Below, piece after piece: positions 1 to 64,000 of a stretch of 64,000 nt of DNA. How positions within the stretch are numbered: position 1 is the first letter of the stretch; the number at the start of each line of letters is the position of its first letter. The translations under genes and the position numbers were made by a program. This DNA is from a virus: positions 25,852 to 89,851 of IMG/VR virus record IMGVR_UViG_3300032086_004020. One strand, given 5' to 3'. The notes beneath the pieces were generated by a model, which saw nothing but the letters and a program-made list of their open reading frames with translations, had not been told where the DNA came from and did no database searches.

Positions 1-686
1 AAAATCCTTTGGTCTACGGCGTCATATCGTTCACAATAATGAGAATCTATACTAGATATTTTAGGTATCTTGTTTAAGTTACAAATATCTCTTAGTTTTT
101 TGCCAATAATTTGTTGATATTCATTCTCTTGGTCCATTAGTTGAACTTCAACAAAAAAATTATCTTTACCAAAAATTTCGGATAATTCGCCCACCTCTTT
201 CTCTATCTGTGAGTCTGAAACAAACTTCTCCTCTTTATATATTTTATTAGCCAAATAAGAACCAGGATGTCCACTCATGCCAATAATATTGCCTTGAGAT
301 AACCTATCTTTTAATTTCGCTATATCTAATCTAGGTTTGTAATAATAGTTATCTGGCCTATTTGATTCTGACACTATTTCAATTAAATTCTTCCAACCAG
401 CTAGATTTTTAGACAACAGAAGCATGTGTGATAATTTTCTGTTTTCTTTAGATTGTATATTACTGTCTTGATCTGATATATACAATTCAACGCCAAGGAT
501 AGGTTTGATTTTGTTGTGTTTCATAGTTTGGAAAAAATTGATACACCCAGAGATGGATCCATGATCGGTAACAGCACAACTGGTCATATTTAATTTATGA
601 CATCTTTTAGCAACATCCTCTGGCTTAGAAAGACCATCCAATAAAGAGTAATGCGTATGCAAATGCAAAGGCGTATAGTGTTTCAT
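1..686 (-). CDS. dnaE: DNA polymerase III alpha subunit (DnaE type), N-terminal PHP part, cut by window edge
   Basis: This is the start of a bacterial C-family replicative polymerase; the gene continues beyond the left edge, so only about 228 residues are visible. Translated from the ATG at 686, the protein opens with the PHP domain. Visible PHP motifs are HLHTHYSLLDG near residue 8, VTDHGS near residue 39, PILGVELY near residue 62, and a later SSIDSHY block matching the PHP metal site. In DnaE this domain is a proofreading or structural metal site ahead of the palm. The start lies one base from the stop of no other gene, and a nuclease, dNMP kinase, primase and helicase lie upstream, so it reads as the last visible member of a replication operon. 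The polymerase type is clear; whether the full gene has palm and clamp-binding parts cannot be seen. Confidence 0.9.
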   Translation of the reverse strand, partial: MKHYTPLHLHTHYSLLDGLSKPEDVAKRCHKLNMTSCAVTDHGSISGCINFFQTMKHNKIKPILGVELYISDQDSNIQSKENRKLSHMLLLSKNLAGWKNLIEIVSESNRPDNYYYKPRLDIAKLKDRLSQGNIIGMSGHPGSYLANKIYKEEKFVSDSQIEKEVGELSEIFGKDNFFVEVQLMDQENEYQQIIGKKLRDICNLNKIPKISSIDSHYCERYDAVDQRI

Positions 687-1718
687 TCAATCAGTACTTC
701 CAGGAGCTTGGTAATATCCTACATGATAGCCGGGTACAGTGTACTCGTCAACCACAGAATCTATTCCATTCATTTCTACATCATGTTTTACTTGTTCACA
801 CATAGTCATAAATTCTCCTTGTTCACACAACTTACCTTCACGATATTCAATCATTGGGGTTACATTTGTGCCATTAAAAGAATTTTTACCATAATGACAT
901 AACTTTTTACATTTCCAGCTTTTGCTTAACTGTGGTTTTTTACATTTTTTAATTTTTTCAAATTTTGTCCTAAGCAAATTTTCTGTTGCTATAATGTCTG
1001 ACTTATCAAAAGTCATACTAAAAGGACCACCATCATTAATAAAATATATTGTTACAATACAGTGTTTAATTTCAGGATATAGTTTTTGTGCAGCATAGAA
1101 GTAGATCATAAGTTGGGGATCTTTTTCTAGTTTTTCTTGTGTCTTCTCTTCTCCTGTAGCCCAGTTAAGCCTACGTCCAGTTTTCCAATCAATAATCTCT
1201 AAGGTGTCTTCATTAACCCTAGTAATTAAATCTATTGTACCTTTCATAGCTAGGTTACCTTTAAGGTCACCATAATCATATTTAGCCCATGGTTTGTCTA
1301 TAGTAATATCAAACTGCTGTTCAGGATAAAGAATGTCTCTGTTTCTAGGATCAAACATACCATCAGCATATGTGATGGCTTTGTGGGCCCATTTAAAACA
1401 ATCTTTTTTGTCTTTTTCAGACCATTCATGATGGTCAAAATTAGATGTATAGTAATCATATACTTGTGTACTTAATTCAGTCAGATCGTAATCGTTTACA
1501 TCAACTTCACCCACAATATCATCTGTAAAAGTTTTTTCTCCTTTTTGTTTAGTGAACTGTACAAAAGCTAATATTTCTAATATCTTGTGGACTATAGTGC
1601 CTTTATCTGCTTTTTTATTAGAAGGAGACCTATAGCCTAAAACATAATCAAAAAAGTATTGTTGTTCACACATACAATGGGTATTATATGATGAGCTGCG
1701 GAAATAAGTAATTATCAT
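687..1718 (-). CDS. PD-(D/E)XK nuclease, Cas4/RecB-like, probable Fe-S cluster
   Basis: Predicted DNA exonuclease of the Cas4/AddB/RecB nuclease superfamily, 343 residues. The active-site signature is visible: His45 in TIVHKILE, Asp163 in KGTIDLITR, and Asp177-x-Lys179 in EIIDWKTGRR. Cys15/Cys17 in the first helix (YNTHCMCEQQYFF) and a C-terminal cysteine group near residues 260-275 (KKCKK, WKCKKLCHYGK) match the arrangement in which one N-terminal and three C-terminal cysteines hold a 4Fe-4S cluster. The ATG overlaps the stop of the dNMP kinase by one base, and the DnaE gene follows directly, so it is in the replication operon. Such phage nucleases usually process ends in recombination; that role here is inference. 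Confidence 0.8.
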   Translation of the reverse strand: MIITYFRSSSYNTHCMCEQQYFFDYVLGYRSPSNKKADKGTIVHKILEILAFVQFTKQKGEKTFTDDIVGEVDVNDYDLTELSTQVYDYYTSNFDHHEWSEKDKKDCFKWAHKAITYADGMFDPRNRDILYPEQQFDITIDKPWAKYDYGDLKGNLAMKGTIDLITRVNEDTLEIIDWKTGRRLNWATGEEKTQEKLEKDPQLMIYFYAAQKLYPEIKHCIVTIYFINDGGPFSMTFDKSDIIATENLLRTKFEKIKKCKKPQLSKSWKCKKLCHYGKNSFNGTNVTPMIEYREGKLCEQGEFMTMCEQVKHDVEMNGIDSVVDEYTVPGYHVGYYQAPGSTD

Positions 1719-2347
1719 TATGTTGCCTTATTTTTTGTATGAACTAGGTATTTTTGGTTCTTGGGTGAGGTTATATGTTTTTTTAGAAAGTCAATAATTA
1801 ATTTATTTCTGTCATCAATAGATATGTCGGGATTGTCTATAACTAAATCAAAATTAGATTGGTCGTATTTATCCTCGTCTAGTGCTGTTTCGCTTGCGTG
1901 TGTAGAGCTATAAAGGTTTCTATTAAGTTTGACTACTAGACCACCAGCATTTTTAACAGCCTCAACCTCATTCGGAAATCGACAATCAGCAATTAAGGAT
2001 AATCCTCTCCCGTGTTTTTGGATTAATCTGATAGTAGCCGCTGCCCAGACATCGTGCTGCATTCTTCTAAAAACATCCGTTCCAACATACTGGAGTACTT
2101 CTCTGGCTGTCATTTGTGCGTCAATACCGGGCCAATAGCAATCCACAGTTTCATTTTTGTTTTCATCTGTACCATAACATTGTTCTTCTGTTAAGCCCAA
2201 TATATTGATACAAAGTTGTTTTAAAGGATCTGCAAAATTGTATATCTGTGAGCATCCTAGAGGTGTGTGTTCATCAAACAAATTTTTAACAAATTCACAA
2301 GATGTAGTTTTACCAGATTGTTTTCTGCCAGCAAACGCTATAATCAT
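1718..2347 (-). CDS. Deoxynucleoside monophosphate kinase (T4 gp1-like)
   Basis: P-loop kinase of 209 residues that would phosphorylate dNMPs to dNDPs for phage DNA synthesis. The Walker A motif is AGRKQSGKT at residues 6-14. The later block LIADCRFPNEVEAVKNAGG is characteristic of phage dNMP kinases. The ATG overlaps the primase stop in an ATGA arrangement (2344-2347), so the two are probably translationally coupled. With ThyX, RNR and dCMP deaminase elsewhere in the window it completes a dNTP supply route. Length is close to T4 gp1 (241 residues). Substrate range cannot be judged from sequence. Confidence 0.8.
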   Translation of the reverse strand: MIIAFAGRKQSGKTTSCEFVKNLFDEHTPLGCSQIYNFADPLKQLCINILGLTEEQCYGTDENKNETVDCYWPGIDAQMTAREVLQYVGTDVFRRMQHDVWAAATIRLIQKHGRGLSLIADCRFPNEVEAVKNAGGLVVKLNRNLYSSTHASETALDEDKYDQSNFDLVIDNPDISIDDRNKLIIDFLKKHITSPKNQKYLVHTKNKAT

Positions 2348-3504
2348 AAATACTCCTGTATGGTTTTTTTGATTTCTGTGTCAATTTGATTAGAAGTCAT
2401 GTCGGCAATATCATTAGCAGATATTCCTATATTATATACATTATATGTACGATTGCAATTTTTGGAAATATTTTGAGCTGCCTTACGACCAGCATCATCA
2501 TTGTCCATAATTGTAAATATGCACATTGCTCCACTAGAATCTAGTAGTAGCTTTTGTTGATTACTAAGATTAGTGCCAAATATAGCTACGCTATTATGAA
2601 TACCATTTTCTTCTAACTTCCACACATTACCAGGACTCTCTACTAGAATTACATACATACTTTTTTTAATATGCTGTTTAGCAAACCAAAAGTTATATAA
2701 GTATTCTTGTGTTTTAAATCCACCATTGTGTTTCCACTTAGAATATTTCCATAGGTTTTCGGCAGAAGGGCAAGGGTCTGATGGATCATGAAAACCTCCA
2801 CACCTATCACACTTTTCATATATACTTCTACCGGTACAGCCCACCATCGTTTCATAATTCATGTCGTAAATAGGTACGACAACCCTGTTGTACATCTCCC
2901 TTTTAGGATTAGAACATAGTCCAACATCATATTTGTCCATAATGTTTTGGCTATATCCTCTGTCTATGTAGTATTGAGCAGGTATTGCTAGACTACTTCT
3001 CACCGTGTTTCTAGTAACAGCAGGCTTGTTAGACTTTGCTGTTTTTTGCATAGATCGCATAGCAATATTAAATTTATGCTTGCTTTGCTGGGTTCTATTA
3101 ATTCTGATGTTTTGTAATTTGGTATTTGTAAACTCTTCACAGAATTGTAAAGTTTCTTTAAAGCTACAAGTTTCGTCACCCGACTTAGACCAGTTGTATT
3201 TTTTGTTAGACAAAAGCCCTCTAACGAAACCTATAATAGATGGCTGAAAAACTTCTTCACAATTATGTGTTCTACACTTCCAGTTACCTCTATATGATTC
3301 TCCTTCTGGATATATGTTAATTGCTGATGGATTGTCACCACCATGAATAGGGCAGCACATACTATAAAATCTACCATTATCTTTATGGTCAATTTCAAAA
3401 TAATCGAATAAATCTTCTGCTTTATCGCATAAGTTGTCGCAGAGTATCTTTAATTTTTGTTGTTGATTTTTATTCGAATGGGATTGCTTCTTCACTGTCT
3501 TCAT
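2344..3504 (-). CDS. DnaG-type DNA primase
   Basis: Primase that would make RNA primers for replication. An N-terminal zinc-binding part is visible (CCPIHGGDNPS followed by KCRTHNCEE). A TOPRIM-like catalytic part follows in the C-terminal half: YVILVESPGNVWKLEENG, then the acidic FTIMDNDDAGRKAAQ motif. I chose the ATG at 3504 over a TTG at 3516 because GAGGAG sits just ahead of it; it overlaps the end of the helicase gene by 35 bases. There is no fused helicase domain, and a separate DnaB-like helicase is encoded immediately upstream, as in bacteria. About 386 residues, shorter than cellular DnaG because the C-terminal helicase-binding domain is not evident. Confidence 0.85.
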   Translation of the reverse strand: MKTVKKQSHSNKNQQQKLKILCDNLCDKAEDLFDYFEIDHKDNGRFYSMCCPIHGGDNPSAINIYPEGESYRGNWKCRTHNCEEVFQPSIIGFVRGLLSNKKYNWSKSGDETCSFKETLQFCEEFTNTKLQNIRINRTQQSKHKFNIAMRSMQKTAKSNKPAVTRNTVRSSLAIPAQYYIDRGYSQNIMDKYDVGLCSNPKREMYNRVVVPIYDMNYETMVGCTGRSIYEKCDRCGGFHDPSDPCPSAENLWKYSKWKHNGGFKTQEYLYNFWFAKQHIKKSMYVILVESPGNVWKLEENGIHNSVAIFGTNLSNQQKLLLDSSGAMCIFTIMDNDDAGRKAAQNISKNCNRTYNVYNIGISANDIADMTSNQIDTEIKKTIQEYL

Positions 3505-4918
3505 CAAACTCCTCAATACTATCAGGTTTTTGCATTAGTTCCAATCTGGTTTTGCCTTCGCTAATCTTAGCACACCAACCCTTCATGTTACAATTAATAT
3601 AATCATTGTCATCCAACCCTCCTCCATGCCTGCTGACCAGAGGTAATAGTTTTCTATTTCCGTTATCTGGACCATCTTCTGCTATTTCCTCATCTGTCTT
3701 ACGTTTGAATATAGTGAAGTTGCTACAAAGCCAAATAATTCTATCTGATCCACTGGCGGTATCTGTGCTCTCTTTGGTGATACCATCCCTGTTAAGCTGA
3801 ACAAATGCTACTATAGGGACTTTATACCTAGTAGCAAAGTTATGTAAGGCTGTCATCATGAATCCTAGAACCTGATATTCTTTCATGTCTTGACTCATGC
3901 CTTGGCTGTCCATGAGTTTTAAGTAGTCGTAAAATATTACGCAGTCCTTAGCTGATCCGTCTTCATTTAGTCCAACTTCTTTAATCAACCATCGTCGCAT
4001 CAAGGAGATTTGATCTTCAAAAGGTTGTCCAGCAATAGACTTGTGATATATACCCATATCTTTGAGTTGCTCTGCTGCTTTTTGTATTTTGTTTTTCTTG
4101 TTTGGAGATTGAGCAAACTTACCGGTTTCGATGCTACTAATATCCACTTCTGTCATCATGGCCAGTATCCTATTTATGTGATCCTCTTTCATCATTTCTG
4201 TATCTAAATTTAGGATTGGTACTTTTGATTTAGAAGCAACATTAAATCCAATATTATCTGACAATAAAGTTTTCCCTGTTTTAGGTCTAGCAGCAATTAC
4301 ATTTACTGTACCTCTACGCAAACCGCCTCCAATAGCCTGATCATAGATAGGGAATCCTGTAGGTATACCTATTTGGTCTATAGGATTATCAATTAATGAC
4401 TGTATATATTCGTCAACATCCTGACCAACGGTTGTGGGGTGATTCTCTGTGTCATTAAGAAGAGAAGAAAAATTAAATATGACGTCTTCTGCAATACCGA
4501 CGATACTGCCAACAGGTTCGGTTCCTTTTACTTCTGAAACCTTACTTTTAGCTTCGTCTAACTGTTTTTCTAATAGTCTAGCTATTTCTAGCTTTCTAAC
4601 TTTTGCAGCAAACTTTCTAACATTGTCTAATTCTACTGGGAAGCTGGTAATTGCCTGCAAATGTTGAACTTCTTCTTTTTTAGTAACTATTGAGGATAGA
4701 TGTAATTCCTCAGCAGCTGAAAAAATAGTAGCTATATCCAATTTAGTGTTTGGATTTTTCTCAAAAACATATTTAAAGCATTTGTATAAAACAATATTGC
4801 TATCTATAGTAAATGAGCTTTCTTGTAGCAGATCTGCTACATCATAGTAAGCATCTTCACCGTAGTTAAATATACCTGACAGAACCGCACGTTCTGCTGA
4901 CGCATCTGATAATTTCAT
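3470..4918 (-). CDS. dnaB: Replicative DNA helicase, DnaB-like
   Basis: Hexameric replicative helicase, 482 residues. The N-terminal region (residues 1-130) begins with SDASAERAVLSGIF, a DnaB N-domain type opening, and is followed by a RecA-fold motor. Walker A is ARPKTGKT at residues 210-217. Walker B lies in the CVIFYDYLKLM region, and a DnaB-type VAFVQLNRDG follows. The C-terminus is acidic (EEFDEDSEEAIPFE). It lies between small zinc-ribbon genes and the primase, matching the usual functional pairing of DnaB and DnaG. No loader gene was recognised beside it; the adjacent unknown genes at 4920-5781 are possible candidates by position only. Confidence 0.85.
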   Translation of the reverse strand: MKLSDASAERAVLSGIFNYGEDAYYDVADLLQESSFTIDSNIVLYKCFKYVFEKNPNTKLDIATIFSAAEELHLSSIVTKKEEVQHLQAITSFPVELDNVRKFAAKVRKLEIARLLEKQLDEAKSKVSEVKGTEPVGSIVGIAEDVIFNFSSLLNDTENHPTTVGQDVDEYIQSLIDNPIDQIGIPTGFPIYDQAIGGGLRRGTVNVIAARPKTGKTLLSDNIGFNVASKSKVPILNLDTEMMKEDHINRILAMMTEVDISSIETGKFAQSPNKKNKIQKAAEQLKDMGIYHKSIAGQPFEDQISLMRRWLIKEVGLNEDGSAKDCVIFYDYLKLMDSQGMSQDMKEYQVLGFMMTALHNFATRYKVPIVAFVQLNRDGITKESTDTASGSDRIIWLCSNFTIFKRKTDEEIAEDGPDNGNRKLLPLVSRHGGGLDDNDYINCNMKGWCAKISEGKTRLELMQKPDSIEEFDEDSEEAIPFE

Positions 4919-4919
4919 T

Positions 4920-5297
4920 TTACCCAGCCATTGTAGAACATTTATTACACTTATAACGATCTATAGATTCCACCACCCCTGCATTTACTTCTTCCTTTTT
5001 GCCACAAACACGACAGGTTACATTTACCGGAGTATAGCTTCTCGTTCTAGGTACAGGAGACTGTTTTGATACTTTTTTATCAAATTCCACATCCTCTTTA
5101 TGCATATTAAATTCTGCCATCTGTTCAAACTTATTTACTCTTGCACTTTTCCTATCTATATTTTTAGATTTAATTGCAGAGTTGCTGAACTGTGGTTCTG
5201 ACTGTTGTTCTACTGCTGGTTCATCATCTTCAGGCAGCATAGCAGACAACATCTTAATCATTTGTTTGATCTGTTTTGGGCTTAAGTTATCATCCAT
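4920..5297 (-). CDS. Unknown protein with C-terminal zinc ribbon
   Basis: I do not recognise this 125-residue protein. The first half is polar and acidic (LSAMLPEDDEPAVEQQ). The last third carries a four-cysteine ribbon, CRVCGKKEEVNAG followed by YKCNKCSTMAG, likely a structural zinc site. It ends two bases before the DnaB ATG and overlaps the upstream gene by 8 bases, so it is co-translated with replication genes. A role as a replisome accessory or loader factor is possible by position, but nothing in the sequence shows it. Confidence 0.65.
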   Translation of the reverse strand: MDDNLSPKQIKQMIKMLSAMLPEDDEPAVEQQSEPQFSNSAIKSKNIDRKSARVNKFEQMAEFNMHKEDVEFDKKVSKQSPVPRTRSYTPVNVTCRVCGKKEEVNAGVVESIDRYKCNKCSTMAG

Positions 5298-5781
5298 TTT
5301 TAATCATCCCCTTTGCTCTTTGTGTAGAAATTAAAATATCTGATAAATTTTTAAGTGTACTTGAGAGATAGGTTAATCTATCTGATCTTTGTTTAGCATA
5401 TTTTTTTATTTGGTTTAGCTTGATTGCTCTTTCATTGTGCTTGATTGCCTGTAAGGATTTTTCTACATATCCGTAACCCTTATAATTATTAATTTCGTCA
5501 GCTATAGTTTCTTTAATAGTCTCATCAGCCCAATTGTATCTAGCCATTTCTCTATTTAAACTTCTTTGTATATGGAAACCAAATTGACCAATCCTGTATG
5601 CGATCTCAGCACATTCTGTAACAGTAAGTTTTTCTAGAACGTCCCTATTCATAGTAAGGTATTCTTGTAGTTCCGCTTCTGGCAAGCTATCTCCGGCATA
5701 TGCTGGGATACCAATACCCTTTTCGTATTCGTCTAATATGTTGTCCCAATGGGTTATTTCTTCTTTAGCCGTTCTGCTCAT
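5290..5781 (-). CDS. Unknown helical protein in replication operon
   Basis: Unrecognised 163-residue protein with no cysteine motif, signal peptide or membrane segment. It appears fully helical and charged, with segments such as LTVTECAEIAYRIGQFGFHIQRSLNREMARYNW and a basic C-terminal half rich in Lys and Arg. It overlaps the ends of its neighbours (endonuclease-like gene upstream by 17 bases, zinc-ribbon gene downstream by 8), placing it in the RecA-to-DnaE operon. A DNA-binding or replication accessory role is a guess from neighbours only. Confidence 0.6.
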   Translation of the reverse strand: MSRTAKEEITHWDNILDEYEKGIGIPAYAGDSLPEAELQEYLTMNRDVLEKLTVTECAEIAYRIGQFGFHIQRSLNREMARYNWADETIKETIADEINNYKGYGYVEKSLQAIKHNERAIKLNQIKKYAKQRSDRLTYLSSTLKNLSDILISTQRAKGMIKNG

Positions 5782-6175
5782 TTATTATATCTTTCCATTC
5801 TGATATTTTATTATAAGGCAATTCTATAAAACCAATCTCGTTTGTTTCACACCAGTTTTTCTTTTCTCTGTCTCTTTTTTTATGTTTTAAAAAATTTAGT
5901 TTGTTTTGATGGAAAAATGGAACATACTTATAGTGCTGTTCGCCATGAACCTCTATACAAATTTTAGCAAGAGGTAGGTAAAAGTCAAGATATAAAATTT
6001 CGGTTCTTCTCAAAGGTATCGGAACTTCCTCTAAAATCTGATAAGTAGGAAAAATATTTCTTATGACTTCCCTAGCTTGTAAATGTAGTTCAGATTTATT
6101 CTGTCTACTACCTTTAGCTATGTGTCCTGTTAATTGCCATTTTTGTAATTTACCATCTAAATCAATAATCTCCAT
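5765..6175 (-). CDS. Small endonuclease-like protein (Vsr/DUF559-type PD-(D/E)XK fold)
   Basis: A 136-residue protein resembling Vsr/DUF559-type nucleases, which are often mobile or repair enzymes. The region LYLDFYLPLAKICIEVHGEQHY (around residues 72-93) has the pattern Asp, then a strand, then E-x-H-G-E-Q-H, which is the usual metal-binding core of this fold. A basic stretch KHKKRDREKKNWC and the strand IGFIELPYN follow, as in DUF559 proteins. It lies between RecA and replication genes with a 4-base gap from RecA. It could be a repair nuclease or a domesticated homing enzyme; I see no inteins or introns in the neighbouring genes. Confidence 0.6.
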   Translation of the reverse strand: MEIIDLDGKLQKWQLTGHIAKGSRQNKSELHLQAREVIRNIFPTYQILEEVPIPLRRTEILYLDFYLPLAKICIEVHGEQHYKYVPFFHQNKLNFLKHKKRDREKKNWCETNEIGFIELPYNKISEWKDIINEQNG

Positions 6176-6179
6176 ACCA

Positions 6180-7226
6180 TCACATACCCATTGTGTCTTT
6201 CACTTGATTCCAAAGAGTGTCATATACTTCTGGATTAGAAGCAATATAATTTCTAGCTTTTTCTTCACCTTGGAATTTAGGGGTGTCTTCTACACAAGAA
6301 ATAGTATACCAAGCGCCAGCCTGATCTACCAATCCAATATCTTTAGCTAAATTAAATACTTCCATCGCTCTGTCTATACCTTCTCCATACCGTAAGAAAC
6401 TTGTAATCTTACCACCAGGAGGACCTAAAGCAGAACAATTTACCATCCAATGTATTTTTTGTCCAATCTGAGTATCTTCTTTACCCACTCTCCATGGCTC
6501 AAAATAAGTAGCTCTTAGTTTAACATCAGTTTGATAAGCAATAGCTTGTCCAGATTTTTCCTTAAACTCTACATTACCGTGACCCGGATTACCCATTAGG
6601 TGAGTAATGCCAATGACAACATTTTTATTAACAGGAATTACATTTGCTACTTTTCTGCAAAACTTAGCCAATAGCTTTGCTCCATCTGCTCTTTGCATTT
6701 TACCCATGTCAGCAGTAATTTCAGCTTCTGTACATAGTGCTGAATAAGAATCTATAATTAGTACAGATCCTGGTTCTTCATTAATGATTCTTTCTCCGAT
6801 AGATAAATACTCTTCAGCATGTAGTATCTTACCTTGCTGAGATCCTATGACATGAAACTTATCTAGATTCAAACCTGGAATACCTTCTAAATCCCTCTTC
6901 TTCAATCTACCTTCTATGTTTAGATAATACACATCTCTACCATCTGCAAACGAACTGTGTGCATATTCTTTTCTTTGTGCTGTAGCAGCGAAGTCTAACG
7001 ATGTTGTTGTCTTGCCACACTTAGGATGTCCGGTGAAAATCATAAAGCTACCCTCTGGGACACCACCATTCAACACAAGGTCTAGGCAAGGAGATACAGG
7101 GATAGTTATGAGGTTTTGGTCTACCACGGAATTAGCAGATAGCATGATGCCGTCCCCAAATTGTTTTTTGACCCCATCTTGGATTTTGTTTTTCGTTGTT
7201 GGGGTTTTACTTTTGGTTTTGCTCAT
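6180..7226 (-). CDS. recA: RecA/UvsX-type recombinase
   Basis: Strand-exchange recombinase of 348 residues, about the length of bacterial RecA. The core is clear: a RecA-type opening around residues 40-58 (ITIPVSPCLDLVLNGGVPEGS), Walker A GHPKCGKT at 66-73, Walker B VLIIDSYSALC, and a later region with VVIGITHLMGNPGHG and KSGQAIAYQTDVKLR. The MAW-type substitution of the usual PESSGKT by HPKCGKT is typical of phage versions. The gene starts within the end of the upstream unknown gene (20-base overlap). It works with the RecB-like nuclease and possibly the RuvB motor at 50939-51832. Confidence 0.85.
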   Translation of the reverse strand: MSKTKSKTPTTKNKIQDGVKKQFGDGIMLSANSVVDQNLITIPVSPCLDLVLNGGVPEGSFMIFTGHPKCGKTTTSLDFAATAQRKEYAHSSFADGRDVYYLNIEGRLKKRDLEGIPGLNLDKFHVIGSQQGKILHAEEYLSIGERIINEEPGSVLIIDSYSALCTEAEITADMGKMQRADGAKLLAKFCRKVANVIPVNKNVVIGITHLMGNPGHGNVEFKEKSGQAIAYQTDVKLRATYFEPWRVGKEDTQIGQKIHWMVNCSALGPPGGKITSFLRYGEGIDRAMEVFNLAKDIGLVDQAGAWYTISCVEDTPKFQGEEKARNYIASNPEVYDTLWNQVKDTMGM

Positions 7227-7632
7227 CTTCTAAATCCTTAAGTTTTGATAAAATATTTTTAGTAGTTTTGTATTTCTTGTAAGTAGACTTATCTCTACCC
7301 AAGTCTATTGTAACATCTTTATTCTGTTTAGACAAGATCTTTTCATGCTTCTGTATTACCGGTGTCAAAAATTTAGATCTTAGAGAGTAGGTTCTATAGC
7401 ACTTCTTATCCTTGATAGCTGCTATAATTGCCTTAGCACTATGCTTTTTCAAAAGCCTGTGTGCTGTAAAAATTTGACTTTTATAAAATGACGACCATTC
7501 CTTATTATTCCAAAATCTGTAATGTAAATCCTTTTGTTCAATTCTTGCCTTATTCTCACAAATCAATTCCGTAATATACTGAGCAGCAGATACTTCTTTG
7601 CCGTTCGAATATTTAGAAATGTATTTATTCAC
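7207..7632 (-). CDS. Unknown basic protein
   Basis: Unrecognised 141-residue protein. It is rich in lysine and aromatic residues (YRFWNNKEWSSFYKSQ) with a strongly basic C-terminal half, consistent with nucleic-acid binding. There are no membrane segments or cysteine clusters. It overlaps recA by 20 bases and the HTH gene upstream by 8, so it is translated with recA. Function unknown. Confidence 0.55.
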   Translation of the reverse strand: MNKYISKYSNGKEVSAAQYITELICENKARIEQKDLHYRFWNNKEWSSFYKSQIFTAHRLLKKHSAKAIIAAIKDKKCYRTYSLRSKFLTPVIQKHEKILSKQNKDVTIDLGRDKSTYKKYKTTKNILSKLKDLEDEQNQK

Positions 7633-7942
7633 GAGCTTTGTTAATGGCGTTCTTATACTTGGAGTTTATATTGCTTTCTCTATCGTCAGTTAGTTCAGAC
7701 GATGCCTGTGTCATTATAGTAACATTTTTGGTTCTTTTGCCAGATGTTTCTTTGATAAAAGAATCGGCCTTACTAGATACCGTTTTAATGTTCGCATTAT
7801 TGGAGCTTTCTACGCCGACAACATCTACCACTGTTTGTTCAGACAGATTTAATTCTTTAGCTATTTGCTTATCCTCCATTTGAATAACTTCTTTCAAATA
7901 TCGAACAGCATATTCTTTAGTTTTAGATATTTTTGCCATCAT
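7625..7942 (-). CDS. Small helix-turn-helix protein
   Basis: About 105 residues. The N-terminal third looks like a helix-turn-helix: AVRYLKEVIQ, then KQIAKELNLSEQTVVDVVG, the pattern of small phage DNA-binding proteins. The rest is polar and probably flexible. I chose the ATG at 7942, which overlaps the upstream TGA as ATGA and has AGAGATGGA ahead of it, over an alternative start at 7972. Could be a transcription regulator or a small terminase-like protein; no large terminase lies next to it, so a regulator is more likely. Confidence 0.55.
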   Translation of the reverse strand: MMAKISKTKEYAVRYLKEVIQMEDKQIAKELNLSEQTVVDVVGVESSNNANIKTVSSKADSFIKETSGKRTKNVTIMTQASSELTDDRESNINSKYKNAINKARE

Positions 7943-8310
7943 TCCATCTCTCTTTCTGCATTTCTTAACCATGCAATATTCTTAGTCTTTAAAAAATTTG
8001 TATATAGTTCAAATACTCTAGGCGATACCGACTTAAACTCCCACGCCTTCTTGCCAATTTTAGATAAGAACTTATTTGATGTTCCTTCTGAATACATTCC
8101 GATAGGATTGTATATTTTGCCGTGTGATCCTAGCTTCAAAAAATATCTGGTACTATTACCTAAAGTAATACTTTTGGCTAGGACATCTCCAGTACCGTCC
8201 TCTAGTCTTGGAAAATTTTTATTATCTAAATAATCATGCTGTCCAAATACTGTGTAGTATTCATATGTCTTGTTATCAGGCTCATGATTATTAATCTGTC
8301 TTGTACTCAT
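7939..8310 (-). CDS. Unknown protein
   Basis: Unrecognised 123-residue soluble protein. It contains a mix of strands and helices (YYTVFGQHDYL, STRYFLKLGSHGKIYNPIGMY) and no known motif. It sits between an FmdB-like zinc protein (1-base gap) and the small HTH protein (ATGA overlap). The YFLK-GSHG-IYNP segment resembles conserved phage proteins I cannot name. Confidence 0.55.
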   Translation of the reverse strand: MSTRQINNHEPDNKTYEYYTVFGQHDYLDNKNFPRLEDGTGDVLAKSITLGNSTRYFLKLGSHGKIYNPIGMYSEGTSNKFLSKIGKKAWEFKSVSPRVFELYTNFLKTKNIAWLRNAEREME

Positions 8311-8311
8311 A

Positions 8312-8659
8312 TTATTTGGGCCAAATTGTTTTTGGCTTCCTTTCTATTCTAGACATTCCATCAGGCAAAACGGTGTTAGGATCTTCTTTGCCTCTATTAG
8401 AATAATGTTTCCTTTGTAGTTCAGCTTTATAGTCGTCACTAAATTTTTCTGTGTTTCTCTGAGCCAAGTCTCCTAAGGTTTTTAGTTCAGAATCACTTTT
8501 CTTTACAGAGCTGTTTAAGGTAAGCATATCTTCCTGATAGTCTCTACCACAAATTTCGTTACAGCTATCGCACTTTACTCTGTCTTTGTAGTCGTTGATA
8601 TTAGCAAAGAGATCAAATGATTTATTGCAGGATTCACAAAAATATGTATATGTTGGCAT
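8312..8659 (-). CDS. FmdB-like zinc ribbon protein
   Basis: A 115-residue protein whose first 40 residues match the FmdB/CxxC-CxxC zinc ribbon: MPTYTYFCESCNKSFDLF, then VKCDSCNEICGRDY. In bacteria this family is annotated as putative regulators; in phages it is common and of unknown role. The C-terminal two thirds are polar and basic without recognisable domain. It is packed one base from the HNH gene upstream. Confidence 0.7.
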   Translation of the reverse strand: MPTYTYFCESCNKSFDLFANINDYKDRVKCDSCNEICGRDYQEDMLTLNSSVKKSDSELKTLGDLAQRNTEKFSDDYKAELQRKHYSNRGKEDPNTVLPDGMSRIERKPKTIWPK

Positions 8660-8660
8660 A

Positions 8661-9227
8661 TTAATTTATAAAATTAGAAACGTATTCCATCCACTCTTCT
8701 GGTATTTCTTTTATTGTAAGTAAGTACTGTGCTATTGGCAAGTATTTTTCGCTCTTAGATGGAATATATGGTTTTTTTATTAGAGGCATCTTAGCTTGTT
8801 GTGGGGTTTTATCTCCTTTTTTTAAATTACAACTTAGACATGCGGTGGTTATATTATGCCACCCAGTTGCTTTTAAAGAACTGTGAACCGGCCATTTAGA
8901 CTTGGGTATAACATGGTCATAAGTTAGCTTTCTTGATTTCTTGCCACAATACTGGCATGTATAATTATCTCTAATGAATATATTCTTCCTGCAGAATTTT
9001 ATTTCTTCTTTAAAGAAATTATAAAACTTAGTTAATTTAATTACAGAGGGTATAGATATATCTTTATACACAGACTTGATACTATCTTTGTAGTAAGATA
9101 CAACCTCTACATTGCTTTTGTATCCTTTAGAACTACCATACCATAGCACCATAGCCTTTTGCCAAGATATGGTGCATAGTGGTGTGTAGTTACAGTTTAT
9201 AATTAAACAGTCTTTGTGCTTAGACAT
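8661..9227 (-). CDS. HNH endonuclease
   Basis: A 188-residue protein with a standard HNH nuclease domain in its second half. Visible parts are FIRDNYTCQYCGKKSRKLTYD, the catalytic DHVIPKSK, and TACLSCNLKKGD, giving the zinc-binding CxxC pairs and the His and Asn residues. The N-terminal 80 residues begin with LIINCNYTPLCTISWQKAM, a conserved lead-in of this phage/bacterial HNH family. It is not inside another gene, so it may be a free-standing homing endonuclease or a packaging or repair nuclease. It lies one base from phoH. Confidence 0.85.
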   Translation of the reverse strand: MSKHKDCLIINCNYTPLCTISWQKAMVLWYGSSKGYKSNVEVVSYYKDSIKSVYKDISIPSVIKLTKFYNFFKEEIKFCRKNIFIRDNYTCQYCGKKSRKLTYDHVIPKSKWPVHSSLKATGWHNITTACLSCNLKKGDKTPQQAKMPLIKKPYIPSKSEKYLPIAQYLLTIKEIPEEWMEYVSNFIN

Positions 9228-9228
9228 T

Positions 9229-9915
9229 TTAAAGCCTATGTACTATCTCTGCTATGATTGGATTTCTAACGATGTCGGAAATTTCTAAATGAGAAAAACC
9301 CACACCATTGGCTCCTTGCAATCTATCTATAATAGATCCAAAACCACCCTTTTGAGTAGCATGTAGATCTGATTGGTCTAGATCACCAGTAAGCACCATT
9401 TTACTATTCATGCCGATTCTAGTCAACAGCATTTTCAATTGATCATAAGAAGCGTTTTGACATTCATCCGCTACAATAAAAGAGTCATGAAAACTTCTAC
9501 CTCTCATTAAACCTAGAGGCACAATTTCTATTGCCCTACCAGACTTAAGTTTGTGGAAATGTTCCATTTTAAGAAAATAATTGACTTCATCAAATAATGG
9601 CAATAAGTATGGGTGTAGTTTTTCTTCAGCACTACCCGGCAAAAAGCCTAGCTTTTCTCCTGCTTCGACAACAGGTCTAGTGATAACTATCTTTTGGACC
9701 TTATAATCTAATAGATATTCTAGAGCCATACCAACAGCGATATGCGTTTTACCACTCCCAGGAACACCCTGACAGAAAGTGATAGTGCTTTCCGCTACAG
9801 TTCTAATATAATCTTTTTGATTTATAGATCTTGGCTTAAGTCTATTTTTAAATCCAACAATATGTTCTTCAGGGGCTAGCTTGTCAGCAGCCTTTTTAAT
9901 TTTGCGTTTTCTCAA
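9229..9915 (-). CDS. phoH: PhoH-like ATPase
   Basis: A PhoH-family P-loop ATPase of 228 residues, a common phage gene whose role is uncertain (proposed RNA helicase or RNase-linked activity). Walker A is GVPGSGKT at residues 50-57 and Walker B is VADECQNAS. The blocks VITRPVVEAGEKLGFLPGSAEEK and LTRIGMNSKMVLTGDLDQ are diagnostic of the family. The start is preceded by AACCTTG-type sequence without a strong Shine-Dalgarno. It follows the RNR gene by 24 bases. Confidence 0.9.
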   Translation of the reverse strand: MRKRKIKKAADKLAPEEHIVGFKNRLKPRSINQKDYIRTVAESTITFCQGVPGSGKTHIAVGMALEYLLDYKVQKIVITRPVVEAGEKLGFLPGSAEEKLHPYLLPLFDEVNYFLKMEHFHKLKSGRAIEIVPLGLMRGRSFHDSFIVADECQNASYDQLKMLLTRIGMNSKMVLTGDLDQSDLHATQKGGFGSIIDRLQGANGVGFSHLEISDIVRNPIIAEIVHRL

Positions 9916-9939
9916 GGTTATACCTCTCTAGGAGTAGAA

Positions 9940-12138
9940 CTAAATCAGACATGCGCCGCCAGCACAGCTAATTTCCTCTATCCCTGTGGTATTGTCCTCT
10001 GTTTCCAATAGCTGTGTATAATCAACTTTTGCGAAACTGTTATATAGATCTGTGTATATCTTCCAATTATATACGTCTTTCATACAGTAGGTCAATCTCT
10101 TTAGGTCGTCATCGAAATATTTTTTAGCAAATCTTTGCATTTTTATGGCAAATAGTTTTTTGTCTTCCGAGTCTTTGTCAGATGATTGCTCTAGGGTCAT
10201 ATAGTCGCAAGCAGCCCATAGATTTAAACCAAAGGCATTCAGACCCAATTCAATTAAACCAGAACACCATAGTGACGCATCTCCATATTCTTTGGCTATT
10301 TCTTTGGGAGTGTATACTGTGGTGAATGGTGCTTGTGGATAATCCTTATCTCCACTTTGTGGAATAAGACTAATACCAGCAAAGAACCGCCTATTATTAT
10401 ATATAAACTTTGTAACATCTTGCCATTCATCAGGCTGCACGGTAACGGTATTGCTAACATTATGGCTTAGAAAATCTTGAGTGCATAAGGATCTGTTCTT
10501 TCCAGAATGGACCCAATTCTTCTGAGCTTCTTTTACAACACCCAGCATTTCTAAAGCTGGTAATTGATTTTTTAGCTTAGAGCCATCAGGAACTTCAATA
10601 GGAAATTTTACAACCTCGTCTGTATCATTGGCAGACCAAGATGATTTTTCACACGCTTGAGGATTATAACTTTTAAAGTGTTGATAGGGAGCTTCTAGAA
10701 TATTGGCTTGTACATGCCTAATGTATCTTTTTGCATGATGCGGATGGATACCAGAACTTGTTCCCAGCATGCTACTACTAGTACCTTCAGGCTTTAAGCA
10801 CGTAACTCTTGCTGCCTGATTGATGCCTATCTTTTTAGAAAGTTCTTTATTGGTATCAACAGCAATTTTTGCGCCTTTTTTCAAAACTTTTTCCGTTAAT
10901 ACTAACTCATGCTTTTCCATAATCCCTGTTAAAGAAACACCAAGTAAAGCCTCTCGCTCAAAAATAGTCTTGCTATCATCTCCTAAATAATCTAATGCAG
11001 TAAATCCAGCCTGTAAAGTTCCAATAATTGCAGCAGCTTTGCAGCGTTCATAAAAATCTTCTTCATCAGATAATGAAGAACAGTTAATGGTAGAAAGATT
11101 ACATCCCTGCCAGCCTGATCTGCCAGACTCTTCGTTTACAGGCCACATACCCACTTCAACACATGGATTAAACGTCATTTCTGTAGAGTCACTCCAAATA
11201 AAACCTGGCTCACCAAACTCTTTTACAGAATCCATTAGTATTTGGAATTGTTCATATGTTGTATTGTCTTTTAGCAATAAGGCCGAATTATTGCTTCTGG
11301 CTCTCTGTGGATTGTCTACATACCAGTTACCAGTTTTAGCCTTTGCCATCTCTTCATCATCTGGACTAAATAACGCTAGTGACGCACTTCTGCGAACGCC
11401 ACCAGATAGTACAGCATCGCTTGAGTGCATAATAATATCATAAGCATCAATCGGTCTGAGTTTTTTCTGTTTTCTTTCAACGCACACCTCCAATAATTCT
11501 CTAATTTTTTCTAATCCATTTTGTAATGGTTCAAACCCAGGAGCTTTGCCTACGCCAGAAGACAGGGTTGATCCCTTTTCTCTGATGTTACTATAATCAA
11601 AAACGATATATTGATCTTTGTATTCTTTAAATTTATTTTCGGCAGGCTTTGTGAAATATGAACTCAATAACACCCCCAAGGCATCTGCCCAACCTTCAAT
11701 ACTATCTTCTATTTTATACTTTACGCCCTTACGCTTATCTTTTGTGTTCGGAGAAAGTGTTGGTAATTTGGCGATGTGGTGTTTTTGAACACTAAACCCT
11801 GTGCCACTACCACACAGCAATAGCCAGAAACATTCTTGAAAAAATCTCAATCGATCACAGTATGAGCTTGTACAATTGTAGATCTTGGCATGTCTTTTTA
11901 AAATAGGTTCTCCACCGAATTGTAAGGCCCTCTGGCTACCCAATACTTTTTTCTTCAGCATGAGGTCGTAGGCCCAATTAATATCTTCTGTGATATCATT
12001 ATCGTCATATTGAGTATGCATCATGTTTTGCACACGCTCAACCGCTTCTTTCCAGGTCTCTCTACGATTCTTGTCTCCCAACCATCTAGCGTATTTAGAA
12101 ACGAAAGTATAGTTTTGAAGTTCTTGAAGCGCAGACAT
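9940..12138 (-). CDS. nrdJ: Adenosylcobalamin-dependent ribonucleoside-triphosphate reductase (class II)
   Basis: Reduces ribonucleotides to deoxyribonucleotides using a B12-generated radical. Its 732 residues match the monomeric class II RTPR length (739 in Lactobacillus). Visible features are NRRETWKEAVERV near residue 23, the KIYNCTSSYCDRL active-site region, LLLCGSGTGFSVQ, GGVRRSASLALFS, the NPCVEVGMWP loop and KPEGTSS. The C-terminal SCAGGAC pair at about 725-731 is the thioredoxin-accessible disulfide. A strong Shine-Dalgarno GGAGAAAAT precedes the ATG. Need for cobalamin means the host must supply it. The oxygen-independent class suits hosts from any oxygen level. Confidence 0.92.
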   Translation of the reverse strand: MSALQELQNYTFVSKYARWLGDKNRRETWKEAVERVQNMMHTQYDDNDITEDINWAYDLMLKKKVLGSQRALQFGGEPILKRHAKIYNCTSSYCDRLRFFQECFWLLLCGSGTGFSVQKHHIAKLPTLSPNTKDKRKGVKYKIEDSIEGWADALGVLLSSYFTKPAENKFKEYKDQYIVFDYSNIREKGSTLSSGVGKAPGFEPLQNGLEKIRELLEVCVERKQKKLRPIDAYDIIMHSSDAVLSGGVRRSASLALFSPDDEEMAKAKTGNWYVDNPQRARSNNSALLLKDNTTYEQFQILMDSVKEFGEPGFIWSDSTEMTFNPCVEVGMWPVNEESGRSGWQGCNLSTINCSSLSDEEDFYERCKAAAIIGTLQAGFTALDYLGDDSKTIFEREALLGVSLTGIMEKHELVLTEKVLKKGAKIAVDTNKELSKKIGINQAARVTCLKPEGTSSSMLGTSSGIHPHHAKRYIRHVQANILEAPYQHFKSYNPQACEKSSWSANDTDEVVKFPIEVPDGSKLKNQLPALEMLGVVKEAQKNWVHSGKNRSLCTQDFLSHNVSNTVTVQPDEWQDVTKFIYNNRRFFAGISLIPQSGDKDYPQAPFTTVYTPKEIAKEYGDASLWCSGLIELGLNAFGLNLWAACDYMTLEQSSDKDSEDKKLFAIKMQRFAKKYFDDDLKRLTYCMKDVYNWKIYTDLYNSFAKVDYTQLLETEDNTTGIEEISCAGGACLI

Positions 12139-12238
12139 ATTTTCTCCTTAAAATAATTCAGGATACAGCGACGGCGAAAGAAATAACATAAAGGCCATCA
12201 GCTAGGTAAGTGTTAATAAAATTTACAGTCATGATAGT

Positions 12239-12266
12239 ATTATAGTACACCGAACAGATCTTGCAA
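12239..12266 (-). promoter_or_regulatory. Possible promoter upstream of the RNR gene
   Basis: The minus strand has TTGCAA, 16 bases, then a perfect TATAAT, at the 3' end of the dCMP deaminase gene, pointing into the 100-base gap before the reductase. The -35 matches consensus at only four of six positions. The leader holds a 24-codon ATG reading frame without a Shine-Dalgarno, which I do not call a gene. Confidence 0.35.
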
Positions 12267-12707
12267 CCAAGAAACATTCGGTTTTGTTTTTATAATCTCT
12301 ATCTTACTCTGTTTAACAAAAAGGTTGAATTTTTTTTGTTCTTTTTCATTGAATAATTTTGTTCCGTGGCTGTCCCACATTATTACTTTTTTTATTCCTT
12401 CTTGGTGTAGGGCGAGTATGCAGTCGTTGCAACACTGACCTGTAATATACGCAATACCGTTGTCTGGACGTACAACACAATTAGACAAAGCATTGCGTTC
12501 AGCATGAATCATCCAATCATATTTTTCTGGACGAGTTTTTGGTAAGGATTCGTCATCCATACCTTTAGGGAAACCATTGTAGCCAACACCCAATATTCTG
12601 TTGTGTTGATCTGTAATCACGCAGCCGTGTTGGGTATGAATGTCATGACTACGTTGCGATGCAACTTTTGCAATTCCTAAAAAATAATCTGTCCAGTTTG
12701 GTCTCAT
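12240..12707 (-). CDS. dCMP deaminase
   Basis: Zinc-dependent deoxycytidylate deaminase, 155 residues, supplying dUMP for ThyX. The catalytic motif is HAERNALSN with His68 and Glu70, and the zinc cysteines are in CCNDC (Cys93 and Cys96). The GVGYNGFPKGMDDE block is the standard substrate loop of dCMP deaminases. The T4 enzyme has an allosteric dCTP site; I cannot confirm that here. It sits at the border between replication genes and the glycan island, 3 bases downstream of the sulfotransferase-like gene. Confidence 0.9.
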   Translation of the reverse strand: MRPNWTDYFLGIAKVASQRSHDIHTQHGCVITDQHNRILGVGYNGFPKGMDDESLPKTRPEKYDWMIHAERNALSNCVVRPDNGIAYITGQCCNDCILALHQEGIKKVIMWDSHGTKLFNEKEQKKFNLFVKQSKIEIIKTKPNVSWLQDLFGVL

Positions 12708-12710
12708 ATT

Positions 12711-13670
12711 TTATACTATTGGTATCTCAGTTTGGATATTGGGAAAATCTTTTAAAAACTCTTCAGGGTTATTGAAATTATCTTCTAATGGCTGTTCTTT
12801 AGACTGCTTAATTGTTACATGATCTATTTCTTCTGGTTTTATTTTTATATTTATTCCGTTTTGATCATAGACTTCCTGAAGGTATTCCAGTTTATTTTTC
12901 TGTGCGTGTAACACTTCATAATTTATTATGCACTTAGGTCCATCGAAGTTGTTATATATTTCAGCAATTTTTTCTTGAGCGTTTTTTATCTGATTAAATT
13001 TACCTAAATATGCTTCTTTATTCCACGTAATCTTTAGCTTTTTGCATTCTTGTATTCTGTTCATATTTTTTTCGTTAGTGTCAATATACCACACATTATT
13101 TAGGTTTCCTTTAACTTCGCTAATATGCGTCAACAAAGCACTTTTCCTGTGTGGTATTATTAAAGCATTGCAGTGTTTTAGTATTTTGTTTATATCTATA
13201 TTATTATTCATCCTGTCTGTTTCTTCTAAAGATGTTTGACCTAGGAAAACTTTTACTATTGTATTTTTATTCACAGTTTTGTTTAAAAACTTTACACTTA
13301 CTCCATACAATTCTTCGTTAGATGGTTCGATAAATCTTTCCATCTCTTCGATAAGTTCCTGTATAGGTACTGAGTGATATTCACGAACTAAGCTTGATAA
13401 ATTCCTAAGTAAAAACTCCTGATGTGCATCAAGCCATCCCGCATACTTATATATATAATTGCTTTTGTGAGCAGCCATTAACTGTACAACTTTTGTTTTT
13501 ATGTACATATTCCAAAAGATATGATTGAAAAATTCACCCAAACAAAACCATTCTTTAAAATTTGAACGAATTGTTGACAGTATGAAATTTGTACCAACTC
13601 TACCACAAGCTGACAACATGATAGCATTTGTCTTGTTACAGCTTGGAGAAGTGTTCTTTGATTTCATCAA
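12711..13670 (-). CDS. Sulfotransferase-like protein
   Basis: A 319-residue protein whose N-terminus resembles a Stf0/PAPS-dependent sulfotransferase. The sequence IMLSACGRVGTNFILS near residue 17 fits the 5'-phosphosulfate-binding loop, followed by WFCLGEFFN, which resembles the LGEFF segment of Stf0-type enzymes. The remainder has no clear 3'-phosphate motif that I can place. It overlaps the upstream glycosyltransferase by 35 bases, so it is part of the glycan operon and could sulfate a sugar. A second, clearer sulfotransferase lies at 31530-32141. Confidence 0.5.
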   Translation of the reverse strand: MMKSKNTSPSCNKTNAIMLSACGRVGTNFILSTIRSNFKEWFCLGEFFNHIFWNMYIKTKVVQLMAAHKSNYIYKYAGWLDAHQEFLLRNLSSLVREYHSVPIQELIEEMERFIEPSNEELYGVSVKFLNKTVNKNTIVKVFLGQTSLEETDRMNNNIDINKILKHCNALIIPHRKSALLTHISEVKGNLNNVWYIDTNEKNMNRIQECKKLKITWNKEAYLGKFNQIKNAQEKIAEIYNNFDGPKCIINYEVLHAQKNKLEYLQEVYDQNGINIKIKPEEIDHVTIKQSKEQPLEDNFNNPEEFLKDFPNIQTEIPIV

Positions 13671-14487
13671 ATTTACCTTTATTATTCAGTTTATACAGCC
13701 CGTTGCTATCCATTTCCAGATCTTTAATATCAAAATCATGAGTAAGTATTTTTTCTCTAGAATTATATCCTCTATATTTGTAGTCTCCGTGATATAAATG
13801 CTCTACGACACCTTTACAATAGCCAACATCTACGCCAGAAGATTTGTCTAAATTTTGATAATAATTTAAAAAATCTTGTATCAAATTATTAGGCATTGCG
13901 AATATCTTGTAATTAACAATATCGCCTAACCAAGCATATAATTGTAAGCCATCATTACTACCCATAATATGTTTATCATAAAAGCCGTTTGGTAAAAGTG
14001 ATCTGCGACATCCCCAGGATAGTCCAACAGCCAAGCTGCGTCCTATAGGTTCATTATGATGTATGTAAGAGTGTAGTAGTTTGGCATAAGAAAAGCAGTT
14101 GAGATTATGATTAAAATGATTGTCTAGCTCTACCACTCTTTCAAACGGTTGACCAAAACACTTTTCATCTAATAATTTATCTAATTCCGTAAGCCAATCG
14201 TCATTATGAAATACTACATCTGTATCTACCCATACAATTTTATCTACACTATCAGGCAAAGTTTCTAAAGCTATATTGAAACATCTTTCCTTTTGCCATA
14301 AAAAATTTTCAGGCTTAGCTACAATTTGTATAGCATCATCTATAAAAAAATGAGATGCGTCTGTAGCTAATTCTACTGTAATTAGATCATGGGCAAAGTT
14401 TTTTCTAAATTTCTCATAGTTAGATTTTCTAACAGGATTATTATTATAATTAAAATATGAGCATATTGCCTTAATCATTGAAGTCAT
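13636..14487 (-). CDS. GT-A glycosyltransferase, paralogue A
   Basis: A 283-residue nucleotide-sugar glycosyltransferase. It shares a layout with the genes at 25865-26710 and 27345-28160: a SYFN opening, WQKER near residue 84, an acidic metal motif (KIVWVDTDVVF), a SWGCRR segment, GSNDGLQLYAWLGD, and a VEHLYHGD block near the end. DTD is the metal-binding DxD. There is no signal peptide or membrane segment, so it acts in the cytosol. It overlaps the upstream unknown gene by 17 bases. Confidence 0.75.
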   Translation of the reverse strand: MTSMIKAICSYFNYNNNPVRKSNYEKFRKNFAHDLITVELATDASHFFIDDAIQIVAKPENFLWQKERCFNIALETLPDSVDKIVWVDTDVVFHNDDWLTELDKLLDEKCFGQPFERVVELDNHFNHNLNCFSYAKLLHSYIHHNEPIGRSLAVGLSWGCRRSLLPNGFYDKHIMGSNDGLQLYAWLGDIVNYKIFAMPNNLIQDFLNYYQNLDKSSGVDVGYCKGVVEHLYHGDYKYRGYNSREKILTHDFDIKDLEMDSNGLYKLNNKGKFDEIKEHFSKL

Positions 14488-14899
14488 GTTCCTGTATACG
14501 TTTTTCTATATCAAGATTAAATGCAACCGACTTAACTAAGTTAATGTTGAAGTCTCCATCTTCGTTAGAGTCGCACACATGCGGATTGTATGTGGTAGTC
14601 CTAATAAAATTTACGATCATTTTTAGTAGCCGTTCTTTTTGTTGATGTGCATAGGCTATCTCTTCAAAAAGGAAAGCTAAAAATTTGTGTATGTCTGTTG
14701 TTTTGCAGGGTAGCATGCCCATATTTATACCGTAGCATACCCAATGAAAATACAGTCTTTCTTTTTCTGTCACGCTATGTTCTTTACAATAAGGTTGATA
14801 AAAATCAGAAACCTCAGGGTATTGTTCTGAGTATGTAACTTCATCAAAAAATTGATTACATTTATTCTTTTTATAAAAATCTTTTAGTGTTATTTCCAT
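14471..14899 (-). CDS. Unknown protein in glycan island
   Basis: Unrecognised 142-residue protein. It contains several aromatic and cysteine residues (YFHWVCYGINMGMLPCKTTD) and no transmembrane segment. It lies between a methyltransferase (3-base gap) and a glycosyltransferase (17-base overlap), suggesting a partner role in glycan modification. Confidence 0.5.
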   Translation of the reverse strand: MEITLKDFYKKNKCNQFFDEVTYSEQYPEVSDFYQPYCKEHSVTEKERLYFHWVCYGINMGMLPCKTTDIHKFLAFLFEEIAYAHQQKERLLKMIVNFIRTTTYNPHVCDSNEDGDFNINLVKSVAFNLDIEKRIQEHDFND

Positions 14900-14902
14900 A
14901 AT

Positions 14903-15541
14903 TTAATTTTTGTAGGCAAAAAACCTATGAAAAGGACAGTCCATAATACCAATAATTCTGTCCATCAATAACTGCTCAGTAATATCTACCAAAATATTAC
15001 TATTACATACATCAACAACTCCTTGATATACATCTTGGTTTCCAGGTATATCATCAATAACAACTATGGTGTCAGTATGAGCGAATTTTTTACAATCATG
15101 GACATCTTGAATTAAATCGTCTGTACTATGACCTCCATCAATATGAATTAAATCATATTTTTGTGTCGGAATATGTTTTTTTATAGTGGTATGACTGTTA
15201 CCAGCAGTAAATATGCAGTCATAATTCTGTGCTAAATAATCGCAACTACCCTTGGTATAAGGATGGCTAAATAAATCAAAACCTAGTACTTTTAATTTTG
15301 GATTAGCGTACAAACACAAGCCTACAGAATGTCCTCCATTAATTCCTACTTGAACTAAACTTTCAGAAACTCTAGACAAATTGTATAAATTGTTTCTTAG
15401 TGAATACTTCTCTGTATCTAAAACAAAATGGCTGGCATGATTGTATAGGCAATTTCCCTCAAAGTCAGGCAAATATGGTTTTACAGATTTATTTAAGTTT
15501 TTGACTATTTCAGAATCAAGAAATTCGTTGTCATTAAGCAT
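14903..15541 (-). CDS. Class I SAM-dependent methyltransferase (Methyltransf_24-like)
   Basis: A 212-residue Rossmann-type methyltransferase. SLVQVGINGGHSVGLCLY around residues 60-77 is motif I; KVLGFDLFSHP is the motif II acidic strand; YDLIHIDGGHSTDDLIQDV and TIVVIDDIPG complete the fold. The HIDGGHS pattern is typical of the class that methylates sugars or carries out O-methylation in capsule and macrolide pathways. It overlaps the upstream glycosyltransferase by 8 bases. Substrate is not shown, but context points to sugar methylation. Confidence 0.75.
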   Translation of the reverse strand: MLNDNEFLDSEIVKNLNKSVKPYLPDFEGNCLYNHASHFVLDTEKYSLRNNLYNLSRVSESLVQVGINGGHSVGLCLYANPKLKVLGFDLFSHPYTKGSCDYLAQNYDCIFTAGNSHTTIKKHIPTQKYDLIHIDGGHSTDDLIQDVHDCKKFAHTDTIVVIDDIPGNQDVYQGVVDVCNSNILVDITEQLLMDRIIGIMDCPFHRFFAYKN

Positions 15542-16289
15542 TAATTATTTCCTTTGCCATTTCTAATCTATATTGATTAATTTGATTGTGTGTGTAACCA
15601 AGCCTCTCTGCTCTTTTCCACGATGTGCCGTGACCTAAATGATATATTTCCATATTAGGAAAATCTTTTTCTTCCGGATCGTAGTGCCTACAGATCTTGG
15701 TATGATGTCTTGAAATATTAAATACTTTCATTACATCAGAAAGTGTGTTTTGATGATATACAGCTTCAAGAAAGTCTTGATCTCCAAAACATCTCCTGTT
15801 TCTTTCTTCATAATGTTTCTTGCACCAATTAACAATATTATTTTTTTGTGCAATTAAGAATAAGATATATTTCTCCCAACCATGACTGTCTGCAGAGGCA
15901 AAGCATGAACAACATTCGTCTCTCCAATATAATTTACTATCTATCTTGTGATCAAATCTAAATCTTTTATTTATTACATCATAATCAGATATAAAAGAAG
16001 GTTCTTGTATTGTGTGGAAAGCAGCTATTTCTCTTTGTGCAGCCAACCAATATCTATGAACTGGATTTTTTTGTTTTAGTCCTGCACCTCCCCTAACTTC
16101 TATATGTACTTCTTGCACTAAGTCCATATATTGATTAAATAGTGATGATTTTTTGGCATCATCAATAGACAAAATGATAGGATCAAAACCTTGCTTTTTC
16201 CAGCTCTCTTCCCACACACCTAGCAAGCTCTCATGCATTTCTTGATCTGGATCATTTAGATTTTCATAATATGTATATATTTTTGTCAT
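15534..16289 (-). CDS. Glycosyltransferase-like protein
   Basis: A 251-residue protein that fits a small GT-A transferase: KIYTYYENLND at the start, FDPIILSIDDAKK, then SFISDYDVINKRF whose DYD may be the metal motif. A conserved AQREIAAFHTI helix precedes it, as in viral and capsule transferases. It has an ATGA overlap (16286-16289) with the fucosyltransferase-like gene upstream. Fold assignment is from patterns only. Confidence 0.5.
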   Translation of the reverse strand: MTKIYTYYENLNDPDQEMHESLLGVWEESWKKQGFDPIILSIDDAKKSSLFNQYMDLVQEVHIEVRGGAGLKQKNPVHRYWLAAQREIAAFHTIQEPSFISDYDVINKRFRFDHKIDSKLYWRDECCSCFASADSHGWEKYILFLIAQKNNIVNWCKKHYEERNRRCFGDQDFLEAVYHQNTLSDVMKVFNISRHHTKICRHYDPEEKDFPNMEIYHLGHGTSWKRAERLGYTHNQINQYRLEMAKEIINA

Positions 16290-17479
16290 AGCGTATTGAT
16301 TTCACAAGGGACATCAAAAATTTTACTAATCCAATAAACAAAACCAGACCCCCAATCATACACACTGTAAGATATATTACTTTTGCTTTCAGAAAGAATC
16401 TTTACATCTAAAGCTGTGTGTAATAATTTTTCATCTTCTATGTCTTGATTTTGAAAATCAGTAAAAGTAAGGGTAGAAGGAGCATAGGATGTATGAGTGC
16501 TCTTTTCGTGTATAATGTGTATCTTTTTGCTCTTGTTGACCTTCTTAAAGTATGCTTTTAAATCATTGCAGTCCGACATAATGATTAGATTTTTACACTT
16601 ACTATCTTTCAAATATTTTTTTGCCATTTTGTAGTATTCACTATAGTCATGATCAAAAGATTTGTAATTAGGATTTTCTTTAATATACTCTGGCAAATCA
16701 GATATTTGCTCGTCTAAGTGAGATACGCTTTTTCTGTCGCCTAGCCTAAAGTGTAAAACATGATAGTCTTTTATATTAAGTGTTTGATAAAGATTTTCTA
16801 CATCTTTATGAAAGTAAATATGAAATTTAAAATATCTTTTGCATTTATCTGTTAGGTTGTAGTTTTGTAAGAAACATCTAGCATTTCTGTCATAGTGCGG
16901 CACAATTAGAACATCATGATAAAATGAAGATATTGCTAGATCTTTTGAACTACTTATGGTCTCGTTAAGTATCTTTTTCATGTGCATAGACCAATTTTGG
17001 GAACCTCTATTGGATTCTGCTTCTACTTCTAAATCTATGGGCTCTGATTGCGTTTCAGGGGCTGTGGTTAAAATAAACTTACCGATAGGGTGCTGTTTAA
17101 AATCAAGGGTTACAGAGGCTTGTGTGTGATGACACAAGTTTTCAAATAGATGCACAGAACCTCTGAGAAAATCCCCTATACCACCACTAAATCTCTTAGT
17201 GTAGCAATTAGTTACACTTTTTAAATTTGATACATTTACAGGATATATACTAGACAGCTCAAAATGAGATAAGTCATGATCATCTCTATATAGTTGTAAA
17301 ATAAAATTATACAAGATATCCATATGATGTCTTTGTGTAATCACCAATATGGATTTTACCAACCATTCATCTAACTGAGACTTATCTTTGCAATAGTCAT
17401 ACTGTAAAAAGTATTCAGCAAAAGTTACTAAGTCTCCAGTATTAACAAAGTCATTAAGTATCTCTTTAGGTTCGGCCAT
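16286..17479 (-). CDS. Fucosyltransferase-like GT-B glycosyltransferase
   Basis: A 397-residue protein. The C-terminal part contains YHVLHFRLGDRKSVSHL, close to the HxRxGD motif of alpha-1,2/1,6 and O-fucosyltransferases (GT11/GT23/GT65). LIIMSDCNDLKAYF and the later HTALDVKILSESKSNISYSVYDWGSG fit the donor-binding half. The middle contains RFSGGIGDFLRGSVHLFENL, a glycine-rich acceptor-side loop. It sits beside the GDP-mannose 3,5-epimerase gene with a 14-base overlap, so a GDP-L-sugar donor is a reasonable inference. Sugar specificity is not shown. Confidence 0.55.
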   Translation of the reverse strand: MAEPKEILNDFVNTGDLVTFAEYFLQYDYCKDKSQLDEWLVKSILVITQRHHMDILYNFILQLYRDDHDLSHFELSSIYPVNVSNLKSVTNCYTKRFSGGIGDFLRGSVHLFENLCHHTQASVTLDFKQHPIGKFILTTAPETQSEPIDLEVEAESNRGSQNWSMHMKKILNETISSSKDLAISSFYHDVLIVPHYDRNARCFLQNYNLTDKCKRYFKFHIYFHKDVENLYQTLNIKDYHVLHFRLGDRKSVSHLDEQISDLPEYIKENPNYKSFDHDYSEYYKMAKKYLKDSKCKNLIIMSDCNDLKAYFKKVNKSKKIHIIHEKSTHTSYAPSTLTFTDFQNQDIEDEKLLHTALDVKILSESKSNISYSVYDWGSGFVYWISKIFDVPCEINTL

Positions 17480-18440
17480 TTTGTTCCTGTATCCATTTAT
17501 ATGTCTTCTCTAATCCATTATAAAGTGTCATAGAGGGTTGCCAACCTAATTCTTTTTGTAAAAGTCTATTATCAGAATTTCTACCATTAACACCCACGGG
17601 ACCATCTACATTTTTGTATTTAACATTCTTGCCAGACAATTTAATAATCATTTCTGCAAACTGATTGATGCTCACCATTTCTTCACTACCAATATTAACT
17701 GGTCCAGCAAAATCTGATCGTGTTAATCTTAATGTGCCTTCTATACACTCATCAATATATAGGAATGATCTTGTTTGCTTACCCGTTCCCCAAATTTCAA
17801 TAGTATCTCCTTCTTCTGCCCTAATAACTTTTCTACACAATGCAGCAGGAGCTTTCTCTTTGCCTCCATCCCAAGTGCCTTCTGGCCCAAAGATATTATG
17901 ATACCTAGCTATGCTTACGTCTAATCCATGATTTCTTTGTAATGCTAAATAAAATCTTTCACTAAATAGTTTTTCCCATCCATATTCACTATCTGGTGCG
18001 GCTGGATATGCAGAATCTTCGCTACATTTTGGGTTGTCTGGATCTTCTTGATTATATGCTGGATACATGCAGGCACTGCTGCTATAGAACAGCTTACCGA
18101 CTTTTTTGCTAACAGCTATTGAGCCTATATTAAGATTAATTTGTGCAGAATTATGCATGATACCCGCATCGTTCTCTCCAGTGAAAATATATCCTGCTCC
18201 ACCCATATCTGCTGCTAGTTGATAAACTTCGTCAAACACTTCTCCATTAGGTAAAGACATTACTCTTTCAGCATTTCTAAAATTACACAAATCTCCTAGT
18301 GCAAAATCATCAGCTTCTGTTGTAGAGAAATCTGGTATCTTTAGATCCGCACCTCTAACCCAGTATCCATCTGCCTTTAATCTTTTAACAAGATGCGATC
18401 CTATGAATCCACCGGCTCCACACACTAATGCTGTTTTCAT
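17466..18440 (-). CDS. gme: GDP-mannose 3,5-epimerase (GME-like, extended SDR)
   Basis: Converts GDP-mannose to GDP-L-galactose or GDP-L-gulose. Its 324 residues are near-colinear with the plant enzyme: GAGGFIGSHL at residue 8, LAADMGGAGYI, the catalytic SSACMYP region, SEYGWEKL with the Tyr-Lys pair, RYHNIFGPEGTWDGGKEKAP, WGTGKQTRSFLYIDECIEG, and GPVNIGSEEMVSINQFAEM. The match with plant GME is high in these blocks. It overlaps the glycosyltransferase-like genes on both sides (4 and 14 bases). In plants it feeds vitamin C and cell-wall L-galactose; in bacteria and phages it would feed surface polysaccharide. Confidence 0.9.
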   Translation of the reverse strand: MKTALVCGAGGFIGSHLVKRLKADGYWVRGADLKIPDFSTTEADDFALGDLCNFRNAERVMSLPNGEVFDEVYQLAADMGGAGYIFTGENDAGIMHNSAQINLNIGSIAVSKKVGKLFYSSSACMYPAYNQEDPDNPKCSEDSAYPAAPDSEYGWEKLFSERFYLALQRNHGLDVSIARYHNIFGPEGTWDGGKEKAPAALCRKVIRAEEGDTIEIWGTGKQTRSFLYIDECIEGTLRLTRSDFAGPVNIGSEEMVSINQFAEMIIKLSGKNVKYKNVDGPVGVNGRNSDNRLLQKELGWQPSMTLYNGLEKTYKWIQEQNGRT

Positions 18441-19381
18441 CTAGCTTGCCTCTTTTTTTCTATTTCTTTTTGTAACATAGATAAGAATTGATTATTTAAT
18501 TGTCTTATGTTGTCTAGCTGCCAATTAACCACACTTTCGTAGTAATCGATATTTTTTTCTAGCTCTTCTATTTTGTCTTGTACACAAGTTATATTATTAC
18601 AAATCATGTCTGGGTGCAAGAAATGACTATTATCATTAGCGGTTTGTCCTATACACACTGTGTTTAATGAGCTTGCGTCATGGAAAAATTGACCATGTCT
18701 TTGACTAATACATATTGCATATTTAGATTTTGATAAATTGCTATAATATTGTTTCGATTCACCCTCTATAATATTAGTAGGACAATAATATGAAGTATTT
18801 TTTACTGGAGAATTATTGTTGTTTGGCATATCTAACATATATTCGTCTTTATCTCTATTGTCTAAAAAGTACCCATGCTTGTTTGTAACATTAAACATTT
18901 TTTGCATAGCTTCTATATCTCTAGGAAAAGTAAAGAACTTTTCATTAATATGTCTTTGCTGTTGATGATTAATATGTTGCAAAAATACGTCGTAGTCTTG
19001 ACTATATTTAGCATCAAAATGCTCAGCATTAAAATATAAAAATAGAGTATTGGGGTATCTATCAATAATATTTTTTTGTATTATTGCATCTTCTGATATT
19101 ACTACATCATATTGACCAAAATCTACATCATCAATATTCACTGTATTTTGTGTGTGTTGCTTTACGGTGTCGAACAAATGAGAAATCTCTCTCATCCAGG
19201 GCATAGCAATAGTTTCATTAATTATTGCACAGTCCATTTGTAACAATAATATCATTTGCAAAGGATGTCCAGCTTTAGCATAAAATTTTGAAAGTATAAA
19301 TTCTGGACTAACATCATTAAACTTAAATGATGACCACGGGCCACCTATGTGTATTTTTTGCTTAACATACAGACTTTTCAC
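18437..19381 (-). CDS. Possible GT-B glycosyltransferase
   Basis: About 315 residues. I chose a GTG start at 19381, which overlaps the upstream TGA as GTGA; a TTG at 19393 is the alternative. The N-terminus KIHIGGPWSSFKFND and the C-terminal part (ISQRHGQFFHDASSLNTVCIGQ, followed by a helix) resemble the donor half of capsule or spore-coat transferases. The last 60 residues form a coiled coil (KIEELEKNIDYYESVVNW). The family is not certain. Confidence 0.45.
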   Translation of the reverse strand: MKSLYVKQKIHIGGPWSSFKFNDVSPEFILSKFYAKAGHPLQMILLLQMDCAIINETIAMPWMREISHLFDTVKQHTQNTVNIDDVDFGQYDVVISEDAIIQKNIIDRYPNTLFLYFNAEHFDAKYSQDYDVFLQHINHQQQRHINEKFFTFPRDIEAMQKMFNVTNKHGYFLDNRDKDEYMLDMPNNNNSPVKNTSYYCPTNIIEGESKQYYSNLSKSKYAICISQRHGQFFHDASSLNTVCIGQTANDNSHFLHPDMICNNITCVQDKIEELEKNIDYYESVVNWQLDNIRQLNNQFLSMLQKEIEKKRQAR

Positions 19382-20583
19382 AACATGCCCCAAGGATCAA
19401 CGACTTTTTTATTATAAAAATTTAATCCAGCAAATCTTTTATCTGGATGCATAATTATTATGCAATCACTTTTATTAATTAGGTCTTCTGGCGTTTGTTC
19501 CATAAAAATATTTAAATTTTCAGATGTTTGCACTATGTAATCAAATACCCGCACTTGTTTTTGTATTCTTTTTAGAAGTGATACAGATGGCGACCCTATG
19601 GTAACTGGTGAGTCAGGTTTAAAAGATAAACCAAGAATGCCTATGTTTTGATATTTATCACACTCTTTAGCTATACTATTTAAAACCATATCGTTAACTT
19701 CTTGTGCAAATATTAGATTTTTAGCTATATGATTCCTGTCTTTAGCGAATTTTACAAAAGCGGTGGCATCTCTGGGAAAACAGGTACCTCCATATGGAGC
19801 ACCCGCGCCAAAAAACTTATTACCAATTCTTTGGTCCATACCTACAACATTAGTAATATTATGGACATTGACATTTGGCAAGCCTTTACAAAGCTCTCCT
19901 AAAAAATTAGCAAAAGTAATTTTACTTACTATATATGCATTTAAAGCAACCTTAGCTATTTCAGTTTCTTCTAAGGTTAAAGATTCATGACTACAATTGT
20001 TTTGGTGCATTTTAGACCAAACTTTATGTACAGTTTCTAAATCTCTAACATTATTAGATCCGACTAGGAAAAAGTCTGGATTTTTAAAATCTTTAATAAC
20101 GCTGCCTAATTTTACAAAATCAGGTACATACGCAAAGCCAAAATCATCCTCAAATTTTTTACCAGAAATTTTCTCTATGTCAGATATTAATTTTTTAATA
20201 CTACCAGGTAAAACAGTTGAAGATAGAACTATGGTATGATACGGCTTTTCTATCTTTTTCAAGTTTACAGCTATATCAGACATAGCAGCTTCTACAAAAT
20301 CAGCAGCATAGCCATCATCTCCCAACTGTGTATTAACTAAAATTATAGATACGTCTGTCTCTTTAATTGCCTGTTCATATGAGTCTGTAAATTTTAAAAA
20401 TCTATGCTTGCAGCTATTAAACAATTCTTCAAGACCCGGTTCATAAAATGGAAGCTGTCCATTTTTTAAACTATCTAATATATATTCGTTTTTATCAACA
20501 GCAACTATACTATTCCCTATTTCTGCTAAACAGCTTGCCAAAGGTAGTCCTAGTTTTCCCAAACCTATAAAACTTATATTCAT
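19378..20583 (-). CDS. UDP-glucose/GDP-mannose dehydrogenase family enzyme
   Basis: Oxidises C6 of a nucleotide sugar to the uronic acid using NAD. The 401-residue protein shows the NAD-binding motif FIGLGKLGLPLASCLAEIG near residue 4, ILSSTVLPGS-type middle region, PYGGTCFPRDATAF with the catalytic Cys, and GILGLSFKPDSPVTIGSPS near the C-terminus. These are the hallmarks of the family; whether the sugar is UDP-glucose, GDP-mannose or an N-acetyl sugar cannot be told. It overlaps the aminotransferase gene upstream by 4 bases. It would give a negatively charged sugar for the glycan encoded here. Confidence 0.88.
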   Translation of the reverse strand: MNISFIGLGKLGLPLASCLAEIGNSIVAVDKNEYILDSLKNGQLPFYEPGLEELFNSCKHRFLKFTDSYEQAIKETDVSIILVNTQLGDDGYAADFVEAAMSDIAVNLKKIEKPYHTIVLSSTVLPGSIKKLISDIEKISGKKFEDDFGFAYVPDFVKLGSVIKDFKNPDFFLVGSNNVRDLETVHKVWSKMHQNNCSHESLTLEETEIAKVALNAYIVSKITFANFLGELCKGLPNVNVHNITNVVGMDQRIGNKFFGAGAPYGGTCFPRDATAFVKFAKDRNHIAKNLIFAQEVNDMVLNSIAKECDKYQNIGILGLSFKPDSPVTIGSPSVSLLKRIQKQVRVFDYIVQTSENLNIFMEQTPEDLINKSDCIIIMHPDKRFAGLNFYNKKVVDPWGML

Positions 20584-21620
20584 TGTAATACCTGTAATAT
20601 TTTTTTGGTTAGATCTAAAGGTCCTATAGATACCCTAAAACAATTTTGCAATCCCTCCAAGTAACTCCTATCTCTGACTAAAATTTTATTTTCTGCTAAA
20701 ACCTTTAGTGTATTTTTAATATTATCGGTTTTAACAATTATAAAGTTTCCGTAACCCTTTAGTGTTTGGTACGATGTGTTTAAATTATCATAAAAATATT
20801 GCTTAGACAATTCCGTTTGCTCAACACATGAGTTCAAATAATCAATATCAGACAATGCAGCTATTCCAGCAAGTTGAGCAATTGAGTTTACACTTTTGCC
20901 ATTTTTAATTTTTTGTAAAGATTTTATATTTTCTTTATTAGATATAATATATCCTAGTCTAAATGAAGCTAAGCCAAATGCCTTAGAGAAAGTTCTTGTC
21001 ACAACAATATTAGAAAATTGTTTTGTTAATTGCACACAACTTGTTTTACAAAACTCATAATAGGCTTCATCTATAATAAATAGAGTATTTGGATTATCTT
21101 TTAGTAAACTTTCAATAACAGATATGGGTATCAAATGTCCAGTTGGATTATTAGGATTAACTATATATACAACATTATGCTTTGAGCATTCTTCAAAGTC
21201 GTATTCATGTTTATCAAAAATATTATTTATTAAAGAGCTTGTGTGGTTGGCTGTATTAATATCAATAAAGGTATCTACCTGAGTATATGATGGTGCATAG
21301 GTCAGAACACTGGTGCTTTCATCTACAAACACAGAAAATATGTCTTTTAAAGCATCGTCAGATCCATTGTATACCTCAATATTTTCTTTTGGAACATCAA
21401 CATACTCAGATATTTTGCTTTTAAGTTGTTGTTGTGTGATATCAGGATATAGTCTAAAATTAATTTGTTTGGTTAAACTGTCAAAAACTTCTGTTACCTT
21501 GGCACTAGGAGCAAACAAAGACTCGTTCCAATCACAAAGAGTCCACGACTTATCTAAAGTAAATCTATTAGATGTAACATATGGTTTAATTGTTGCCAAA
21601 TGTTTATTGTGCTTAATCAT
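20580..21620 (-). CDS. PLP-dependent aminotransferase, HisC-like (fold type I)
   Basis: A 346-residue class I/II aminotransferase closest in pattern to histidinol-phosphate aminotransferase. Visible motifs are VYNGSDDALKDIF, YIVNPNNPTGH, LFIIDEAYYEF, the PLP lysine in RTFSKAFGLASFRLGY, and FRVSIG at the end. No other histidine biosynthesis gene is present. In polysaccharide operons such enzymes modify sugars or small substituents, so a role in glycan decoration is inferred. It overlaps the CapK-like gene upstream by 4 bases. Confidence 0.85.
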   Translation of the reverse strand: MIKHNKHLATIKPYVTSNRFTLDKSWTLCDWNESLFAPSAKVTEVFDSLTKQINFRLYPDITQQQLKSKISEYVDVPKENIEVYNGSDDALKDIFSVFVDESTSVLTYAPSYTQVDTFIDINTANHTSSLINNIFDKHEYDFEECSKHNVVYIVNPNNPTGHLIPISVIESLLKDNPNTLFIIDEAYYEFCKTSCVQLTKQFSNIVVTRTFSKAFGLASFRLGYIISNKENIKSLQKIKNGKSVNSIAQLAGIAALSDIDYLNSCVEQTELSKQYFYDNLNTSYQTLKGYGNFIIVKTDNIKNTLKVLAENKILVRDRSYLEGLQNCFRVSIGPLDLTKKILQVLQ

Positions 21621-22948
21621 TTTTCTGTAAAGATGTTTCTTATTTTACCTGTTTCAGTACTTCTTTTAATTTCATCAACTATTGCAATATTCAGTGGTAG
21701 CGAACCTACTCTGCTAGACATACCTTTTCTAATTTCGGTTTCCGTTTTTTCGCAAAATTTCTCATTCTTAACAATATTCATTGTAAGACTACGGTCTGCT
21801 TTTTGAAAAATTTGGAACATTTTAACACCATCTATCTTATACATCATAGTGTAAAAGTTAACCCCTGGCAATCTACAACCATCTTTAGATATTAGTATAT
21901 CGTCACATCTACCATCTATATCTAACATAGTGTAACATGTGCTTTTGTCATTGTTTATGATTCCTACATCGTTTGTTTTATATCTAAGAAAAGGCATATA
22001 GTAATTATTAAACCCTGTACCAACTATTACATTTTGATCATTTTCTTGCACAAATTCAGTAATACCATATTCAAAATTTTCATAATAGTGGTCCGACTCA
22101 CTAGTTTGATGATGAAACACAACTTTTTCTTGTAGTCCATAGTGCGCTTTGGGTTTGATGCCAAAAGCCTTATATATTTTGTTAGACCATTCTTCTAACA
22201 TTTTTTCTGAGGCTACATGTATTTGCGATATGTTTAATGATAAATTATGGTCTTCACATAAACATGCTAGTATGTAAATGCTAGACGGATACCCAACCAG
22301 TGTGTGATAATTTCCTGCATTTATTTTTTTTACATAATCATGTACAGTCTTATCATTAACATGATATGCTGACATGTATAGTCTTCTTAATTCATAGTCA
22401 TAATTCCATAACATATTTTCTTTAGGGGGCACAAATCTACGCAGCCAAACACTAGGCTTGTCGTACATTGTTGCTCCATGGTCATTAAAAGCCCTTAGTA
22501 CAAAAGCGGCTTCTTTTTTGTATAAATCATCAGTGCCATAAAAAATTAATTTTTTACCTGTTGATCCACTAGTTCTAAATTCAAAACATTTTTGTCCAAT
22601 CATATTAGAAGCAATAAGATCTTTTGTATTATCTCTAATAATATCTTTTGTAAGTATTGGCAGTAAAGAGATATCAGAAGCAGATTTGAATGATTGTGGA
22701 CAAAGCCCACGGTCTAACATCACATTTTTATAGTAAGGCACATTATTGTAGCAGTGTGTAATGAGTTTCTTGAACTCTAAATATTGATAGTCTAATAATT
22801 GTTGTTTGTTCCATGTTCTAGATGTCATTAAGTTTTGAAAAGTTTCTACAAAAATCTTACCATACCTACGATTGAAAGGCACGCAATTGTAGTATGCTCT
22901 TTTTAGAAAACCAGGACAAACTTTAATTATTTTGTTTACACTACCCAT
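21617..22948 (-). CDS. Adenylate-forming enzyme, CapK/PaaK family
   Basis: About 443 residues. The family activates carboxylic acids with ATP, and CapK members occur in capsule operons. The AMP-binding signature is EFRTSGSTGKKLIFYG, preceded by LLPILTKDIIRDNTKDLI and followed by PFLRYKTNDVGI and IDGRCDDILISKDG, as in phenylacetate-CoA ligases. I chose the ATG at 22948, which overlaps the upstream HAD gene by 8 bases; the longer frame to 22987 would overlap more. It probably supplies an acyl or amino-acid group for the glycan. Confidence 0.8.
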   Translation of the reverse strand: MGSVNKIIKVCPGFLKRAYYNCVPFNRRYGKIFVETFQNLMTSRTWNKQQLLDYQYLEFKKLITHCYNNVPYYKNVMLDRGLCPQSFKSASDISLLPILTKDIIRDNTKDLIASNMIGQKCFEFRTSGSTGKKLIFYGTDDLYKKEAAFVLRAFNDHGATMYDKPSVWLRRFVPPKENMLWNYDYELRRLYMSAYHVNDKTVHDYVKKINAGNYHTLVGYPSSIYILACLCEDHNLSLNISQIHVASEKMLEEWSNKIYKAFGIKPKAHYGLQEKVVFHHQTSESDHYYENFEYGITEFVQENDQNVIVGTGFNNYYMPFLRYKTNDVGIINNDKSTCYTMLDIDGRCDDILISKDGCRLPGVNFYTMMYKIDGVKMFQIFQKADRSLTMNIVKNEKFCEKTETEIRKGMSSRVGSLPLNIAIVDEIKRSTETGKIRNIFTEK

Positions 22949-23279
22949 TATGAAAAAAGTCTTCGCTGTTAATAGCTTTGTCGTCAATATAATAATCTGC
23001 CATATACTTTACTCCACTTCTCAGGTGATCAAATTTTAATCCCCAATCTTTTAGTTGATTTAACGTTTTAAAAAACCAAGACCTACCTGAATTATTACCT
23101 CTGGCTGTTTCAATGATGATTATATGTCCCTCATCATGTAATTCGTTAATTTTATTAATTCTGTCAGATATAGGCTTAGAATCAAAATACTGCGGACCAC
23201 TCTTACCGTCTGGGCCCACACCCATTTCAGTTCTACATAACGTGTCGTCTAAATCTACTACATAAATTAATCTTTTCAT
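22941..23279 (-). CDS. HAD-superfamily hydrolase (small phosphatase)
   Basis: A 112-residue compact HAD phosphatase. Motif I is YVVDLDDTLC near residue 6, motif II is IIIIETARG near residue 55, and motif III-IV is MADYYIDDKA near residue 94. This size and pattern matches the small capsule-biosynthesis type phosphatases that act on sugar or glycerol phosphates. It overlaps the next glycosyltransferase gene by one base (23279) and CapK by 8 bases. Confidence 0.8.
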   Translation of the reverse strand: MKRLIYVVDLDDTLCRTEMGVGPDGKSGPQYFDSKPISDRINKINELHDEGHIIIIETARGNNSGRSWFFKTLNQLKDWGLKFDHLRSGVKYMADYYIDDKAINSEDFFHNG

Positions 23280-24058
23280 TATAAAGGTGCTTTTACATTT
23301 ACTCCTGGAAAATTTGGAATTACATGCGTTGATTGATTAAATTTTCGCATAGCTTCTACCAAAAGTCTTTCATTTTCTCTAAACTGTGGCCAGAATGAAG
23401 GTCTAGAACTTTTGTAAGGGCCTCTAACGTCTCCACCTTCTTCGTGATGTAAAGCATAAATATTTTCACTACAATCTATACTATCATAGCCTATTTGTCT
23501 TGGAAGCCATAACATACACCTATCAAAAGATCCTCTAGCTATTAAGAAATTTGGAAAGAAATTTTTAGAATTTAAATTTAAATATACGTCTTTGTGAAAA
23601 CAAAAATAGTCACAATGTTCTGTGTTTCTGAATGGCAGGTCACCAGCAATTTCCATGATTTGCTCATCAGACAAATTATTAATATCTAAATCACAATAAT
23701 CTACCCAATCTCTTCTTTTGCCTACCATTTGAAAGGGCTTATCATATTTATCTTTTATATGCTTAAAAGTTTCACAAAAATCTGATAAAAATATTATATC
23801 GCTATTTACATAGCAAAGATATTGATTATCGGTTTTATCTATAGCATCTAGGAAAAGATCTTTGATTGAAGGTGGATCTAAAGGCTTGAGTTCTTTAGGA
23901 TATTTTCTAGCAACAACTTTAGGATGTTCTAAAATCTGACTAGTTTCTAAAGACGTATACACTACAATTTCATGGACGCAATCTAGTTTTGTCCATGATA
24001 GTAGTGAGTTTTTTTCTCTATACAAGAATTGTTCTAGAGTAGTAAAGAATGTTATCAT
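23279..24058 (-). CDS. Glycosyltransferase-like protein (GT-A)
   Basis: A 259-residue protein. The segment YLCYVNSDIIFLSDF near residue 95 is a typical GT-A metal motif region, and FFTTLEQFLYREKNSLLSWTKL resembles the opening of a glycosyltransferase. FRNTEHCDYFCFHKDVY and SFDRCMLWLPRQIGYD follow as in sugar-binding halves. It overlaps the next GT gene in an ATGA arrangement. No membrane segment. Acceptor and donor unknown. Confidence 0.6.
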   Translation of the reverse strand: MITFFTTLEQFLYREKNSLLSWTKLDCVHEIVVYTSLETSQILEHPKVVARKYPKELKPLDPPSIKDLFLDAIDKTDNQYLCYVNSDIIFLSDFCETFKHIKDKYDKPFQMVGKRRDWVDYCDLDINNLSDEQIMEIAGDLPFRNTEHCDYFCFHKDVYLNLNSKNFFPNFLIARGSFDRCMLWLPRQIGYDSIDCSENIYALHHEEGGDVRGPYKSSRPSFWPQFRENERLLVEAMRKFNQSTHVIPNFPGVNVKAPL

Positions 24059-24945
24059 TTTAAAAACTTAGCTTTGCATAATGTCCTAATTTTTTCTTTT
24101 ACGCCATCGTCCCATAAAAATTCCTTTACCATTTTATTATATGGCTTATAGTTTTTCCAATTTTGTGCATAGTGGTCTGCGTTGCTATGCTCTCCCCATT
24201 CTCCAATATACTGTGCATTCATAGTAAAGGTGGATATTTTAATAAAATTATTTAAGGCTAGAAAACCACTCATAACACTATCTTGACTAGTTACTACTTT
24301 GGTTGGGTCCATGCCATATTGTTCACAGTATCCCAATATTTGTTGATGCGGCCTACCCCTATAGTCATCTGGTAGCATAGCATAGTAACCTTCCATAAAA
24401 GGAGCCACAACATCATATGCTCTTTTAAAAAACCCATATCCCCAAATATGCTCCATTTGCATAAATTTGTTATTATTTCTCTCTTGCTGTTTATCCCAAT
24501 CGTCGTATCTTGTAAGATAGTCACAATACTTAAAAACATCTGTGTGTCTATGAATTTCACCAAAACAACTCACCATACTGACGTCTTTATCATCCTGGAA
24601 TTTATCCATTAATAAATTTAACTGTTCTAGATAATAGTCATTTAATACTATATCGTCTTCTATAAATATAGCAGAATCTGCTCTATCAAAAATAAATTCT
24701 CTTGCTCTTTTTTGATTAAAAGCAACGCCTAAGTTGCATTCACTAGCAAAGACTTTGGATTTAGGAAAATGCTTACTAAAAACATCTACACTGTTTTTTA
24801 CTTTGGGCTTATCATCCGTTAGTATTCTTGCACCATCTTGAAACAAAAAAACCTCAGCGTCCTTGACTTGAGGCTTTAATGCTTGCAATACTTTATCTAA
24901 ATAATCTGGACGATTATACGCATATACTACTATTGGTCTTGACAT
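24055..24945 (-). CDS. GT2-like glycosyltransferase
   Basis: A 296-residue protein with a GT-A start: PIVVYAYNRPDYLDKVLQAL, VFLFQDG near residue 33, and an FIEDDIVLNDYYLEQL metal motif region near residue 94. The later part has MEHIWGYGFFKRAYD, a W-rich acceptor-side block, and MNAQYIGEWGEHSNAD. It lies upstream of the 23279 GT gene and 25 bases from the GlsB-like membrane gene, at an apparent sub-operon boundary. Confidence 0.75.
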   Translation of the reverse strand: MSRPIVVYAYNRPDYLDKVLQALKPQVKDAEVFLFQDGARILTDDKPKVKNSVDVFSKHFPKSKVFASECNLGVAFNQKRAREFIFDRADSAIFIEDDIVLNDYYLEQLNLLMDKFQDDKDVSMVSCFGEIHRHTDVFKYCDYLTRYDDWDKQQERNNNKFMQMEHIWGYGFFKRAYDVVAPFMEGYYAMLPDDYRGRPHQQILGYCEQYGMDPTKVVTSQDSVMSGFLALNNFIKISTFTMNAQYIGEWGEHSNADHYAQNWKNYKPYNKMVKEFLWDDGVKEKIRTLCKAKFLK

Positions 24946-24970
24946 TATAATCCTAGATACTGTAGTGAAG

Positions 24971-25219
24971 TTAACTCTTGGTTAGTTTATTATAAACTAA
25001 AAGAGCAACCACGCCACCACCAATTCCCATAAAAATTCCCGCAGGCTCTAACGCACTATAAAACCCTAATAAATAAGATGCTGCTCCGCCGCAATACGAT
25101 CCAGCAACACCAAGGGCTACGGTTTGAAAAAACCCTAATTTTTCTTCACCAGGAACTATACTCTTAGCAATAGACCCTACAAAAATACCATATACGCACC
25201 ATATTAATAAACTAAACAT
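24971..25219 (-). CDS. GlsB/YeaQ/YmgE-type small membrane protein
   Basis: An 82-residue, three-helix membrane protein matching the transglycosylase-associated (GlsB/YeaQ/YmgE) family: YGIFVGSIAKSIVPGEEKLG, then FFQTVALGVAGSYCGGAASYLLG, and GIFMGIGGGVVALLVYNKL. The family is named for an association with stress or envelope functions, not for known catalysis. It overlaps the next gene by 8 bases and begins the small membrane protein cluster. Confidence 0.7.
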   Translation of the reverse strand: MFSLLIWCVYGIFVGSIAKSIVPGEEKLGFFQTVALGVAGSYCGGAASYLLGFYSALEPAGIFMGIGGGVVALLVYNKLTKS

Positions 25220-25598
25220 TACTTACCTCTATTAAAGAATGAACTTGTTCGTGACTCAAATCGCTTGCAGCATCCAATATTTTCTCACACAAAACACTTC
25301 CATGTTTTTTATATTCTTCCCTTGGCATATTTTTCCGTAATATTTTTTTAAGACGCATTTTGGTATACCATCCACGCCTTACGCTTAATGTTTTAATATG
25401 ACTAGCATAAGCAGTACATTTTTGTTCAGTACTAGTCAGCATTTTGAGTTCTGTTTTATTACAGTCTTGTATGACTCTGATCAAAGTAAGAAATACCCCA
25501 ATCAACATAATAACAACTATGACACTACCAAAGTTAGCCTTCGGATCTATGTCAGAATCTATAGCAATTTTTTCTGCAATTTTTTCTAATTCATTCAT
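25212..25598 (-). CDS. Small membrane protein, one TM segment
   Basis: Unrecognised 128-residue protein. A single hydrophobic segment at about residues 24-42 (GSVIVVIMLIGVFLTLIRVI) divides a short N-terminus from a basic C-terminal domain rich in Arg and Lys (RRGWYTKMRLKKILRKN). It overlaps the GlsB-like gene by 8 bases. It could be a lysis-timing or envelope protein; no known family seen. Confidence 0.55.
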   Translation of the reverse strand: MNELEKIAEKIAIDSDIDPKANFGSVIVVIMLIGVFLTLIRVIQDCNKTELKMLTSTEQKCTAYASHIKTLSVRRGWYTKMRLKKILRKNMPREEYKKHGSVLCEKILDAASDLSHEQVHSLIEVSNV

Positions 25599-25602
25599 GA
25601 TA

Positions 25603-25875
25603 TTACTTCGGCCTTATGTTAATATAAAATTTACCATCCCTGGCGCCAGTTTTTAAAATACCATCCGATGTTATTTGTGCTTTAGCTTCAACTGGCGGAC
25701 CTCCGCCTATGACTGTAGGAGGATACCCAGCAGTATTCGTTCCAAAAACAGGGTTGTACCCTGCAGTATTGTACGCTGCAGTATTATACCCTGCAGTACT
25801 ATACACTATATTGTCGTCAATATTATTTATAGTCGTTTGTAAAATTTTGTTGAATAGTTCTTTATTACTCATCAT
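25603..25875 (-). CDS. Small protein with YNTAG repeats; shares N-terminus with 39740-41458
   Basis: A 90-residue protein with tandem five-residue repeats (STAGYNTAAYNTAGYN), encoded by four near-identical 15-base units around 25750-25805. The first 30 residues (SNKELFNKILQ, DDNIVY) clearly match the start of the much longer protein at 39740-41458 (SNKEIYNKILE, DDNIVF), and that one also has a KYNTASYGP motif. A short targeting or assembly module is therefore shared. The start can be either of two adjacent ATGs and overlaps the GT stop by 11 bases. Role unknown. Confidence 0.6.
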   Translation of the reverse strand: MMSNKELFNKILQTTINNIDDNIVYSTAGYNTAAYNTAGYNPVFGTNTAGYPPTVIGGGPPVEAKAQITSDGILKTGARDGKFYINIRPK

Positions 25876-26710
25876 CTTTTCTGTCTATAAAATATTGAGC
25901 TATGTCCTGTTTAAACTCTGGCTTGTTGGGCAGCAACTCTATAAGACCATCTGTAATTTTTATGTCTGTATATGGGTCATATTTGTGATTCTGTAGTATT
26001 TTGTTCTTTTCCCAATACTGTCTATTGTCAGTATTCCCATGATACAAATGCTCTACACTCCCTTTAATACACCCAATTTGACCGTTGACGTTTTCATTAT
26101 TGCTTAAGGCCCATAATAGGTATTTACGCCTCATTCTTGGAGGCAGAACCAATACTTGCTGATGGTCCCACAGTCCCAACCAAGCTATTAGCTGTAAAGC
26201 GTCATTGTTCCCCAACACATCGCAATCAAACAATCCACCATCTATCACATTTTTTCTCATAGCCCAACTAAAACCTATAGCTGGCCAATCTTGTTTCTTT
26301 GTATTAAGGTAGTCTCTAGCAAAAGAAATGTTATTATGTGTGCTGTTTTCTGATTTCTCATAAACGCTTTCAAAACATTGTGCAACAGGGTAACGATTTA
26401 AAGTTTTATCTATGTCTTTTAGTATATCTTTATTATTAAAGATAATGTCACAGTCCACCCAAACCACAATATCTGTACTATTTGGAAGACTATCAATTAA
26501 TATATTTAGAAGTCTTTCTTTTTGCCAGACTATATTAGAAGTTGTTCCTTTTAGCTTTATGCTGTCTTCTATAAAAAAATCTTGATCATCAATGGTGAGT
26601 TCTGCTGTATGAATTTTATATGGAAAATGTCTACGAAACTCTATATAGTTATTCTTAATCCTATTAGAGTTTGTAAAATTGAAGTACGAAGTTATAAATG
26701 ATATACTCAC
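25865..26710 (-). CDS. GT-A glycosyltransferase, paralogue B
   Basis: A 281-residue paralogue of the genes at 13636 and 27345. It keeps SYFNF at the start, WQKERLLNIL, VWVDCDIIF with the metal motif DCD, FSWAMRKN, GNNDALQLIAWLG and VEHLYHG near the end. It is 4 bases overlapped with the methyltransferase upstream (26707-26710). The three copies suggest repeated duplication within the island with divergence of donor or acceptor. Confidence 0.75.
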   Translation of the reverse strand: MSISFITSYFNFTNSNRIKNNYIEFRRHFPYKIHTAELTIDDQDFFIEDSIKLKGTTSNIVWQKERLLNILIDSLPNSTDIVVWVDCDIIFNNKDILKDIDKTLNRYPVAQCFESVYEKSENSTHNNISFARDYLNTKKQDWPAIGFSWAMRKNVIDGGLFDCDVLGNNDALQLIAWLGLWDHQQVLVLPPRMRRKYLLWALSNNENVNGQIGCIKGSVEHLYHGNTDNRQYWEKNKILQNHKYDPYTDIKITDGLIELLPNKPEFKQDIAQYFIDRKDDE

Positions 26711-27348
26711 AGTTTCTTATATTCTAAAATAATCTGTGTTGGATATTCTAATATACCTAAGTTTAAGGGGTTGTCTTTACTTGATCCCAAATACTTTAGT
26801 TCTTCATCGTTGTAGTCAAGTTGTTTATTGGGCAAAATTGGCCTGAGGTTATTCGATGCATTGATAACTTTAAATATGTTGTCTAACTGTATTCCAGGCA
26901 AACAATCATCAATTAAAATTATAGCAGAATCGTTGAGAAAATTATTTGGATGATTTAAAATAACAGTGAGTACTATATCTTTAGCTACAGCATCAATAAA
27001 AAGGAAATCATAACTACTATTGTTAGACGATATAGTAGTAAACTGACATTCATTGTGCAGTGTAGTATACTCTGAGAGTTGCATTTCATGTAATACGCCT
27101 TTAGCCCAATTATAATTATCTTTATTAACTTCTATTGAATAAAATTCAAACCCAAATATTCTTGAAAGTTGTGCAAAAGTAACGGTGCTCCAACCCTCAT
27201 TTGTCGAGTCTTTACGCATTGTGCCAAACTCTATTATTTTTTCTGGTTTTCTATCTAAGATTAATTCAATCGCATGATTAAATGAATTATATCTGCAATT
27301 ACCTGCTAAAAAACCTTTTTGTTTTGGTTTGTTGTCTTCTTCCGTCAT
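26707..27348 (-). CDS. Class I SAM methyltransferase (cephalosporin hydroxylase/Methyltransf_24-like)
   Basis: A 213-residue Rossmann methyltransferase. KIIEFGTMRKDSTNEGWSTV is motif I, EFYSIEVNKDNYNWAKGVL is motif II, SYDFLFIDAVAKD and AIILIDDCLPG complete the fold. The pattern matches the family that includes small cephalosporin hydroxylase-like methyltransferases. It sits between two GT paralogues with 4-base overlaps on each side. Together with 14903-15541 it gives two sugar-methylation candidates. Confidence 0.75.
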   Translation of the reverse strand: MTEEDNKPKQKGFLAGNCRYNSFNHAIELILDRKPEKIIEFGTMRKDSTNEGWSTVTFAQLSRIFGFEFYSIEVNKDNYNWAKGVLHEMQLSEYTTLHNECQFTTISSNNSSYDFLFIDAVAKDIVLTVILNHPNNFLNDSAIILIDDCLPGIQLDNIFKVINASNNLRPILPNKQLDYNDEELKYLGSSKDNPLNLGILEYPTQIILEYKKL

Positions 27349-28160
27349 AAAATATCTTTAATTTCATTGTGCAATTCTGTTTTATCGCTAGACCATTGCC
27401 ATAAACCATTACTACCTAATTCAATATCCTCACTGATATCAAACAGATGTTTGTTTAATATGTGTGTATAAATTGGACGTTGACTACTAGTGGTGGTAAT
27501 TTTAATGTCATTTAAATTATTTAATTTATTTTGCACAACCATAAAGTCATCGATAGCTTTGGCTAATAGGGGTAGGCTAATATCTTGATGGAAGTCACGA
27601 CAAAAACTGTTATTCCAAGCTCCTTGCCAAGTAACAATTTGATGTAATTCATTATTGCCTACAATAGAAAAATCATACAAGCCCTTAGGCAAAGCATCTC
27701 TTCTTGCAGCCCAAGCCAAATCATACCTACCTACATTAGATATGACAGGATTATTCTTTAGACTATATTTTTCACCTTCCTGTTTGATTTTTGCTAGATA
27801 TCCCAACTCATCATTAACATGACTAAAAAGTTGGCATATAGGATATTCGTCTAATGCCACTGTTGCCCTTTTGTACCATGACAAATCTTCAAAAATAATA
27901 TTGGGATCTAACCAAGCTACTTGATCAACAGAAGACCTTAGTGATTCTACACCTATATTAATTAATCTTTGTGGTTGCCAAAGCATATTAGATTCGTTGG
28001 CAGATATCCTAATAGAATCATCAATCCAAAAATATTGATCGGCAAAAGCAACTTCTACTACAGTTAAGGGAGCATTTAGATTATTTTTAAATTCTATAAA
28101 ATCCTGTCTAACTTTGTCAGAATTATTAGGATTAAAATAGTAGCTTATACATCGTAACAT
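27345..28160 (-). CDS. GT-A glycosyltransferase, paralogue C (metal motif altered)
   Basis: A 271-residue paralogue of the genes at 13636 and 25865. SYYFNPNNSDKVRQDF, MLWQPQRLINIG, AWAARRDALPKGL and GNNELHQIVTWQG match the others. The metal motif is altered: VAWLDPNIIF has Asp-Pro-Asn instead of Asp-x-Asp. The C-terminus is also shorter and lacks the VEHLYHG block. It may be metal-independent, have a different role, or be inactive. Confidence 0.65.
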   Translation of the reverse strand: MLRCISYYFNPNNSDKVRQDFIEFKNNLNAPLTVVEVAFADQYFWIDDSIRISANESNMLWQPQRLINIGVESLRSSVDQVAWLDPNIIFEDLSWYKRATVALDEYPICQLFSHVNDELGYLAKIKQEGEKYSLKNNPVISNVGRYDLAWAARRDALPKGLYDFSIVGNNELHQIVTWQGAWNNSFCRDFHQDISLPLLAKAIDDFMVVQNKLNNLNDIKITTTSSQRPIYTHILNKHLFDISEDIELGSNGLWQWSSDKTELHNEIKDIL

Positions 28161-28162
28161 GG

Positions 28163-28435
28163 TTATCTATAAATTATATTACTTGTTTTTTCTAACCCAT
28201 CTTCTGGTTCACAATAGTTGCAATCTATTTTCTTAATTCCATCACCACTGATATACCACCCCTTGCCTTTACACACTGGACAGTCTTTGCGTTTGGGTTT
28301 TTTAATGTTCACGCTGTCACCCGCAGCAGCTTTTAAAACAGCTCCAGACAAAGTCACCACAGAAGTTGTACTATATTTAGGTGTTGCAGCAAACGCTACG
28401 GTCATCATTAATGCTACACAAAATAATTTATTCAT
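28163..28435 (-). CDS. Secreted small protein with DnaJ-type zinc finger
   Basis: A 90-residue protein. The first 17 residues (LFCVALMMTVAFAATP) look like a signal peptide. The mature part has CPVCKGKGWY and CNYCEPED, the CxxCxGxG pattern of a DnaJ-type zinc finger or a half of one. It overlaps the next gene in an ATGA arrangement. Likely exported, with the zinc site perhaps binding a partner; no known family. Confidence 0.6.
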   Translation of the reverse strand: MNKLFCVALMMTVAFAATPKYSTTSVVTLSGAVLKAAAGDSVNIKKPKRKDCPVCKGKGWYISGDGIKKIDCNYCEPEDGLEKTSNIIYR

Positions 28436-28614
28436 TTCTTAAGCCACCTATCTAACAAATCTCTTAATGGTCTTTTTGGTTTTGTGATATGTTTGTCTGT
28501 ACTGAATAATTTCATAATACCTAATATAAAATCCGTTAGAATTCTAATTAATTGATTCATAAGAAGCTGATCTATCCAGCCACCTTTATGCTCGTCTTTC
28601 TGTTCGTCTGTCAT
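28432..28614 (-). CDS. Small membrane-associated protein
   Basis: Unrecognised 60-residue protein with one amphipathic hydrophobic region (QLLMNQLIRILTDFILGIMKLF) flanked by a charged start and a basic tail. Overlaps the papain-like gene upstream by 4 bases and the secreted protein downstream by 4. Small size and position fit a lysis or envelope accessory. Confidence 0.5.
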   Translation of the reverse strand: MTDEQKDEHKGGWIDQLLMNQLIRILTDFILGIMKLFSTDKHITKPKRPLRDLLDRWLKK

Positions 28615-29537
28615 AGATAACTCTCAAATCCGTAGTCAGGAAGTTTTTGTGGTGGAAATCCATTAAAATCACTAAAGGCGTAAGCTCCGTTTTGCCTTAA
28701 CATACCAGCCGCTACATCTGCGTGTATTAAAAAAGAACCATCAGGAATAGGACCCCAATCTGGATGTCCTCCAGAGTTCCATTTACCCCAGCTATTTTGA
28801 ACAAGAAAGGCTGGCTCATCACCAGTATCATCGCAAGCCGTCCAAGCCATTGCGTGAGCCCATGACCCACTTTTACGAGCAAATCCCTTAGAGCTACGCT
28901 TGTTAGAAAATCCATAGCCGCTACAAACACTTAATCCATACCCATTAGCTAATGCGTCCCTAGCTTCTTCTATTGTTCGAATTAACGAGACTGTTCTAAT
29001 CTGATGATCATCTGCTTTTGCTAAAACCTTATCCGGCACTCCACGACCACCCCAGTTTGTGCCTATCTTACTATTGTACTTGCTGAAGTCGGCCACCCCA
29101 GGATAATTTTTACGCACAAGAACGCCGCCTGTTTGACTCACAAATGTAGCAGCACGACTACAACTCATACCCTGTCCAGTATGACCTCTAGCGCCGTATA
29201 TTGCTTCTGTAGCACCTCTAGCAAGCCAGCTTTCTTTGTCTCCCTTCACATCTATTTCTACAGCTCTAGTTACATCACATCCATTTCGTGTAGCATGTGA
29301 AACGCAATCGCCCGTAGTCTGTCGTTCTGTGTAGGCATTTTTGTCAAATTTCAACACAGACTTATATGGTGTTGACAGTTTACCCTTACCGCTATTTTTT
29401 ATTCTCTTAGCGCCGTCTGTAAAGTAGGCGTATTTAGATGTAGCAATTAAGTCGTCATAGACATGCTGTTCCCAAAGGCATCCGCTAAAGCCTTTTTTGT
29501 ATTCATTGTATAATTGTTCTGGTGTCATTCTTGCCAT
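28611..29537 (-). CDS. Papain-like cysteine peptidase (C1 fold)
   Basis: A 308-residue cysteine peptidase-like protein. Cys78 in TTGDCVSHAT, His228 in SWAHAMAW and Asn248 in QNSWGKWN form the papain triad; QNSWG is the classic C1 signature. No signal peptide is seen. It starts at the stop of the upstream membrane protein (one-base overlap). It may process virion proteins, act as a host-directed protease, or cleave envelope peptides; sequence does not decide. Confidence 0.75.
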   Translation of the reverse strand: MARMTPEQLYNEYKKGFSGCLWEQHVYDDLIATSKYAYFTDGAKRIKNSGKGKLSTPYKSVLKFDKNAYTERQTTGDCVSHATRNGCDVTRAVEIDVKGDKESWLARGATEAIYGARGHTGQGMSCSRAATFVSQTGGVLVRKNYPGVADFSKYNSKIGTNWGGRGVPDKVLAKADDHQIRTVSLIRTIEEARDALANGYGLSVCSGYGFSNKRSSKGFARKSGSWAHAMAWTACDDTGDEPAFLVQNSWGKWNSGGHPDWGPIPDGSFLIHADVAAGMLRQNGAYAFSDFNGFPPQKLPDYGFESYL

Positions 29538-30037
29538 TATTTACTACCTTGATAGAATGCCCAGCTTAAAGCCCTGAAAGCTTCAGCAGACTTGGATCTT
29601 AAATCATCACTTAACGACACATCATCATCCCCAATAGCAGTAACTACCAAAGACCTAGAGGCTTCTGCAAGGTTAGGGTACTTATCTTTGATATCTAATC
29701 TCAGCATATTGCCAGCAATAGAATTAACTTGCCTAATAGCATTAGTGTCTTTAACTACTTGATCTTCTCCATCTAGCTCTATTAGTGTTGCTATGTCTGC
29801 ATATAAAGAAGATAATTTTAAGGCATCTGATTTTCTAGTAGAATCTTCAGATGATTGCAGTATTTCTTTGATTTCTCTTGCTTTTTCTAGTAGATCAGTG
29901 TCTGAAGGAGCATCTACAACATATGATTCAACAACAGACACATTATCTGAAGGCGTAAAAATATTACCCAAATCTGGCTTAACTAAACCAAACAATACTA
30001 GAATTGCACCTATCGCTAATAATACTTTATTCTGCAT
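29537..30037 (-). CDS. Membrane-anchored helical protein
   Basis: About 166 residues. The ATG at 30037 is preferred over a GTG at 30052 because GGAG lies 9 bases ahead of it. The N-terminal hydrophobic segment (KVLLAIGAILVLFGLV) is a signal anchor. The rest is helical and acidic, without cysteines. It overlaps the upstream gene by 11 bases. No recognised family; fits a spanin-like or envelope-associated role, which is a guess. Confidence 0.55.
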   Translation of the reverse strand: MQNKVLLAIGAILVLFGLVKPDLGNIFTPSDNVSVVESYVVDAPSDTDLLEKAREIKEILQSSEDSTRKSDALKLSSLYADIATLIELDGEDQVVKDTNAIRQVNSIAGNMLRLDIKDKYPNLAEASRSLVVTAIGDDDVSLSDDLRSKSAEAFRALSWAFYQGSK

Positions 30038-30395
30038 CGTCTTGATCTCCACACACTGTTGGGCTTAAATAAGGAAACATAGTATCGGCTACTTCAACAG
30101 CTCTTTTGCACCCACTTTTTTCTGCTAAATCTCTGGTCTGCTTCCAAGAAACAACCAGATCGAAAAACAGATTTTCAGTCTTAGCATTTTTTACAACAGA
30201 TGGCACTTTGACAACTACTGTTGATGAGCCTGTTTTACTTTTAATCTTATCTACCAAATCCATAATAAATTTTTGTACAGGGCTTAGCTGATCCTTAAAT
30301 AGCACCCATATAATTATACCAGCACCAGCATATAAAGCCAAATCCATTGTGCTTAATTTAGAACTAAATTCATTAAAACTGTCTGTAAAATTCAT
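30027..30395 (-). CDS. Small membrane protein
   Basis: Unrecognised 122-residue protein. A hydrophobic segment at about residues 17-32 (MDLALYAGAGIIIWVLF) precedes a basic, soluble C-terminal half. It follows the 30397 gene by one base and is overlapped by the signal-anchor gene. Could be part of a membrane assembly with its neighbours. Confidence 0.5.
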   Translation of the reverse strand: MNFTDSFNEFSSKLSTMDLALYAGAGIIIWVLFKDQLSPVQKFIMDLVDKIKSKTGSSTVVVKVPSVVKNAKTENLFFDLVVSWKQTRDLAEKSGCKRAVEVADTMFPYLSPTVCGDQDDAE

Positions 30396-30396
30396 A

Positions 30397-30789
30397 TCAC
30401 CCCTCTACTTTTTTCTTTATAAATATTCCGGTTTCCCTAAACGTGGTAACTAACGCATCAATGGTTGATCCAACCAATATCATTAAAAATGCTTTTACAG
30501 ATTGATGGAATAAAGGTTCTAAAAAATTAGGAATCATAGGTATGTCTACTGATTTAAAAACCTTATCATAAAAATTAGATATAGCATCTAACGCTACTTT
30601 CTTCTTTTCTGGACCACTTAGATCTGTGCCAATTTTTTCAATTATCTGGATAATACTAGCTGTGGCTAGTTGTAAAATTTTCCAAGCCTCACCAACAGCA
30701 ATCCTTTTGGCGTCATTTAAGGCTTCTTTTATATTCTTTGTTAGCTCATCTACTTCACCATAAATTAATTCTTTTTTTTCTTCGCTCAT
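30397..30789 (-). CDS. Unknown helical, membrane-associated protein
   Basis: A 130-residue protein of unknown family. Two longer hydrophobic helices are visible, around AWKILQLATASIIQIIEKIG and near the end (VKAFLMILVGSTIDALVTTF). The last one could insert in a membrane. It lies 10 bases from the ComEA-like gene. Role unknown. Confidence 0.5.
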   Translation of the reverse strand: MSEEKKELIYGEVDELTKNIKEALNDAKRIAVGEAWKILQLATASIIQIIEKIGTDLSGPEKKKVALDAISNFYDKVFKSVDIPMIPNFLEPLFHQSVKAFLMILVGSTIDALVTTFRETGIFIKKKVEG

Positions 30790-30799
30790 TATTATTACC

Positions 30800-31261
30800 T
30801 TAATGTAGTGTTATATAGGGCTGTATATCTTTATATGTGGAACCACCAATACCATTTATATCTATCAACTGTTCAACGTAATCAAATCCGTCATTTTGTT
30901 CTCTGTATTGCAGAATTTTTTCAGCAATAGACGGGCCTATGTGTGGAAGTTGTATTAATTCGCCTAAGTTTGCTGTATTTATATTAATTTGATTATATTC
31001 TTTGTCAACCCCTACATACTCTTCTAGTTCTCTACGGTGTTGTTCTGAAGCCTTTTGTTTATTCCTACCCTGTATATATCTGTAGAATATAGCAGTCTGT
31101 CCACCAATCAGTATGACGGACTCTACAGCATGAGTGACAACTGTAATCAGTGTATCTTTTGTATCACTTTCTGTAATGATACCAGCTAAGAACAGACCAC
31201 TAAATATGAAGCTTACTAAAGTAAACCAAAATTCACTGGTCTGATATCCTTTAGTTTTCAT
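30800..31261 (-). CDS. Membrane protein with ComEA-type helix-hairpin-helix domain
   Basis: A 153-residue protein in two parts. The first 70 residues hold two hydrophobic segments (FWFTLVSFIFSGLFLAGI and ITVVTHAVESVILIGGQTAIFY), in a holin-like layout. The last 60 residues are a ComEA helix-hairpin-helix pair: ININTANLGELIQLPHIGPS, then IAEKILQYREQNDGF and LIDINGIGGSTY. ComEA binds double-stranded DNA at the cell envelope during uptake. A phage protein that combines membrane helices and this domain is unusual. Weak Shine-Dalgarno ahead of the ATG. Confidence 0.75.
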   Translation of the reverse strand: MKTKGYQTSEFWFTLVSFIFSGLFLAGIITESDTKDTLITVVTHAVESVILIGGQTAIFYRYIQGRNKQKASEQHRRELEEYVGVDKEYNQININTANLGELIQLPHIGPSIAEKILQYREQNDGFDYVEQLIDINGIGGSTYKDIQPYITLH

Positions 31262-31270
31262 TTATTTACC

Positions 31271-31480
31271 TTATGAGGCTGTGTCCCCAGAATAGTAACG
31301 AGTATCATCAAATCTATTGGTATATTTTGTTTCTACATCAGTAGCAACAGGCTGAGTGAGAGGATAGTCGTTACGAGTTCTTTTTGCTTTTACATTAGCA
31401 AAAGTATCTGATCTACTAGGTTGAGTAACGATAGAACCTTGACGAGCTGTATTGTCTCGTAATACGTCGGAAGTTGCCAT
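31271..31480 (-). CDS. Small unknown protein
   Basis: A 69-residue polar protein, Thr-, Arg- and Asp-rich (TARQGSIVTQPSRSDTF), probably unstructured. A GAGGCATTATC leader fits a Shine-Dalgarno. An AT-rich segment GGTGTATATTATAC lies about 35 bases upstream at 31515-31528. Resembles short virion decoration or scaffold-type proteins by composition only. Confidence 0.5.
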   Translation of the reverse strand: MATSDVLRDNTARQGSIVTQPSRSDTFANVKAKRTRNDYPLTQPVATDVETKYTNRFDDTRYYSGDTAS

Positions 31481-31529
31481 GATAATGCCTCACTGGTTAA
31501 TAATTTAAAAGCTAGTATAATATACACCA

Positions 31530-32141
31530 TTATGCCTGCATGAAATCCCATCTAGCCATATCTATTGCATAATATTCTTGAATTTGATCAATTTGAGATT
31601 TAGTTAATACTGGTTTTTCTGCTGTTTTTGATGGGTTGATTCTTTTTAACGGAAAGTCTAAGTCCAATAATTCTGCTGCTTTTTCTAGCTGATCATGCAT
31701 TCTAAAATAATGTAGATCTTTAGCATGAAATCTCTCCTGAATTAAAAAGTGTATATTTTTATATATCGGTGTGCAAAAACGGTGATACATTATTCTTTTG
31801 TTGGTGTGTTTTGCTATTTTAAGTACCTTGTCTGTTTCGTTGATTAGGTCTTCTATAATTTCTTCCACTGTAACTATTTGTAGTAATTCTAAAAAAGCTA
31901 CGGATGATTTAAATTTTTCTACGGGATCACGAAATATTTGTATCACCGGCCTGTCAGGATGGAACCTTTTGGGTACTTTGTTATGGTACGCTAGTTGATC
32001 TGTAGCTAGTCTTTGGGGATTAATCTTCTTTAGAAATTCTGGGTAATATCTTTTGAGTATCGCATAAGCAAAGCTATTGCTGGCACACTTAGGATTAAAA
32101 GCAAGCAGCCAGTTTTCGTTACATATAAAGTATTTACTCAT
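31530..32141 (-). CDS. Sulfotransferase family protein
   Basis: A 203-residue PAPS-dependent sulfotransferase-like enzyme. The 5'-phosphosulfate loop is AFNPKCASNSFAYAIL at residues 14-29, with NPKCASNS equivalent to PKSGTT/S types. The 3'-phosphate site is VIQIFRDPVEKFKSSVAF near residue 65, matching RDP-x-x-x-x-x-S. The start of the second half contains YHRFCTPIYKN. It is separated from its neighbours by gaps of 14 to 50 bases. It would add sulfate to a glycan hydroxyl, complementing the glycan island. Confidence 0.75.
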   Translation of the reverse strand: MSKYFICNENWLLAFNPKCASNSFAYAILKRYYPEFLKKINPQRLATDQLAYHNKVPKRFHPDRPVIQIFRDPVEKFKSSVAFLELLQIVTVEEIIEDLINETDKVLKIAKHTNKRIMYHRFCTPIYKNIHFLIQERFHAKDLHYFRMHDQLEKAAELLDLDFPLKRINPSKTAEKPVLTKSQIDQIQEYYAIDMARWDFMQA

Positions 32142-32155
32142 TTATGTTTTGAGAT

Positions 32156-32473
32156 TTAATTCTCTAGTGCTTCAATAGCTTTAGCCAGTGTAGCTATCTG
32201 TATTTTAAGATCATTCATGACCTCTGTATTCTTTTCCAATGCCCTAAACAAGATATTACTATCTTCTTTATGCGTATTTAATCTTTCCATAATAAACTGC
32301 CTATCTTTAGAATACTGACTTGCTTCTGACTGTGCTGCCAACATTGCTTCTACATCCTTGCGATTCACTAAACCTTTAATAAAAGTTGTCCAGAATCCTA
32401 CCAATGCTATAATAATACTAAGCATAGACATTGTTAGGTTTTCAAAGAAATGACCCACAGTTGGTTCTGCCAT
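32156..32473 (-). CDS. Membrane-anchored coiled-coil protein
   Basis: About 105 residues from the ATG at 32473, chosen because TTGGAGATAAAA sits directly ahead; the longer frame to 32509 would cross the terminator stem. One membrane helix (LSIIIALVGFWTTFIKGLV) is followed by a coiled coil (VEAMLAAQSEASQYSKDRQFIMERL...). The layout fits a holin-anchored or tail-tape-measure-like accessory, but I cannot assign one. Confidence 0.6.
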   Translation of the reverse strand: MAEPTVGHFFENLTMSMLSIIIALVGFWTTFIKGLVNRKDVEAMLAAQSEASQYSKDRQFIMERLNTHKEDSNILFRALEKNTEVMNDLKIQIATLAKAIEALEN

Positions 32474-32493
32474 TTTTATCTCCAAGTAAATAT

Positions 32494-32533
32494 AAAAAAA
32501 ATAGACCAATAGTTTTTACACCACAGGTCTACT
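32494..32533 (-). terminator. Intrinsic terminator
   Basis: In the minus-strand RNA, AGTAGACC pairs with GGTCTATT (8 pairs, one G-U) around an 18-base loop, and is followed by a run of Us encoded by the A-run at 32494-32501. It follows the 32555-33079 gene and precedes the 32156-32473 gene, so it would limit read-through from the strongly translated structural gene. Confidence 0.7.
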
Positions 32534-32554
32534 TTTAAAGTCAAAATATTAAGA

Positions 32555-33079
32555 TTAAGTAGTCTTAGCTTCGTAATCTACGCTTGATGGATTCTTAGCA
32601 CCAGTTCTGAATGTAAGCTCACCAGCACCACCAACACCACCATTAACAGCTTGGTCAATAGGTGTATCTCCAACAGTTGTAGCATTGTATGCTGTAGTTA
32701 CTCCACTAGGAACTGTGCTAAAGTTACTTGTTTGACAGGATATGCCAAACATATTAAAATCACCAGCACGAATACGGGTTGTGGTGTCAGCTACCTTTTG
32801 ACTAACTAGTTTATGAACAGATACTGTAGAAGGTCTAACTGGTGTTTCGTAAAGCTCACCAATACTTGCTACGGTATTAAGTATAGCTCCACCTAAACCA
32901 ATTTGTCTTACATCAGCAGATGCTACAGATACTGTCGATCCGTGTACAGTTACTGTGTCATCAGATGATTTTAAGGTTTTAGTTATAGGACTATCACTAG
33001 ATGTAGTTCCGGTATTAATAGCAGAACCACCATCATTCACCGTTGTGGTGATTGAGCTATGTGCTTTTCTTGTACTCAT
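32555..33079 (-). CDS. Thr/Ser-rich probable virion protein
   Basis: Unrecognised 174-residue protein. It is very rich in Thr, Ser, Val and Gly (TTSSDSPITKTLKSSDDTV), with few charges and a single Cys pair region (ISCQTSNF). It has the strongest Shine-Dalgarno around (GGAGATTAATAATG) and is followed by a terminator, which fits an abundant structural protein such as a decoration or fibre component. No homologue recognised. Confidence 0.55.
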   Translation of the reverse strand: MSTRKAHSSITTTVNDGGSAINTGTTSSDSPITKTLKSSDDTVTVHGSTVSVASADVRQIGLGGAILNTVASIGELYETPVRPSTVSVHKLVSQKVADTTTRIRAGDFNMFGISCQTSNFSTVPSGVTTAYNATTVGDTPIDQAVNGGVGGAGELTFRTGAKNPSSVDYEAKTT

Positions 33080-33152
33080 TATTAATCTCCATGGTTAAAT
33101 AGGCATATATGCAATAGTGCTATACCCCAAAATGGCTGATATTGGCTTAATT

Positions 33153-33683
33153 TTATGAAGAGTATCTATACTGGGCATTAGAACCAAAATACCCATCATA
33201 AGGATTGGGTGTTGTAAACCAAGCTGCTTCTTGTCCAGAAGGAAGCGTGGCCGCATGAAGTATACATTCTGTTTGGTTCTTAATGAATGGTAAAGCCACA
33301 TATACCGAGTCAGGATCTAGTGCTGCAGCACCATTGGGTGAGGTGCAACTATCATCTGGGCAGGCGGCTTCGTACTCATCATATGTGTCCCATATTGCTG
33401 GGCCATACCAAACGGCAGTATATTCAGATTCAGGATCGCTAGGATCTCTACCACTGACAATCCATCCTGGACCTTGATAATCTAAATAATCATCACCAGT
33501 AAGCGAGCCACCAATCTCTCCTACAGCTCTCCACTTTTTTTTTCTACACTCTCCACAAACACCGCAATGCTTAGGTTTGCATGTATCTGTACCACTAATA
33601 TTAATCCCCAAATTAAACAACGGAGTGTCATAAGAAGGGGGTGACACAGGATCTGGTTTTCTAGAAAAATTTAAATTAGCCAT
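33153..33683 (-). CDS. Cys-rich probable virion protein
   Basis: About 176 residues. I prefer the ATG at 33683 (MANLNFSRKPDPVS) to the longer frame to 33752, because the latter would overlap the end of the 33710 gene and has no ribosome site. It has a KHCGVCGECRKKK cysteine cluster near residue 39 that could bind metal, and proline-, glycine- and aspartate-rich loops. It neighbours the large cysteine-rich gene. Function unknown. Confidence 0.5.
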   Translation of the reverse strand: MANLNFSRKPDPVSPPSYDTPLFNLGINISGTDTCKPKHCGVCGECRKKKWRAVGEIGGSLTGDDYLDYQGPGWIVSGRDPSDPESEYTAVWYGPAIWDTYDEYEAACPDDSCTSPNGAAALDPDSVYVALPFIKNQTECILHAATLPSGQEAAWFTTPNPYDGYFGSNAQYRYSS

Positions 33684-33709
33684 ATTTGTTAAAACCTTTT
33701 GTAAATTTA

Positions 33710-35353
33710 TTAGGAGGATTCGCCTAGACAGAAAGTAATTGTTTTTGTACACCCATTCAAATCATTTAACAAAGCGTCTTGTTGGTCAGGTGTTAAATCT
33801 ACGATACCTTTAGCTTTTTTAGCCTTCTCTTTAGCGGCATCATCTAGCACAATTTTTACGGTAGCATTTAGAGTAACAGGATAAGAATATGTTTTGCCTT
33901 CACTCGTATCTCCTCTAGCAGCGCAGCATGCCTTATCTGCTGGATAAGTGGTGTTTACATGGCTACCTGGACCTGTATCGAAGCTAGTCATACCTGCTGC
34001 ATTTGTTGTAGTAAACATCTGCGGACCAAACACGCCAGACGCTAATGGATATCTTTGAGGTATTACTTGTGTACCGCAAGGTACTCTATGTGTAGTATTT
34101 ACAGTTTCTCGTATAGAACTTCTTATTACCTGTCCTAGTCCTTGCTCAATAGCGTTTTTATTTTGAGTTGCATTTTCTGCTATCTCCTCATCAAGTGCTG
34201 CTTTCTCAGCTACAATTGCAGCTCTGTCTTTTGTCAAGTCTTCTTTATATCTCATAGCATAGCGCAGGTTATCTCTTTGTACCGCAACTTGTTTTTCGTA
34301 TTCTGCTATTGCCTCTGTGAAAGCCTGATCTGCTATATTTCTAAATGCGGTACTTGCCTTTCTCACCTTGGGACGTTTCATTGTTGGCAGGTTTTGTTCG
34401 ACTTTGAAAAGATCTCTACAAAAAGCTTCTACGTTTGGAAATTGTTTTTTTATGTGGTCTGACATCTTTTTTTCGCCAAGACTAATGGTGTTGTATTCTT
34501 CTACGCTAAAACAGTGAAAAGTTTGTGTTGGTATGTCTGTTACACCACTACACTCTGGGAATGGTGGAGGATTAAAAACAGTAGGTCCTCCGCTAGAAAA
34601 AGGACCAGGTAAAGTAATGTTTAGTATATTAGCTAACGTTGAAGCACTTGTTGCCTGCTCATAAAATAACGTTGCAAACCTATCACTTGCGCTCTGACTA
34701 ACAGATGAGCCCCAGCCAGTAACAGTAATTTCTCTATTATTACCAGAACCTGCTTCAGTATACGACAAATTGCCACTGTATTTTATATTGTACTGAAGTA
34801 TAGCAACTAGAGTGGATGCTCTGAACCCATCATATATTTGATCTAGTTGGTATTGATAACTTCCTGAAGGATCGTTCCAAGTGTTATATTGTTTTCTGGC
34901 ATCTGTCACCATCTTTAGTTTACTCTCAAAACAGCTTCCAATCTGATTTATACGAGTTTGCATTGCGACTAGAAGATTATCAACATAATCTAGTTGCGTG
35001 TCTAGATCACAACAACGTTTTTTATATTTTATGTTGGTATCACAGTTTGATTCAGGTATCGTAACACAGCTTAAAAAGTTTACTCCAGCATTACTACAAT
35101 TGCTAGTATCTTCGCAGCCTTCTTGTCTAAAATTTAAATGCAACGTATCGATCTGTTTGTCGGTTTCTTTTACAAGTGCTGCTGCCGCATTCTTAGCATC
35201 TAGCAACTTTGTGCATTCAGGCGTTGAAAAATAATGGTCTGGGCAACCTGCACTTTCATATGCTTGTCTAGCACTATTTAATGCGCCTATTTGTATTGTT
35301 CGTGTTTCAACTTTTGATAAAATACTATTAACTATAGTGTTGCAATCTGGCAT
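33710..35353 (-). CDS. Large coiled-coil, Cys-rich probable virion protein
   Basis: A 547-residue protein I do not recognise. The N-terminal part has regular cysteines (GCPDHYF, ECTKLLDAKNAA, GCEDTSNCSNAG). The middle is a long coiled coil (AEYEKQVAVQRDNLRYAMRY..., KAALDEEIAENATQNKNAIEQ). A moderate AAAGGTTAATAACA Shine-Dalgarno precedes the ATG. Its size, coiled coil and neighbours point to a tail, baseplate or fibre protein. Confidence 0.55.
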   Translation of the reverse strand: MPDCNTIVNSILSKVETRTIQIGALNSARQAYESAGCPDHYFSTPECTKLLDAKNAAAALVKETDKQIDTLHLNFRQEGCEDTSNCSNAGVNFLSCVTIPESNCDTNIKYKKRCCDLDTQLDYVDNLLVAMQTRINQIGSCFESKLKMVTDARKQYNTWNDPSGSYQYQLDQIYDGFRASTLVAILQYNIKYSGNLSYTEAGSGNNREITVTGWGSSVSQSASDRFATLFYEQATSASTLANILNITLPGPFSSGGPTVFNPPPFPECSGVTDIPTQTFHCFSVEEYNTISLGEKKMSDHIKKQFPNVEAFCRDLFKVEQNLPTMKRPKVRKASTAFRNIADQAFTEAIAEYEKQVAVQRDNLRYAMRYKEDLTKDRAAIVAEKAALDEEIAENATQNKNAIEQGLGQVIRSSIRETVNTTHRVPCGTQVIPQRYPLASGVFGPQMFTTTNAAGMTSFDTGPGSHVNTTYPADKACCAARGDTSEGKTYSYPVTLNATVKIVLDDAAKEKAKKAKGIVDLTPDQQDALLNDLNGCTKTITFCLGESS

Positions 35354-35376
35354 TGTTATTAACCTTTATTTTGACA

Positions 35377-35826
35377 TTAAAAATATGTAATAAACCCAGC
35401 AAAATTTCGACTTCTGATATATTGTATTTTTGACTCTTCACCAAAAAAAGTATATCCAGGATAATTATTATCCTGTACAGGGAATGACATGGTTTTTGTT
35501 TGATTTTGTCCTTTTACCACGGCATCTCTAACTATACTGCCACCATAACTGATAGTTGTACCAGCAGATTTGTCAGCAGCTCTTGAATTTCTGCCTTCAG
35601 TAACACTAAGGTTTCCTCCAGTAAAATCAAATCCGCTAGGTGATGCAGTAAAGTTGGACACCACTACTTCTGGATTACCGCCATCACTAAAAATACCACT
35701 ACCTGTATTGATGACAGGTTCGCTTACTACAGCTTTATTTACATCAGTATTTGCAGAATGTGCTGTAGTTAACGCAGTAAACTGCTGCAACGTATAATTG
35801 TTAAATCCTAAAGAAAATGTTGCCAT
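35377..35826 (-). CDS. Probable virion protein, beta-rich
   Basis: A 149-residue protein of unknown family. It is rich in Thr, Ser, Asn and Gly with alternating strands (FSLGFNNYTLQQF, GSGIFSDGGNPEVVVSNF). AAGGGTTTTAAG precedes the ATG. Composition suits a small tail or decoration protein; nothing decisive. Confidence 0.5.
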   Translation of the reverse strand: MATFSLGFNNYTLQQFTALTTAHSANTDVNKAVVSEPVINTGSGIFSDGGNPEVVVSNFTASPSGFDFTGGNLSVTEGRNSRAADKSAGTTISYGGSIVRDAVVKGQNQTKTMSFPVQDNNYPGYTFFGEESKIQYIRSRNFAGFITYF

Positions 35827-35866
35827 CTTAAAACCCTTAAGTATAATTGTGTAAGCTTACGTCTTT

Positions 35867-36523
35867 CTATACACAATTACTACTCAAAGCTTCTAAAGTG
35901 AGAATATTGTTCGTTTTATAGCCATATATATCTGTTTTTTGAATAAGATTGAGCTGCTTCTCATTCCAAGCATTACCATTTACAATAACATTAATATAAG
36001 GCACTTTCTTTGCGATCATCATAGATGCTATCAAATTATCTACTATATTATCTAACATATAATTATTGGAAGGATAAATAGTATCAATCTGATGTGCTGC
36101 AACCATTGTGGTAATTTTGTAGAGCATATATTCTGTATATGTTCTATAATCTATAACATATCTAAGTTCAGCATTATGTCTATCACAAAGAGCTTTTTGT
36201 TCGTTAATGTCCTTCCTAAATTTATCGTACTTTTTATTACACAAGGCGTGATTAGGTGCTACAAGTTCTATCATTTTAGCCCCGGCCTTTAAAGCGTTTT
36301 CTGTCTCTACTCTTCTTGATTCTATAGAAGACAGACCAAAAGGATAGTCTATAACAGTAGAAAGAATAGTCTCAGAGTCTTTTAGAAGATTCTTAATAGC
36401 CCTAAGGTAAGACGGCAATACAGACACCACATCAACAGACAGCTTAACTGCCTTGGCAACATTTTGTTTTACTTCTATATCGTTGGACGCTACATCGTAG
36501 TATCCATACTCTAAAATATTCAT
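35867..36523 (-). CDS. DeoC-fold protein lacking catalytic lysines
   Basis: A 218-residue protein with clear similarity to deoxyribose-phosphate aldolase. STVIDYPFGLSSIESRRVET near residue 54 matches the TVTNFPHG-ETR block, and NALKAGAKMIELVAPNHAL matches the AIAYGADEVDVVF-RAL block. The Schiff-base Lys in ADFIKTSTG is replaced (DTIYPSNNY), the second Lys in VGFKPAGG is also missing, and Asp102 is a Glu. It should not be an active aldolase. It overlaps clpP in an ATGA arrangement and sits between ClpP and virion-like genes, so a structural or regulatory role is possible. Confidence 0.7.
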   Translation of the reverse strand: MNILEYGYYDVASNDIEVKQNVAKAVKLSVDVVSVLPSYLRAIKNLLKDSETILSTVIDYPFGLSSIESRRVETENALKAGAKMIELVAPNHALCNKKYDKFRKDINEQKALCDRHNAELRYVIDYRTYTEYMLYKITTMVAAHQIDTIYPSNNYMLDNIVDNLIASMMIAKKVPYINVIVNGNAWNEKQLNLIQKTDIYGYKTNNILTLEALSSNCV

Positions 36524-37194
36524 GACGCTATATCTTTAATTGATTTAATATCAGGATGTTTTCTATCTCCTAATACACCATCAGCGAACCCATAGCTAAC
36601 AGCTTCTTCTGCATTAATATACCAATCTCCTTGTTTTAGTTTTGTGTTTAAAAAGTTTTTAACTTTAGTTGTTGTTAATTTATCACCATACTTATCTTTG
36701 AAGAATTGTCCATTTGCACATTGACCAGCATATACATCTAACATAACGCTACATATATGCTTTTCATAAGCTACCCAATTTTGCACGCTAAGGTATTCAC
36801 CACCGGCATCGGTTGATCCATAATGACTCATAAAATAAGCGTTAGGCATCATTATTCTAGTGTCAGCAGCCTGTAGAATAATACTACTCATGCTTTCTGC
36901 TTGACCATAAACCAAAACGCTTACATAAGACTTACAATTAATAATAGCGTCATATATAGCCATACCATCTGACCACTCTCCTCCAACACTTTGCATGTGT
37001 ATTAAAATATGATTGTGGTTGGTATAGTCCAAAGCTCTTATGTTTTTAATAAAAGTATTGGCCATTCTATATTCTACGCCAGGATTCCCATCATCTGCTA
37101 CAAAATGATTATGCAAAAATATCTCTCTTGTTTTCATACTAGAAGAATAATTGTGTAGATCAAAAAGTAGATCATTTTGCTCGTTATTATTCAT
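36520..37194 (-). CDS. ClpP-like serine protease (S14)
   Basis: A 224-residue protease in the ClpP superfamily. Ser101 in YGQAESMSSII matches the nucleophile of GxxASM, His124 in YFMSHYGS matches the base, and NHILIHMQSVGGEWSDGMAIYD is the hallmark core strand-turn. In some phages, ClpP-like enzymes act as capsid maturation proteases, and the virion-like neighbours here support that. Overlaps the DeoC-fold gene by 4 bases and the 37187 gene by 8. No Clp ATPase is seen nearby. Confidence 0.8.
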   Translation of the reverse strand: MNNNEQNDLLFDLHNYSSSMKTREIFLHNHFVADDGNPGVEYRMANTFIKNIRALDYTNHNHILIHMQSVGGEWSDGMAIYDAIINCKSYVSVLVYGQAESMSSIILQAADTRIMMPNAYFMSHYGSTDAGGEYLSVQNWVAYEKHICSVMLDVYAGQCANGQFFKDKYGDKLTTTKVKNFLNTKLKQGDWYINAEEAVSYGFADGVLGDRKHPDIKSIKDIAS

Positions 37195-37591
37195 GTAGAT
37201 ATATTCCTACTAGTTTATTGACGGTATTCATCACATTTCTATCTATAAAGTTTTTACCTATAGCTATTCTGAAACGATATCTAGTAAATATATCTAAAAT
37301 TTCAATACCATCAGTCTGTTCTATGATATTAGAAATTTGATTAGTAATATTAAAGTTGGTGTGGCCTACCCAAAAATTAAATACTTTACTAGGTGCGCTA
37401 TATTCATTATAAGGAATTATTCCCATAGGCGAAGATATTGCATACATTAAATGTTTTTGCACTTCTGCATCTTGAGATTCTTCGTCTTCATCTAAATGAT
37501 TTTCCTCATTTGCATTTTCTGGCCATGCTGGTTCTTCGTAATTTGGTAGATATGGATCTGTCCATTTTTCCCATATGATTTTATTCTTCAT
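37187..37591 (-). CDS. Unknown protein
   Basis: Unrecognised 134-residue protein. The first half is acidic and aromatic (WPENANEENHLDEDEESQD), the second half has strands and a helix (KVFNFWVGHTNFNITNQISNII). Overlaps clpP by 8 bases and the next gene by 11, so it is in the same translation unit. Could be a protease partner or a virion protein. Confidence 0.5.
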   Translation of the reverse strand: MKNKIIWEKWTDPYLPNYEEPAWPENANEENHLDEDEESQDAEVQKHLMYAISSPMGIIPYNEYSAPSKVFNFWVGHTNFNITNQISNIIEQTDGIEILDIFTRYRFRIAIGKNFIDRNVMNTVNKLVGIYLHE

Positions 37592-37934
37592 TTTTATTAA
37601 TACTATAGCTAAAATCAGAAGGTCTGACCATAGGTATTTCTTTAGATGTTTGTAATTTGGTTATTGCTTTTAAGTTAAATAGTGTTTGTTTTATAAATTT
37701 TTCAGAACTTTTATCTTCCTGCATAGCATTAGACAATATATCTAAAACAGAATCAGTATAGCTACCATTATTTATATTATATAAAAGTGTAGCTAGTATT
37801 ACACTAATAGAGTCTTCATCACTAACCCAGTCTATAGTAACGTCAACCTCATTAAAAGGATCTACCTTAAAAGTGACGCTTACTACAGATTGGTCTTCTA
37901 GTTCTAGATTTCTTTTTTTAAAAAAATTAAACAT
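37581..37934 (-). CDS. Unknown protein
   Basis: A 117-residue protein without recognised family. It has alternating strands (SVVSVTFKVDPFNEVDVTIDWV) then helices. It lies between the sigma factor (adjacent) and the 37187 gene. No cysteines or membrane segments. Function unknown. Confidence 0.5.
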   Translation of the reverse strand: MFNFFKKRNLELEDQSVVSVTFKVDPFNEVDVTIDWVSDEDSISVILATLLYNINNGSYTDSVLDILSNAMQEDKSSEKFIKQTLFNLKAITKLQTSKEIPMVRPSDFSYSINKNEE

Positions 37935-38504
37935 TTATACTAGATTTTTAATGTTTCTTAACGCTTTGTGTATATTTTGCCTAACGGCCTCTCTAGTTAT
38001 ATTAAAGCGTTGTCCTACTTTTTCAAGTGTATAGCCCTCAAAGTAATACAACTTGATGAACTCTCTTTGGTTGTCTGTCACTAAATTAGAGTTTAATATA
38101 TTATATATATCATTATGAAGAATATCTTCCGATTCTTTTTCTATAGCGATAGCACAAGGATCTTTTTCCTTAGAGGGTATAGTGTCCTTAATATTAGAAG
38201 AATCTTCGTCTTTAGCAAAGTCTAATGAGGATTTCTTAGGTGCTTTATATTTTTTGGTAGCATAGGTCTGAATTGCCCAAATAGCACATTGGTTTCTATA
38301 CGAATACCTAGTCTTTTTTTGACCGGTTTTACCAGTTCTGTTTGCATCCCACTTCCAATCTCCTTGCATAATTGCACTAGCAACATCAGAGATAGCATCT
38401 TCACTCTTCAGCATTTCTTTAGCTAAGGAACCTCCGAACTTATTGATTGTTTTCTTAGCCAAGTTTAGATATATCTTCAAATCATCAAATTCAACATTTT
38501 CCAT
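37935..38504 (-). CDS. Phage sigma-70-family sigma factor
   Basis: About 189 residues from the ATG at 38504, which has AAAGGATTTTGAT ahead; a TTG at 38510 is in frame. Region 2-like residues are in AISDVASAIMQGDWKWDANR through RNQCAIWAIQTYATKKYK. Region 4 is a clear helix-turn-helix: FIKLYYFEGYTLEKVGQRFN, ITREAVRQNIHKALRNIKNL. Small size and lack of region 1 fit a phage late sigma (like T4 gp55). It probably switches host RNA polymerase to late promoters; those promoters are not defined here. Confidence 0.8.
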   Translation of the reverse strand: MENVEFDDLKIYLNLAKKTINKFGGSLAKEMLKSEDAISDVASAIMQGDWKWDANRTGKTGQKKTRYSYRNQCAIWAIQTYATKKYKAPKKSSLDFAKDEDSSNIKDTIPSKEKDPCAIAIEKESEDILHNDIYNILNSNLVTDNQREFIKLYYFEGYTLEKVGQRFNITREAVRQNIHKALRNIKNLV

Positions 38505-38531
38505 TATCAAAATCCTTTGGTTCTAAATTAA

Positions 38532-38951
38532 TTATTTACTTTTCTTCTGAGCCCTTTTCAAAGCTTCTGGCGATGGTCTGTCCTTATCTCCAGGTTTAGC
38601 TGGTCTATAATTTTTACCTTCACGAAGCTTTTTCTTTCTAATGTTCTCCCACAAACTTGCAGGAGTCATACCTTCTTTATCGTCATCAGAAGGACTAAAC
38701 TTTACAAAATCATGAATAGTTGTCATGTAGTCTTCTGTTATAGCAATTTTACCCTGTAACCAACTCTCTGTCAAGTTGTTTTTAATTTTTTCGTCTTCAA
38801 GTGACATAAGTATTGATTGGGCATTTCTCATGATAGAATTTAACGAACCCACACTCATTTCTAAAAAGTCTTTTTTGTATTCATTTATATTATCTTCTGC
38901 CTTACTTTTTAATTCTTTCTCAACTCCAGATAAAATGTTTTTATAACTCAT
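38532..38951 (-). CDS. Unknown phage protein with KPGDKDRPSPEALK-type tail
   Basis: A 139-residue helical protein. The C-terminal block TPASLWENIRKKKLREGKNY followed by PAKPGDKDRPSPEALKRA is a motif found at the ends of many uncultured phage proteins near structural or packaging genes. The rest is coiled coil-like. It overlaps the PAP2 gene upstream by 11 bases. Role unknown. Confidence 0.55.
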   Translation of the reverse strand: MSYKNILSGVEKELKSKAEDNINEYKKDFLEMSVGSLNSIMRNAQSILMSLEDEKIKNNLTESWLQGKIAITEDYMTTIHDFVKFSPSDDDKEGMTPASLWENIRKKKLREGKNYRPAKPGDKDRPSPEALKRAQKKSK

Positions 38952-39627
38952 GACCTACTCCTGCGTAATACTTTTTAAGTTCTGGGTAAATTGTTTTTAT
39001 AATTGTTTTAGCTACAGTGTTGTCTGAAGGATAATGTACTCCTTGCAATTCTCTAGCCTTACCACAAAGATCAACTAAGTTAGTAAATTCTTTTGTGTAT
39101 TGTGGATACTTATCAGATAAGATTTCTGATATTAAAGCAGCATACATTGTGTGTCCGCTGGGATATGATGGCGTCTTGTGTGTTTTAGTAATAATTCTAT
39201 TGATTGACATATCATAGTATTCTGCAAGCTGATAGGGTCTGGGTCTATTATAGTAAAACTTTAAATGATCTATAATAGCTATGACGGATGTATAATATAC
39301 TGTTGTAAAAAATCTTACAGGAAAGTCTAAATTATATTTGGTTATTACTTTCTTGAATGAATGTATAGGATCATCATCTATACTATAGATTAGATCTAAA
39401 TCAGCCTTACTTCTGTTATTTGTAATATTTTGTAAGTATTGAAGCTCTTTTTTAGTCTCTTCGCTAGAGTTTTTGTTTGGCTCTGACACTATCTTGAACA
39501 AGTCTATCTTACCTACTTCTGGGAAATCCATAGAGGCATAGCGAGAGTTTTTATATTCAAAATTATCAATATATCTAATTTTGTCTATATTTATATGCTC
39601 ATTTATTTTTTTAATAAGATTAATCAT
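38941..39627 (-). CDS. PAP2 phosphatase (phosphatidic acid phosphatase-type)
   Basis: A 228-residue membrane-type acid phosphatase family protein. The motif KFYYNRPRPYQL near residue 122, the PSYPSGHTMYAALI block near residue 152 and ELQGVHYPSDNTVAK near residue 194 are the three catalytic segments (K-x6-RP, PSGH, R-x5-H-x3-D type). Unlike typical PAP2 enzymes it has few hydrophobic helices, so it may be soluble, like the non-specific acid phosphatases. Could remodel lipids or sugar carrier phosphates for the glycan pathway. Confidence 0.75.
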   Translation of the reverse strand: MINLIKKINEHINIDKIRYIDNFEYKNSRYASMDFPEVGKIDLFKIVSEPNKNSSEETKKELQYLQNITNNRSKADLDLIYSIDDDPIHSFKKVITKYNLDFPVRFFTTVYYTSVIAIIDHLKFYYNRPRPYQLAEYYDMSINRIITKTHKTPSYPSGHTMYAALISEILSDKYPQYTKEFTNLVDLCGKARELQGVHYPSDNTVAKTIIKTIYPELKKYYAGVGHEL

Positions 39628-39739
39628 ATTTAAGTATTAAAAGCAGGAGTTACTTTAATTGTAAGGTTTTCAATAGCTATAGGCGTAACCATAGCAGAGA
39701 ATACATAAGGCCATTTTCAGCAACTGCTTTTGCATATCA
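39628..39739 (-). other. Short intergenic stretch with possible coding remnant
   Basis: Downstream of the 39740 gene (its TAA), the minus strand has an open frame ending KVTPAFNT after a stop, reading KWPYVFSAMVTPIAIENL. It has no ribosome site. It might be a broken C-terminal extension. No promoter or terminator was seen. Confidence 0.25.
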
Positions 39740-41458
39740 TTATGAATACCACTCAGGAATGACATATGTAGTATATCTATTAATTGCGACTGGCAATATA
39801 TGATCTGTATTGAACTCTAATACTTTTATCTCCGTACCTATTGGATTATTGTGGTTTTGAGGAGGCCTACTATGACGGCCTAAAGCACCAGAATTTAGAA
39901 TTTCGATTGTTCTAGAATATTTGAAGGAAGCTGTTTTAATTTCTGTATTAGAAAATGTTTTATCCTTGCTGGTGTAACCTATGAGTTCTGAGGTTCTATA
40001 GTGATCTTTTTGGTAAGTAGCAATTTTAATTCTTCTACTAGCATCAATCTTTGGGAGCACATAATAGAAAATAGTGCCTTCAAAATATACTTTTAGTCGT
40101 AATAATCCTTTTTGAAAGTCACCATTAGATTGTCTTAGTGACCTACGACTATAGCCAAATACATGTGTCATCACATGCTGCGTAAATGCCCGACGATAGT
40201 GCCTTCGTTGGGTAAATGACAAAGGTATATAGTTTACGTTAAGCTTGGAAATGGATGTACCCAAACCAATAACGCTATACCCATTGGAAAGGTTCCCATC
40301 TCTTAATGGAGATCCAACTACATCGCCCCCACTTCCTTCCTCACGAGTGGGGAAAAGAAGTTTTCCAGCACCAGGTACATGATATTCATTTATACTACTT
40401 CCGCCAAGGTACATGTTGTCTACAATGCTAGTATAATTAACTTCACTATGAGCATTAAATCCACTAATGCATCTGTTTGTTCTTAGATTTGCTCCATCAT
40501 CTAATATTGAGCTCTCAGCCCTCGCTGACTCAATTAAATAGTCTCCTGGTGCAATCCAACCATGATACATATTGGGCGGTCTCTTGGATGCATGTATATC
40601 TATTCTTCTAATACTACTGTAAAAACCACCAGATAATGTTAAAGGGTCTGTAATAGGATCAGGCATAGACACAACGGAACTATTTATTGCATAAACTACG
40701 CTTGGAGGCGCAGGCTGATCTGGATCTTGAGGTCTATTTGGTGATGTTGGTGGGTCAAAAGTTCCAGTAGGAGGGTCTTGTGGAGCCGGTGGTGCAGGCG
40801 GTTTGTTTGGAGGAAGTTCAGGATCTGGTTCTGGTGCTGGAGGCTTTGGCACTGGTGGAGGAGCTGGAATTTGTGGAACATCTGGTGCTTTAGGCCGTTC
40901 TGGTCTTGGTGGATCAACAGGATCTTGAGGGGGTCGGGCAGGAAAATTTGGACCAAAATCGGTTTTAGGATCATAAACATCTGTAGGAGGCCATCCACTT
41001 AAACCTACACCACATACACCACGCTTGTAATCCAACACGTCGTCTACACTAGGTCTGAACCATTTATTTATTGATGGTCTACCAGCCGCTTCCCATGCTA
41101 GTCTTCTTGCTTTATCGACAGGATCTTCTGAAACACCTGAAGGATTACCACTGGTAGGGAATTTAGTTGGGTTTGTTTCAAGCCAGTAATTTGGTACACT
41201 ACCTGATGGACTACCATAAGGGAAAGGAGGGTGGCCTGACGCTGCAACACATCCCGCATGTTCAACCGCATCAAGTCTTTCTTCTTTATTAGGGAAAAGA
41301 CGGTCTTCAGGAGTTTCTTTAGGTCTCAATCCTGGACCATATGATGCAGTATTATACTTTCTTGGATGCACGGGCAAGTACGATAACAAACTTGTAAATA
41401 CAATATTGTCGTCTACACCTTCTAATATTTTATTATATATTTCTTTGTTGCTACTCAT
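39740..41458 (-). CDS. Large Pro-rich probable virion protein
   Basis: A 572-residue protein of unknown family. N-terminus SNKEIYNKILE, DDNIVF, YNTASYGP is shared with the small protein at 25603-25875. Residues about 165-255 are very rich in Pro (PPRPERPKAPDVPQIPAPPP), a flexible linker. The C-terminal 300 residues are beta-rich with Tyr, Arg and Asn (KASSFKYSRTIEILNSG-type). This N-tag, Pro linker and globular C-terminus layout fits a fibre, collar or host-binding protein. No transmembrane segment. Confidence 0.55.
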   Translation of the reverse strand: MSSNKEIYNKILEGVDDNIVFTSLLSYLPVHPRKYNTASYGPGLRPKETPEDRLFPNKEERLDAVEHAGCVAASGHPPFPYGSPSGSVPNYWLETNPTKFPTSGNPSGVSEDPVDKARRLAWEAAGRPSINKWFRPSVDDVLDYKRGVCGVGLSGWPPTDVYDPKTDFGPNFPARPPQDPVDPPRPERPKAPDVPQIPAPPPVPKPPAPEPDPELPPNKPPAPPAPQDPPTGTFDPPTSPNRPQDPDQPAPPSVVYAINSSVVSMPDPITDPLTLSGGFYSSIRRIDIHASKRPPNMYHGWIAPGDYLIESARAESSILDDGANLRTNRCISGFNAHSEVNYTSIVDNMYLGGSSINEYHVPGAGKLLFPTREEGSGGDVVGSPLRDGNLSNGYSVIGLGTSISKLNVNYIPLSFTQRRHYRRAFTQHVMTHVFGYSRRSLRQSNGDFQKGLLRLKVYFEGTIFYYVLPKIDASRRIKIATYQKDHYRTSELIGYTSKDKTFSNTEIKTASFKYSRTIEILNSGALGRHSRPPQNHNNPIGTEIKVLEFNTDHILPVAINRYTTYVIPEWYS

Positions 41459-41464
41459 AAAATT

Positions 41465-41863
41465 CTAAAACTCTGTTACATATACGGGAGGAGTAAAATT
41501 ACCGCTTCCATGAACTACATCATATATTTCTGCAAATGTTGTCTGGTATCCTACATTGCCCAGAAGAGGTAGATACAAACCCTCTTTCATTAATCTATTG
41601 ACTACGAAGGTTGTATTGACAGAAGCTGGATGGTATGCATTTGGTCGTAATGTATTTAGAGGTGGTCTTACAGTGCCTGAAGCTTCTATTTCTGGTATCT
41701 CAACGCTATTATCTGCCCTTCTTACGTCTTCGGTCTCTACGACAACAGAACCAGCATTGACACCTTGCTCTTTGGTAAGCTGCTTCATGTGTAGGCCGTA
41801 TTTAATTCTTTCACGGTTTAAACCTAAATAAAAACCGGTGCTAGATCTAGCTTTGTTTATCAT
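41465..41863 (-). CDS. Unknown, possibly virion-associated protein
   Basis: A 132-residue protein with no recognised motif. It has conserved-looking segments (SSTGFYLGLNRERIKYGLHM, GTVRPPLNTLRPNAYHPASV). It sits between the Pro-rich protein (6-base gap) and the ARYWSCK protein (1-base gap). No cysteines. Role unknown. Confidence 0.5.
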   Translation of the reverse strand: MINKARSSTGFYLGLNRERIKYGLHMKQLTKEQGVNAGSVVVETEDVRRADNSVEIPEIEASGTVRPPLNTLRPNAYHPASVNTTFVVNRLMKEGLYLPLLGNVGYQTTFAEIYDVVHGSGNFTPPVYVTEF

Positions 41864-42235
41864 TTACCACGCTTTACAAGACCAATATCTTGCCTTCCAT
41901 TTAGGACCCGGATTAGAACAATTATGTCTAGCACGAAAACTTTTACGTCTTGCTGGATCAGACTTTTTAATTTTCATGTTAGGGTCACCAAAGTTTACTT
42001 TAACAACATTACCTTTGTCGTTTTTTACATACACACTACGTTTTTTGGGCCCATCAGGAGTTAAGAAAGGTTTATTTAGCTGTACTTTTCTACCTTGGTA
42101 TTCTGCACCAAGAGCTTTACCCTCCTCATCATATATCTCAGAGGCTTCGATTTCTGAAACATACTCATTCCATTCTTCGTCCCAATGGCATTTAGCAGAA
42201 AGTAGATTTTCTTTAATCTTTTCTATTAATGACAT
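41864..42235 (-). CDS. Phage protein with conserved FGDPNMKIKK...ARYWSCK tail
   Basis: A 123-residue protein whose last 55 residues form a familiar tailed-phage block: VKVNFGDPNMKIKK, DPARRKSFRARHNC, NPGPKWKARYWSCKAW. The same tail is widespread in large marine and aquatic phage proteins close to head or structural genes; the function is not known to me. The first half is acidic (EEWNEYVSEIEASEIYDEEG). Confidence 0.65.
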   Translation of the reverse strand: MSLIEKIKENLLSAKCHWDEEWNEYVSEIEASEIYDEEGKALGAEYQGRKVQLNKPFLTPDGPKKRSVYVKNDKGNVVKVNFGDPNMKIKKSDPARRKSFRARHNCSNPGPKWKARYWSCKAW

Positions 42236-42274
42236 TATACATATTCCTTTAGTGGTTAGGATAGATATAGTTAC

Positions 42275-43348
42275 TTACACCAAAAATAGCTCGTCATGTA
42301 TAATTTTAGAGGTGTTAGCCCAAGTTAATGCTGCTGCTGTATCTAATCCAGCTTTATTTGAGCGTATATTGTTCTTATAAACATATCTCATATGTTCGAC
42401 AATTTGCTCCATTTGCTTAACCCCTAGCTTTGCCCACTTTCCAGAACCATCAAACCAGATACCATCTACAGCGGGCTCTAATTCATCTACATCCACCAAA
42501 AAACTGTTGTCTTTATTGCAGTATGCTGTGTGAGCAGAATAATTAGTAGCAATTACAGGCTTATCCATAGCCATAGTTTCAGGTATCTCATTGTTCCACC
42601 CTTCTGCTCTAGAGATATAAAGCCCACAATCAGCTTGATAAATTACAGAAGCTACCTCAGAATGAGTTTTTAGTCTATCGAAACATTTAATTTTATCTCC
42701 TAGTTTACTTCCCGTGTATAGCTCTTGCCATTGTTGTATTTGTGCAGGCTGTAAGAATGGATTATGATTAACCATCCACAACTCAACATCATCATCCTTT
42801 GTAAAGGCTTCGTTAAATAGATGTACAAGGATGTCGTGACCTTTCCTAACTTCCCATTTGCCTATATTAATAAAGCGATATGTGGAGCCCTCACTTTTAG
42901 GAGGTTTTGTACTGATGTTGAATATGCTATGGTCTACACCCAATGGGCAGATTTTAATTTTAGATTCATCAATACCATGATTGGCAATAATTTTTTTAGA
43001 CCATTCACAAGTCGTAAACACAACATCAGCATGTTTTAGTCCTGCTACTTCTACTTCTTTAAGTTTGTCTATTTCGAAAAACGGAAAGACACCATATTTA
43101 CCATTCCCAATCCTACTAAACAGGTCGTGCATATGCCATATCTTTAAACACGGAGCACCTCTAGTATCTCCAGATATAGTGTTGTTTATATCTTCCTGCA
43201 AAAGTTTTCCGTCATTAGGATTTTCTAGAGATATATCACCTACGGGATAAACAGAAATGTCTGTTTTTTTTCTAATGTTTTTCCAAATGTTGGTAGAAGT
43301 AATACCATATCCGGTTGTATTGTTTATAGGCGCTAAAAAATTAATCAT
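42275..43348 (-). CDS. Glycosyltransferase family 1/4-like (GT-B)
   Basis: A 357-residue retaining GT-B transferase. The typical C-terminal donor domain has FINIGKWEVRKGHDILVHLFNEAF and, near the end, LYISRAEGWNNEIPETMAMDKPVIATNYS, the E-x7-E-type sugar nucleotide site. The N-terminal half holds KIWHMHDLF and CEWSKKIIANHG. It has an ATGA-type overlap with guaC. It may continue glycan work of the main island. Confidence 0.8.
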   Translation of the reverse strand: MINFLAPINNTTGYGITSTNIWKNIRKKTDISVYPVGDISLENPNDGKLLQEDINNTISGDTRGAPCLKIWHMHDLFSRIGNGKYGVFPFFEIDKLKEVEVAGLKHADVVFTTCEWSKKIIANHGIDESKIKICPLGVDHSIFNISTKPPKSEGSTYRFINIGKWEVRKGHDILVHLFNEAFTKDDDVELWMVNHNPFLQPAQIQQWQELYTGSKLGDKIKCFDRLKTHSEVASVIYQADCGLYISRAEGWNNEIPETMAMDKPVIATNYSAHTAYCNKDNSFLVDVDELEPAVDGIWFDGSGKWAKLGVKQMEQIVEHMRYVYKNNIRSNKAGLDTAAALTWANTSKIIHDELFLV

Positions 43349-44379
43349 GGATATATCCTATTGTGAGTATTGTTTACTTTAATAAATGTTGTATTCTTCC
43401 CCATGTCTTTTAAGTTTTTAGCACCAATGTATGTGCAACAACTTCTCAGACCTCCTAAAATATCTTGAATAGTATGTGACGTTTTACCCTTATATGGTAT
43501 TGTAACACATTTGCCCTCACTAGTTCTATAATCGGCAACTCCACCACTGTGTTTATCCATAGCCTGTTTGCTACTCATGCCATAAAATTTTAAAGAATGT
43601 TTTTCTTTATTCTCATTATAAATCCAATCACCATCACAACAATCGGTTCCAGCAAACATACCTCCAAGCATAACAAAATCAGAGTTAGCGCAAAATGCTT
43701 TACAAACATCAGCAGGTGTAGTACATCCACCATCACTGCAAACATGACCACCTACGCTATGAGCAGCATCAGCACACTCTATAATAGCAGAAAGTTGAGG
43801 GTATCCTATTCCAGTTTTTAGTCTAGTGGTACAAACACTACCTGACCCTATACCTATCTTGACTATATCCACCCCACCATGAAAGATCAACTCTTCTGTC
43901 ATTTCAGGAGTAACGACATTACCTGCCATAATAATAATATCAGGATACCACTCTCTAATTTTTTTAATTGTTGATACAAACTTTTCGTTATATCCGTTAG
44001 CTACATCAATACATAGATTGGGTTTCTTCTGTAGATTATCATATACAGAACTTAGTTTTTCCATATCAGGTTCTGATATACCCATAGAATAAAAAGCATA
44101 CTGTCTGGGAAATTCAAAATGATCTAATAGCTTTTTGGATTTGTAGTGTTTGTGCAAACAAGTTATGCAGTCGTAACCTGACAAAACCTTGTTCATACTA
44201 ATAGAACCTGTCGTATCCATGTTCGCTGCCATAATAGGGATACAATTTAATTCTCTATTAGAATGAGGGAATTTAAATACTCTGTTTAATTCTACCTGTG
44301 ATCTACTAGATATATTAGATCTTTTAGGTCTTATTAAAACATCACTAAAATCTAATTTTGTGTCTTCAGATATTTTCAC
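43345..44379 (-). CDS. guaC: GMP reductase
   Basis: Reduces GMP to IMP, the reverse step of guanylate synthesis. The 344-residue length matches E. coli GuaC (347). Visible motifs are LDFSDVLIRPKRS near residue 9, IPIMAANMDTTG, NLCIDVANGY, MAGNVVTPEM, VKIGIGSGSVCTTR with catalytic Cys183, SDGGCTTPADVCKAFCANSDFVMLGGMF and the KSSKQAM/ADYRTSEG flap. GMP reductase lacks the IMPDH CBS insert, as here. It overlaps the glycosyltransferase genes on both sides by 4 bases. Could rebalance purines for an AT-rich genome or supply GDP-sugar precursors; both are inferences. Confidence 0.9.
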   Translation of the reverse strand: MKISEDTKLDFSDVLIRPKRSNISSRSQVELNRVFKFPHSNRELNCIPIMAANMDTTGSISMNKVLSGYDCITCLHKHYKSKKLLDHFEFPRQYAFYSMGISEPDMEKLSSVYDNLQKKPNLCIDVANGYNEKFVSTIKKIREWYPDIIIMAGNVVTPEMTEELIFHGGVDIVKIGIGSGSVCTTRLKTGIGYPQLSAIIECADAAHSVGGHVCSDGGCTTPADVCKAFCANSDFVMLGGMFAGTDCCDGDWIYNENKEKHSLKFYGMSSKQAMDKHSGGVADYRTSEGKCVTIPYKGKTSHTIQDILGGLRSCCTYIGAKNLKDMGKNTTFIKVNNTHNRIYP

Positions 44380-45326
44380 AACTGAACCCCAACATACATA
44401 ACCATAGAGGGGTTTGCAAATATATTGAATTCATTGTTGTTATTTACCAAAATATCACCATGAAAAGTTACATGCTCACAATTAGATCCGTTATACCTAC
44501 CTGATAAATATTTGTCAGCTTTATATATACAGCAACCTCCAAAGGCACTATTGACTTTAATCGGTGGAGATCCAGGAAGGGGTAGCCACCATTGGAACCA
44601 ATACATAAGTCCTCTTGACTGAACATCTGCCCAATGGTTAAGTCTAAACGCCCAAGAGTCGTATCCTGTCAGTAATATGTCTTTAGACTTATATCCTTCA
44701 GTAAAATCTACACGCTTAAACAAAAAAGAGAATCCTGCAATAGCATCTACTTTGCTATTAGAAGCCAACCATCCCATACTGTTTAATATGCCATCAACTG
44801 ATAAATCCATAAAGTCTGTATCAATTACAATAACATAATCAACTTTATCTTGTAGAGATTTTACATAGTCCTGACATTTATTTCTGGCATGAGCCATATT
44901 TTCTGTTCTAACTGTGGACGTAGATAAAGGTAAATACGGAGTCCCTCTTTCTTCAGACTCTATTGTTGCATTGTTTTTGCCTTCTGCCCATTGGTTTAAA
45001 ACCTCTACAGTATTATCCTCTGAATCGTTTTCATATGTATAGAAATATACCTTTTTAAATAAGGGCTCTACATCATCTGAAAGCATTTTTAGATTTCTGC
45101 TTAAAGCATCTGCTGAATTTCTAGATATACTAACAATAGCGACAGCGCTATCGTTCGCTAGCTTTTTGCCAGATTCAATCATACTGAGATACTGAGTATG
45201 AAATTCAGTAAGAATATTGTCAGTGTGCATCTTTTCAAAAAAAGACTCGACACTTTTTTCTTTCGTCAACTTGTGAGCTTGATCTAAATCTCTGAGTTTC
45301 TCTTTATCGGTTATAAAATCAGACAT
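44376..45326 (-). CDS. Glycosyltransferase (CAP59/mannosyltransferase-like, GT-A)
   Basis: A 316-residue protein. AVAIVSISRNSADALSRNL opens the fold, and YVIVIDTDFMDLSVDGI near residue 165 carries the DTD metal site. RENMAHARNKCQDYV-type residues precede it, as in CAP59-like mannosyltransferases. A conserved SAFGGCCIYKADKYLSG follows. It has an ATGA overlap with guaC (44376-44379) and 8 bases with the 45319 gene. Confidence 0.65.
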   Translation of the reverse strand: MSDFITDKEKLRDLDQAHKLTKEKSVESFFEKMHTDNILTEFHTQYLSMIESGKKLANDSAVAIVSISRNSADALSRNLKMLSDDVEPLFKKVYFYTYENDSEDNTVEVLNQWAEGKNNATIESEERGTPYLPLSTSTVRTENMAHARNKCQDYVKSLQDKVDYVIVIDTDFMDLSVDGILNSMGWLASNSKVDAIAGFSFLFKRVDFTEGYKSKDILLTGYDSWAFRLNHWADVQSRGLMYWFQWWLPLPGSPPIKVNSAFGGCCIYKADKYLSGRYNGSNCEHVTFHGDILVNNNNEFNIFANPSMVMYVGVQL

Positions 45327-45852
45327 AATTAAAAAAGCACCATCTTTCCGTAAGTTCTAAAGACATATTGTTATTTATATCTGTCAGATATTCTTGCACC
45401 TCTGACCATTCACTAAAAATCATGTTATGGGGTATTGTGCCGAATAGCCAATCAGGAGTCTTCTTCTTACCCTGAACAATATGTATAATAATTGGCTTCT
45501 TTTGTCTATTAGCCCAAAAGATTTCTTCCAGAGTTCCGCATGGGTGAGTATCAATATCTAAATTTACTATTAAAAAATCACTGACATCCACCATTCTTAG
45601 GTCTACACTTCTGATACCTCTCATTAACTCTGAAAGCTCATCATACTTTCCTGCTTTCTTTAACTCTCTTTTGTGTCTAACAACAGAATCGTCTTCTACA
45701 CCTAAATTAGTGGGTTTTTTAAGAGGATTAAAAACTTCTACGCCTAAAGATTCCAAGAAAGGTGTGATGAAATCTCTCCACTGACTACCTCTGTCCGGCA
45801 CTCTATCTATAGCACCAGCCAAATAACATCTTTGCTTATAAAGTCTTTTCAT
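45319..45852 (-). CDS. Nucleoside 2-deoxyribosyltransferase-like protein
   Basis: About 177 residues from the ATG at 45852 (an in-frame GTG at 45855 is also possible). CYLAGAIDRVPDRGSQWRD near the start and HPCGTLEEIFWANRQKKPII fit the NDT fold that exchanges bases on deoxyribose or cleaves nucleotides. The catalytic Glu of the NDT family would lie in DTHPCGTLEE. Some relatives instead act on signalling nucleotides. It neighbours a macro-domain protein, so nucleotide salvage or signal cleavage are both open. Confidence 0.65.
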   Translation of the reverse strand: MKRLYKQRCYLAGAIDRVPDRGSQWRDFITPFLESLGVEVFNPLKKPTNLGVEDDSVVRHKRELKKAGKYDELSELMRGIRSVDLRMVDVSDFLIVNLDIDTHPCGTLEEIFWANRQKKPIIIHIVQGKKKTPDWLFGTIPHNMIFSEWSEVQEYLTDINNNMSLELTERWCFFNYV

Positions 45853-45854
45853 CA

Positions 45855-46016
45855 CTAGTCCATATACAGAAAAACTATATTGTCTTTAGATGGCTCTGCG
45901 GATGGCAGCTTACCTTCTCTTGTCATCTTAATATTATTCCTACCCTGCTGTATTCCACACCAAGAGCAATACAAAACAACCAATATAAAACTTATTTCAA
46001 ACATTTGTTGGCTCAT
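45855..46016 (-). CDS. Small membrane protein
   Basis: About 53 residues from an ATG at 46016. One hydrophobic helix (FEISFILVVLYCSWCGI) followed by a basic, then acidic tail. It overlaps the macro-domain gene by 20 bases; a longer frame to 46052 would overlap by 56. The NDT-like gene starts just after its stop. No family recognised. Confidence 0.4.
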   Translation of the reverse strand: MSQQMFEISFILVVLYCSWCGIQQGRNNIKMTREGKLPSAEPSKDNIVFLYMD

Positions 46017-46524
46017 AAATAAAACATGAAAAATCTCTTGCCCAAATATCATTAATTAAATTACTGATAGTCTTCCAATCGCCTCCCGCAAATCCCGTGC
46101 CGAATTTTGGTGAATGGATTTGTATTTTTTTATCTGTGTTGTTAGCTAAAATTTTTGCCTGTGCTCTAATCTGCAGCATACAGGTAGCTAATGCTCCGTA
46201 ATCCAACATCCTATTATACTTATTCCTACTGTGTTTGCAATACATATTTGCGCAAATAATTTGATTTTTATTTTCATTTATACTCACTGGTATAAATTGG
46301 ATATTCCCTAATCTATTTTTGGTAGAAATATCTATATTGTCTTTTACTATGGGAAATTTTTGATATAAAATATTAGAAAATTTAGAATTGTTATTTGTAG
46401 TAACACCTATTGCATTTGGTATGATCACGGTAATATCATGGGTATTATTTATATTTTGTGCAATAACATAGAACATATCTTTCTTAGAGATAAAGTACTT
46501 ATTGTCATTATGCTTTAATTTCAT
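45997..46524 (-). CDS. Macro-domain protein (ADP-ribose binding)
   Basis: A 175-residue protein with a macro-domain C-terminal half. KIQIHSPKFGTGFAGGDWKTIS near residue 142 matches the substrate loop of Appr-1"-p phosphatases (family pattern: P-x-I/F-G-x-G-x-A-G-G-x-W). DYGALATCMLQIRAQAKIL precedes it. Such proteins bind or hydrolyse ADP-ribose derivatives, and a phage could use them against ADP-ribosylation or TIR/NADase defences. N-terminal half is less typical. Confidence 0.7.
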   Translation of the reverse strand: MKLKHNDNKYFISKKDMFYVIAQNINNTHDITVIIPNAIGVTTNNNSKFSNILYQKFPIVKDNIDISTKNRLGNIQFIPVSINENKNQIICANMYCKHSRNKYNRMLDYGALATCMLQIRAQAKILANNTDKKIQIHSPKFGTGFAGGDWKTISNLINDIWARDFSCFIYEPTNV

Positions 46525-46525
46525 T

Positions 46526-46774
46526 TTACCATTTTCCTAGAGGGCATTTTTGATCGGCCCAAGCTAACTTATTCATAAATTCTTTCTTCTTAGATATGTT
46601 GCATCCACACTCAGAACATTCCATAAGGGGTAAGTTTTTAGTGTCAAAAGAATCACAGTCATAACATATCTGAAATCTAGTATTGATAGTAAACTGAGTC
46701 GCTTTAGGCATCCCCTTGGAGGTATGCTTAAATAAAGATACAGCAAAGTTTTTTATCTTCCTGAAAATTGTCAC
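46526..46774 (-). CDS. Small zinc-binding phage protein
   Basis: An 82-residue protein. It has CYDCDSF, MECSECGCNI and a terminal KCPLGKW, forming a probable zinc site of four or five cysteines. The CP-x-GKW ending is common in short phage proteins of unknown role. One base separates it from the macro gene; it overlaps the 46771 gene by 4 bases. Confidence 0.6.
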   Translation of the reverse strand: MTIFRKIKNFAVSLFKHTSKGMPKATQFTINTRFQICYDCDSFDTKNLPLMECSECGCNISKKKEFMNKLAWADQKCPLGKW

Positions 46775-46959
46775 TTATAATATTCCCGCCACTCTTTCCA
46801 CAATTCGTCTTGACACATATCTATTTTTCTGTGTTTAAAATCGTGCTTTTGATGCCTAATGTTTTTAGACTCAATAGTGTCTATATTCCTCTTCTTAATC
46901 TTTACAGTAGTTTGTTTTCTTACACTCTTACTTTCTTCGATTTCTTTCATTTCTTTCAT
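46771..46959 (-). CDS. Small basic protein
   Basis: A 62-residue, highly charged protein (VRKQTTVKIKKRNIDTIESKN). A GGAAAGAA leader serves as ribosome site. It is the first gene after the promoter at 46978-47006, which makes it and the macro/NDT genes behind it likely early genes. Function unknown. Confidence 0.5.
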   Translation of the reverse strand: MKEMKEIEESKSVRKQTTVKIKKRNIDTIESKNIRHQKHDFKHRKIDMCQDELWKEWREYYK

Positions 46960-46977
46960 TTCTTTCCTCAGTACCTT

Positions 46978-47006
46978 ATTCTATACTAGCCAACACCAAA
47001 AGTCAA
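46978..47006 (-). promoter_or_regulatory. Sigma-70-type promoter, probable early promoter
   Basis: Minus strand: TTGACT at 47001-47006, exactly 17 bases, then TAGAAT at 46978-46983. Both hexamers match consensus at five of six positions. It drives the 46771-46959 gene and probably the genes behind it. Confidence 0.75.
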
Positions 47007-47050
47007 GTCTATTTTAAAATTTATTTACTTGACAACGCAATGCTTGAGTA

Positions 47051-47965
47051 TTATATATTATGCAGGTGGTGAGGTTTAATAGGGTGTAAAATCCCATATC
47101 CCTCATATCTCTTTTGTCCTGAATACATTGGGTTGGTTAAACTTTGGCAAGTTTGCTGGAAAGCACTGACTAATTCAAATCTACTTAACCTTCTGCCTGC
47201 ACAAGACATAGCCAAGGCTGCACAGCCAACTGCAAATGGATTACTCATGCTTGTACCACTTAATTTAGCATACCTGTTATTGGGAACACAACTAAGTATA
47301 TCTTTTCCGGGTGCTAAAAAATCTAAAGTATTACCACTACAACTAAAATTAGTCCTTTTAAAGTCTATATCTATAGCCGCTATACTTATTGTAGAAGAGT
47401 ATTTAGCAGGATACATAATATCTGTTGCTGGGCCACTATTGCCTGCTGCACAGAATATAGCACAACCTTTAGAAGAAGCATAATTTACTGCTCTTTCTAA
47501 GTGTAAAGAATTCACGGGACTACCTAAGCTCATTGTAATTATATCAGCCCCATTATCAGCAGCCCATATCAATCCTTTGCAAATACCTTTGAGGCTACCA
47601 GAACCATCATCACCCAATCCTTTGATGGGCATGATTTTAGCTTTTGGTGATACTCCCACCATACCTAAACTATTATCGCTTGCTGCTATTGTACCGGCTA
47701 CATGAGTACCATGACAGTTACGGTCTATAGGAGCCTGTCCTTCTTCTATAAAGTTATAACCATCTATTAAATTTCTTTTTAAATCATCGTGGTTAAGATC
47801 GCATCCAGTATCAATGACAGCAATCTTGACACCTTCTCCCATACTGTATTTCCAATATTTTTGTATTTCAAATTTCTGAATTTCCCAACCATAAAATTGA
47901 CCCGTCTTTGAGTCTAAACCGAAAACATCTTCTCTAATATACGGGAATAATTTAACTTTGCGCAT
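47051..47965 (-). CDS. Subtilisin-like serine protease (S8)
   Basis: A 304-residue subtilase. The triad is Asp52 in IAVIDTGCDL, His85 in NCHGTHVAG, and Ser239 in LSGTSMSNP. No signal peptide is predicted and the first 40 residues are too short for a standard inhibitory propeptide; they do not look like one. It overlaps the trypsin-like gene by 14 bases, so the two may be translated together. Could mature a structural protein, degrade host proteins, or act after lysis. Confidence 0.88.
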   Translation of the reverse strand: MRKVKLFPYIREDVFGLDSKTGQFYGWEIQKFEIQKYWKYSMGEGVKIAVIDTGCDLNHDDLKRNLIDGYNFIEEGQAPIDRNCHGTHVAGTIAASDNSLGMVGVSPKAKIMPIKGLGDDGSGSLKGICKGLIWAADNGADIITMSLGSPVNSLHLERAVNYASSKGCAIFCAAGNSGPATDIMYPAKYSSTISIAAIDIDFKRTNFSCSGNTLDFLAPGKDILSCVPNNRYAKLSGTSMSNPFAVGCAALAMSCAGRRLSRFELVSAFQQTCQSLTNPMYSGQKRYEGYGILHPIKPHHLHNI

Positions 47966-48728
47966 CTTTTATAATCTCTTCTAAAAGTTTTTGTGTTTTA
48001 ATTATCCATTCAGCATAATCGCTTATTCTTGTACTACACCCTACGTCGCCAAAATCAGAGTCACTTCTACCATCAGTTGCATATACATAAGAATTTATAC
48101 CTGCAATTTTTTTATCTATAAATAAACCACCGCCACTATCTCCTGGCGATATTAAAAATTCTAATGTTGTTTTGGGTTCTGTATGAACAGAATAGGTTAA
48201 ACAATTATCATCAATAGCATCTATAACATTTGATCCTGCTCGTCTTTTGTTATCGAAAGTGGTTGTAGAAAATCCACTATTAAAGTCTCCATGATACCCA
48301 TAGCCAGCTAATCCACAGACCTTACTCTTTTCATCTTGTTTGGTATATAATTCTGGATAATAATCTAACTTTAGTGGTCTTTGTAATCTAGCTATGGCAA
48401 TGTCATGCTTGCCCATAACCTTGCTATCATAATCAATATGAACAGCTACTATAGAACAAGGATATGCTTTACCTTTATACAAAACATGCTGGCTGATAGA
48501 GCCTGTGACTACATGAGCAGCAGTCAATATGTAATATTCATCTATAACAACACAGGATGCTCTAAACTGAGTATTTAATTGATCTCCTAAAACACCCACA
48601 AGAGGTAAGACACATTCATATTTTTCGCCATACTCTACATATTTAGAGTCTGCAACAGTAGGGTCGATAGTGCCAGCTTCAACCCAAAAGGGCATAAAGA
48701 CAAGAAGGATGGCTATAAGGTATTTCAT
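47952..48728 (-). CDS. Secreted trypsin-like serine protease (S1)
   Basis: A 258-residue S1 protease. An N-terminal signal peptide is visible (YLIAILLVFMPFWVEAG). The triad is His72 in LTAAHVV, Asp109 in KHDIAIARL, and Ser198 in SPGDSGGGLF. Cysteines suggest disulfides. Secreted trypsin-type proteases are rare in phages; the paired subtilase and this one could attack envelope or S-layer-like proteins. It sits 12 bases from the HNH gene upstream. Confidence 0.85.
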   Translation of the reverse strand: MKYLIAILLVFMPFWVEAGTIDPTVADSKYVEYGEKYECVLPLVGVLGDQLNTQFRASCVVIDEYYILTAAHVVTGSISQHVLYKGKAYPCSIVAVHIDYDSKVMGKHDIAIARLQRPLKLDYYPELYTKQDEKSKVCGLAGYGYHGDFNSGFSTTTFDNKRRAGSNVIDAIDDNCLTYSVHTEPKTTLEFLISPGDSGGGLFIDKKIAGINSYVYATDGRSDSDFGDVGCSTRISDYAEWIIKTQKLLEEIIKDAQS

Positions 48729-48740
48729 ATAATACCCCTT

Positions 48741-49052
48741 TCATTTAAAGGGTTTTCTCTTTACCTTATGGTAATACACCTTTGAGTCTTCTATTACATT
48801 TACATTCCAGCTTTTATAATTCATAAGATGACCAAACATAAAGTGACAGTATTTATCGCATAGCGTTATAAGATTATCTGGATCAAGTTCTTTTGACGGG
48901 TCTAAATGTACTGGAACTATATGATGAACTTCCGGCTTTTTACAAGAACCACACGCTTGGCAACAAGGCTGGTTTGCTATATGTTGTTTTCTAAGTGCTG
49001 ACCAGCCGGGACTCCTGACAGCATATCTGACTTCTTTTTTAAACGGCCACAT
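48741..49052 (-). CDS. HNH endonuclease (small)
   Basis: A 103-residue protein with a compact HNH fold: CCQACGSCKKPEVHHIVPVHL, then NLITLCDKYCHFMFGH. The cysteines, HH pair and final His form the metal site. SPGWSALRKQHIANQP ahead of it is the usual lead-in. Likely a homing or packaging-associated nuclease. One base separates it from thyX. Confidence 0.8.
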   Translation of the reverse strand: MWPFKKEVRYAVRSPGWSALRKQHIANQPCCQACGSCKKPEVHHIVPVHLDPSKELDPDNLITLCDKYCHFMFGHLMNYKSWNVNVIEDSKVYYHKVKRKPFK

Positions 49053-49053
49053 T

Positions 49054-49695
49054 TTACCAACCTAATGCTTGAGATATAATTGGGAACTGCTCCACAAAAA
49101 TATCTTTACACCGATTAGCTATATCCATGTGTTCTTTTTGGGTTCCGTTTGCTGTTCTAAGTTGCATGTAGTGCATCCACGACCTCACGCTACCACTCAT
49201 ATATAAACGTGTGGGGGTAGCTAAGGGTAAAACAAAACGAGCGCATTCTTTGGCTATTCCATCTGTGAGCATGTCGTCATACATAGCTTTAGATTTTGCA
49301 AAATGCTCTCTCATCAAAGCATTGTATTTAACAATCATCTCTTGATCTATATCATCAATACTATTTTGTCGATTCTTATTGTCTTGCGATCTTAATTTAG
49401 GTAGAGGAATCTCTTGCCCTAAATGGCTGGCATCAGCATATCTCTGACTAAACTCTTGAAAGGTAAAACTTCTATGTCTCAATACTTGTGCAGCAATACC
49501 TCTGTTAGTATTAATTTCAAGAGTCATAAATGCCATTTCAAATATAGACCAGTGCTGATGATCTATACAGTATTTTAATAATTTAGATATATTTTCATTA
49601 TCTTGATTGTTAGGATTTGATACTCTTGCACAATAAGCTATATTTTTTTCTGCATCTGGAGTCACACTCACTAATTTAGCACTATGTATTTTCAT
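49054..49695 (-). CDS. thyX: Flavin-dependent thymidylate synthase
   Basis: Makes dTMP from dUMP using FAD and methylene-tetrahydrofolate. The 213-residue length is standard. The ThyX motif RHRSFTFQEFSQRY is at residues 73-86, followed by FVLPLATPTRLYMSGSVRSW and the C-terminal HMDIANRCKDIF. With dCMP deaminase and dNMP kinase it completes dTTP supply. It overlaps the small membrane protein gene upstream by 14 bases. Confidence 0.93.
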   Translation of the reverse strand: MKIHSAKLVSVTPDAEKNIAYCARVSNPNNQDNENISKLLKYCIDHQHWSIFEMAFMTLEINTNRGIAAQVLRHRSFTFQEFSQRYADASHLGQEIPLPKLRSQDNKNRQNSIDDIDQEMIVKYNALMREHFAKSKAMYDDMLTDGIAKECARFVLPLATPTRLYMSGSVRSWMHYMQLRTANGTQKEHMDIANRCKDIFVEQFPIISQALGW

Positions 49696-49849
49696 TTTTA
49701 TTCCACCACTTTACTAATTTATCCCATACTGGCTTAAAGAAAAACAATACAATGTAAGCAACAACTGCCTCTATTGCTTTTCCTATGATTGTACTCATAG
49801 TAATAGATTGCTTTTTAATCGGCTTATCATCACCAAGATGATCTTTCAT
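49682..49849 (-). CDS. Small membrane protein (55 residues)
   Basis: Short frame from the ATG at 49849 to TAG at 49682. The sequence begins MKDHLGDDKPIKKQ and has one hydrophobic helix (IIGKAIEAVVAYIVLFFF) and a basic, Trp-rich tail (VWDKLVKWWNK). It overlaps thyX by 14 bases and the 49830 gene by 20, which fits translational coupling. No clear ribosome site seen. Confidence 0.5.
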   Translation of the reverse strand: MKDHLGDDKPIKKQSITMSTIIGKAIEAVVAYIVLFFFKPVWDKLVKWWNKNENT

Positions 49850-50093
49850 AATTTATTTCTTTCTGTAGTTGTTCTTGAGCATATCTTTTTTGATGTTCTA
49901 CATGCTTGTTGTCTGTAATATCATTGTAGATATTCATGGCAATTTTACTCAAGCTATTTGTAGTACCATGTCTTGCAGGATCATCCAATAATTTCCACTC
50001 ATAATTATAAGGATTAGCTTCGTCACCAGACTTCTCTCTGTCAACTTTATATCCCTTGTCCTTAGCCCACTTTTTTATATTAGTCCAATTCAT
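49830..50093 (-). CDS. Unknown small protein
   Basis: An 87-residue soluble protein, polar and basic (WTNIKKWAKDKGYKVDREK). It has an ATGA overlap with the 50090 gene. No known family. The WxxIxxWAxxKGYKV opening resembles small phage proteins. Confidence 0.5.
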   Translation of the reverse strand: MNWTNIKKWAKDKGYKVDREKSGDEANPYNYEWKLLDDPARHGTTNSLSKIAMNIYNDITDNKHVEHQKRYAQEQLQKEINYERSSW

Positions 50094-50386
50094 TTCTTAT
50101 AACTCCTAGTATCAGCATCATACTCCTGTATATCCTTATCATATCTTTTCCATGCTTCCATGTGTTTAACGGCAATTATTTGTTTTTCTTGTTTTAATTG
50201 CTGTTTCATCTGCCAATCAATTAAATCGTAAAGATCATTAACATGCCCTCTTATTTCTTGGTTGCCCACACCATCAAGTACTTGAGATATTCTTTGCCTA
50301 ACTTCTGGCTGGAAACAAGCATACTTTAAAGGCATCTTGTCCTTCTTGCTCATTTGTTTATATTCTTCAGACTGTTTGGAGGTCAT
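50090..50386 (-). CDS. Unknown small protein
   Basis: A 98-residue, charged helical protein (MSKKDKMPLKYACFQPEVRQ, RISQVLDGVGNQEIRGHVND). It overlaps the upstream 50367 gene by 20 bases. Unrecognised. Confidence 0.5.
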   Translation of the reverse strand: MTSKQSEEYKQMSKKDKMPLKYACFQPEVRQRISQVLDGVGNQEIRGHVNDLYDLIDWQMKQQLKQEKQIIAVKHMEAWKRYDKDIQEYDADTRSYKK

Positions 50387-50606
50387 TCTTTAATCTTTCA
50401 TAGGACTTCAAAGCATCTTGTAGACAAGAAATTAGTTTAAACAACTCCATGCTTTGAGTGTTAGTAATATCTTCAATAGTATCAAACTCATCTATCATAT
50501 GTTTAATGATATTATTATATCCCACTATCTTTGCAAAATCTTTAATCTGATTCTTAACATTAAGATATTCTAATTCTTTTCTATCTTTATTTGATAATTT
50601 AGGCAT
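50367..50606 (-). CDS. Unknown small protein
   Basis: About 79 residues from the ATG at 50606, with AAGAAGG ahead of it; a longer frame to 50639 has no better site. Helical and acidic (FDTIEDITNTQSMELFKLIS). It overlaps the next upstream gene by 8 bases. Function unknown. Confidence 0.5.
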   Translation of the reverse strand: MPKLSNKDRKELEYLNVKNQIKDFAKIVGYNNIIKHMIDEFDTIEDITNTQSMELFKLISCLQDALKSYERLKNDLQTV

Positions 50607-50937
50607 AAACCTTCTTTCCTTTGTATAAATAACCACCATGAGGATCGCAGACTTCTAATATTCTATCAAAATCTGTAAACAAATTATATCTGGCATCTTT
50701 AGCAGGAGCGTTCCAAGTTGCTGCCTTGTAAATATCCAACGTATCATTCTCAAGAAATGCGTGAACACTATCACTACCATGAGTAGTTCTGATAATCTTA
50801 GTATATTTCTTATTAATCTTAAACCAAAAGTATGTAGTCTTTTGATTCTTAGAGTATGCACCATGCTCTCTAGCAAATGCCTTATGCTCTAATACTTCAC
50901 ACCATTCTTCTACAAAATTCATATACTTTTCTAACAT
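50599..50937 (-). CDS. Conserved phage protein of unknown function
   Basis: About 112 residues from the ATG at 50937, just after the RuvB stop. The middle IIRTTHGSDSVHAFLEND, LDIYKAATWNAPAKDARYN and GGYLYKGKKV belong to a pattern I recognise from many phage proteins (SVxxF-x-GD-YKxA-WxAPAK). No catalytic motif seen. The single-strand-like features are unclear. Confidence 0.6.
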   Translation of the reverse strand: MLEKYMNFVEEWCEVLEHKAFAREHGAYSKNQKTTYFWFKINKKYTKIIRTTHGSDSVHAFLENDTLDIYKAATWNAPAKDARYNLFTDFDRILEVCDPHGGYLYKGKKVYA

Positions 50938-50938
50938 A

Positions 50939-51832
50939 TTATACACCGTTTACCTTTCCTAATACTCTACCTCTTTGGGTTCTTCTAACGTAACCTTTTC
51001 TTATCATATAGGGTTCGATACTATTCTCAATAGTTTCCATAGCAATACCTGTAAGACTTGACATAGCTTTTAGACCAAGAGGATTACCTCTGTTCGACTG
51101 CAAAACATTTAAATATTTCTTATCGTTTTCATCGAAACCGTGTTGGTCAATACCTTGCATACCATATATCTTTTCCAGATTTTTTTCTTGAGGATAAAAA
51201 GATGTATAGCTTTTATACCATTGAAGTCTAGCATTTAAAATTCTAGGAGTACCCTTGCTTCTTTGAGCAATATCTAATAAATCTTGATCAGATATGTCAA
51301 TACTCATACTATCACAATTCGACCTTGCTAGTTTTGCTAGGACATCTGGAGTATAAAAAGAAAGATGTTCTTTAATTGTAAAACGATCATAGAAAGGTTG
51401 ACTTAAACTACCACCACTAGTTGTAGCACCCACCATTGTAAAACTTGGAATATCAATAGTTTCTGGATCACCTTCAATCACTAAATCCATTTTAAAATCT
51501 TCCATTACAGGATACAAAAACTCTTCTACTAATTTAGGCAGTCTATGAATTTCATCAATAAACAGTACTGAATTTAATGTCATGGTCATAAGATATGGCA
51601 AAATACCTTTTATATTCCTGACATTTGCGGCATTGACTGTATACATATTGACACCTAACTCTGACGCAATCGCACTTGCTATGGTAGTCTTGCCGAGGCC
51701 GGGAGGCCCGTCTATTAAAACATGAGGCATTGAAGTCTGCGGATTTTTACAACCACATACAGAAATCTTTAGGCGTTCTACTACAGCGTCTTGACCAATA
51801 ATATCGTCAAACTTCTGTGGTCTTAGATTCAT
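50939..51832 (-). CDS. ruvB: RuvB Holliday-junction branch migration ATPase
   Basis: A 297-residue AAA+ motor, almost colinear with bacterial RuvB minus the N-terminal 20 residues. Walker A GPPGLGKT is at 42-49, Walker B DEIHR at 93-97, sensor GATT at 135-138, and Arg150 in YDRF matches the E. coli arginine finger Arg174. Sensor 2 is KGTPR. The C-terminal winged helix GNPLGLKAMSSLTGIAMETI and RTQRGR matches RuvB DNA-binding. All motor motifs are present. No full RuvA or RuvC was recognised in the window; the neighbour at 51807 looks like a partial RuvA. Confidence 0.9.
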   Translation of the reverse strand: MNLRPQKFDDIIGQDAVVERLKISVCGCKNPQTSMPHVLIDGPPGLGKTTIASAIASELGVNMYTVNAANVRNIKGILPYLMTMTLNSVLFIDEIHRLPKLVEEFLYPVMEDFKMDLVIEGDPETIDIPSFTMVGATTSGGSLSQPFYDRFTIKEHLSFYTPDVLAKLARSNCDSMSIDISDQDLLDIAQRSKGTPRILNARLQWYKSYTSFYPQEKNLEKIYGMQGIDQHGFDENDKKYLNVLQSNRGNPLGLKAMSSLTGIAMETIENSIEPYMIRKGYVRRTQRGRVLGKVNGV

Positions 51833-52241
51833 CTATCGCTCCAAAATCAAAAACAATCTTCTTAACCAATTCAGACACGTTATCTGTATTATACTTGATG
51901 TGAGTCTTTTCTGCAAGAGTCCTCGCCTCTTCTTTTTCAAATCCGTAAGAAACTAATGTAATAGCGCATCTTTGGATTATGTCTAAGCTACTATCGTCTT
52001 TTTTAGGTTGTGTCTTGACCTTTTTTGTTTTCTTTGTTTTGTTTTCTTTAACAAATTTAAAGTTTATACTATCTATTCTTTTAGGCATAATAATAACGTC
52101 ACAAGAATAGCAAACTATTTTATATTTAGGGGTCTGGTTTTCTTTCAGACTAATCCAATGTTCTGAACCGCAATCATGACAAATATATTTTAAATGAATA
52201 TCTGCTTCTTTTGGCTTATCATTCTTCTGAGTTTTTATCAT
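51807..52241 (-). CDS. Zinc ribbon fused to a RuvA domain III-like C-terminus
   Basis: A 144-residue protein starting at the ATG of 52241, an ATGA overlap with the upstream gene. An N-terminal zinc ribbon uses Cys21/Cys24 (YICHDCGSEHW) and Cys44/Cys47 (IVCYSCD). A basic linker (KENKTKKTKKVKTQPKK) follows. Residues 86-130 (IIQRCAITLVSYGFEKEEAR, TLAEKT...) match RuvA domain III, the part that binds RuvB (ALVALGYKPQEASRMVSKI in E. coli). It overlaps ruvB by 26 bases. It lacks RuvA junction-binding domains I and II. A UBA-like domain of another kind is the alternative. Confidence 0.7.
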   Translation of the reverse strand: MIKTQKNDKPKEADIHLKYICHDCGSEHWISLKENQTPKYKIVCYSCDVIIMPKRIDSINFKFVKENKTKKTKKVKTQPKKDDSSLDIIQRCAITLVSYGFEKEEARTLAEKTHIKYNTDNVSELVKKIVFDFGAIDESKTTEV

Positions 52242-52639
52242 TGATTTTTTACCCAAAACACAAAATCATTTTTATCATTATCAAATGCAGACTCCACCAA
52301 ACCTTTGGCAACCAAATCTTTAACAATATTAGATACCATCCTGTGATTCATTTGAATCAGTATTTCATCATAGTCATCTTCTTTTATTTTATAATAAAGG
52401 TCGTCTTTACTAAGAACCCTGACAAGAAAGGGCTTGAATATTGCTTTGCATTCTCCAAAAGGTAATAAAGAGTCCATTTCTTTTTGATTATCGTTGTCTA
52501 TAGAAGAATCAACTTTTTCTAAAAACTGTCGATCTGTTAAATTATTATTATCTTCATCAAAGTTATGATAAATGATCTTTCTGCTAAAGTTGATCAACTT
52601 GTCTACGTTGACTACTTCTAGCCATCCTTCTTCTTGCAT
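52238..52639 (-). CDS. Unknown, possible winged-helix protein
   Basis: A 133-residue protein. Its C-terminal 45 residues (ILIQMNHRMVSNIVKDLVAK, GLVESAFDNDKNDFVFWV) have the pattern of a winged helix-turn-helix. The rest is acidic and helical. It is in the same run as the zinc-ribbon/RuvA-like gene (ATGA overlap), so a link to RuvB function is possible. Confidence 0.5.
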   Translation of the reverse strand: MQEEGWLEVVNVDKLINFSRKIIYHNFDEDNNNLTDRQFLEKVDSSIDNDNQKEMDSLLPFGECKAIFKPFLVRVLSKDDLYYKIKEDDYDEILIQMNHRMVSNIVKDLVAKGLVESAFDNDKNDFVFWVKNQ

Positions 52640-52647
52640 AGTAAACC

Positions 52648-53034
52648 TCAGTTTAATATAGTGTGTAGTCCTTTATAGTGATTTGGCTGTTTTAAAAAGT
52701 GTGCTGCGTTTGAAGAAATATGGTTTTTCCACAAAGTATTAATTTCATCAGAAATAAAATATGTTTTTTTCCATATAGCCTCTTCGTAATGATTACTCCC
52801 CAGATACATGAAGTCCGTTTGCTTCGATGTATCTTGGGGAGTCGAATCACTCACAGGAAACTTTTTAGGTTGAACAATCCAAGTATTGTCATCCTCTTCT
52901 ATAATGTCTTCTATAGCTTTCTTTAGCCACTTCTCCCAAGCATTCATATCAAATTTGTAATCTGATCCATAGTTTTCGTTGGGATAGTAATTATATTCAT
53001 CATCATCATAATCGTCGTATTCAGGGTCTTGCAT
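52648..53034 (-). CDS. Unknown acidic protein
   Basis: A 128-residue protein with an extremely acidic, Tyr-rich N-terminus (YDDYDDDEYNYYPNENYG) and a Trp-rich helical part (WEKWLKKAIEDIIEEDDNTW). A GAGGTAAAAAT ribosome site sits between it and the hairpin at 53048-53082. No known family. DNA mimicry is possible but not shown. Confidence 0.5.
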   Translation of the reverse strand: MQDPEYDDYDDDEYNYYPNENYGSDYKFDMNAWEKWLKKAIEDIIEEDDNTWIVQPKKFPVSDSTPQDTSKQTDFMYLGSNHYEEAIWKKTYFISDEINTLWKNHISSNAAHFLKQPNHYKGLHTILN

Positions 53035-53047
53035 ATTTTTACCTCAA

Positions 53048-53082
53048 GGGCCACGGGACAGGAGACAGTTGCCCCGTGACCC
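53048..53082 (-). promoter_or_regulatory. Hairpin between rIIB and the 52648 gene
   Basis: In the minus-strand RNA, GGGUCACGGG pairs with CCCGUGGCCC (10 pairs, one U-G) around a 15-base loop. It begins 8 bases after the rIIB stop and lies just ahead of the next ribosome site. There is no U-run, so it is a poor intrinsic terminator and may protect the 3' end or control translation of the next gene. Confidence 0.6.
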
Positions 53083-53089
53083 CACTCCA

Positions 53090-53962
53090 TTAATAGTCAG
53101 TAAACCGATCAATCAAATCATCCATAGGATCATTGTCGTCGTCATCTTCAAACTGATCCCAATAATCATCATCATACTCATCATACACTGTTGAGGCTTC
53201 GTCTTCATCAACATAAGAATCTGCTTCAAACTCAGCCTTATAAAGAGGCTTTGGCAGTTCACCTTGATAAAGACCAACTACTTCATATTTGCAAGTACGA
53301 AGTTTCTCACAGTTACAATCACTAGGGACACTGACAACATCTTCAGGATTGATTTTAACAATCACAATGTTATCACCAGCATCAACACTACCATAACTAG
53401 CGACATAATTCAATGCCCCTGCATGAAGCCCTTGTGAGCATCCAACTTTGCGGTTGTCGTCTACCTTTGCTCTACGCATTTCGCAGACCTGACCAACGCT
53501 GTTATCGAATACACCCTGCCACTTATCCTTGAAGTCGCTACGGACTGCTTTATATGCAAGGAAACATCCGTCCTCAGTCACAGGTAGGTTCTCATGCTCC
53601 AAGAAATCATACAGTTCTTGCTGACTCTGCATACTTGGGTTTTGCATAAGGTTCTCTAAGAAATTTACAAGAGGTTGAAAAGGCAAGCCTTTGCTCATAA
53701 ATTCTATAATCCTCTTGCTGATACTTCCATGAACTTCTTCACCCTCAAACATCACTTTACCATTCTGGATTGATACTTGTCCTTGACTAAAAGTAGCAAT
53801 AGCTTTCTCAATATCTACCAATTCTAGCAACTCATCTTCTGTTGCTGTTGGTAGTGCTTCCAGAATCAACTTGTAATTAGTATGATCTGGAATTACTTGG
53901 TGAGCCTTGTTTTTTAAGATCACCGTTAAGTTACCGTCAACCCACATAAAAGGAACGCTCAT
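53090..53962 (-). CDS. rIIB: rIIB-like protein
   Basis: A 290-residue homologue of T4 rIIB. The central region FLENLMQNPSMQSQQELYDF, LPVTEDGCFLAYKAVRSDF and KVGCSQGLHAGALNYVASYG is the conserved core of the family. The last 50 residues are extremely acidic (YDEYDDDYWDQFEDDDDNDP). The Shine-Dalgarno is CACAGGAGATTAATAATG. It follows rIIA by 24 bases. In T4 rIIA and rIIB block RexAB-type abortive infection; here the target is unknown. Confidence 0.8.
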   Translation of the reverse strand: MSVPFMWVDGNLTVILKNKAHQVIPDHTNYKLILEALPTATEDELLELVDIEKAIATFSQGQVSIQNGKVMFEGEEVHGSISKRIIEFMSKGLPFQPLVNFLENLMQNPSMQSQQELYDFLEHENLPVTEDGCFLAYKAVRSDFKDKWQGVFDNSVGQVCEMRRAKVDDNRKVGCSQGLHAGALNYVASYGSVDAGDNIVIVKINPEDVVSVPSDCNCEKLRTCKYEVVGLYQGELPKPLYKAEFEADSYVDEDEASTVYDEYDDDYWDQFEDDDDNDPMDDLIDRFTDY

Positions 53963-53986
53963 TATTAATCTCCTGTGAAATAAAAC

Positions 53987-56632
53987 CTAAACCAAATTTC
54001 CTACTGCTGTTCTCAGTTCGCTGAGTTCAACATTGTCAAACCATTTGTCTCGACCATAGTAACCATTGTTGTGAATATCTGTAGGAGCATCATTTTTGAT
54101 CTTCTCAATATCCAACTCGTCGTTACCACTAACAATATACTTTAGTATCGGTGAACTGTCAATAGCACCTTTAAGAATTTCTCTAAGATCACTCATTTTA
54201 GGCAGGGTCTTGATGATTGCCTGACTATGTGATTTCTTACCAGATGGTAATTCTTCATAATCATATAGTTTCTTAAATTCAAAAAGCATGTTGTCTAGTT
54301 TAAGAATCTTAGTGTGAATATCCTTTGCATCTTCTACGATGTTGTATTCACTTGCTATATTATTTACATGCTGTTCAAGTCTCTGTCTACTAAATACTCT
54401 GAGATTAAAGTATTCACTATTTGCAACTTTAGCAAAGTAGTACATGAGTAGCCATTCATCCATAGCCTTAGTGACTGTCTCGTTTTTAATATAGTCTTTG
54501 TAGTCAAGACCATAGATATTTAAAAGATTAGCCATTACAACTCTGTCTGAACGCTCAGGAGTATTAGACCATCGTGCTTTCTTTGATAAGTCTGAAGTAC
54601 AATACTGTTTATCACAGTAGTTTATGACTGCATCATACTTGCCTACTTCCTCTCTTAATTTCTTAGAGATTTTTGCAGCCTTGGTCTTAAACCATTTGTT
54701 AAAGCAAACTAGATTTATGCCTTGCTTTTGTAACTTAGATACGGAACCTTGCTTGATAGCATAGATATTATATCTCTTGAATAGTAAAGCACCTAAGACG
54801 TTATCTTTACCCGCTAGACTATAAATCTTATGCAAGGCAGGATAAGGACTAACAGAAGCATACCTAGTAATAGGAACATAGATTACTTGTTCAGCATCTT
54901 CTAGTCCTTCTACCAGACTGTCGCTTAGTTCACTAAGATGGGTAGAATCATTAAGATTATTACCACTAAGATCAGAACACTCATCAGGCTGATAATCTTT
55001 AGAACTTTTTAGCAGAAAGATTTCGTCCTTACTAATCATACCAGCACCAGTGCCAGTTCTACCCTTGGTACTAGATTGTAGCAGACTACGGTACTCAGAG
55101 ATATTCTTGACGTTCTCTTCTCCACCAATATCTTTGATAAGTTGAGAGAAACCCTCACCAGAATCTTCTGCTGGATTTTGAGTGTCAACCATAAGATATG
55201 CCATACAATCATTCTGATTACAATATCTAATAGCAATCTTCTTGGCAGTCTCAGGACTTCTGGTATCGCAGACAAAGAAGGCTAGAGGATTACTCTTACG
55301 CTTATTATCCCAATAATTAGATGATCTACCTTGTAGACTCTCATGATGGATTTTATGTGTTAGATATAGCATTCTCTTAGAACGATGACTAGCAGTACGA
55401 TAATTAATAACATATAGCTGCTTATGCTTGCCTAGTTTATAATCTAGGTCTTTACCAGCAGACAGATCATGCTTCTTACCTTCTGGATCAATCCACTCTG
55501 CACCAGCAGTATATCCACCAGCAATATCAGCCAGCTTATAATATGTCTGGTAAGCATCTACAAGATTATCACACTCTTCAACCTTGGTTGACATATTGCT
55601 CTTGAGTTGCAAATAAATATCTTGGGTCTTTTCTCTAAGAGTTTTAATAACACCCTTGGTATACTGTAGACCTTCTCTACTAACGTCCATCTCTAGTTCA
55701 CCAATATCACAGGTGATTTCAAGATACATGCCAGAGTTTAGAATCTCTTTGACTAAGTTAGTCCAGTTATCTACATCTGCTTTCTTAAATGCTCTGTTCC
55801 ATCTTTGGATAGCATCACTCTTTTGCTCTTGTTCTTCTTTGCCGATAATTTTATCGGAATCTACTGGGTACGCAATATTACCCATGATAGCCACAATACC
55901 AGCACCGGGACTGTTATATGTGCTAGGATATTTGTCATCATTATCAGAGATTCTACCAACACGCCAGTTCTTCCCTTCTATGATAACATTATGATGAGAA
56001 TACTCATGGTTCTCAAGAAGATTACAAGTACCACCCTCCATAATTGGTTTAGTCTTAAAGTAATGGAATATTCTCTTAGACTTATTAGTAAACTCTTGGA
56101 AGTCACTCTGCTTTACTGCAAAACTAATTTCAAGACCATTAGGCTCATCAGTATCAGTGACTCCAAATAAACTAAGACTAGGAACACCGCCTTCGTCCAT
56201 AGCCGCTATGTAATTATACGCTTGACCGTTGTAATAAGAAGTAGTGGAAAAACTTTTAGTATAAGCGAAAGGACTTTTAGAACCAAGTCCAAGACACCCA
56301 GTAAAATCATTGCTATCATTCTTGTTACTAGCACCGTAAGTTGTATACAGTTCTTCCATATCTTCTTGAGATAATCCAGTACCATAATCTCTTACCGTAA
56401 AGTTAGGGTTGGCTTGAGTAGGTAAACTAACCTTGAAAGGATTTCTGTTACCTGATGCAACATGAGCATCATTAGCATTTGTTGATAGTTCACGAATAAC
56501 TGCCATGACTTTATCAGAATACAGTGAATCTGATAAAATCTTAAACATCTTACTTGTTTGTGCAATACTAAACTGATTGCTAGTGTCAACGCCGTTTGAG
56601 TGAATCTCAACTGTACGATCTGCAAGTTTCAT
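53987..56632 (-). CDS. rIIA: rIIA-like GHKL ATPase
   Basis: An 881-residue homologue of T4 rIIA with a GHKL (gyrase/Hsp90-type) ATPase at the start. The N-box is VIRELSTNANDAH near residue 44, then FTVRDYGTGLSQED and CLGLGSKSPFAYTKSF. T4 rIIA is 725 residues, so this one has an extension. A GGAGACTAATAG site precedes the ATG and a near-consensus promoter sits 42 bases upstream. It likely acts with rIIB at the membrane or nucleoid as in T4. Confidence 0.85.
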   Translation of the reverse strand: MKLADRTVEIHSNGVDTSNQFSIAQTSKMFKILSDSLYSDKVMAVIRELSTNANDAHVASGNRNPFKVSLPTQANPNFTVRDYGTGLSQEDMEELYTTYGASNKNDSNDFTGCLGLGSKSPFAYTKSFSTTSYYNGQAYNYIAAMDEGGVPSLSLFGVTDTDEPNGLEISFAVKQSDFQEFTNKSKRIFHYFKTKPIMEGGTCNLLENHEYSHHNVIIEGKNWRVGRISDNDDKYPSTYNSPGAGIVAIMGNIAYPVDSDKIIGKEEQEQKSDAIQRWNRAFKKADVDNWTNLVKEILNSGMYLEITCDIGELEMDVSREGLQYTKGVIKTLREKTQDIYLQLKSNMSTKVEECDNLVDAYQTYYKLADIAGGYTAGAEWIDPEGKKHDLSAGKDLDYKLGKHKQLYVINYRTASHRSKRMLYLTHKIHHESLQGRSSNYWDNKRKSNPLAFFVCDTRSPETAKKIAIRYCNQNDCMAYLMVDTQNPAEDSGEGFSQLIKDIGGEENVKNISEYRSLLQSSTKGRTGTGAGMISKDEIFLLKSSKDYQPDECSDLSGNNLNDSTHLSELSDSLVEGLEDAEQVIYVPITRYASVSPYPALHKIYSLAGKDNVLGALLFKRYNIYAIKQGSVSKLQKQGINLVCFNKWFKTKAAKISKKLREEVGKYDAVINYCDKQYCTSDLSKKARWSNTPERSDRVVMANLLNIYGLDYKDYIKNETVTKAMDEWLLMYYFAKVANSEYFNLRVFSRQRLEQHVNNIASEYNIVEDAKDIHTKILKLDNMLFEFKKLYDYEELPSGKKSHSQAIIKTLPKMSDLREILKGAIDSSPILKYIVSGNDELDIEKIKNDAPTDIHNNGYYGRDKWFDNVELSELRTAVGNLV

Positions 56633-56673
56633 CTATTAGTCTCCAAAAAAGTTTCCTGTCCTGTGATAGCCTA

Positions 56674-56702
56674 AGTATACCATCGTCCAATGAGGTTGTC
56701 AA
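56674..56702 (-). promoter_or_regulatory. Sigma-70 promoter upstream of rIIA
   Basis: Minus strand: TTGACA at 56697-56702, exactly 17 bases, then TATACT at 56674-56679. Near-perfect consensus. The leader contains ATCACAGGACA, 11 bases also present in the leader of the DNA ligase gene. Confidence 0.85.
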
Positions 56703-56716
56703 CCTTTAATTTTTAT

Positions 56717-56962
56717 TTAGTATCCACGAGGAAGATCGTCGTCTTCATCGTCTTCGTAATATCCGTTGTAACCCTTTGAAAAGTCTTCGTCTTCATAAGG
56801 ATTCCATTCTGTGCTATATTTGTTTTCTTCTTCTTCTCTATGTTCTTCGATAATATCAGCAGCATCAAAGATTATTTCAAATTCATTTATTTTTGACTCT
56901 ATAGAATCTACTTGTCTTTTTAATTCTTGTAAAACTTTAAGGACTTTTTGTATATCAGACAT
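56717..56962 (-). CDS. Acidic coiled-coil protein
   Basis: An 81-residue protein. The N-terminal half is a coiled coil (IQKVLKVLQELKRQVDSIE), the C-terminal half acidic with Tyr and Gly (YNGYYEDDEDDDLPRGY). It ends close to the promoter of rIIA. No family recognised. Confidence 0.55.
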   Translation of the reverse strand: MSDIQKVLKVLQELKRQVDSIESKINEFEIIFDAADIIEEHREEEENKYSTEWNPYEDEDFSKGYNGYYEDDEDDDLPRGY

Positions 56963-56973
56963 TGTACTATTTT

Positions 56974-57279
56974 TTAAAGAAGTTTTTTATATTCCCTTAT
57001 ATCACCATTTTGAACTATTTTTTTGTCTTCGTAGGGTTCAGCAATACGCCTATAGAACTCTTGCTTTATATTTTCTAATACACCAGTTATCATAGCTATC
57101 TTAGAATATGAAACCTGTCCCATGCTACCACTCAAAATCCTACTAAAAGCATAGTTAATTTCTCCTAATAATACAGTAAATTCTTCGTTAGTTACATCAT
57201 TATTGTGAGTTAAACACTCAACCATACTATGTATACAATCATCTAATTCTAATCTTGCACTTTCTTTTATATATGGCAT
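56974..57279 (-). CDS. Conserved MPYI-type phage/bacterial protein (DUF6899-like)
   Basis: A 101-residue protein. The opening MPYIKESARLELDD, the middle GEINYAFSRIL and the end ITGVLENIKQEFYRRIAEPY, EDKKIVQNGD match a small conserved family I associate with DUF6899, found in bacteria and phages. No biochemical role known. Overlaps the kinase-like gene by 13 bases. Confidence 0.7.
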   Translation of the reverse strand: MPYIKESARLELDDCIHSMVECLTHNNDVTNEEFTVLLGEINYAFSRILSGSMGQVSYSKIAMITGVLENIKQEFYRRIAEPYEDKKIVQNGDIREYKKLL

Positions 57280-57827
57280 AATTCATCCTCATAAGTAGTA
57301 GAGCAATAACACTGATATTCATTACAATAGGGACATTTTGGCCCCGGTTCTTCAAAACCCCAAGCATTACAATATGGGGTAAAACTTTCTTTTCCTGTAT
57401 CTATACAAACTAATCTATTATTAATATAACCTACGTTCGTCCAATGGCAATCCCAAAATTTAAGTCCTGTTTTTTCTCTAATTTTATTTACTAAATTTTC
57501 TAGCTTATCGTAAGGCATGTCATCCATATCTAACATCATGGCTTTTTCTGTAATATATCCCCAAGACGTTACAGTTTCCTCTGGAGTCCAGTATTTTAAA
57601 ACATCAGGGTCATAGGAGTATGGTATTTTACAGACCTCTGTTATGATCTGTGGGGCTAAATTAAACTTGGCTAATTTTTTCTGTATCCTGTAAGTCTCAT
57701 CTGCTCTGGTTTTTAACTTAAAACTTTTAAATCCTAGATTATCCTCATCCTTAATAGGCAGAAAATCACAATAGCTACCAGAATCATCCATATAGTATGT
57801 ATCAACCAAATAATTGTTATTTACCAT
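57267..57827 (-). CDS. Minimal protein-kinase-like fold with C-terminal zinc motif
   Basis: A 186-residue protein that resembles a reduced protein-kinase or phosphotransferase fold. A candidate ATP-binding Lys lies in FKSFKLKT near residue 35; a hinge-like WGYITEKAMMLDMDD follows; the catalytic loop is FWDCHWTNVGYINNRLVCIDTG, with the D-x-H-x-x-N and D-T-G (DFG-type) positions near residues 127 and 145. The C-terminal CPYCNEYQCYC may bind zinc. At about 150 residues the kinase part is much shorter than usual. Activity is not certain. Confidence 0.55.
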   Translation of the reverse strand: MVNNNYLVDTYYMDDSGSYCDFLPIKDEDNLGFKSFKLKTRADETYRIQKKLAKFNLAPQIITEVCKIPYSYDPDVLKYWTPEETVTSWGYITEKAMMLDMDDMPYDKLENLVNKIREKTGLKFWDCHWTNVGYINNRLVCIDTGKESFTPYCNAWGFEEPGPKCPYCNEYQCYCSTTYEDELCHI

Positions 57828-58002
57828 TTACATTCCTGTATTCCTCATCAGTCCACATTTTGTAGACCAAATAAAAATCTCTAGGTTTCCATTGTTTTAC
57901 TTTTTCTTCACTAGATACTTCTCCCCTTGGAACGCAGAGAAGCATCACCAGATATAAAAAGCACAACCCAATAATAACCCATAAACTTTTATCTTTAATC
58001 AA
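57817..58002 (-). CDS. Small membrane protein (TTG start)
   Basis: About 61 residues from a TTG start at 58002 preceded by AGGAAG. One hydrophobic helix (LWVIIGLCFLYLVMLLCV) then a polar, basic tail (VKQWKPRDFYLVYKMW). Overlaps the pseudopilin stop by 8 bases and the kinase-like gene by 11. It may be coupled to the pseudopilin. Confidence 0.5.
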   Translation of the reverse strand: MIKDKSLWVIIGLCFLYLVMLLCVPRGEVSSEEKVKQWKPRDFYLVYKMWTDEEYRNVNGK

Positions 58003-58972
58003 TACTTCCTACTTCTCTTCCATTACGAGTAATTGCAGCAGCAAACGCTCTTAAATCTACGTTATCATTAATAGTTCTAGTAGAACCATCTGCATATACG
58101 CAGTTCATTACGCCGGGGTGCATACTATATGCTTCGCCGTCATTAATAACATTAAATGGAACATTACCAGCACAGTTCTTACATTTATCCCCATTAGCAT
58201 CAACACCATGTAATTTAAATGGCCCCAATGAATCTGCCCAACCAATACACTGGTTAGTATTCCCTGTAGCACTTTTACCATTACTAGCTTTATAAGTATC
58301 AGGTCTGCTTGCACACTCTACAATCATAAGAGTGTTAGAAAAACCATCAACAATTTCTTGCTCTTTAGTTACTTTATCTTTAATTAAACAACCATCATCA
58401 TTAGTTTTACTTGCATAAGGATCGCTACCAGCAGGAAAGATTTTATCTTTTACCCCAGTGAACACCTCATAGTCTGTATAACCAAGTGTATTCGGGTCTA
58501 AACTTGGTGCAGCACTATCGCTATCTCTACTAGGCCCGTCAACACTGGCATACCCACCCACAGGAGGAAGGGCAGTTGGACATTTAAATACAGATGCTTC
58601 TGTAACAATAGCGGCAGTATTTTGCCACCAATGTTTATTGAAGTCATAAATGTTTGCTACGTTACCCTGTTCTAAATTTACCAAAACAAATGCTCTCCAG
58701 CTATGCTCTGTTCGTGAAGGATTGCCGAGAGAACTAGGGGTTTCAGATAAGTCTTTAGCTTCAACAGTCCATGCGGCAGCAGGAAAATATCTTTTTTGAT
58801 CTAAACTCATGTGTATAGCCAAACCTTGTTGTTTTAAATTATTAGAACAAGATGCTCGTCTTGCTGCTTCTCTAGCCTGTTGAACAGCAGGTAATAACAA
58901 TCCAACTAAAACACCAATGATTGCAATAACGACGAGAAGTTCAATGAGGGTAAAGCCGGTTTGCTTTTTCAT
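57995..58972 (-). CDS. DUF1559 type IV pilin-like pseudopilin (planctomycete type)
   Basis: A 325-residue pseudopilin. The prepilin signal is KKQTGFTLIELLVVIAIIGV with cleavage after Gly6, then a hydrophobic helix and PAVQQAREAARRASCSNNLKQ, the DUF1559 opening. The C-terminus contains HPGVMNCVYADGSTRTIND, also diagnostic. These proteins are abundant in Planctomycetes and rare elsewhere. As the family usually occurs in host genomes, this copy may be horizontally acquired, though codon use is similar to neighbours. Long 5' leader, 92 bases to the next gene. Confidence 0.9.
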   Translation of the reverse strand: MKKQTGFTLIELLVVIAIIGVLVGLLLPAVQQAREAARRASCSNNLKQQGLAIHMSLDQKRYFPAAAWTVEAKDLSETPSSLGNPSRTEHSWRAFVLVNLEQGNVANIYDFNKHWWQNTAAIVTEASVFKCPTALPPVGGYASVDGPSRDSDSAAPSLDPNTLGYTDYEVFTGVKDKIFPAGSDPYASKTNDDGCLIKDKVTKEQEIVDGFSNTLMIVECASRPDTYKASNGKSATGNTNQCIGWADSLGPFKLHGVDANGDKCKNCAGNVPFNVINDGEAYSMHPGVMNCVYADGSTRTINDNVDLRAFAAAITRNGREVGSID

Positions 58973-59064
58973 AATTTATCCTTTTTAAAGAAGGGGGGTA
59001 AAGTGTAGCCTTAAAACTTATAATACCCATACCGGCACGATATTCATGTTAGAATTTGATTAAA

Positions 59065-59385
59065 TTAAACACTGTGTACTTTTACCATTTGACCAGTTAA
59101 TTCTTCCAGAAATATTATTGCTTCACTGATATGATAGAAGTCTCCAATAGCCCTTCTTGACTTACTGTAATGTGGTCTATAGACGGCATATATTCTGTAA
59201 AAAGGTTCATCTAGCCCACATTCATCTGTATCTAAAAAATCCTCTGCCGTTCTCACTTCCTGAATTATAGTTCCTCCCTGATAATCATTAAATTCTCTAA
59301 CTGTGATTAATTCAAAGCCTGAAATTTTAGAGTCAGGATGATTGAATGGAGCATAAGCATTACACAATTTGTTTGATCGTTCCAT
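59065..59385 (-). CDS. Unknown protein
   Basis: About 106 residues from the ATG at 59385, chosen because CAGGAGCAAGAAG precedes it; a longer frame to 59445 has no such site. It contains LITVREFNDYQGGTIIQEVR and FYRIYAVYRPHYS. Unrecognised. Overlaps the next gene by 26 bases. Confidence 0.5.
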   Translation of the reverse strand: MERSNKLCNAYAPFNHPDSKISGFELITVREFNDYQGGTIIQEVRTAEDFLDTDECGLDEPFYRIYAVYRPHYSKSRRAIGDFYHISEAIIFLEELTGQMVKVHSV

Positions 59386-59545
59386 CTTCTTGCTCCTGTA
59401 ATTGTTTTTGTGCTTTTTTAAGTTGTCTAAGTCTTTCTTGTTCAAGATACTTATAATAACCTAAAAAGACTTCTGAAGTAATTACGCCCATCCCTGCGAT
59501 GAGCGTAACCACAATGCCACATATAAATAAAGTGAAATTATCCAT
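59360..59545 (-). CDS. Small membrane protein with coiled coil
   Basis: A 61-residue protein with an N-terminal membrane helix (FICGIVVTLIAGMGVITSEVF) and a basic coiled coil (YLEQERLRQLKKAQKQLQEQ). It follows the 59547 gene by one base; CAAGGATTGAT precedes the ATG. Confidence 0.5.
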   Translation of the reverse strand: MDNFTLFICGIVVTLIAGMGVITSEVFLGYYKYLEQERLRQLKKAQKQLQEQEDGTIKQIV

Positions 59546-59546
59546 A

Positions 59547-59711
59547 TCAATCCTTGCTAAAATATGTGCCTAATGTTAAAATACTAGGAACCCACAATCC
59601 TACAAAGATTCCTTGTTGTTGTGCAACCGACTGATCCCCAAGGAACCAAATAGAAACACTCAACACGAAACTAGCAAACGCTGCTACCAAAAAATAATTC
59701 TTATTGTTCAT
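59547..59711 (-). CDS. Small two-helix membrane protein
   Basis: A 54-residue protein from the ATG at 59711. Two hydrophobic helices (FLVAAFASFVLSVSIWFLG and GIFVGLWVPSILTLGTYF) around a short polar turn. The FVGLWVPSIL-LG end resembles small bacterial membrane proteins I have seen in various genomes. It ends one base before the next ATG. Role unknown. Confidence 0.55.
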   Translation of the reverse strand: MNNKNYFLVAAFASFVLSVSIWFLGDQSVAQQQGIFVGLWVPSILTLGTYFSKD

Positions 59712-59748
59712 TATCTATCTTTCTAGTTTAGGTAAAACAAATCTACAA

Positions 59749-59821
59749 TAGGAGTGGCGGGAGTCGAACCCACACTGGAAGGATTTTAAGTCCTTTGTCT
59801 CTGCCTTTGGACTACACTCCC
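59749..59821 (-). tRNA. tRNA-Leu (UAA anticodon) with short variable arm
   Basis: The acceptor stem is GGGAGTG with CACTCCT (first pair G-U), the anticodon arm AAGGA-CTTAAAA-TCCTT carries TAA at positions 34-36, and the T arm is GTGGG-TTCGACT-CCCGC. A 3-bp D stem (GTC/GAC) encloses AAAGGCAGA. CCA is not encoded. The UAA anticodon reads UUA, common in this AT-rich genome. Leucine tRNAs normally have a long variable arm; only 5 bases are present here. Confidence 0.85.
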
Positions 59822-59825
59822 TAAC

Positions 59826-60110
59826 TTATTTAGAGCAGTGTCTTTCTTTAAGTCTTTTCGCAATCGCAACCATTTCCTCAATATTATCTACAGTCCTTAC
59901 GGGCTTTTTCCTAGTCATTTCAGGAATAGTTACACCTGCTTCAGCCAAAACCTTTTTCACTCTAGCATACCTTGCCATAGTCGAAGCGATTTTCTGTCCT
60001 GTTTTTTCGGCAATATCAGCATAAGTCTTACTGCTGTATACAGCCTCTAAAAACTTTTGGTCACTACACCTAACTCTTGTCTGCTTACGAGACACTGTAA
60101 TTTCAGCCAT
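59826..60110 (-). CDS. Unknown small protein, possible helix-turn-helix
   Basis: A 94-residue basic protein. SDQKFLEAVYSSKTYADIAEKTGQKIAST has a possible helix-turn-helix (YADIAEKTGQKIASTMARYA). AAAGGACTAAT precedes the ATG; a near-consensus promoter lies 38 bases upstream. It could be an early regulator. It ends just after the tRNA gene. Confidence 0.6.
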   Translation of the reverse strand: MAEITVSRKQTRVRCSDQKFLEAVYSSKTYADIAEKTGQKIASTMARYARVKKVLAEAGVTIPEMTRKKPVRTVDNIEEMVAIAKRLKERHCSK

Positions 60111-60147
60111 ATTAGTCCTTTCAAAAACAAAACCAATTACTATCTAT

Positions 60148-60176
60148 ATTCTATCACATATTATCGTGTTTGTCAA
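60148..60176 (-). promoter_or_regulatory. Sigma-70 promoter upstream of the HTH-like gene
   Basis: Minus strand: TTGACA at 60171-60176, 17 bases, then TAGAAT at 60148-60153. It would express the 59826 gene and the tRNA behind it. Confidence 0.8.
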
Positions 60177-60189
60177 CACATTTCTTTAA

Positions 60190-60381
60190 CTATTCTTGAT
60201 CCTGCACTGGTAGAAATATACCTAACAGCAAGTAAAGCCAAAAGAATAAGCTACCGCTAAATATAGCGGCTAAAACGAATCCAACTCTTAGTAAAGCAGT
60301 ATTGATACCTAAGTGATCGGATATTCCTGCACAAACACCAAATATCATGCCTTGTTTTTTATTTCTACAAATACTACTCAT
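60190..60381 (-). CDS. PspC-domain membrane protein
   Basis: A 63-residue PspC-type protein: MSSICRNKKQGMIFGVCAGI, then SDHLGINTALLRVGFVLAAI and FWLYLLLGIFLPV. The GVCAGIsdhlg motif with following R and hydrophobic helices is the whole PspC domain. In bacteria PspC senses envelope stress and inner membrane damage. A phage copy could mask or support envelope stress handling. Overlaps the thioredoxin gene by 8 bases. Confidence 0.85.
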   Translation of the reverse strand: MSSICRNKKQGMIFGVCAGISDHLGINTALLRVGFVLAAIFSGSLFFWLYLLLGIFLPVQDQE

Positions 60382-60700
60382 TGTTTTTTAACCATTGTGT
60401 GTAAGAGGAATCATAACCTATTTTTCTGGAAAGTATTGTGCCATCATCATCAAATATTATAGATGTAGGTATTTTAGAAATTTTTAATTTGCTTTTAATC
60501 TCTGAGTGTTTGTCTACATCAAACATTTCTACTTTATATTTTTCAAATCTCTTTGGATTGTTTTTAATAAAGTTTTTTAATTTGACACAAGCAGGACACC
60601 ATTCTGCACCAAATATAAATAAGTCTCTAGCGAAAACTGAATTACTTAGTAGGCTTATTGATAGGCACAGTAAGATTGTGTATAATTTTTTGTATTTCAT
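60374..60700 (-). CDS. Periplasmic thioredoxin-like protein
   Basis: A 108-residue exported thioredoxin. A signal peptide is visible (LYTILLCLSISLLSNSVFA). The active site is WCPAC at residues 34-38, followed by KISKIPTSIIFDDDG with the cis-proline. CPAC differs from CGPC of cytoplasmic thioredoxin and fits periplasmic disulfide proteins. It may fold secreted phage proteins such as the trypsin-like one, or supply electrons. Confidence 0.85.
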   Translation of the reverse strand: MKYKKLYTILLCLSISLLSNSVFARDLFIFGAEWCPACVKLKNFIKNNPKRFEKYKVEMFDVDKHSEIKSKLKISKIPTSIIFDDDGTILSRKIGYDSSYTQWLKNNE

Positions 60701-60742
60701 TTGGGTTGTACCCCATAATTAGGTAATATTCATAACTCATAT

Positions 60743-60771
60743 ATTATACACCTATTTAGCTAATCTAACAA
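60743..60771 (-). promoter_or_regulatory. Possible promoter upstream of the thioredoxin gene
   Basis: Minus strand: TTGTTA, 17 bases, then a perfect TATAAT at 60743-60748. Four of six -35 positions match. The TATAAT lies in a GGTGTATAATAT context also seen elsewhere in the window. Confidence 0.5.
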
Positions 60772-60847
60772 AAAACCATACTACACTTAAATCTATCGCA
60801 ACTACAATCCACCACACACTTAAAACATCTAATAAAGTATGATCCAT
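60752..60847 (-). CDS. Very small membrane protein (31 residues)
   Basis: Short frame from the ATG at 60847 to TAG at 60752. The protein MDHTLLDVLSVWWIVVAI continues as a single hydrophobic helix ending LAK. The ATG lies two bases after the glycosylase stop. Could be a real small membrane protein or chance; no strong ribosome site. Confidence 0.4.
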   Translation of the reverse strand: MDHTLLDVLSVWWIVVAIDLSVVWFFVRLAK

Positions 60848-60849
60848 CT

Positions 60850-61551
60850 TTAACTTTCTAATACATAAGACCAGTAGCGGCTATCCTCTTTTTCTTGCAA
60901 GGCATCCCAATAAACACATCTAGCGATATAGGATGGTATTTTTAGTTTACCGCAATTTACACTCCAATGTTGTTCCATCTTCTTATACTTAGATACACCT
61001 TGTTTACTTTTATTATAAGATAAATGTTCCATGCCGTAAAGTCTTAATTGATGTACGTCACCACATAAAACTCTAGCGAAGTTTGGATGAATCATTTCTA
61101 GTGCAAAAGATACTTTAGCCATACCAAGACCAGTGATACGATTTACGATCTCATCACGCTTCTTGACATGATACTTTTTTGTTGTTAAATAAAAGTCGGT
61201 AGGTTTAGCCCAGAATTGTGTTGCAAAATCCCAAATATATTTGGTTCTGTTGTTGTGTAGACCTACTCCTGAGTTGGCTAATTTATTTAGGAGTTTTTCT
61301 TTGTCGTCGATCCATTCTTCATATTGCTTGATGGCCTCATAGCCACGGCAATTCCCCTGCCAACTTGTATGAACAGAGCAATAAGCAAACAGATAACGCC
61401 TAAAAATATCACCGTGATTCTGTGGTCGTACACTTTCCCAATACTCCTTGTATGAGTCTACCTTACTTACATCAAAATTATTAAAGAAATCATCTGCCTT
61501 AGATCGACAGTATTCAGTTTTCTTTACTGGTTTAGTTTCCAAAGTATCCAT
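60850..61551 (-). CDS. HhH-GPD-like DNA glycosylase candidate
   Basis: About 233 residues from the ATG at 61551; an in-frame ATG at 61590 would sit inside the promoter -10, and GGAGACTAAC lies ahead of 61551. The segment RITGLGMAKVSFALEMIHPN, FARVLCGDVHQLRLYG fits a helix-hairpin-helix with a following D of the GPD type. A glycosylase of this family would remove damaged or non-native bases. No Fe-S cluster cysteines seen. The assignment is by pattern only. Confidence 0.5.
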   Translation of the reverse strand: MDTLETKPVKKTEYCRSKADDFFNNFDVSKVDSYKEYWESVRPQNHGDIFRRYLFAYCSVHTSWQGNCRGYEAIKQYEEWIDDKEKLLNKLANSGVGLHNNRTKYIWDFATQFWAKPTDFYLTTKKYHVKKRDEIVNRITGLGMAKVSFALEMIHPNFARVLCGDVHQLRLYGMEHLSYNKSKQGVSKYKKMEQHWSVNCGKLKIPSYIARCVYWDALQEKEDSRYWSYVLES

Positions 61552-61588
61552 GTTAGTCTCCAAAGTAATTCCAAATGTCATGCTATCC

Positions 61589-61617
61589 ATTGTATACTAT
61601 TGTTATCGTCTTGTCAA
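61589..61617 (-). promoter_or_regulatory. Sigma-70 promoter upstream of the glycosylase-like gene
   Basis: Minus strand: TTGACA at 61612-61617, 17 bases, then TACAAT at 61589-61594. This placement supports the 61551 start. Confidence 0.75.
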
Positions 61618-61627
61618 TAGCTTTTCT

Positions 61628-62953
61628 TTAGACAGTTCTAACTTCACCATGTAAAATTTTAAATGTTGGGAATCTTAGACTTATCCCACCATCTTGATTC
61701 TTGGTTTCTTCAAAGTATTGTACTGTTATAATCTTGCCTAAGATAGCATCAGGGTTTTTATAAAAGTCCTGCCTTTGCTCTATAGAAAATCCACTACCAA
61801 CCCTAACGGTATTATCTTTGTGTTTAATATAAACACAGGATAACATTTCTTCTTCACACTCTTTACCGTTTAATGTAAGAGGAAACATACCCATTTCTGT
61901 ATCTAGCACCTCATACTCAGCATCATGGAAAGTTTTTACTTTAAGTAAATCTTTACTACGCTTACCTTTGTATGCTACATTTTTACGCAGCATTACACCC
62001 TCCCATCCGTTATCATCTGCTTTAGATACCCACTGTTGAAAGTGGTCATCATCATCTACCATCTCCATTTCTAATACAGACAGACAGGGGCATTCATTAT
62101 TTTCCATAGTAAACAATAGTTCTTTATATCTTTGATATAGATTGCCGTCACTCTTCTTTGCCTTAAACTCATCTTGAGTCATCATGTCAAATATTTTATA
62201 AGAAGGATTCTCAATACTATGATCTTTTCTACGAAGTTGTTTCATAATACCTTGAAAGTCTTCGTTACCATCTTCATCAATCAAGCATAGTTCTCCGTCA
62301 AATACTACGTCAGTAAGCCCCAAAGCAGTAATGCCATCAGCGACCACACTAAGAGTAAGGAACTCTTTTCCTGTGCGGGAATAGAAGGTAGTGTTGCCAA
62401 AATGGTCAACAATAGCAAGGCATCTAACACCATCCAGTTTCCTTGAAACAAACCACCCATGTTCATCGTCCCAATCTACTAATTTAGGATCATATTTCTC
62501 TGCCAGAGCCACACTAAACTCTGGAATAAAATCAGGTATAACTTTATTGATAAGTTTAACGCCAACCTTAGTCTTTAGGTCTTTATCTAAAATGCAATAT
62601 ACAAGTTCTTCCTGTTCAGGAAATTTATTAATATAAGTATTAACAATCCTGATAGCATCATGTCCTGTGTATCTACGAAGGGTTAAATCATTAAACAGTT
62701 GACATAGACCATACCCTGCTTCACAATCTCCGAAAGATAAGTCTGGTCGCTTCTTAACTTGGGTACTGGTCAAACCATACATAAGATAGTCATTGTGTGC
62801 TAGGTTTAATACATTTCTGGCATGAAGTTGATCTCCGTTATCTTCCTCTTTACCTGCTTTACAATACTTGGCAATTATTTCCTGCTTGGCTATAGTACCA
62901 CTGTTGTTACGCAGTTCATTAATCATAGCCATAACATATTCTGTAGTGTTCAT
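61628..62953 (-). CDS. ATP-dependent DNA ligase
   Basis: A 441-residue ligase. The nucleotidyl-transfer Lys is Lys172 in SRKLDGVR, followed by FYSRTGKEF (motif Ia/III region), VFDGELCLID, YKIFDMM, and WEGVMLRKNVAYKGKRSKDLLKVK (motifs IV and V). The N-terminal domain of about 160 residues resembles those of other phage ligases, and the OB domain follows at the end. Joins Okazaki fragments or recombination nicks. A near-consensus promoter sits 37 bases upstream of the ATG. Confidence 0.92.
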   Translation of the reverse strand: MNTTEYVMAMINELRNNSGTIAKQEIIAKYCKAGKEEDNGDQLHARNVLNLAHNDYLMYGLTSTQVKKRPDLSFGDCEAGYGLCQLFNDLTLRRYTGHDAIRIVNTYINKFPEQEELVYCILDKDLKTKVGVKLINKVIPDFIPEFSVALAEKYDPKLVDWDDEHGWFVSRKLDGVRCLAIVDHFGNTTFYSRTGKEFLTLSVVADGITALGLTDVVFDGELCLIDEDGNEDFQGIMKQLRRKDHSIENPSYKIFDMMTQDEFKAKKSDGNLYQRYKELLFTMENNECPCLSVLEMEMVDDDDHFQQWVSKADDNGWEGVMLRKNVAYKGKRSKDLLKVKTFHDAEYEVLDTEMGMFPLTLNGKECEEEMLSCVYIKHKDNTVRVGSGFSIEQRQDFYKNPDAILGKIITVQYFEETKNQDGGISLRFPTFKILHGEVRTV

Positions 62954-62989
62954 TATAGTATCCTGTGTCCTGTGATTCCTGTTCCTTGC

Positions 62990-63018
62990 AGTATACCTTG
63001 TATCGTCATGTCTGTCAA
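62990..63018 (-). promoter_or_regulatory. Sigma-70 promoter upstream of DNA ligase
   Basis: Minus strand: TTGACA at 63013-63018, 17 bases, then TATACT at 62990-62995. The leader has ATCACAGGACA shared with the rIIA leader. Confidence 0.85.
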
Positions 63019-63025
63019 GTAGACT

Positions 63026-63247
63026 TTAATTTTTAAAAGAATCTATTTTTGATGATAAAATTTCTTTTTGAAGTTTGGCAGTTTCTTGCTCTGTTTTTAG
63101 ATCGTCTATATCCTGTTGTGCTATAGTGTTTCTTACTAATTGATTAGCATGTTCATATCTTTGTATTTTTTTTGATAGATTTTTTTCTATAATTTCTTGT
63201 TTTTTTAATTCTAATTTTAAAATTTTTAATTCTGTATCTTTATTCAT
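63026..63247 (-). CDS. Small coiled-coil protein
   Basis: About 73 residues from the ATG at 63247, an ATGA overlap with the upstream gene. It is a continuous coiled coil (LKILKLELKKQEIIEKNL, KKIQRYEHANQLV). No known family. Likely a structural or membrane-partner protein. Confidence 0.5.
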   Translation of the reverse strand: MNKDTELKILKLELKKQEIIEKNLSKKIQRYEHANQLVRNTIAQQDIDDLKTEQETAKLQKEILSSKIDSFKN

Positions 63248-63540
63248 AAGCATTCTTTTTTAAAACTATTGTCTTCTTTAGAACGATAATGATAAACTAT
63301 TTTTTTAAAAGCCTCAACTCTAGTTTTTAAACTAAGTAATTCATTATCATCTGTAAAAACTTTATTTAAACGATTCGTAAGATTAATACCTGCACATGAA
63401 AAACAGGCCGGTATAATAGAATGTACTATAAGCATTAAACCTGTTTTGATACAATAGAGACCGTTGATGCAAGCAAAAATAAAATGCTCGCCATAAGTCA
63501 TGTTGTTTTCCTTTAAATGTCCAATAGATTTATTAAACAT
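63244..63540 (-). CDS. DUF6356-like small membrane protein
   Basis: A 98-residue protein. HLKENNMTYGEHFIFACING, LMLIVHSIIPACFSCAGI and the spacing between them match a small capsule-like or cytoplasmic membrane protein family, DUF6356 in my recollection. Two hydrophobic segments. A weak promoter may lie upstream (TTGAAT, 16 bases, TATTAT at 63577-63582). Confidence 0.6.
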   Translation of the reverse strand: MFNKSIGHLKENNMTYGEHFIFACINGLYCIKTGLMLIVHSIIPACFSCAGINLTNRLNKVFTDDNELLSLKTRVEAFKKIVYHYRSKEDNSFKKECL

Positions 63541-63590
63541 AGGTCAACCTTTCAATGTTATTATTATTTACCAACTATAATAATATACAC

Positions 63591-63872
63591 CTAAAGGTAT
63601 TCAAAATAAATTCTATAAGTCCCCAATGTGTAAGCTAAATGAAAGTCTTCAGGAAAGAAAAATATATTAATGGTGTCAAACACAGCATGGTCTGTTTTGC
63701 ATCTTGGTTTAACAGTCTGTATATCTATATGTATTATTCTAAAAGAAATATTACAGTATGTGATGTGCTTTGGTCTACCGTCTATTAAAAACGATAATCC
63801 TTTGTTCCCCTTAATAAAATTAGGAACTACAAACATTAAATACAATAATAATAATAATACGGTAGTTTTCAT
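63591..63872 (-). CDS. Small secreted protein candidate
   Basis: About 93 residues from the ATG at 63872. The N-terminus (TTVLLLLLYLMFVVPNF) resembles a signal sequence. The rest has strand-rich segments (NISFRIIHIDIQTV). The start lies only a few bases after the tmRNA 3' end and has no ribosome site, so expression is doubtful. Frames running on into the tmRNA are false. Confidence 0.4.
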   Translation of the reverse strand: MKTTVLLLLLYLMFVVPNFIKGNKGLSFLIDGRPKHITYCNISFRIIHIDIQTVKPRCKTDHAVFDTINIFFFPEDFHLAYTLGTYRIYFEYL

Positions 63873-63875
63873 AAG

Positions 63876-64000
63876 TGGAGGCGAGGGGAGTCGAACCCCT
63901 GTCCAGTGTAAATTCCACATAAACTTCTACATCGTTAGTCTGTTGTTATTAATACTACGGACAAAACTGTTTGTCTTTCCAACGTCAAAGTGATTACACT
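63876..64000 (-). ncRNA. ssrA: tmRNA (ssrA), 3' part, cut by window edge
   Basis: The minus strand has the tmRNA T arm GGACAGGGGTTCGACTCCCC followed by TCGCCTCCA (acceptor 3' strand and discriminator). Upstream is the conserved AGACTAACGATGTAGAAG segment. CCA is not encoded. The 5' half and the tag peptide lie beyond the right edge. The mature 3' end is about 63876. tmRNA rescues stalled ribosomes; phage-encoded copies are known but uncommon. Confidence 0.88.

Follow-up and report, generated by a model that had tools for sequence, protein, structure and literature searches.

The 3′ end of the window, by which we mean the whole stretch of 64,000 nucleotides analysed here, holds a genuine part of a tmRNA (ssrA) gene. 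tmRNA frees stuck ribosomes and tags unfinished proteins for destruction. Very probably, the fragment belongs to a resident one-piece tmRNA of a lytic-type tailed phage, probably infecting PVC hosts, that would rescue ribosomes and tag their products during infection. This reading is built on the fragment itself, on homology, on intact and covarying full-length relatives, on synteny and on operon packing.

In the proposed mechanism, the RNA would be transcribed within a long minus-strand operon leaving almost no space to its neighbors. Host tRNA-processing enzymes would excise it, and CCA would then be added. Once charged with alanine via the G3-U70 pair, and with the help of host SmpB, it would free ribosomes that have stalled on cleaved or decaying mRNA in the infected cell. 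The phage tag added to the stalled product, most likely ADTSVLALAA, would end in a ClpXP-type LAA degron. Under this reading, one also expects that the gene is complete in the phage and expressed, that the tagged products are degraded and that the phage benefits.

The tmRNA fragment and its full-length relatives

A cmscan search with the Rfam model RF00023 gives a match at window positions 63873–64000 on the minus strand (54.1 bits, E 1.7e-18, gathering score 47). It spans model positions 207–374 and is truncated at its 5′ end, thus corresponding to the 3′ third of a tmRNA (Table 1). The acceptor 3′ strand, the T arm and the 3′ side of the long helix are readable, so that the clear tRNA-like 3′ domain announced in a preliminary description of this DNA stands, as does its placement of the mature 3′ discriminator base, an A, at position 63876. 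This base is followed by CTT; hence, CCA is not encoded. U70 of the acceptor strand faces G3 in the relatives, and the resulting G3-U70 pair, an alanine identity element, is invariant in all 16 of them. Of the helices contained in the window, the T stem and the AGTG/CACT stem are fully paired, and helix 9 (GTCTG/CAGAC) has one mismatched pair (GTCCG vs. CAGAC). ARAGORN did not report the fragment in the window, presumably because it is incomplete. When RF00023 was run over the whole record from which the window is taken, the truncated gene was missed and the lone match (12.7 bits) fell at the position of the tRNA-Leu.

Table 1. Positions of the tmRNA part, of neighboring genes and of the manA-like elements (window coordinates unless a locus is named).
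Feature	Position	Strand	Basis or remark
DUF1559 pseudopilin-like protein	57995–58972	(-)	PF07596, 140.6 bits; H-X9-DG domain above cut-off
tRNA-Leu(UAA)	59749–59821	(-)	ARAGORN, Rfam
ATP-dependent DNA ligase	61628–62953	(-)	phrog_114, E 5.3e-82; PF01068
93-aa ORF, hydrophobic N-terminus, no family match	63591–63872	(-)	ATG 3 nt after tmRNA
CTT trailer in place of CCA	63873–63875	(-)	sequence and alignment of relatives; next ATG directly after
tmRNA (ssrA) 3′ part, phage	63876–64000	(-)	cmscan RF00023; 5′ end lost at contig end
Acceptor stem, 3′ strand CGCCTCC	63877–63883	(-)	read from sequence; 5′ strand beyond window
T arm AGGGG-TTCGACT-CCCCT	63884–63900	(-)	read from sequence; helix 10 of alignment
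Inner long helix 2, 3′ strand CGATGT	63929–63934	(-)	partner GCATCG in relatives
Small covarying hairpin AGTG-TAAT-CACT, pseudoknot region at contig edge	63989–64000	(-)	helix 8
manA-like element	L143:6802–6996
manA-like element	L124:3176–3372
manA-like element	L126:3299–3493
manA-like element	L140:4526–4720
manA-like element	L142:4524–4717
manA-like element	L076:4201–4395

The gene runs off the window, as already described, and it does so at the end of the contig. Indeed, the window covers bases 25852–89851 of a viral record of 89,851 bases and both end at the same base, so that the record offers no further sequence for the tmRNA. At the opposite contig end, the first 1,500 bases are coding, and no 5′ half was found in record bases 1–25852. 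Since the 5′ two thirds, tag included, are absent from the record, this individual gene could be defective.

Relatives were found by searching viral contigs with the neighboring DNA ligase, which gave 20 loci with ligase identities of 61–93% (best segment). According to ARAGORN, 16 of these 20 loci have a complete one-piece tmRNA, with a tag reading frame and stop; the window gene is cut before that part. In two more (L134 and L098), Rfam shows a tmRNA truncated by the contig or locus boundary; a second locus on the contig of L134 (L076) carries a complete one. In the remaining two (L136 and L138), the sequence before the ligase is only about 1.3 and 1.1 kb long, shorter than the spacing in many relatives. 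Among 10 loci scanned with RF00023, the eight complete relatives score 106.9–113.2 bits. The 128 nt of the window are 99.2% identical to the complete tmRNAs of L143 and L129, which makes an ADTSVLALAA-type gene the most likely one in the window, and at least 92% identical to those of L124–L131, L133, L135, L137, and L139–L142. In the relatives, the gene extends about 214 nt past the matching point and includes the tag frame. The preliminary description proposed to look for the 5′ end, the tag peptide and the pseudoknots to the right, and would have rejected the reading if the next 300 or so bases lacked a 5′ half or tag frame. Relatives with 92–99% identity over the 3′ 128 nt have all of these parts, and they stand as a proxy for the window's own contig, which ends there.

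The structure of the full-length RNA was examined on the 16 relatives, using 52 pairs in 10 helices named by eye: the acceptor, helix 2, both PK1 stems, two PK2 stems, three further stems, and the T stem. Nearly all cells are paired (99.6%), a percentage favored by the structure having been drawn from one of the 16 sequences, which does not favor compensatory changes. Changes on both sides occur in 11 pairs, compared with 3.6 in shuffled alignments, and none of 500 shuffles reached this number; structures slid by 1–3 columns gave 0–2 such pairs. The number of further pair types is ordinary, being reached in 106 of 500 shuffles. Both PK1 stems and one of the two PK2 stems covary among the relatives, and in helix 8 (AGTG/CACT) two of the four pairs have changed on both sides. 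The relatives are one-piece molecules with no circular permutation (ARAGORN, RF00023).

Gene order, operon packing and an upstream RNA element

A wider set was assembled from the ligase search and a 24-mer scan, whose figures hold among the matches listed and leave out tmRNAs with other tags. It comprises at least 48 loci with a complete tmRNA of two tag types, repeated contigs being removed. The ligase lies downstream of the tmRNA, on the same strand and 0.4–5.8 kb away, in 38 of the 48 loci listed, a proportion biased upward for those loci that were found via the ligase. The other 10 have just 0.3–4.0 kb of sequence downstream of the tmRNA. The order of tmRNA and ligase is no different in loci picked up by the tmRNA 24-mer alone. 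The preliminary description had called the tmRNA phage-encoded, and the recurrence of a ligase-adjacent tmRNA in many viral contigs supports it.

Packing is tight on both sides of the gene (spacing counts over 48 rows, L122 included and L076 left out). Downstream, the next ORF begins 3 nt after the discriminator base in the window and in 14 of the 48 loci listed, and the 93-aa ORF is conserved from its first methionine onward. Upstream, 24 of the 48 loci listed have a preceding ORF whose stop codon ends at -6 to +1 relative to the tmRNA start; in 15 of those 24, it uses the first G of the tmRNA. All 84 counted non-overlapping ORFs of the window lie on the minus strand, that of the tmRNA. With genes packed on both sides, the tmRNA thus probably has no promoter directly before it and needs to be released from a polycistronic transcript. 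Once the 3′ end is processed, the mRNA that follows would start with CUUAUG and be almost leaderless.

In six relatives (Table 1), a conserved non-coding element of about 195–200 nt ends 14–17 nt before the tmRNA. The L143 element aligns to the whole manA model RF01745 (Rfam, 18.4 bits, E 0.02), and an 18-mer scan gave 12 stretches with the element, seven of them new (L160, L161, L163–L167). In three of the seven, manA is listed by Rfam (27.6, 24.9, and 19.8 bits); a model made from five elements finds the element in all seven. Every manA score (18–28 bits) remains below the RF01745 gathering score of 55.2. Run over whole records, RF01745 gives nothing in 15 records, and Rfam does not list manA in four further relatives scanned. 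The five-element model has strong matches in 6 of 60 sources, L127 and L128 (E 0.11) not being counted; there is no strong match in L127–L133, L135, L137, L139, or L141. Changes on both sides are seen in 8 of 53 predicted pairs among five element sequences. In some loci, the element lies near other genes, away from any tmRNA seen. We regard it as a candidate regulatory RNA that is manA-like rather than manA. It shares with the manA RNA motif (PMC2864571) a full-length alignment and similar outer and 3′ helices; it differs by scores below gathering and by preceding a tmRNA rather than a protein gene.

Tag types and their distribution

The ADTSV type is found in 25 of the 48 loci listed (ADTSVLALAA in 23, ADTSVLALSA in L135, ADTSVLALAV in L099) and the G type in 23 (GETQLALAA in 15, variants in 8), counts among the matches listed that are not frequencies, tmRNAs with other tags being left out (no tag was read by script in 75 of 137 rows). 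The G-type variants are GANQLALAA (two, L030 and L111), GSHQLALAA (two), and GNTQLALAA, GTNQLALAA, GTTPFALAA, and GETQFAMAA (one each). Synonymous changes in the tag are rare among the relatives. At six loci, ARAGORN proposed a long frame-shifted tag, ASLKIDQSFNCRYFCISTRCLVRGVA, which was rejected; the sequence reads the ADTSVLALAA frame there. Judging from reporter-tag work, C-terminal AV and SA variants may weaken proteolysis; the altered tag C-termini of L099 (-LAV) and L135 (-LSA) might slow it.

The tag ADTSVLALAA was searched, with any codons (serine codon loosened), in a collection of genomes from 84,980 species that holds contigs of at least 3 kb. A single match was obtained, on a contig of a Flavobacteriales MAG. 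This is a phage contig with the same downstream ORF as the window, and the MAG's own tmRNA has the tag GENNYALAA. The peptide was thus found in no bacterial chromosome of the collection scanned. As a control of the pattern, the search for GENNYALAA gave 21 positives among 198 Bacteroidota genomes, that for GETQLALAA none among these 198. In the part of the literature searched, no mention of either tag peptide was found. Because the tag occurs in no bacterial chromosome scanned, it is plausible that the phage tmRNA alters the degradation tag.

The two tag types do not follow the ligase tree, built on 29 distinct proteins; two rows were left unlabeled, and the labels of the window (ADTSV) and of L098 (G type) come from 3′ halves alone. 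At least three changes of tag type are needed on this tree, and a topology uniting the ADTSV type in one clade is rejected (p-AU 0.00225). For instance, the ligase of L132 is 89.6% identical to that of the window, yet its tmRNA tag is GETQLALAA. Hence, these phages seem to pass tmRNA alleles among themselves; the ligase, too, may have been transferred. A bolder proposal, which we offer as a tentative idea and as possible rather than probable, is that a lineage of PVC phages with own-tag tmRNAs swaps whole alleles (ADTSVLALAA vs. GETQLALAA) before the ligase. Some of these alleles would stand behind a manA-like candidate riboswitch, and relabeling of failed translation products would be under phage control.

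Probable hosts, other readings and known systems

The genome carries rIIA and rIIB homologs, DNA ligase, clamp loader, helicase, primase, a UvsX-like recombinase, ribonucleotide reductase, and glycosyltransferases; a terminase-like match occurs in three of six records searched. Isolates are distant. In the 20 listed of 28 phage records, the tmRNA match is limited to a 3′-terminal stretch of about 30–36 nt. For ligase, helicase, and terminase, identity to the isolates among the matches listed is less than 35%. Three further observations concern gene content. In L003, the DNA polymerase (phrog_405) is split in two ORFs, with an exonuclease-subunit-like ORF between (L003:2197–5832, minus strand; phage record bases 22197–25832). 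In the 195-kb contig of L141 (6001–7287), the ligase match comes in overlapping pieces, 94% then 71% identical, as after recombination or a frame error. The window also encodes a subtilisin-like serine protease (47051–47965, minus strand), for which the best NCBIfam match, mycosin, is below cut-off and the PHROG match is phrog_3677 “protease”.

As for the hosts, the DUF1559 pseudopilin-like gene, an unusual gene for a phage, carries an N-terminal methylation motif. It was seen in the window, in L137, L061, L083, L009, and L134, and in the records of L127, L128, L130, L141, and L132. PF07596 was found in all 10 phage records searched of the group, of both tag types, in none of 61 Bacteroidota and in none of 14 control genomes; tblastn gave no match to the gene in the phage and plasmid collections. 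According to PMC2754498, baltica has 74 DUF1559 genes. Since all 10 phage records searched carry such a gene, Planctomycetota or other PVC bacteria are the likely hosts. Shine-Dalgarno usage was also considered as a host clue; phage and Flavobacteriales MAG both show the signal, so that it does not discriminate. A Flavobacteriales host, suggested by the MAG bin of one relative's contig, was set aside because the binned contig is itself a phage contig and because DUF1559 points elsewhere.

Four other readings of the gene were weighed. The tmRNA might serve regulation or nutrient recycling, for example by tagging particular host proteins, rather than general rescue, as proposed for phage Melnitz (PMC9004378). 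This would agree with a tag not seen in the bacterial chromosomes scanned and with the manA-like candidate regulatory RNA just upstream in some relatives, but the element is absent from many others. We regard this role as unlikely. SmpB, for which the preliminary description recommended a search, was found in none of eight phage records, possibly fragments, whereas 10 of 14 controls were positive, the four negatives being archaea. Presumably, the SmpB of the host is used. The same result would suit an RNA that inhibits host tmRNA by tying up SmpB or alanyl-tRNA synthetase, as proposed for RNAs reduced to the tRNA-like domain, such as that of phage DS6A; a DS6A-like molecule inhibits tmRNA strongly, perhaps by SmpB titration (PMC4131195). 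We consider an inhibitor very unlikely, since a decoy would need neither the tag frame, ending in LAA or something close to it, nor the covarying pseudoknots that the relatives retain.

Since the window shows the 3′ part alone, one might also think of a prophage attachment-site remnant, in which an integrating element has taken along the 3′ end of the host's ssrA, a common integration site (Islander abstract; Melnitz, PMC9004378). However, the cut was made by the contig end and not by an att boundary, the relatives have the whole gene, and synteny with the ligase is conserved. Moreover, the tyrosine integrase family PF00589 was found in none of eight records (possibly fragments) and in 14 of 14 controls, so that a remnant is highly improbable. 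Finally, the position of the tmRNA at the very end of the contig could reflect host contamination or a chimeric assembly, which can practically be dismissed: the same tmRNA stands beside the same ligase in many separate viral contigs, and the tag is in no bacterial chromosome scanned, its sole match being the phage contig binned in a MAG.

A resident phage tmRNA is in itself no novelty. PMC4131195 lists mycobacteriophages Bxz1, Wildcat, and others, Bacillus phage G, and DS6A; PMC9004378, in its own count, gives tmRNA in 402 of 18,146 phages; and huge phages have tmRNA, some with SmpB (PMC7162821). In phage Wildcat, the tmRNA tops all lytic genes in expression (PMC7474061). The present gene is thus a further phage example, with its own tag type in relatives, and it has been kept throughout a wide group of uncultured phages. 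Phage tmRNAs, though documented, have seldom been tested. The gene raises the question of whether phages merely supplement host rescue or change the tag and the protease fate of stalled products.

With the one-piece tmRNA of RF00023, it shares the acceptor and T arm, G3-U70, the long helix 2, PK1, and a tag ending in ALAA. It differs by its location in phage genomes, by its tags (ADTSVLALAA and G-x-x-Q-L-A-L-A-A), by a CCA that is not encoded and, in many relatives, by the lack of spacing to neighbors. The phage tmRNAs described in PMC4131195 and PMC7162821 belong to other phages and hosts, whereas here the ligase is a conserved neighbor and no SmpB was found in eight records. Like the tmRNA of the methylophage Melnitz (PMC9004378), it is a phage tmRNA in an operon with a candidate regulatory RNA nearby. 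In contrast, the Melnitz tmRNA is in two pieces and associated with a glnA riboswitch, while the molecule studied here is one-piece and unpermuted, and its upstream element is manA-like and restricted to some relatives.
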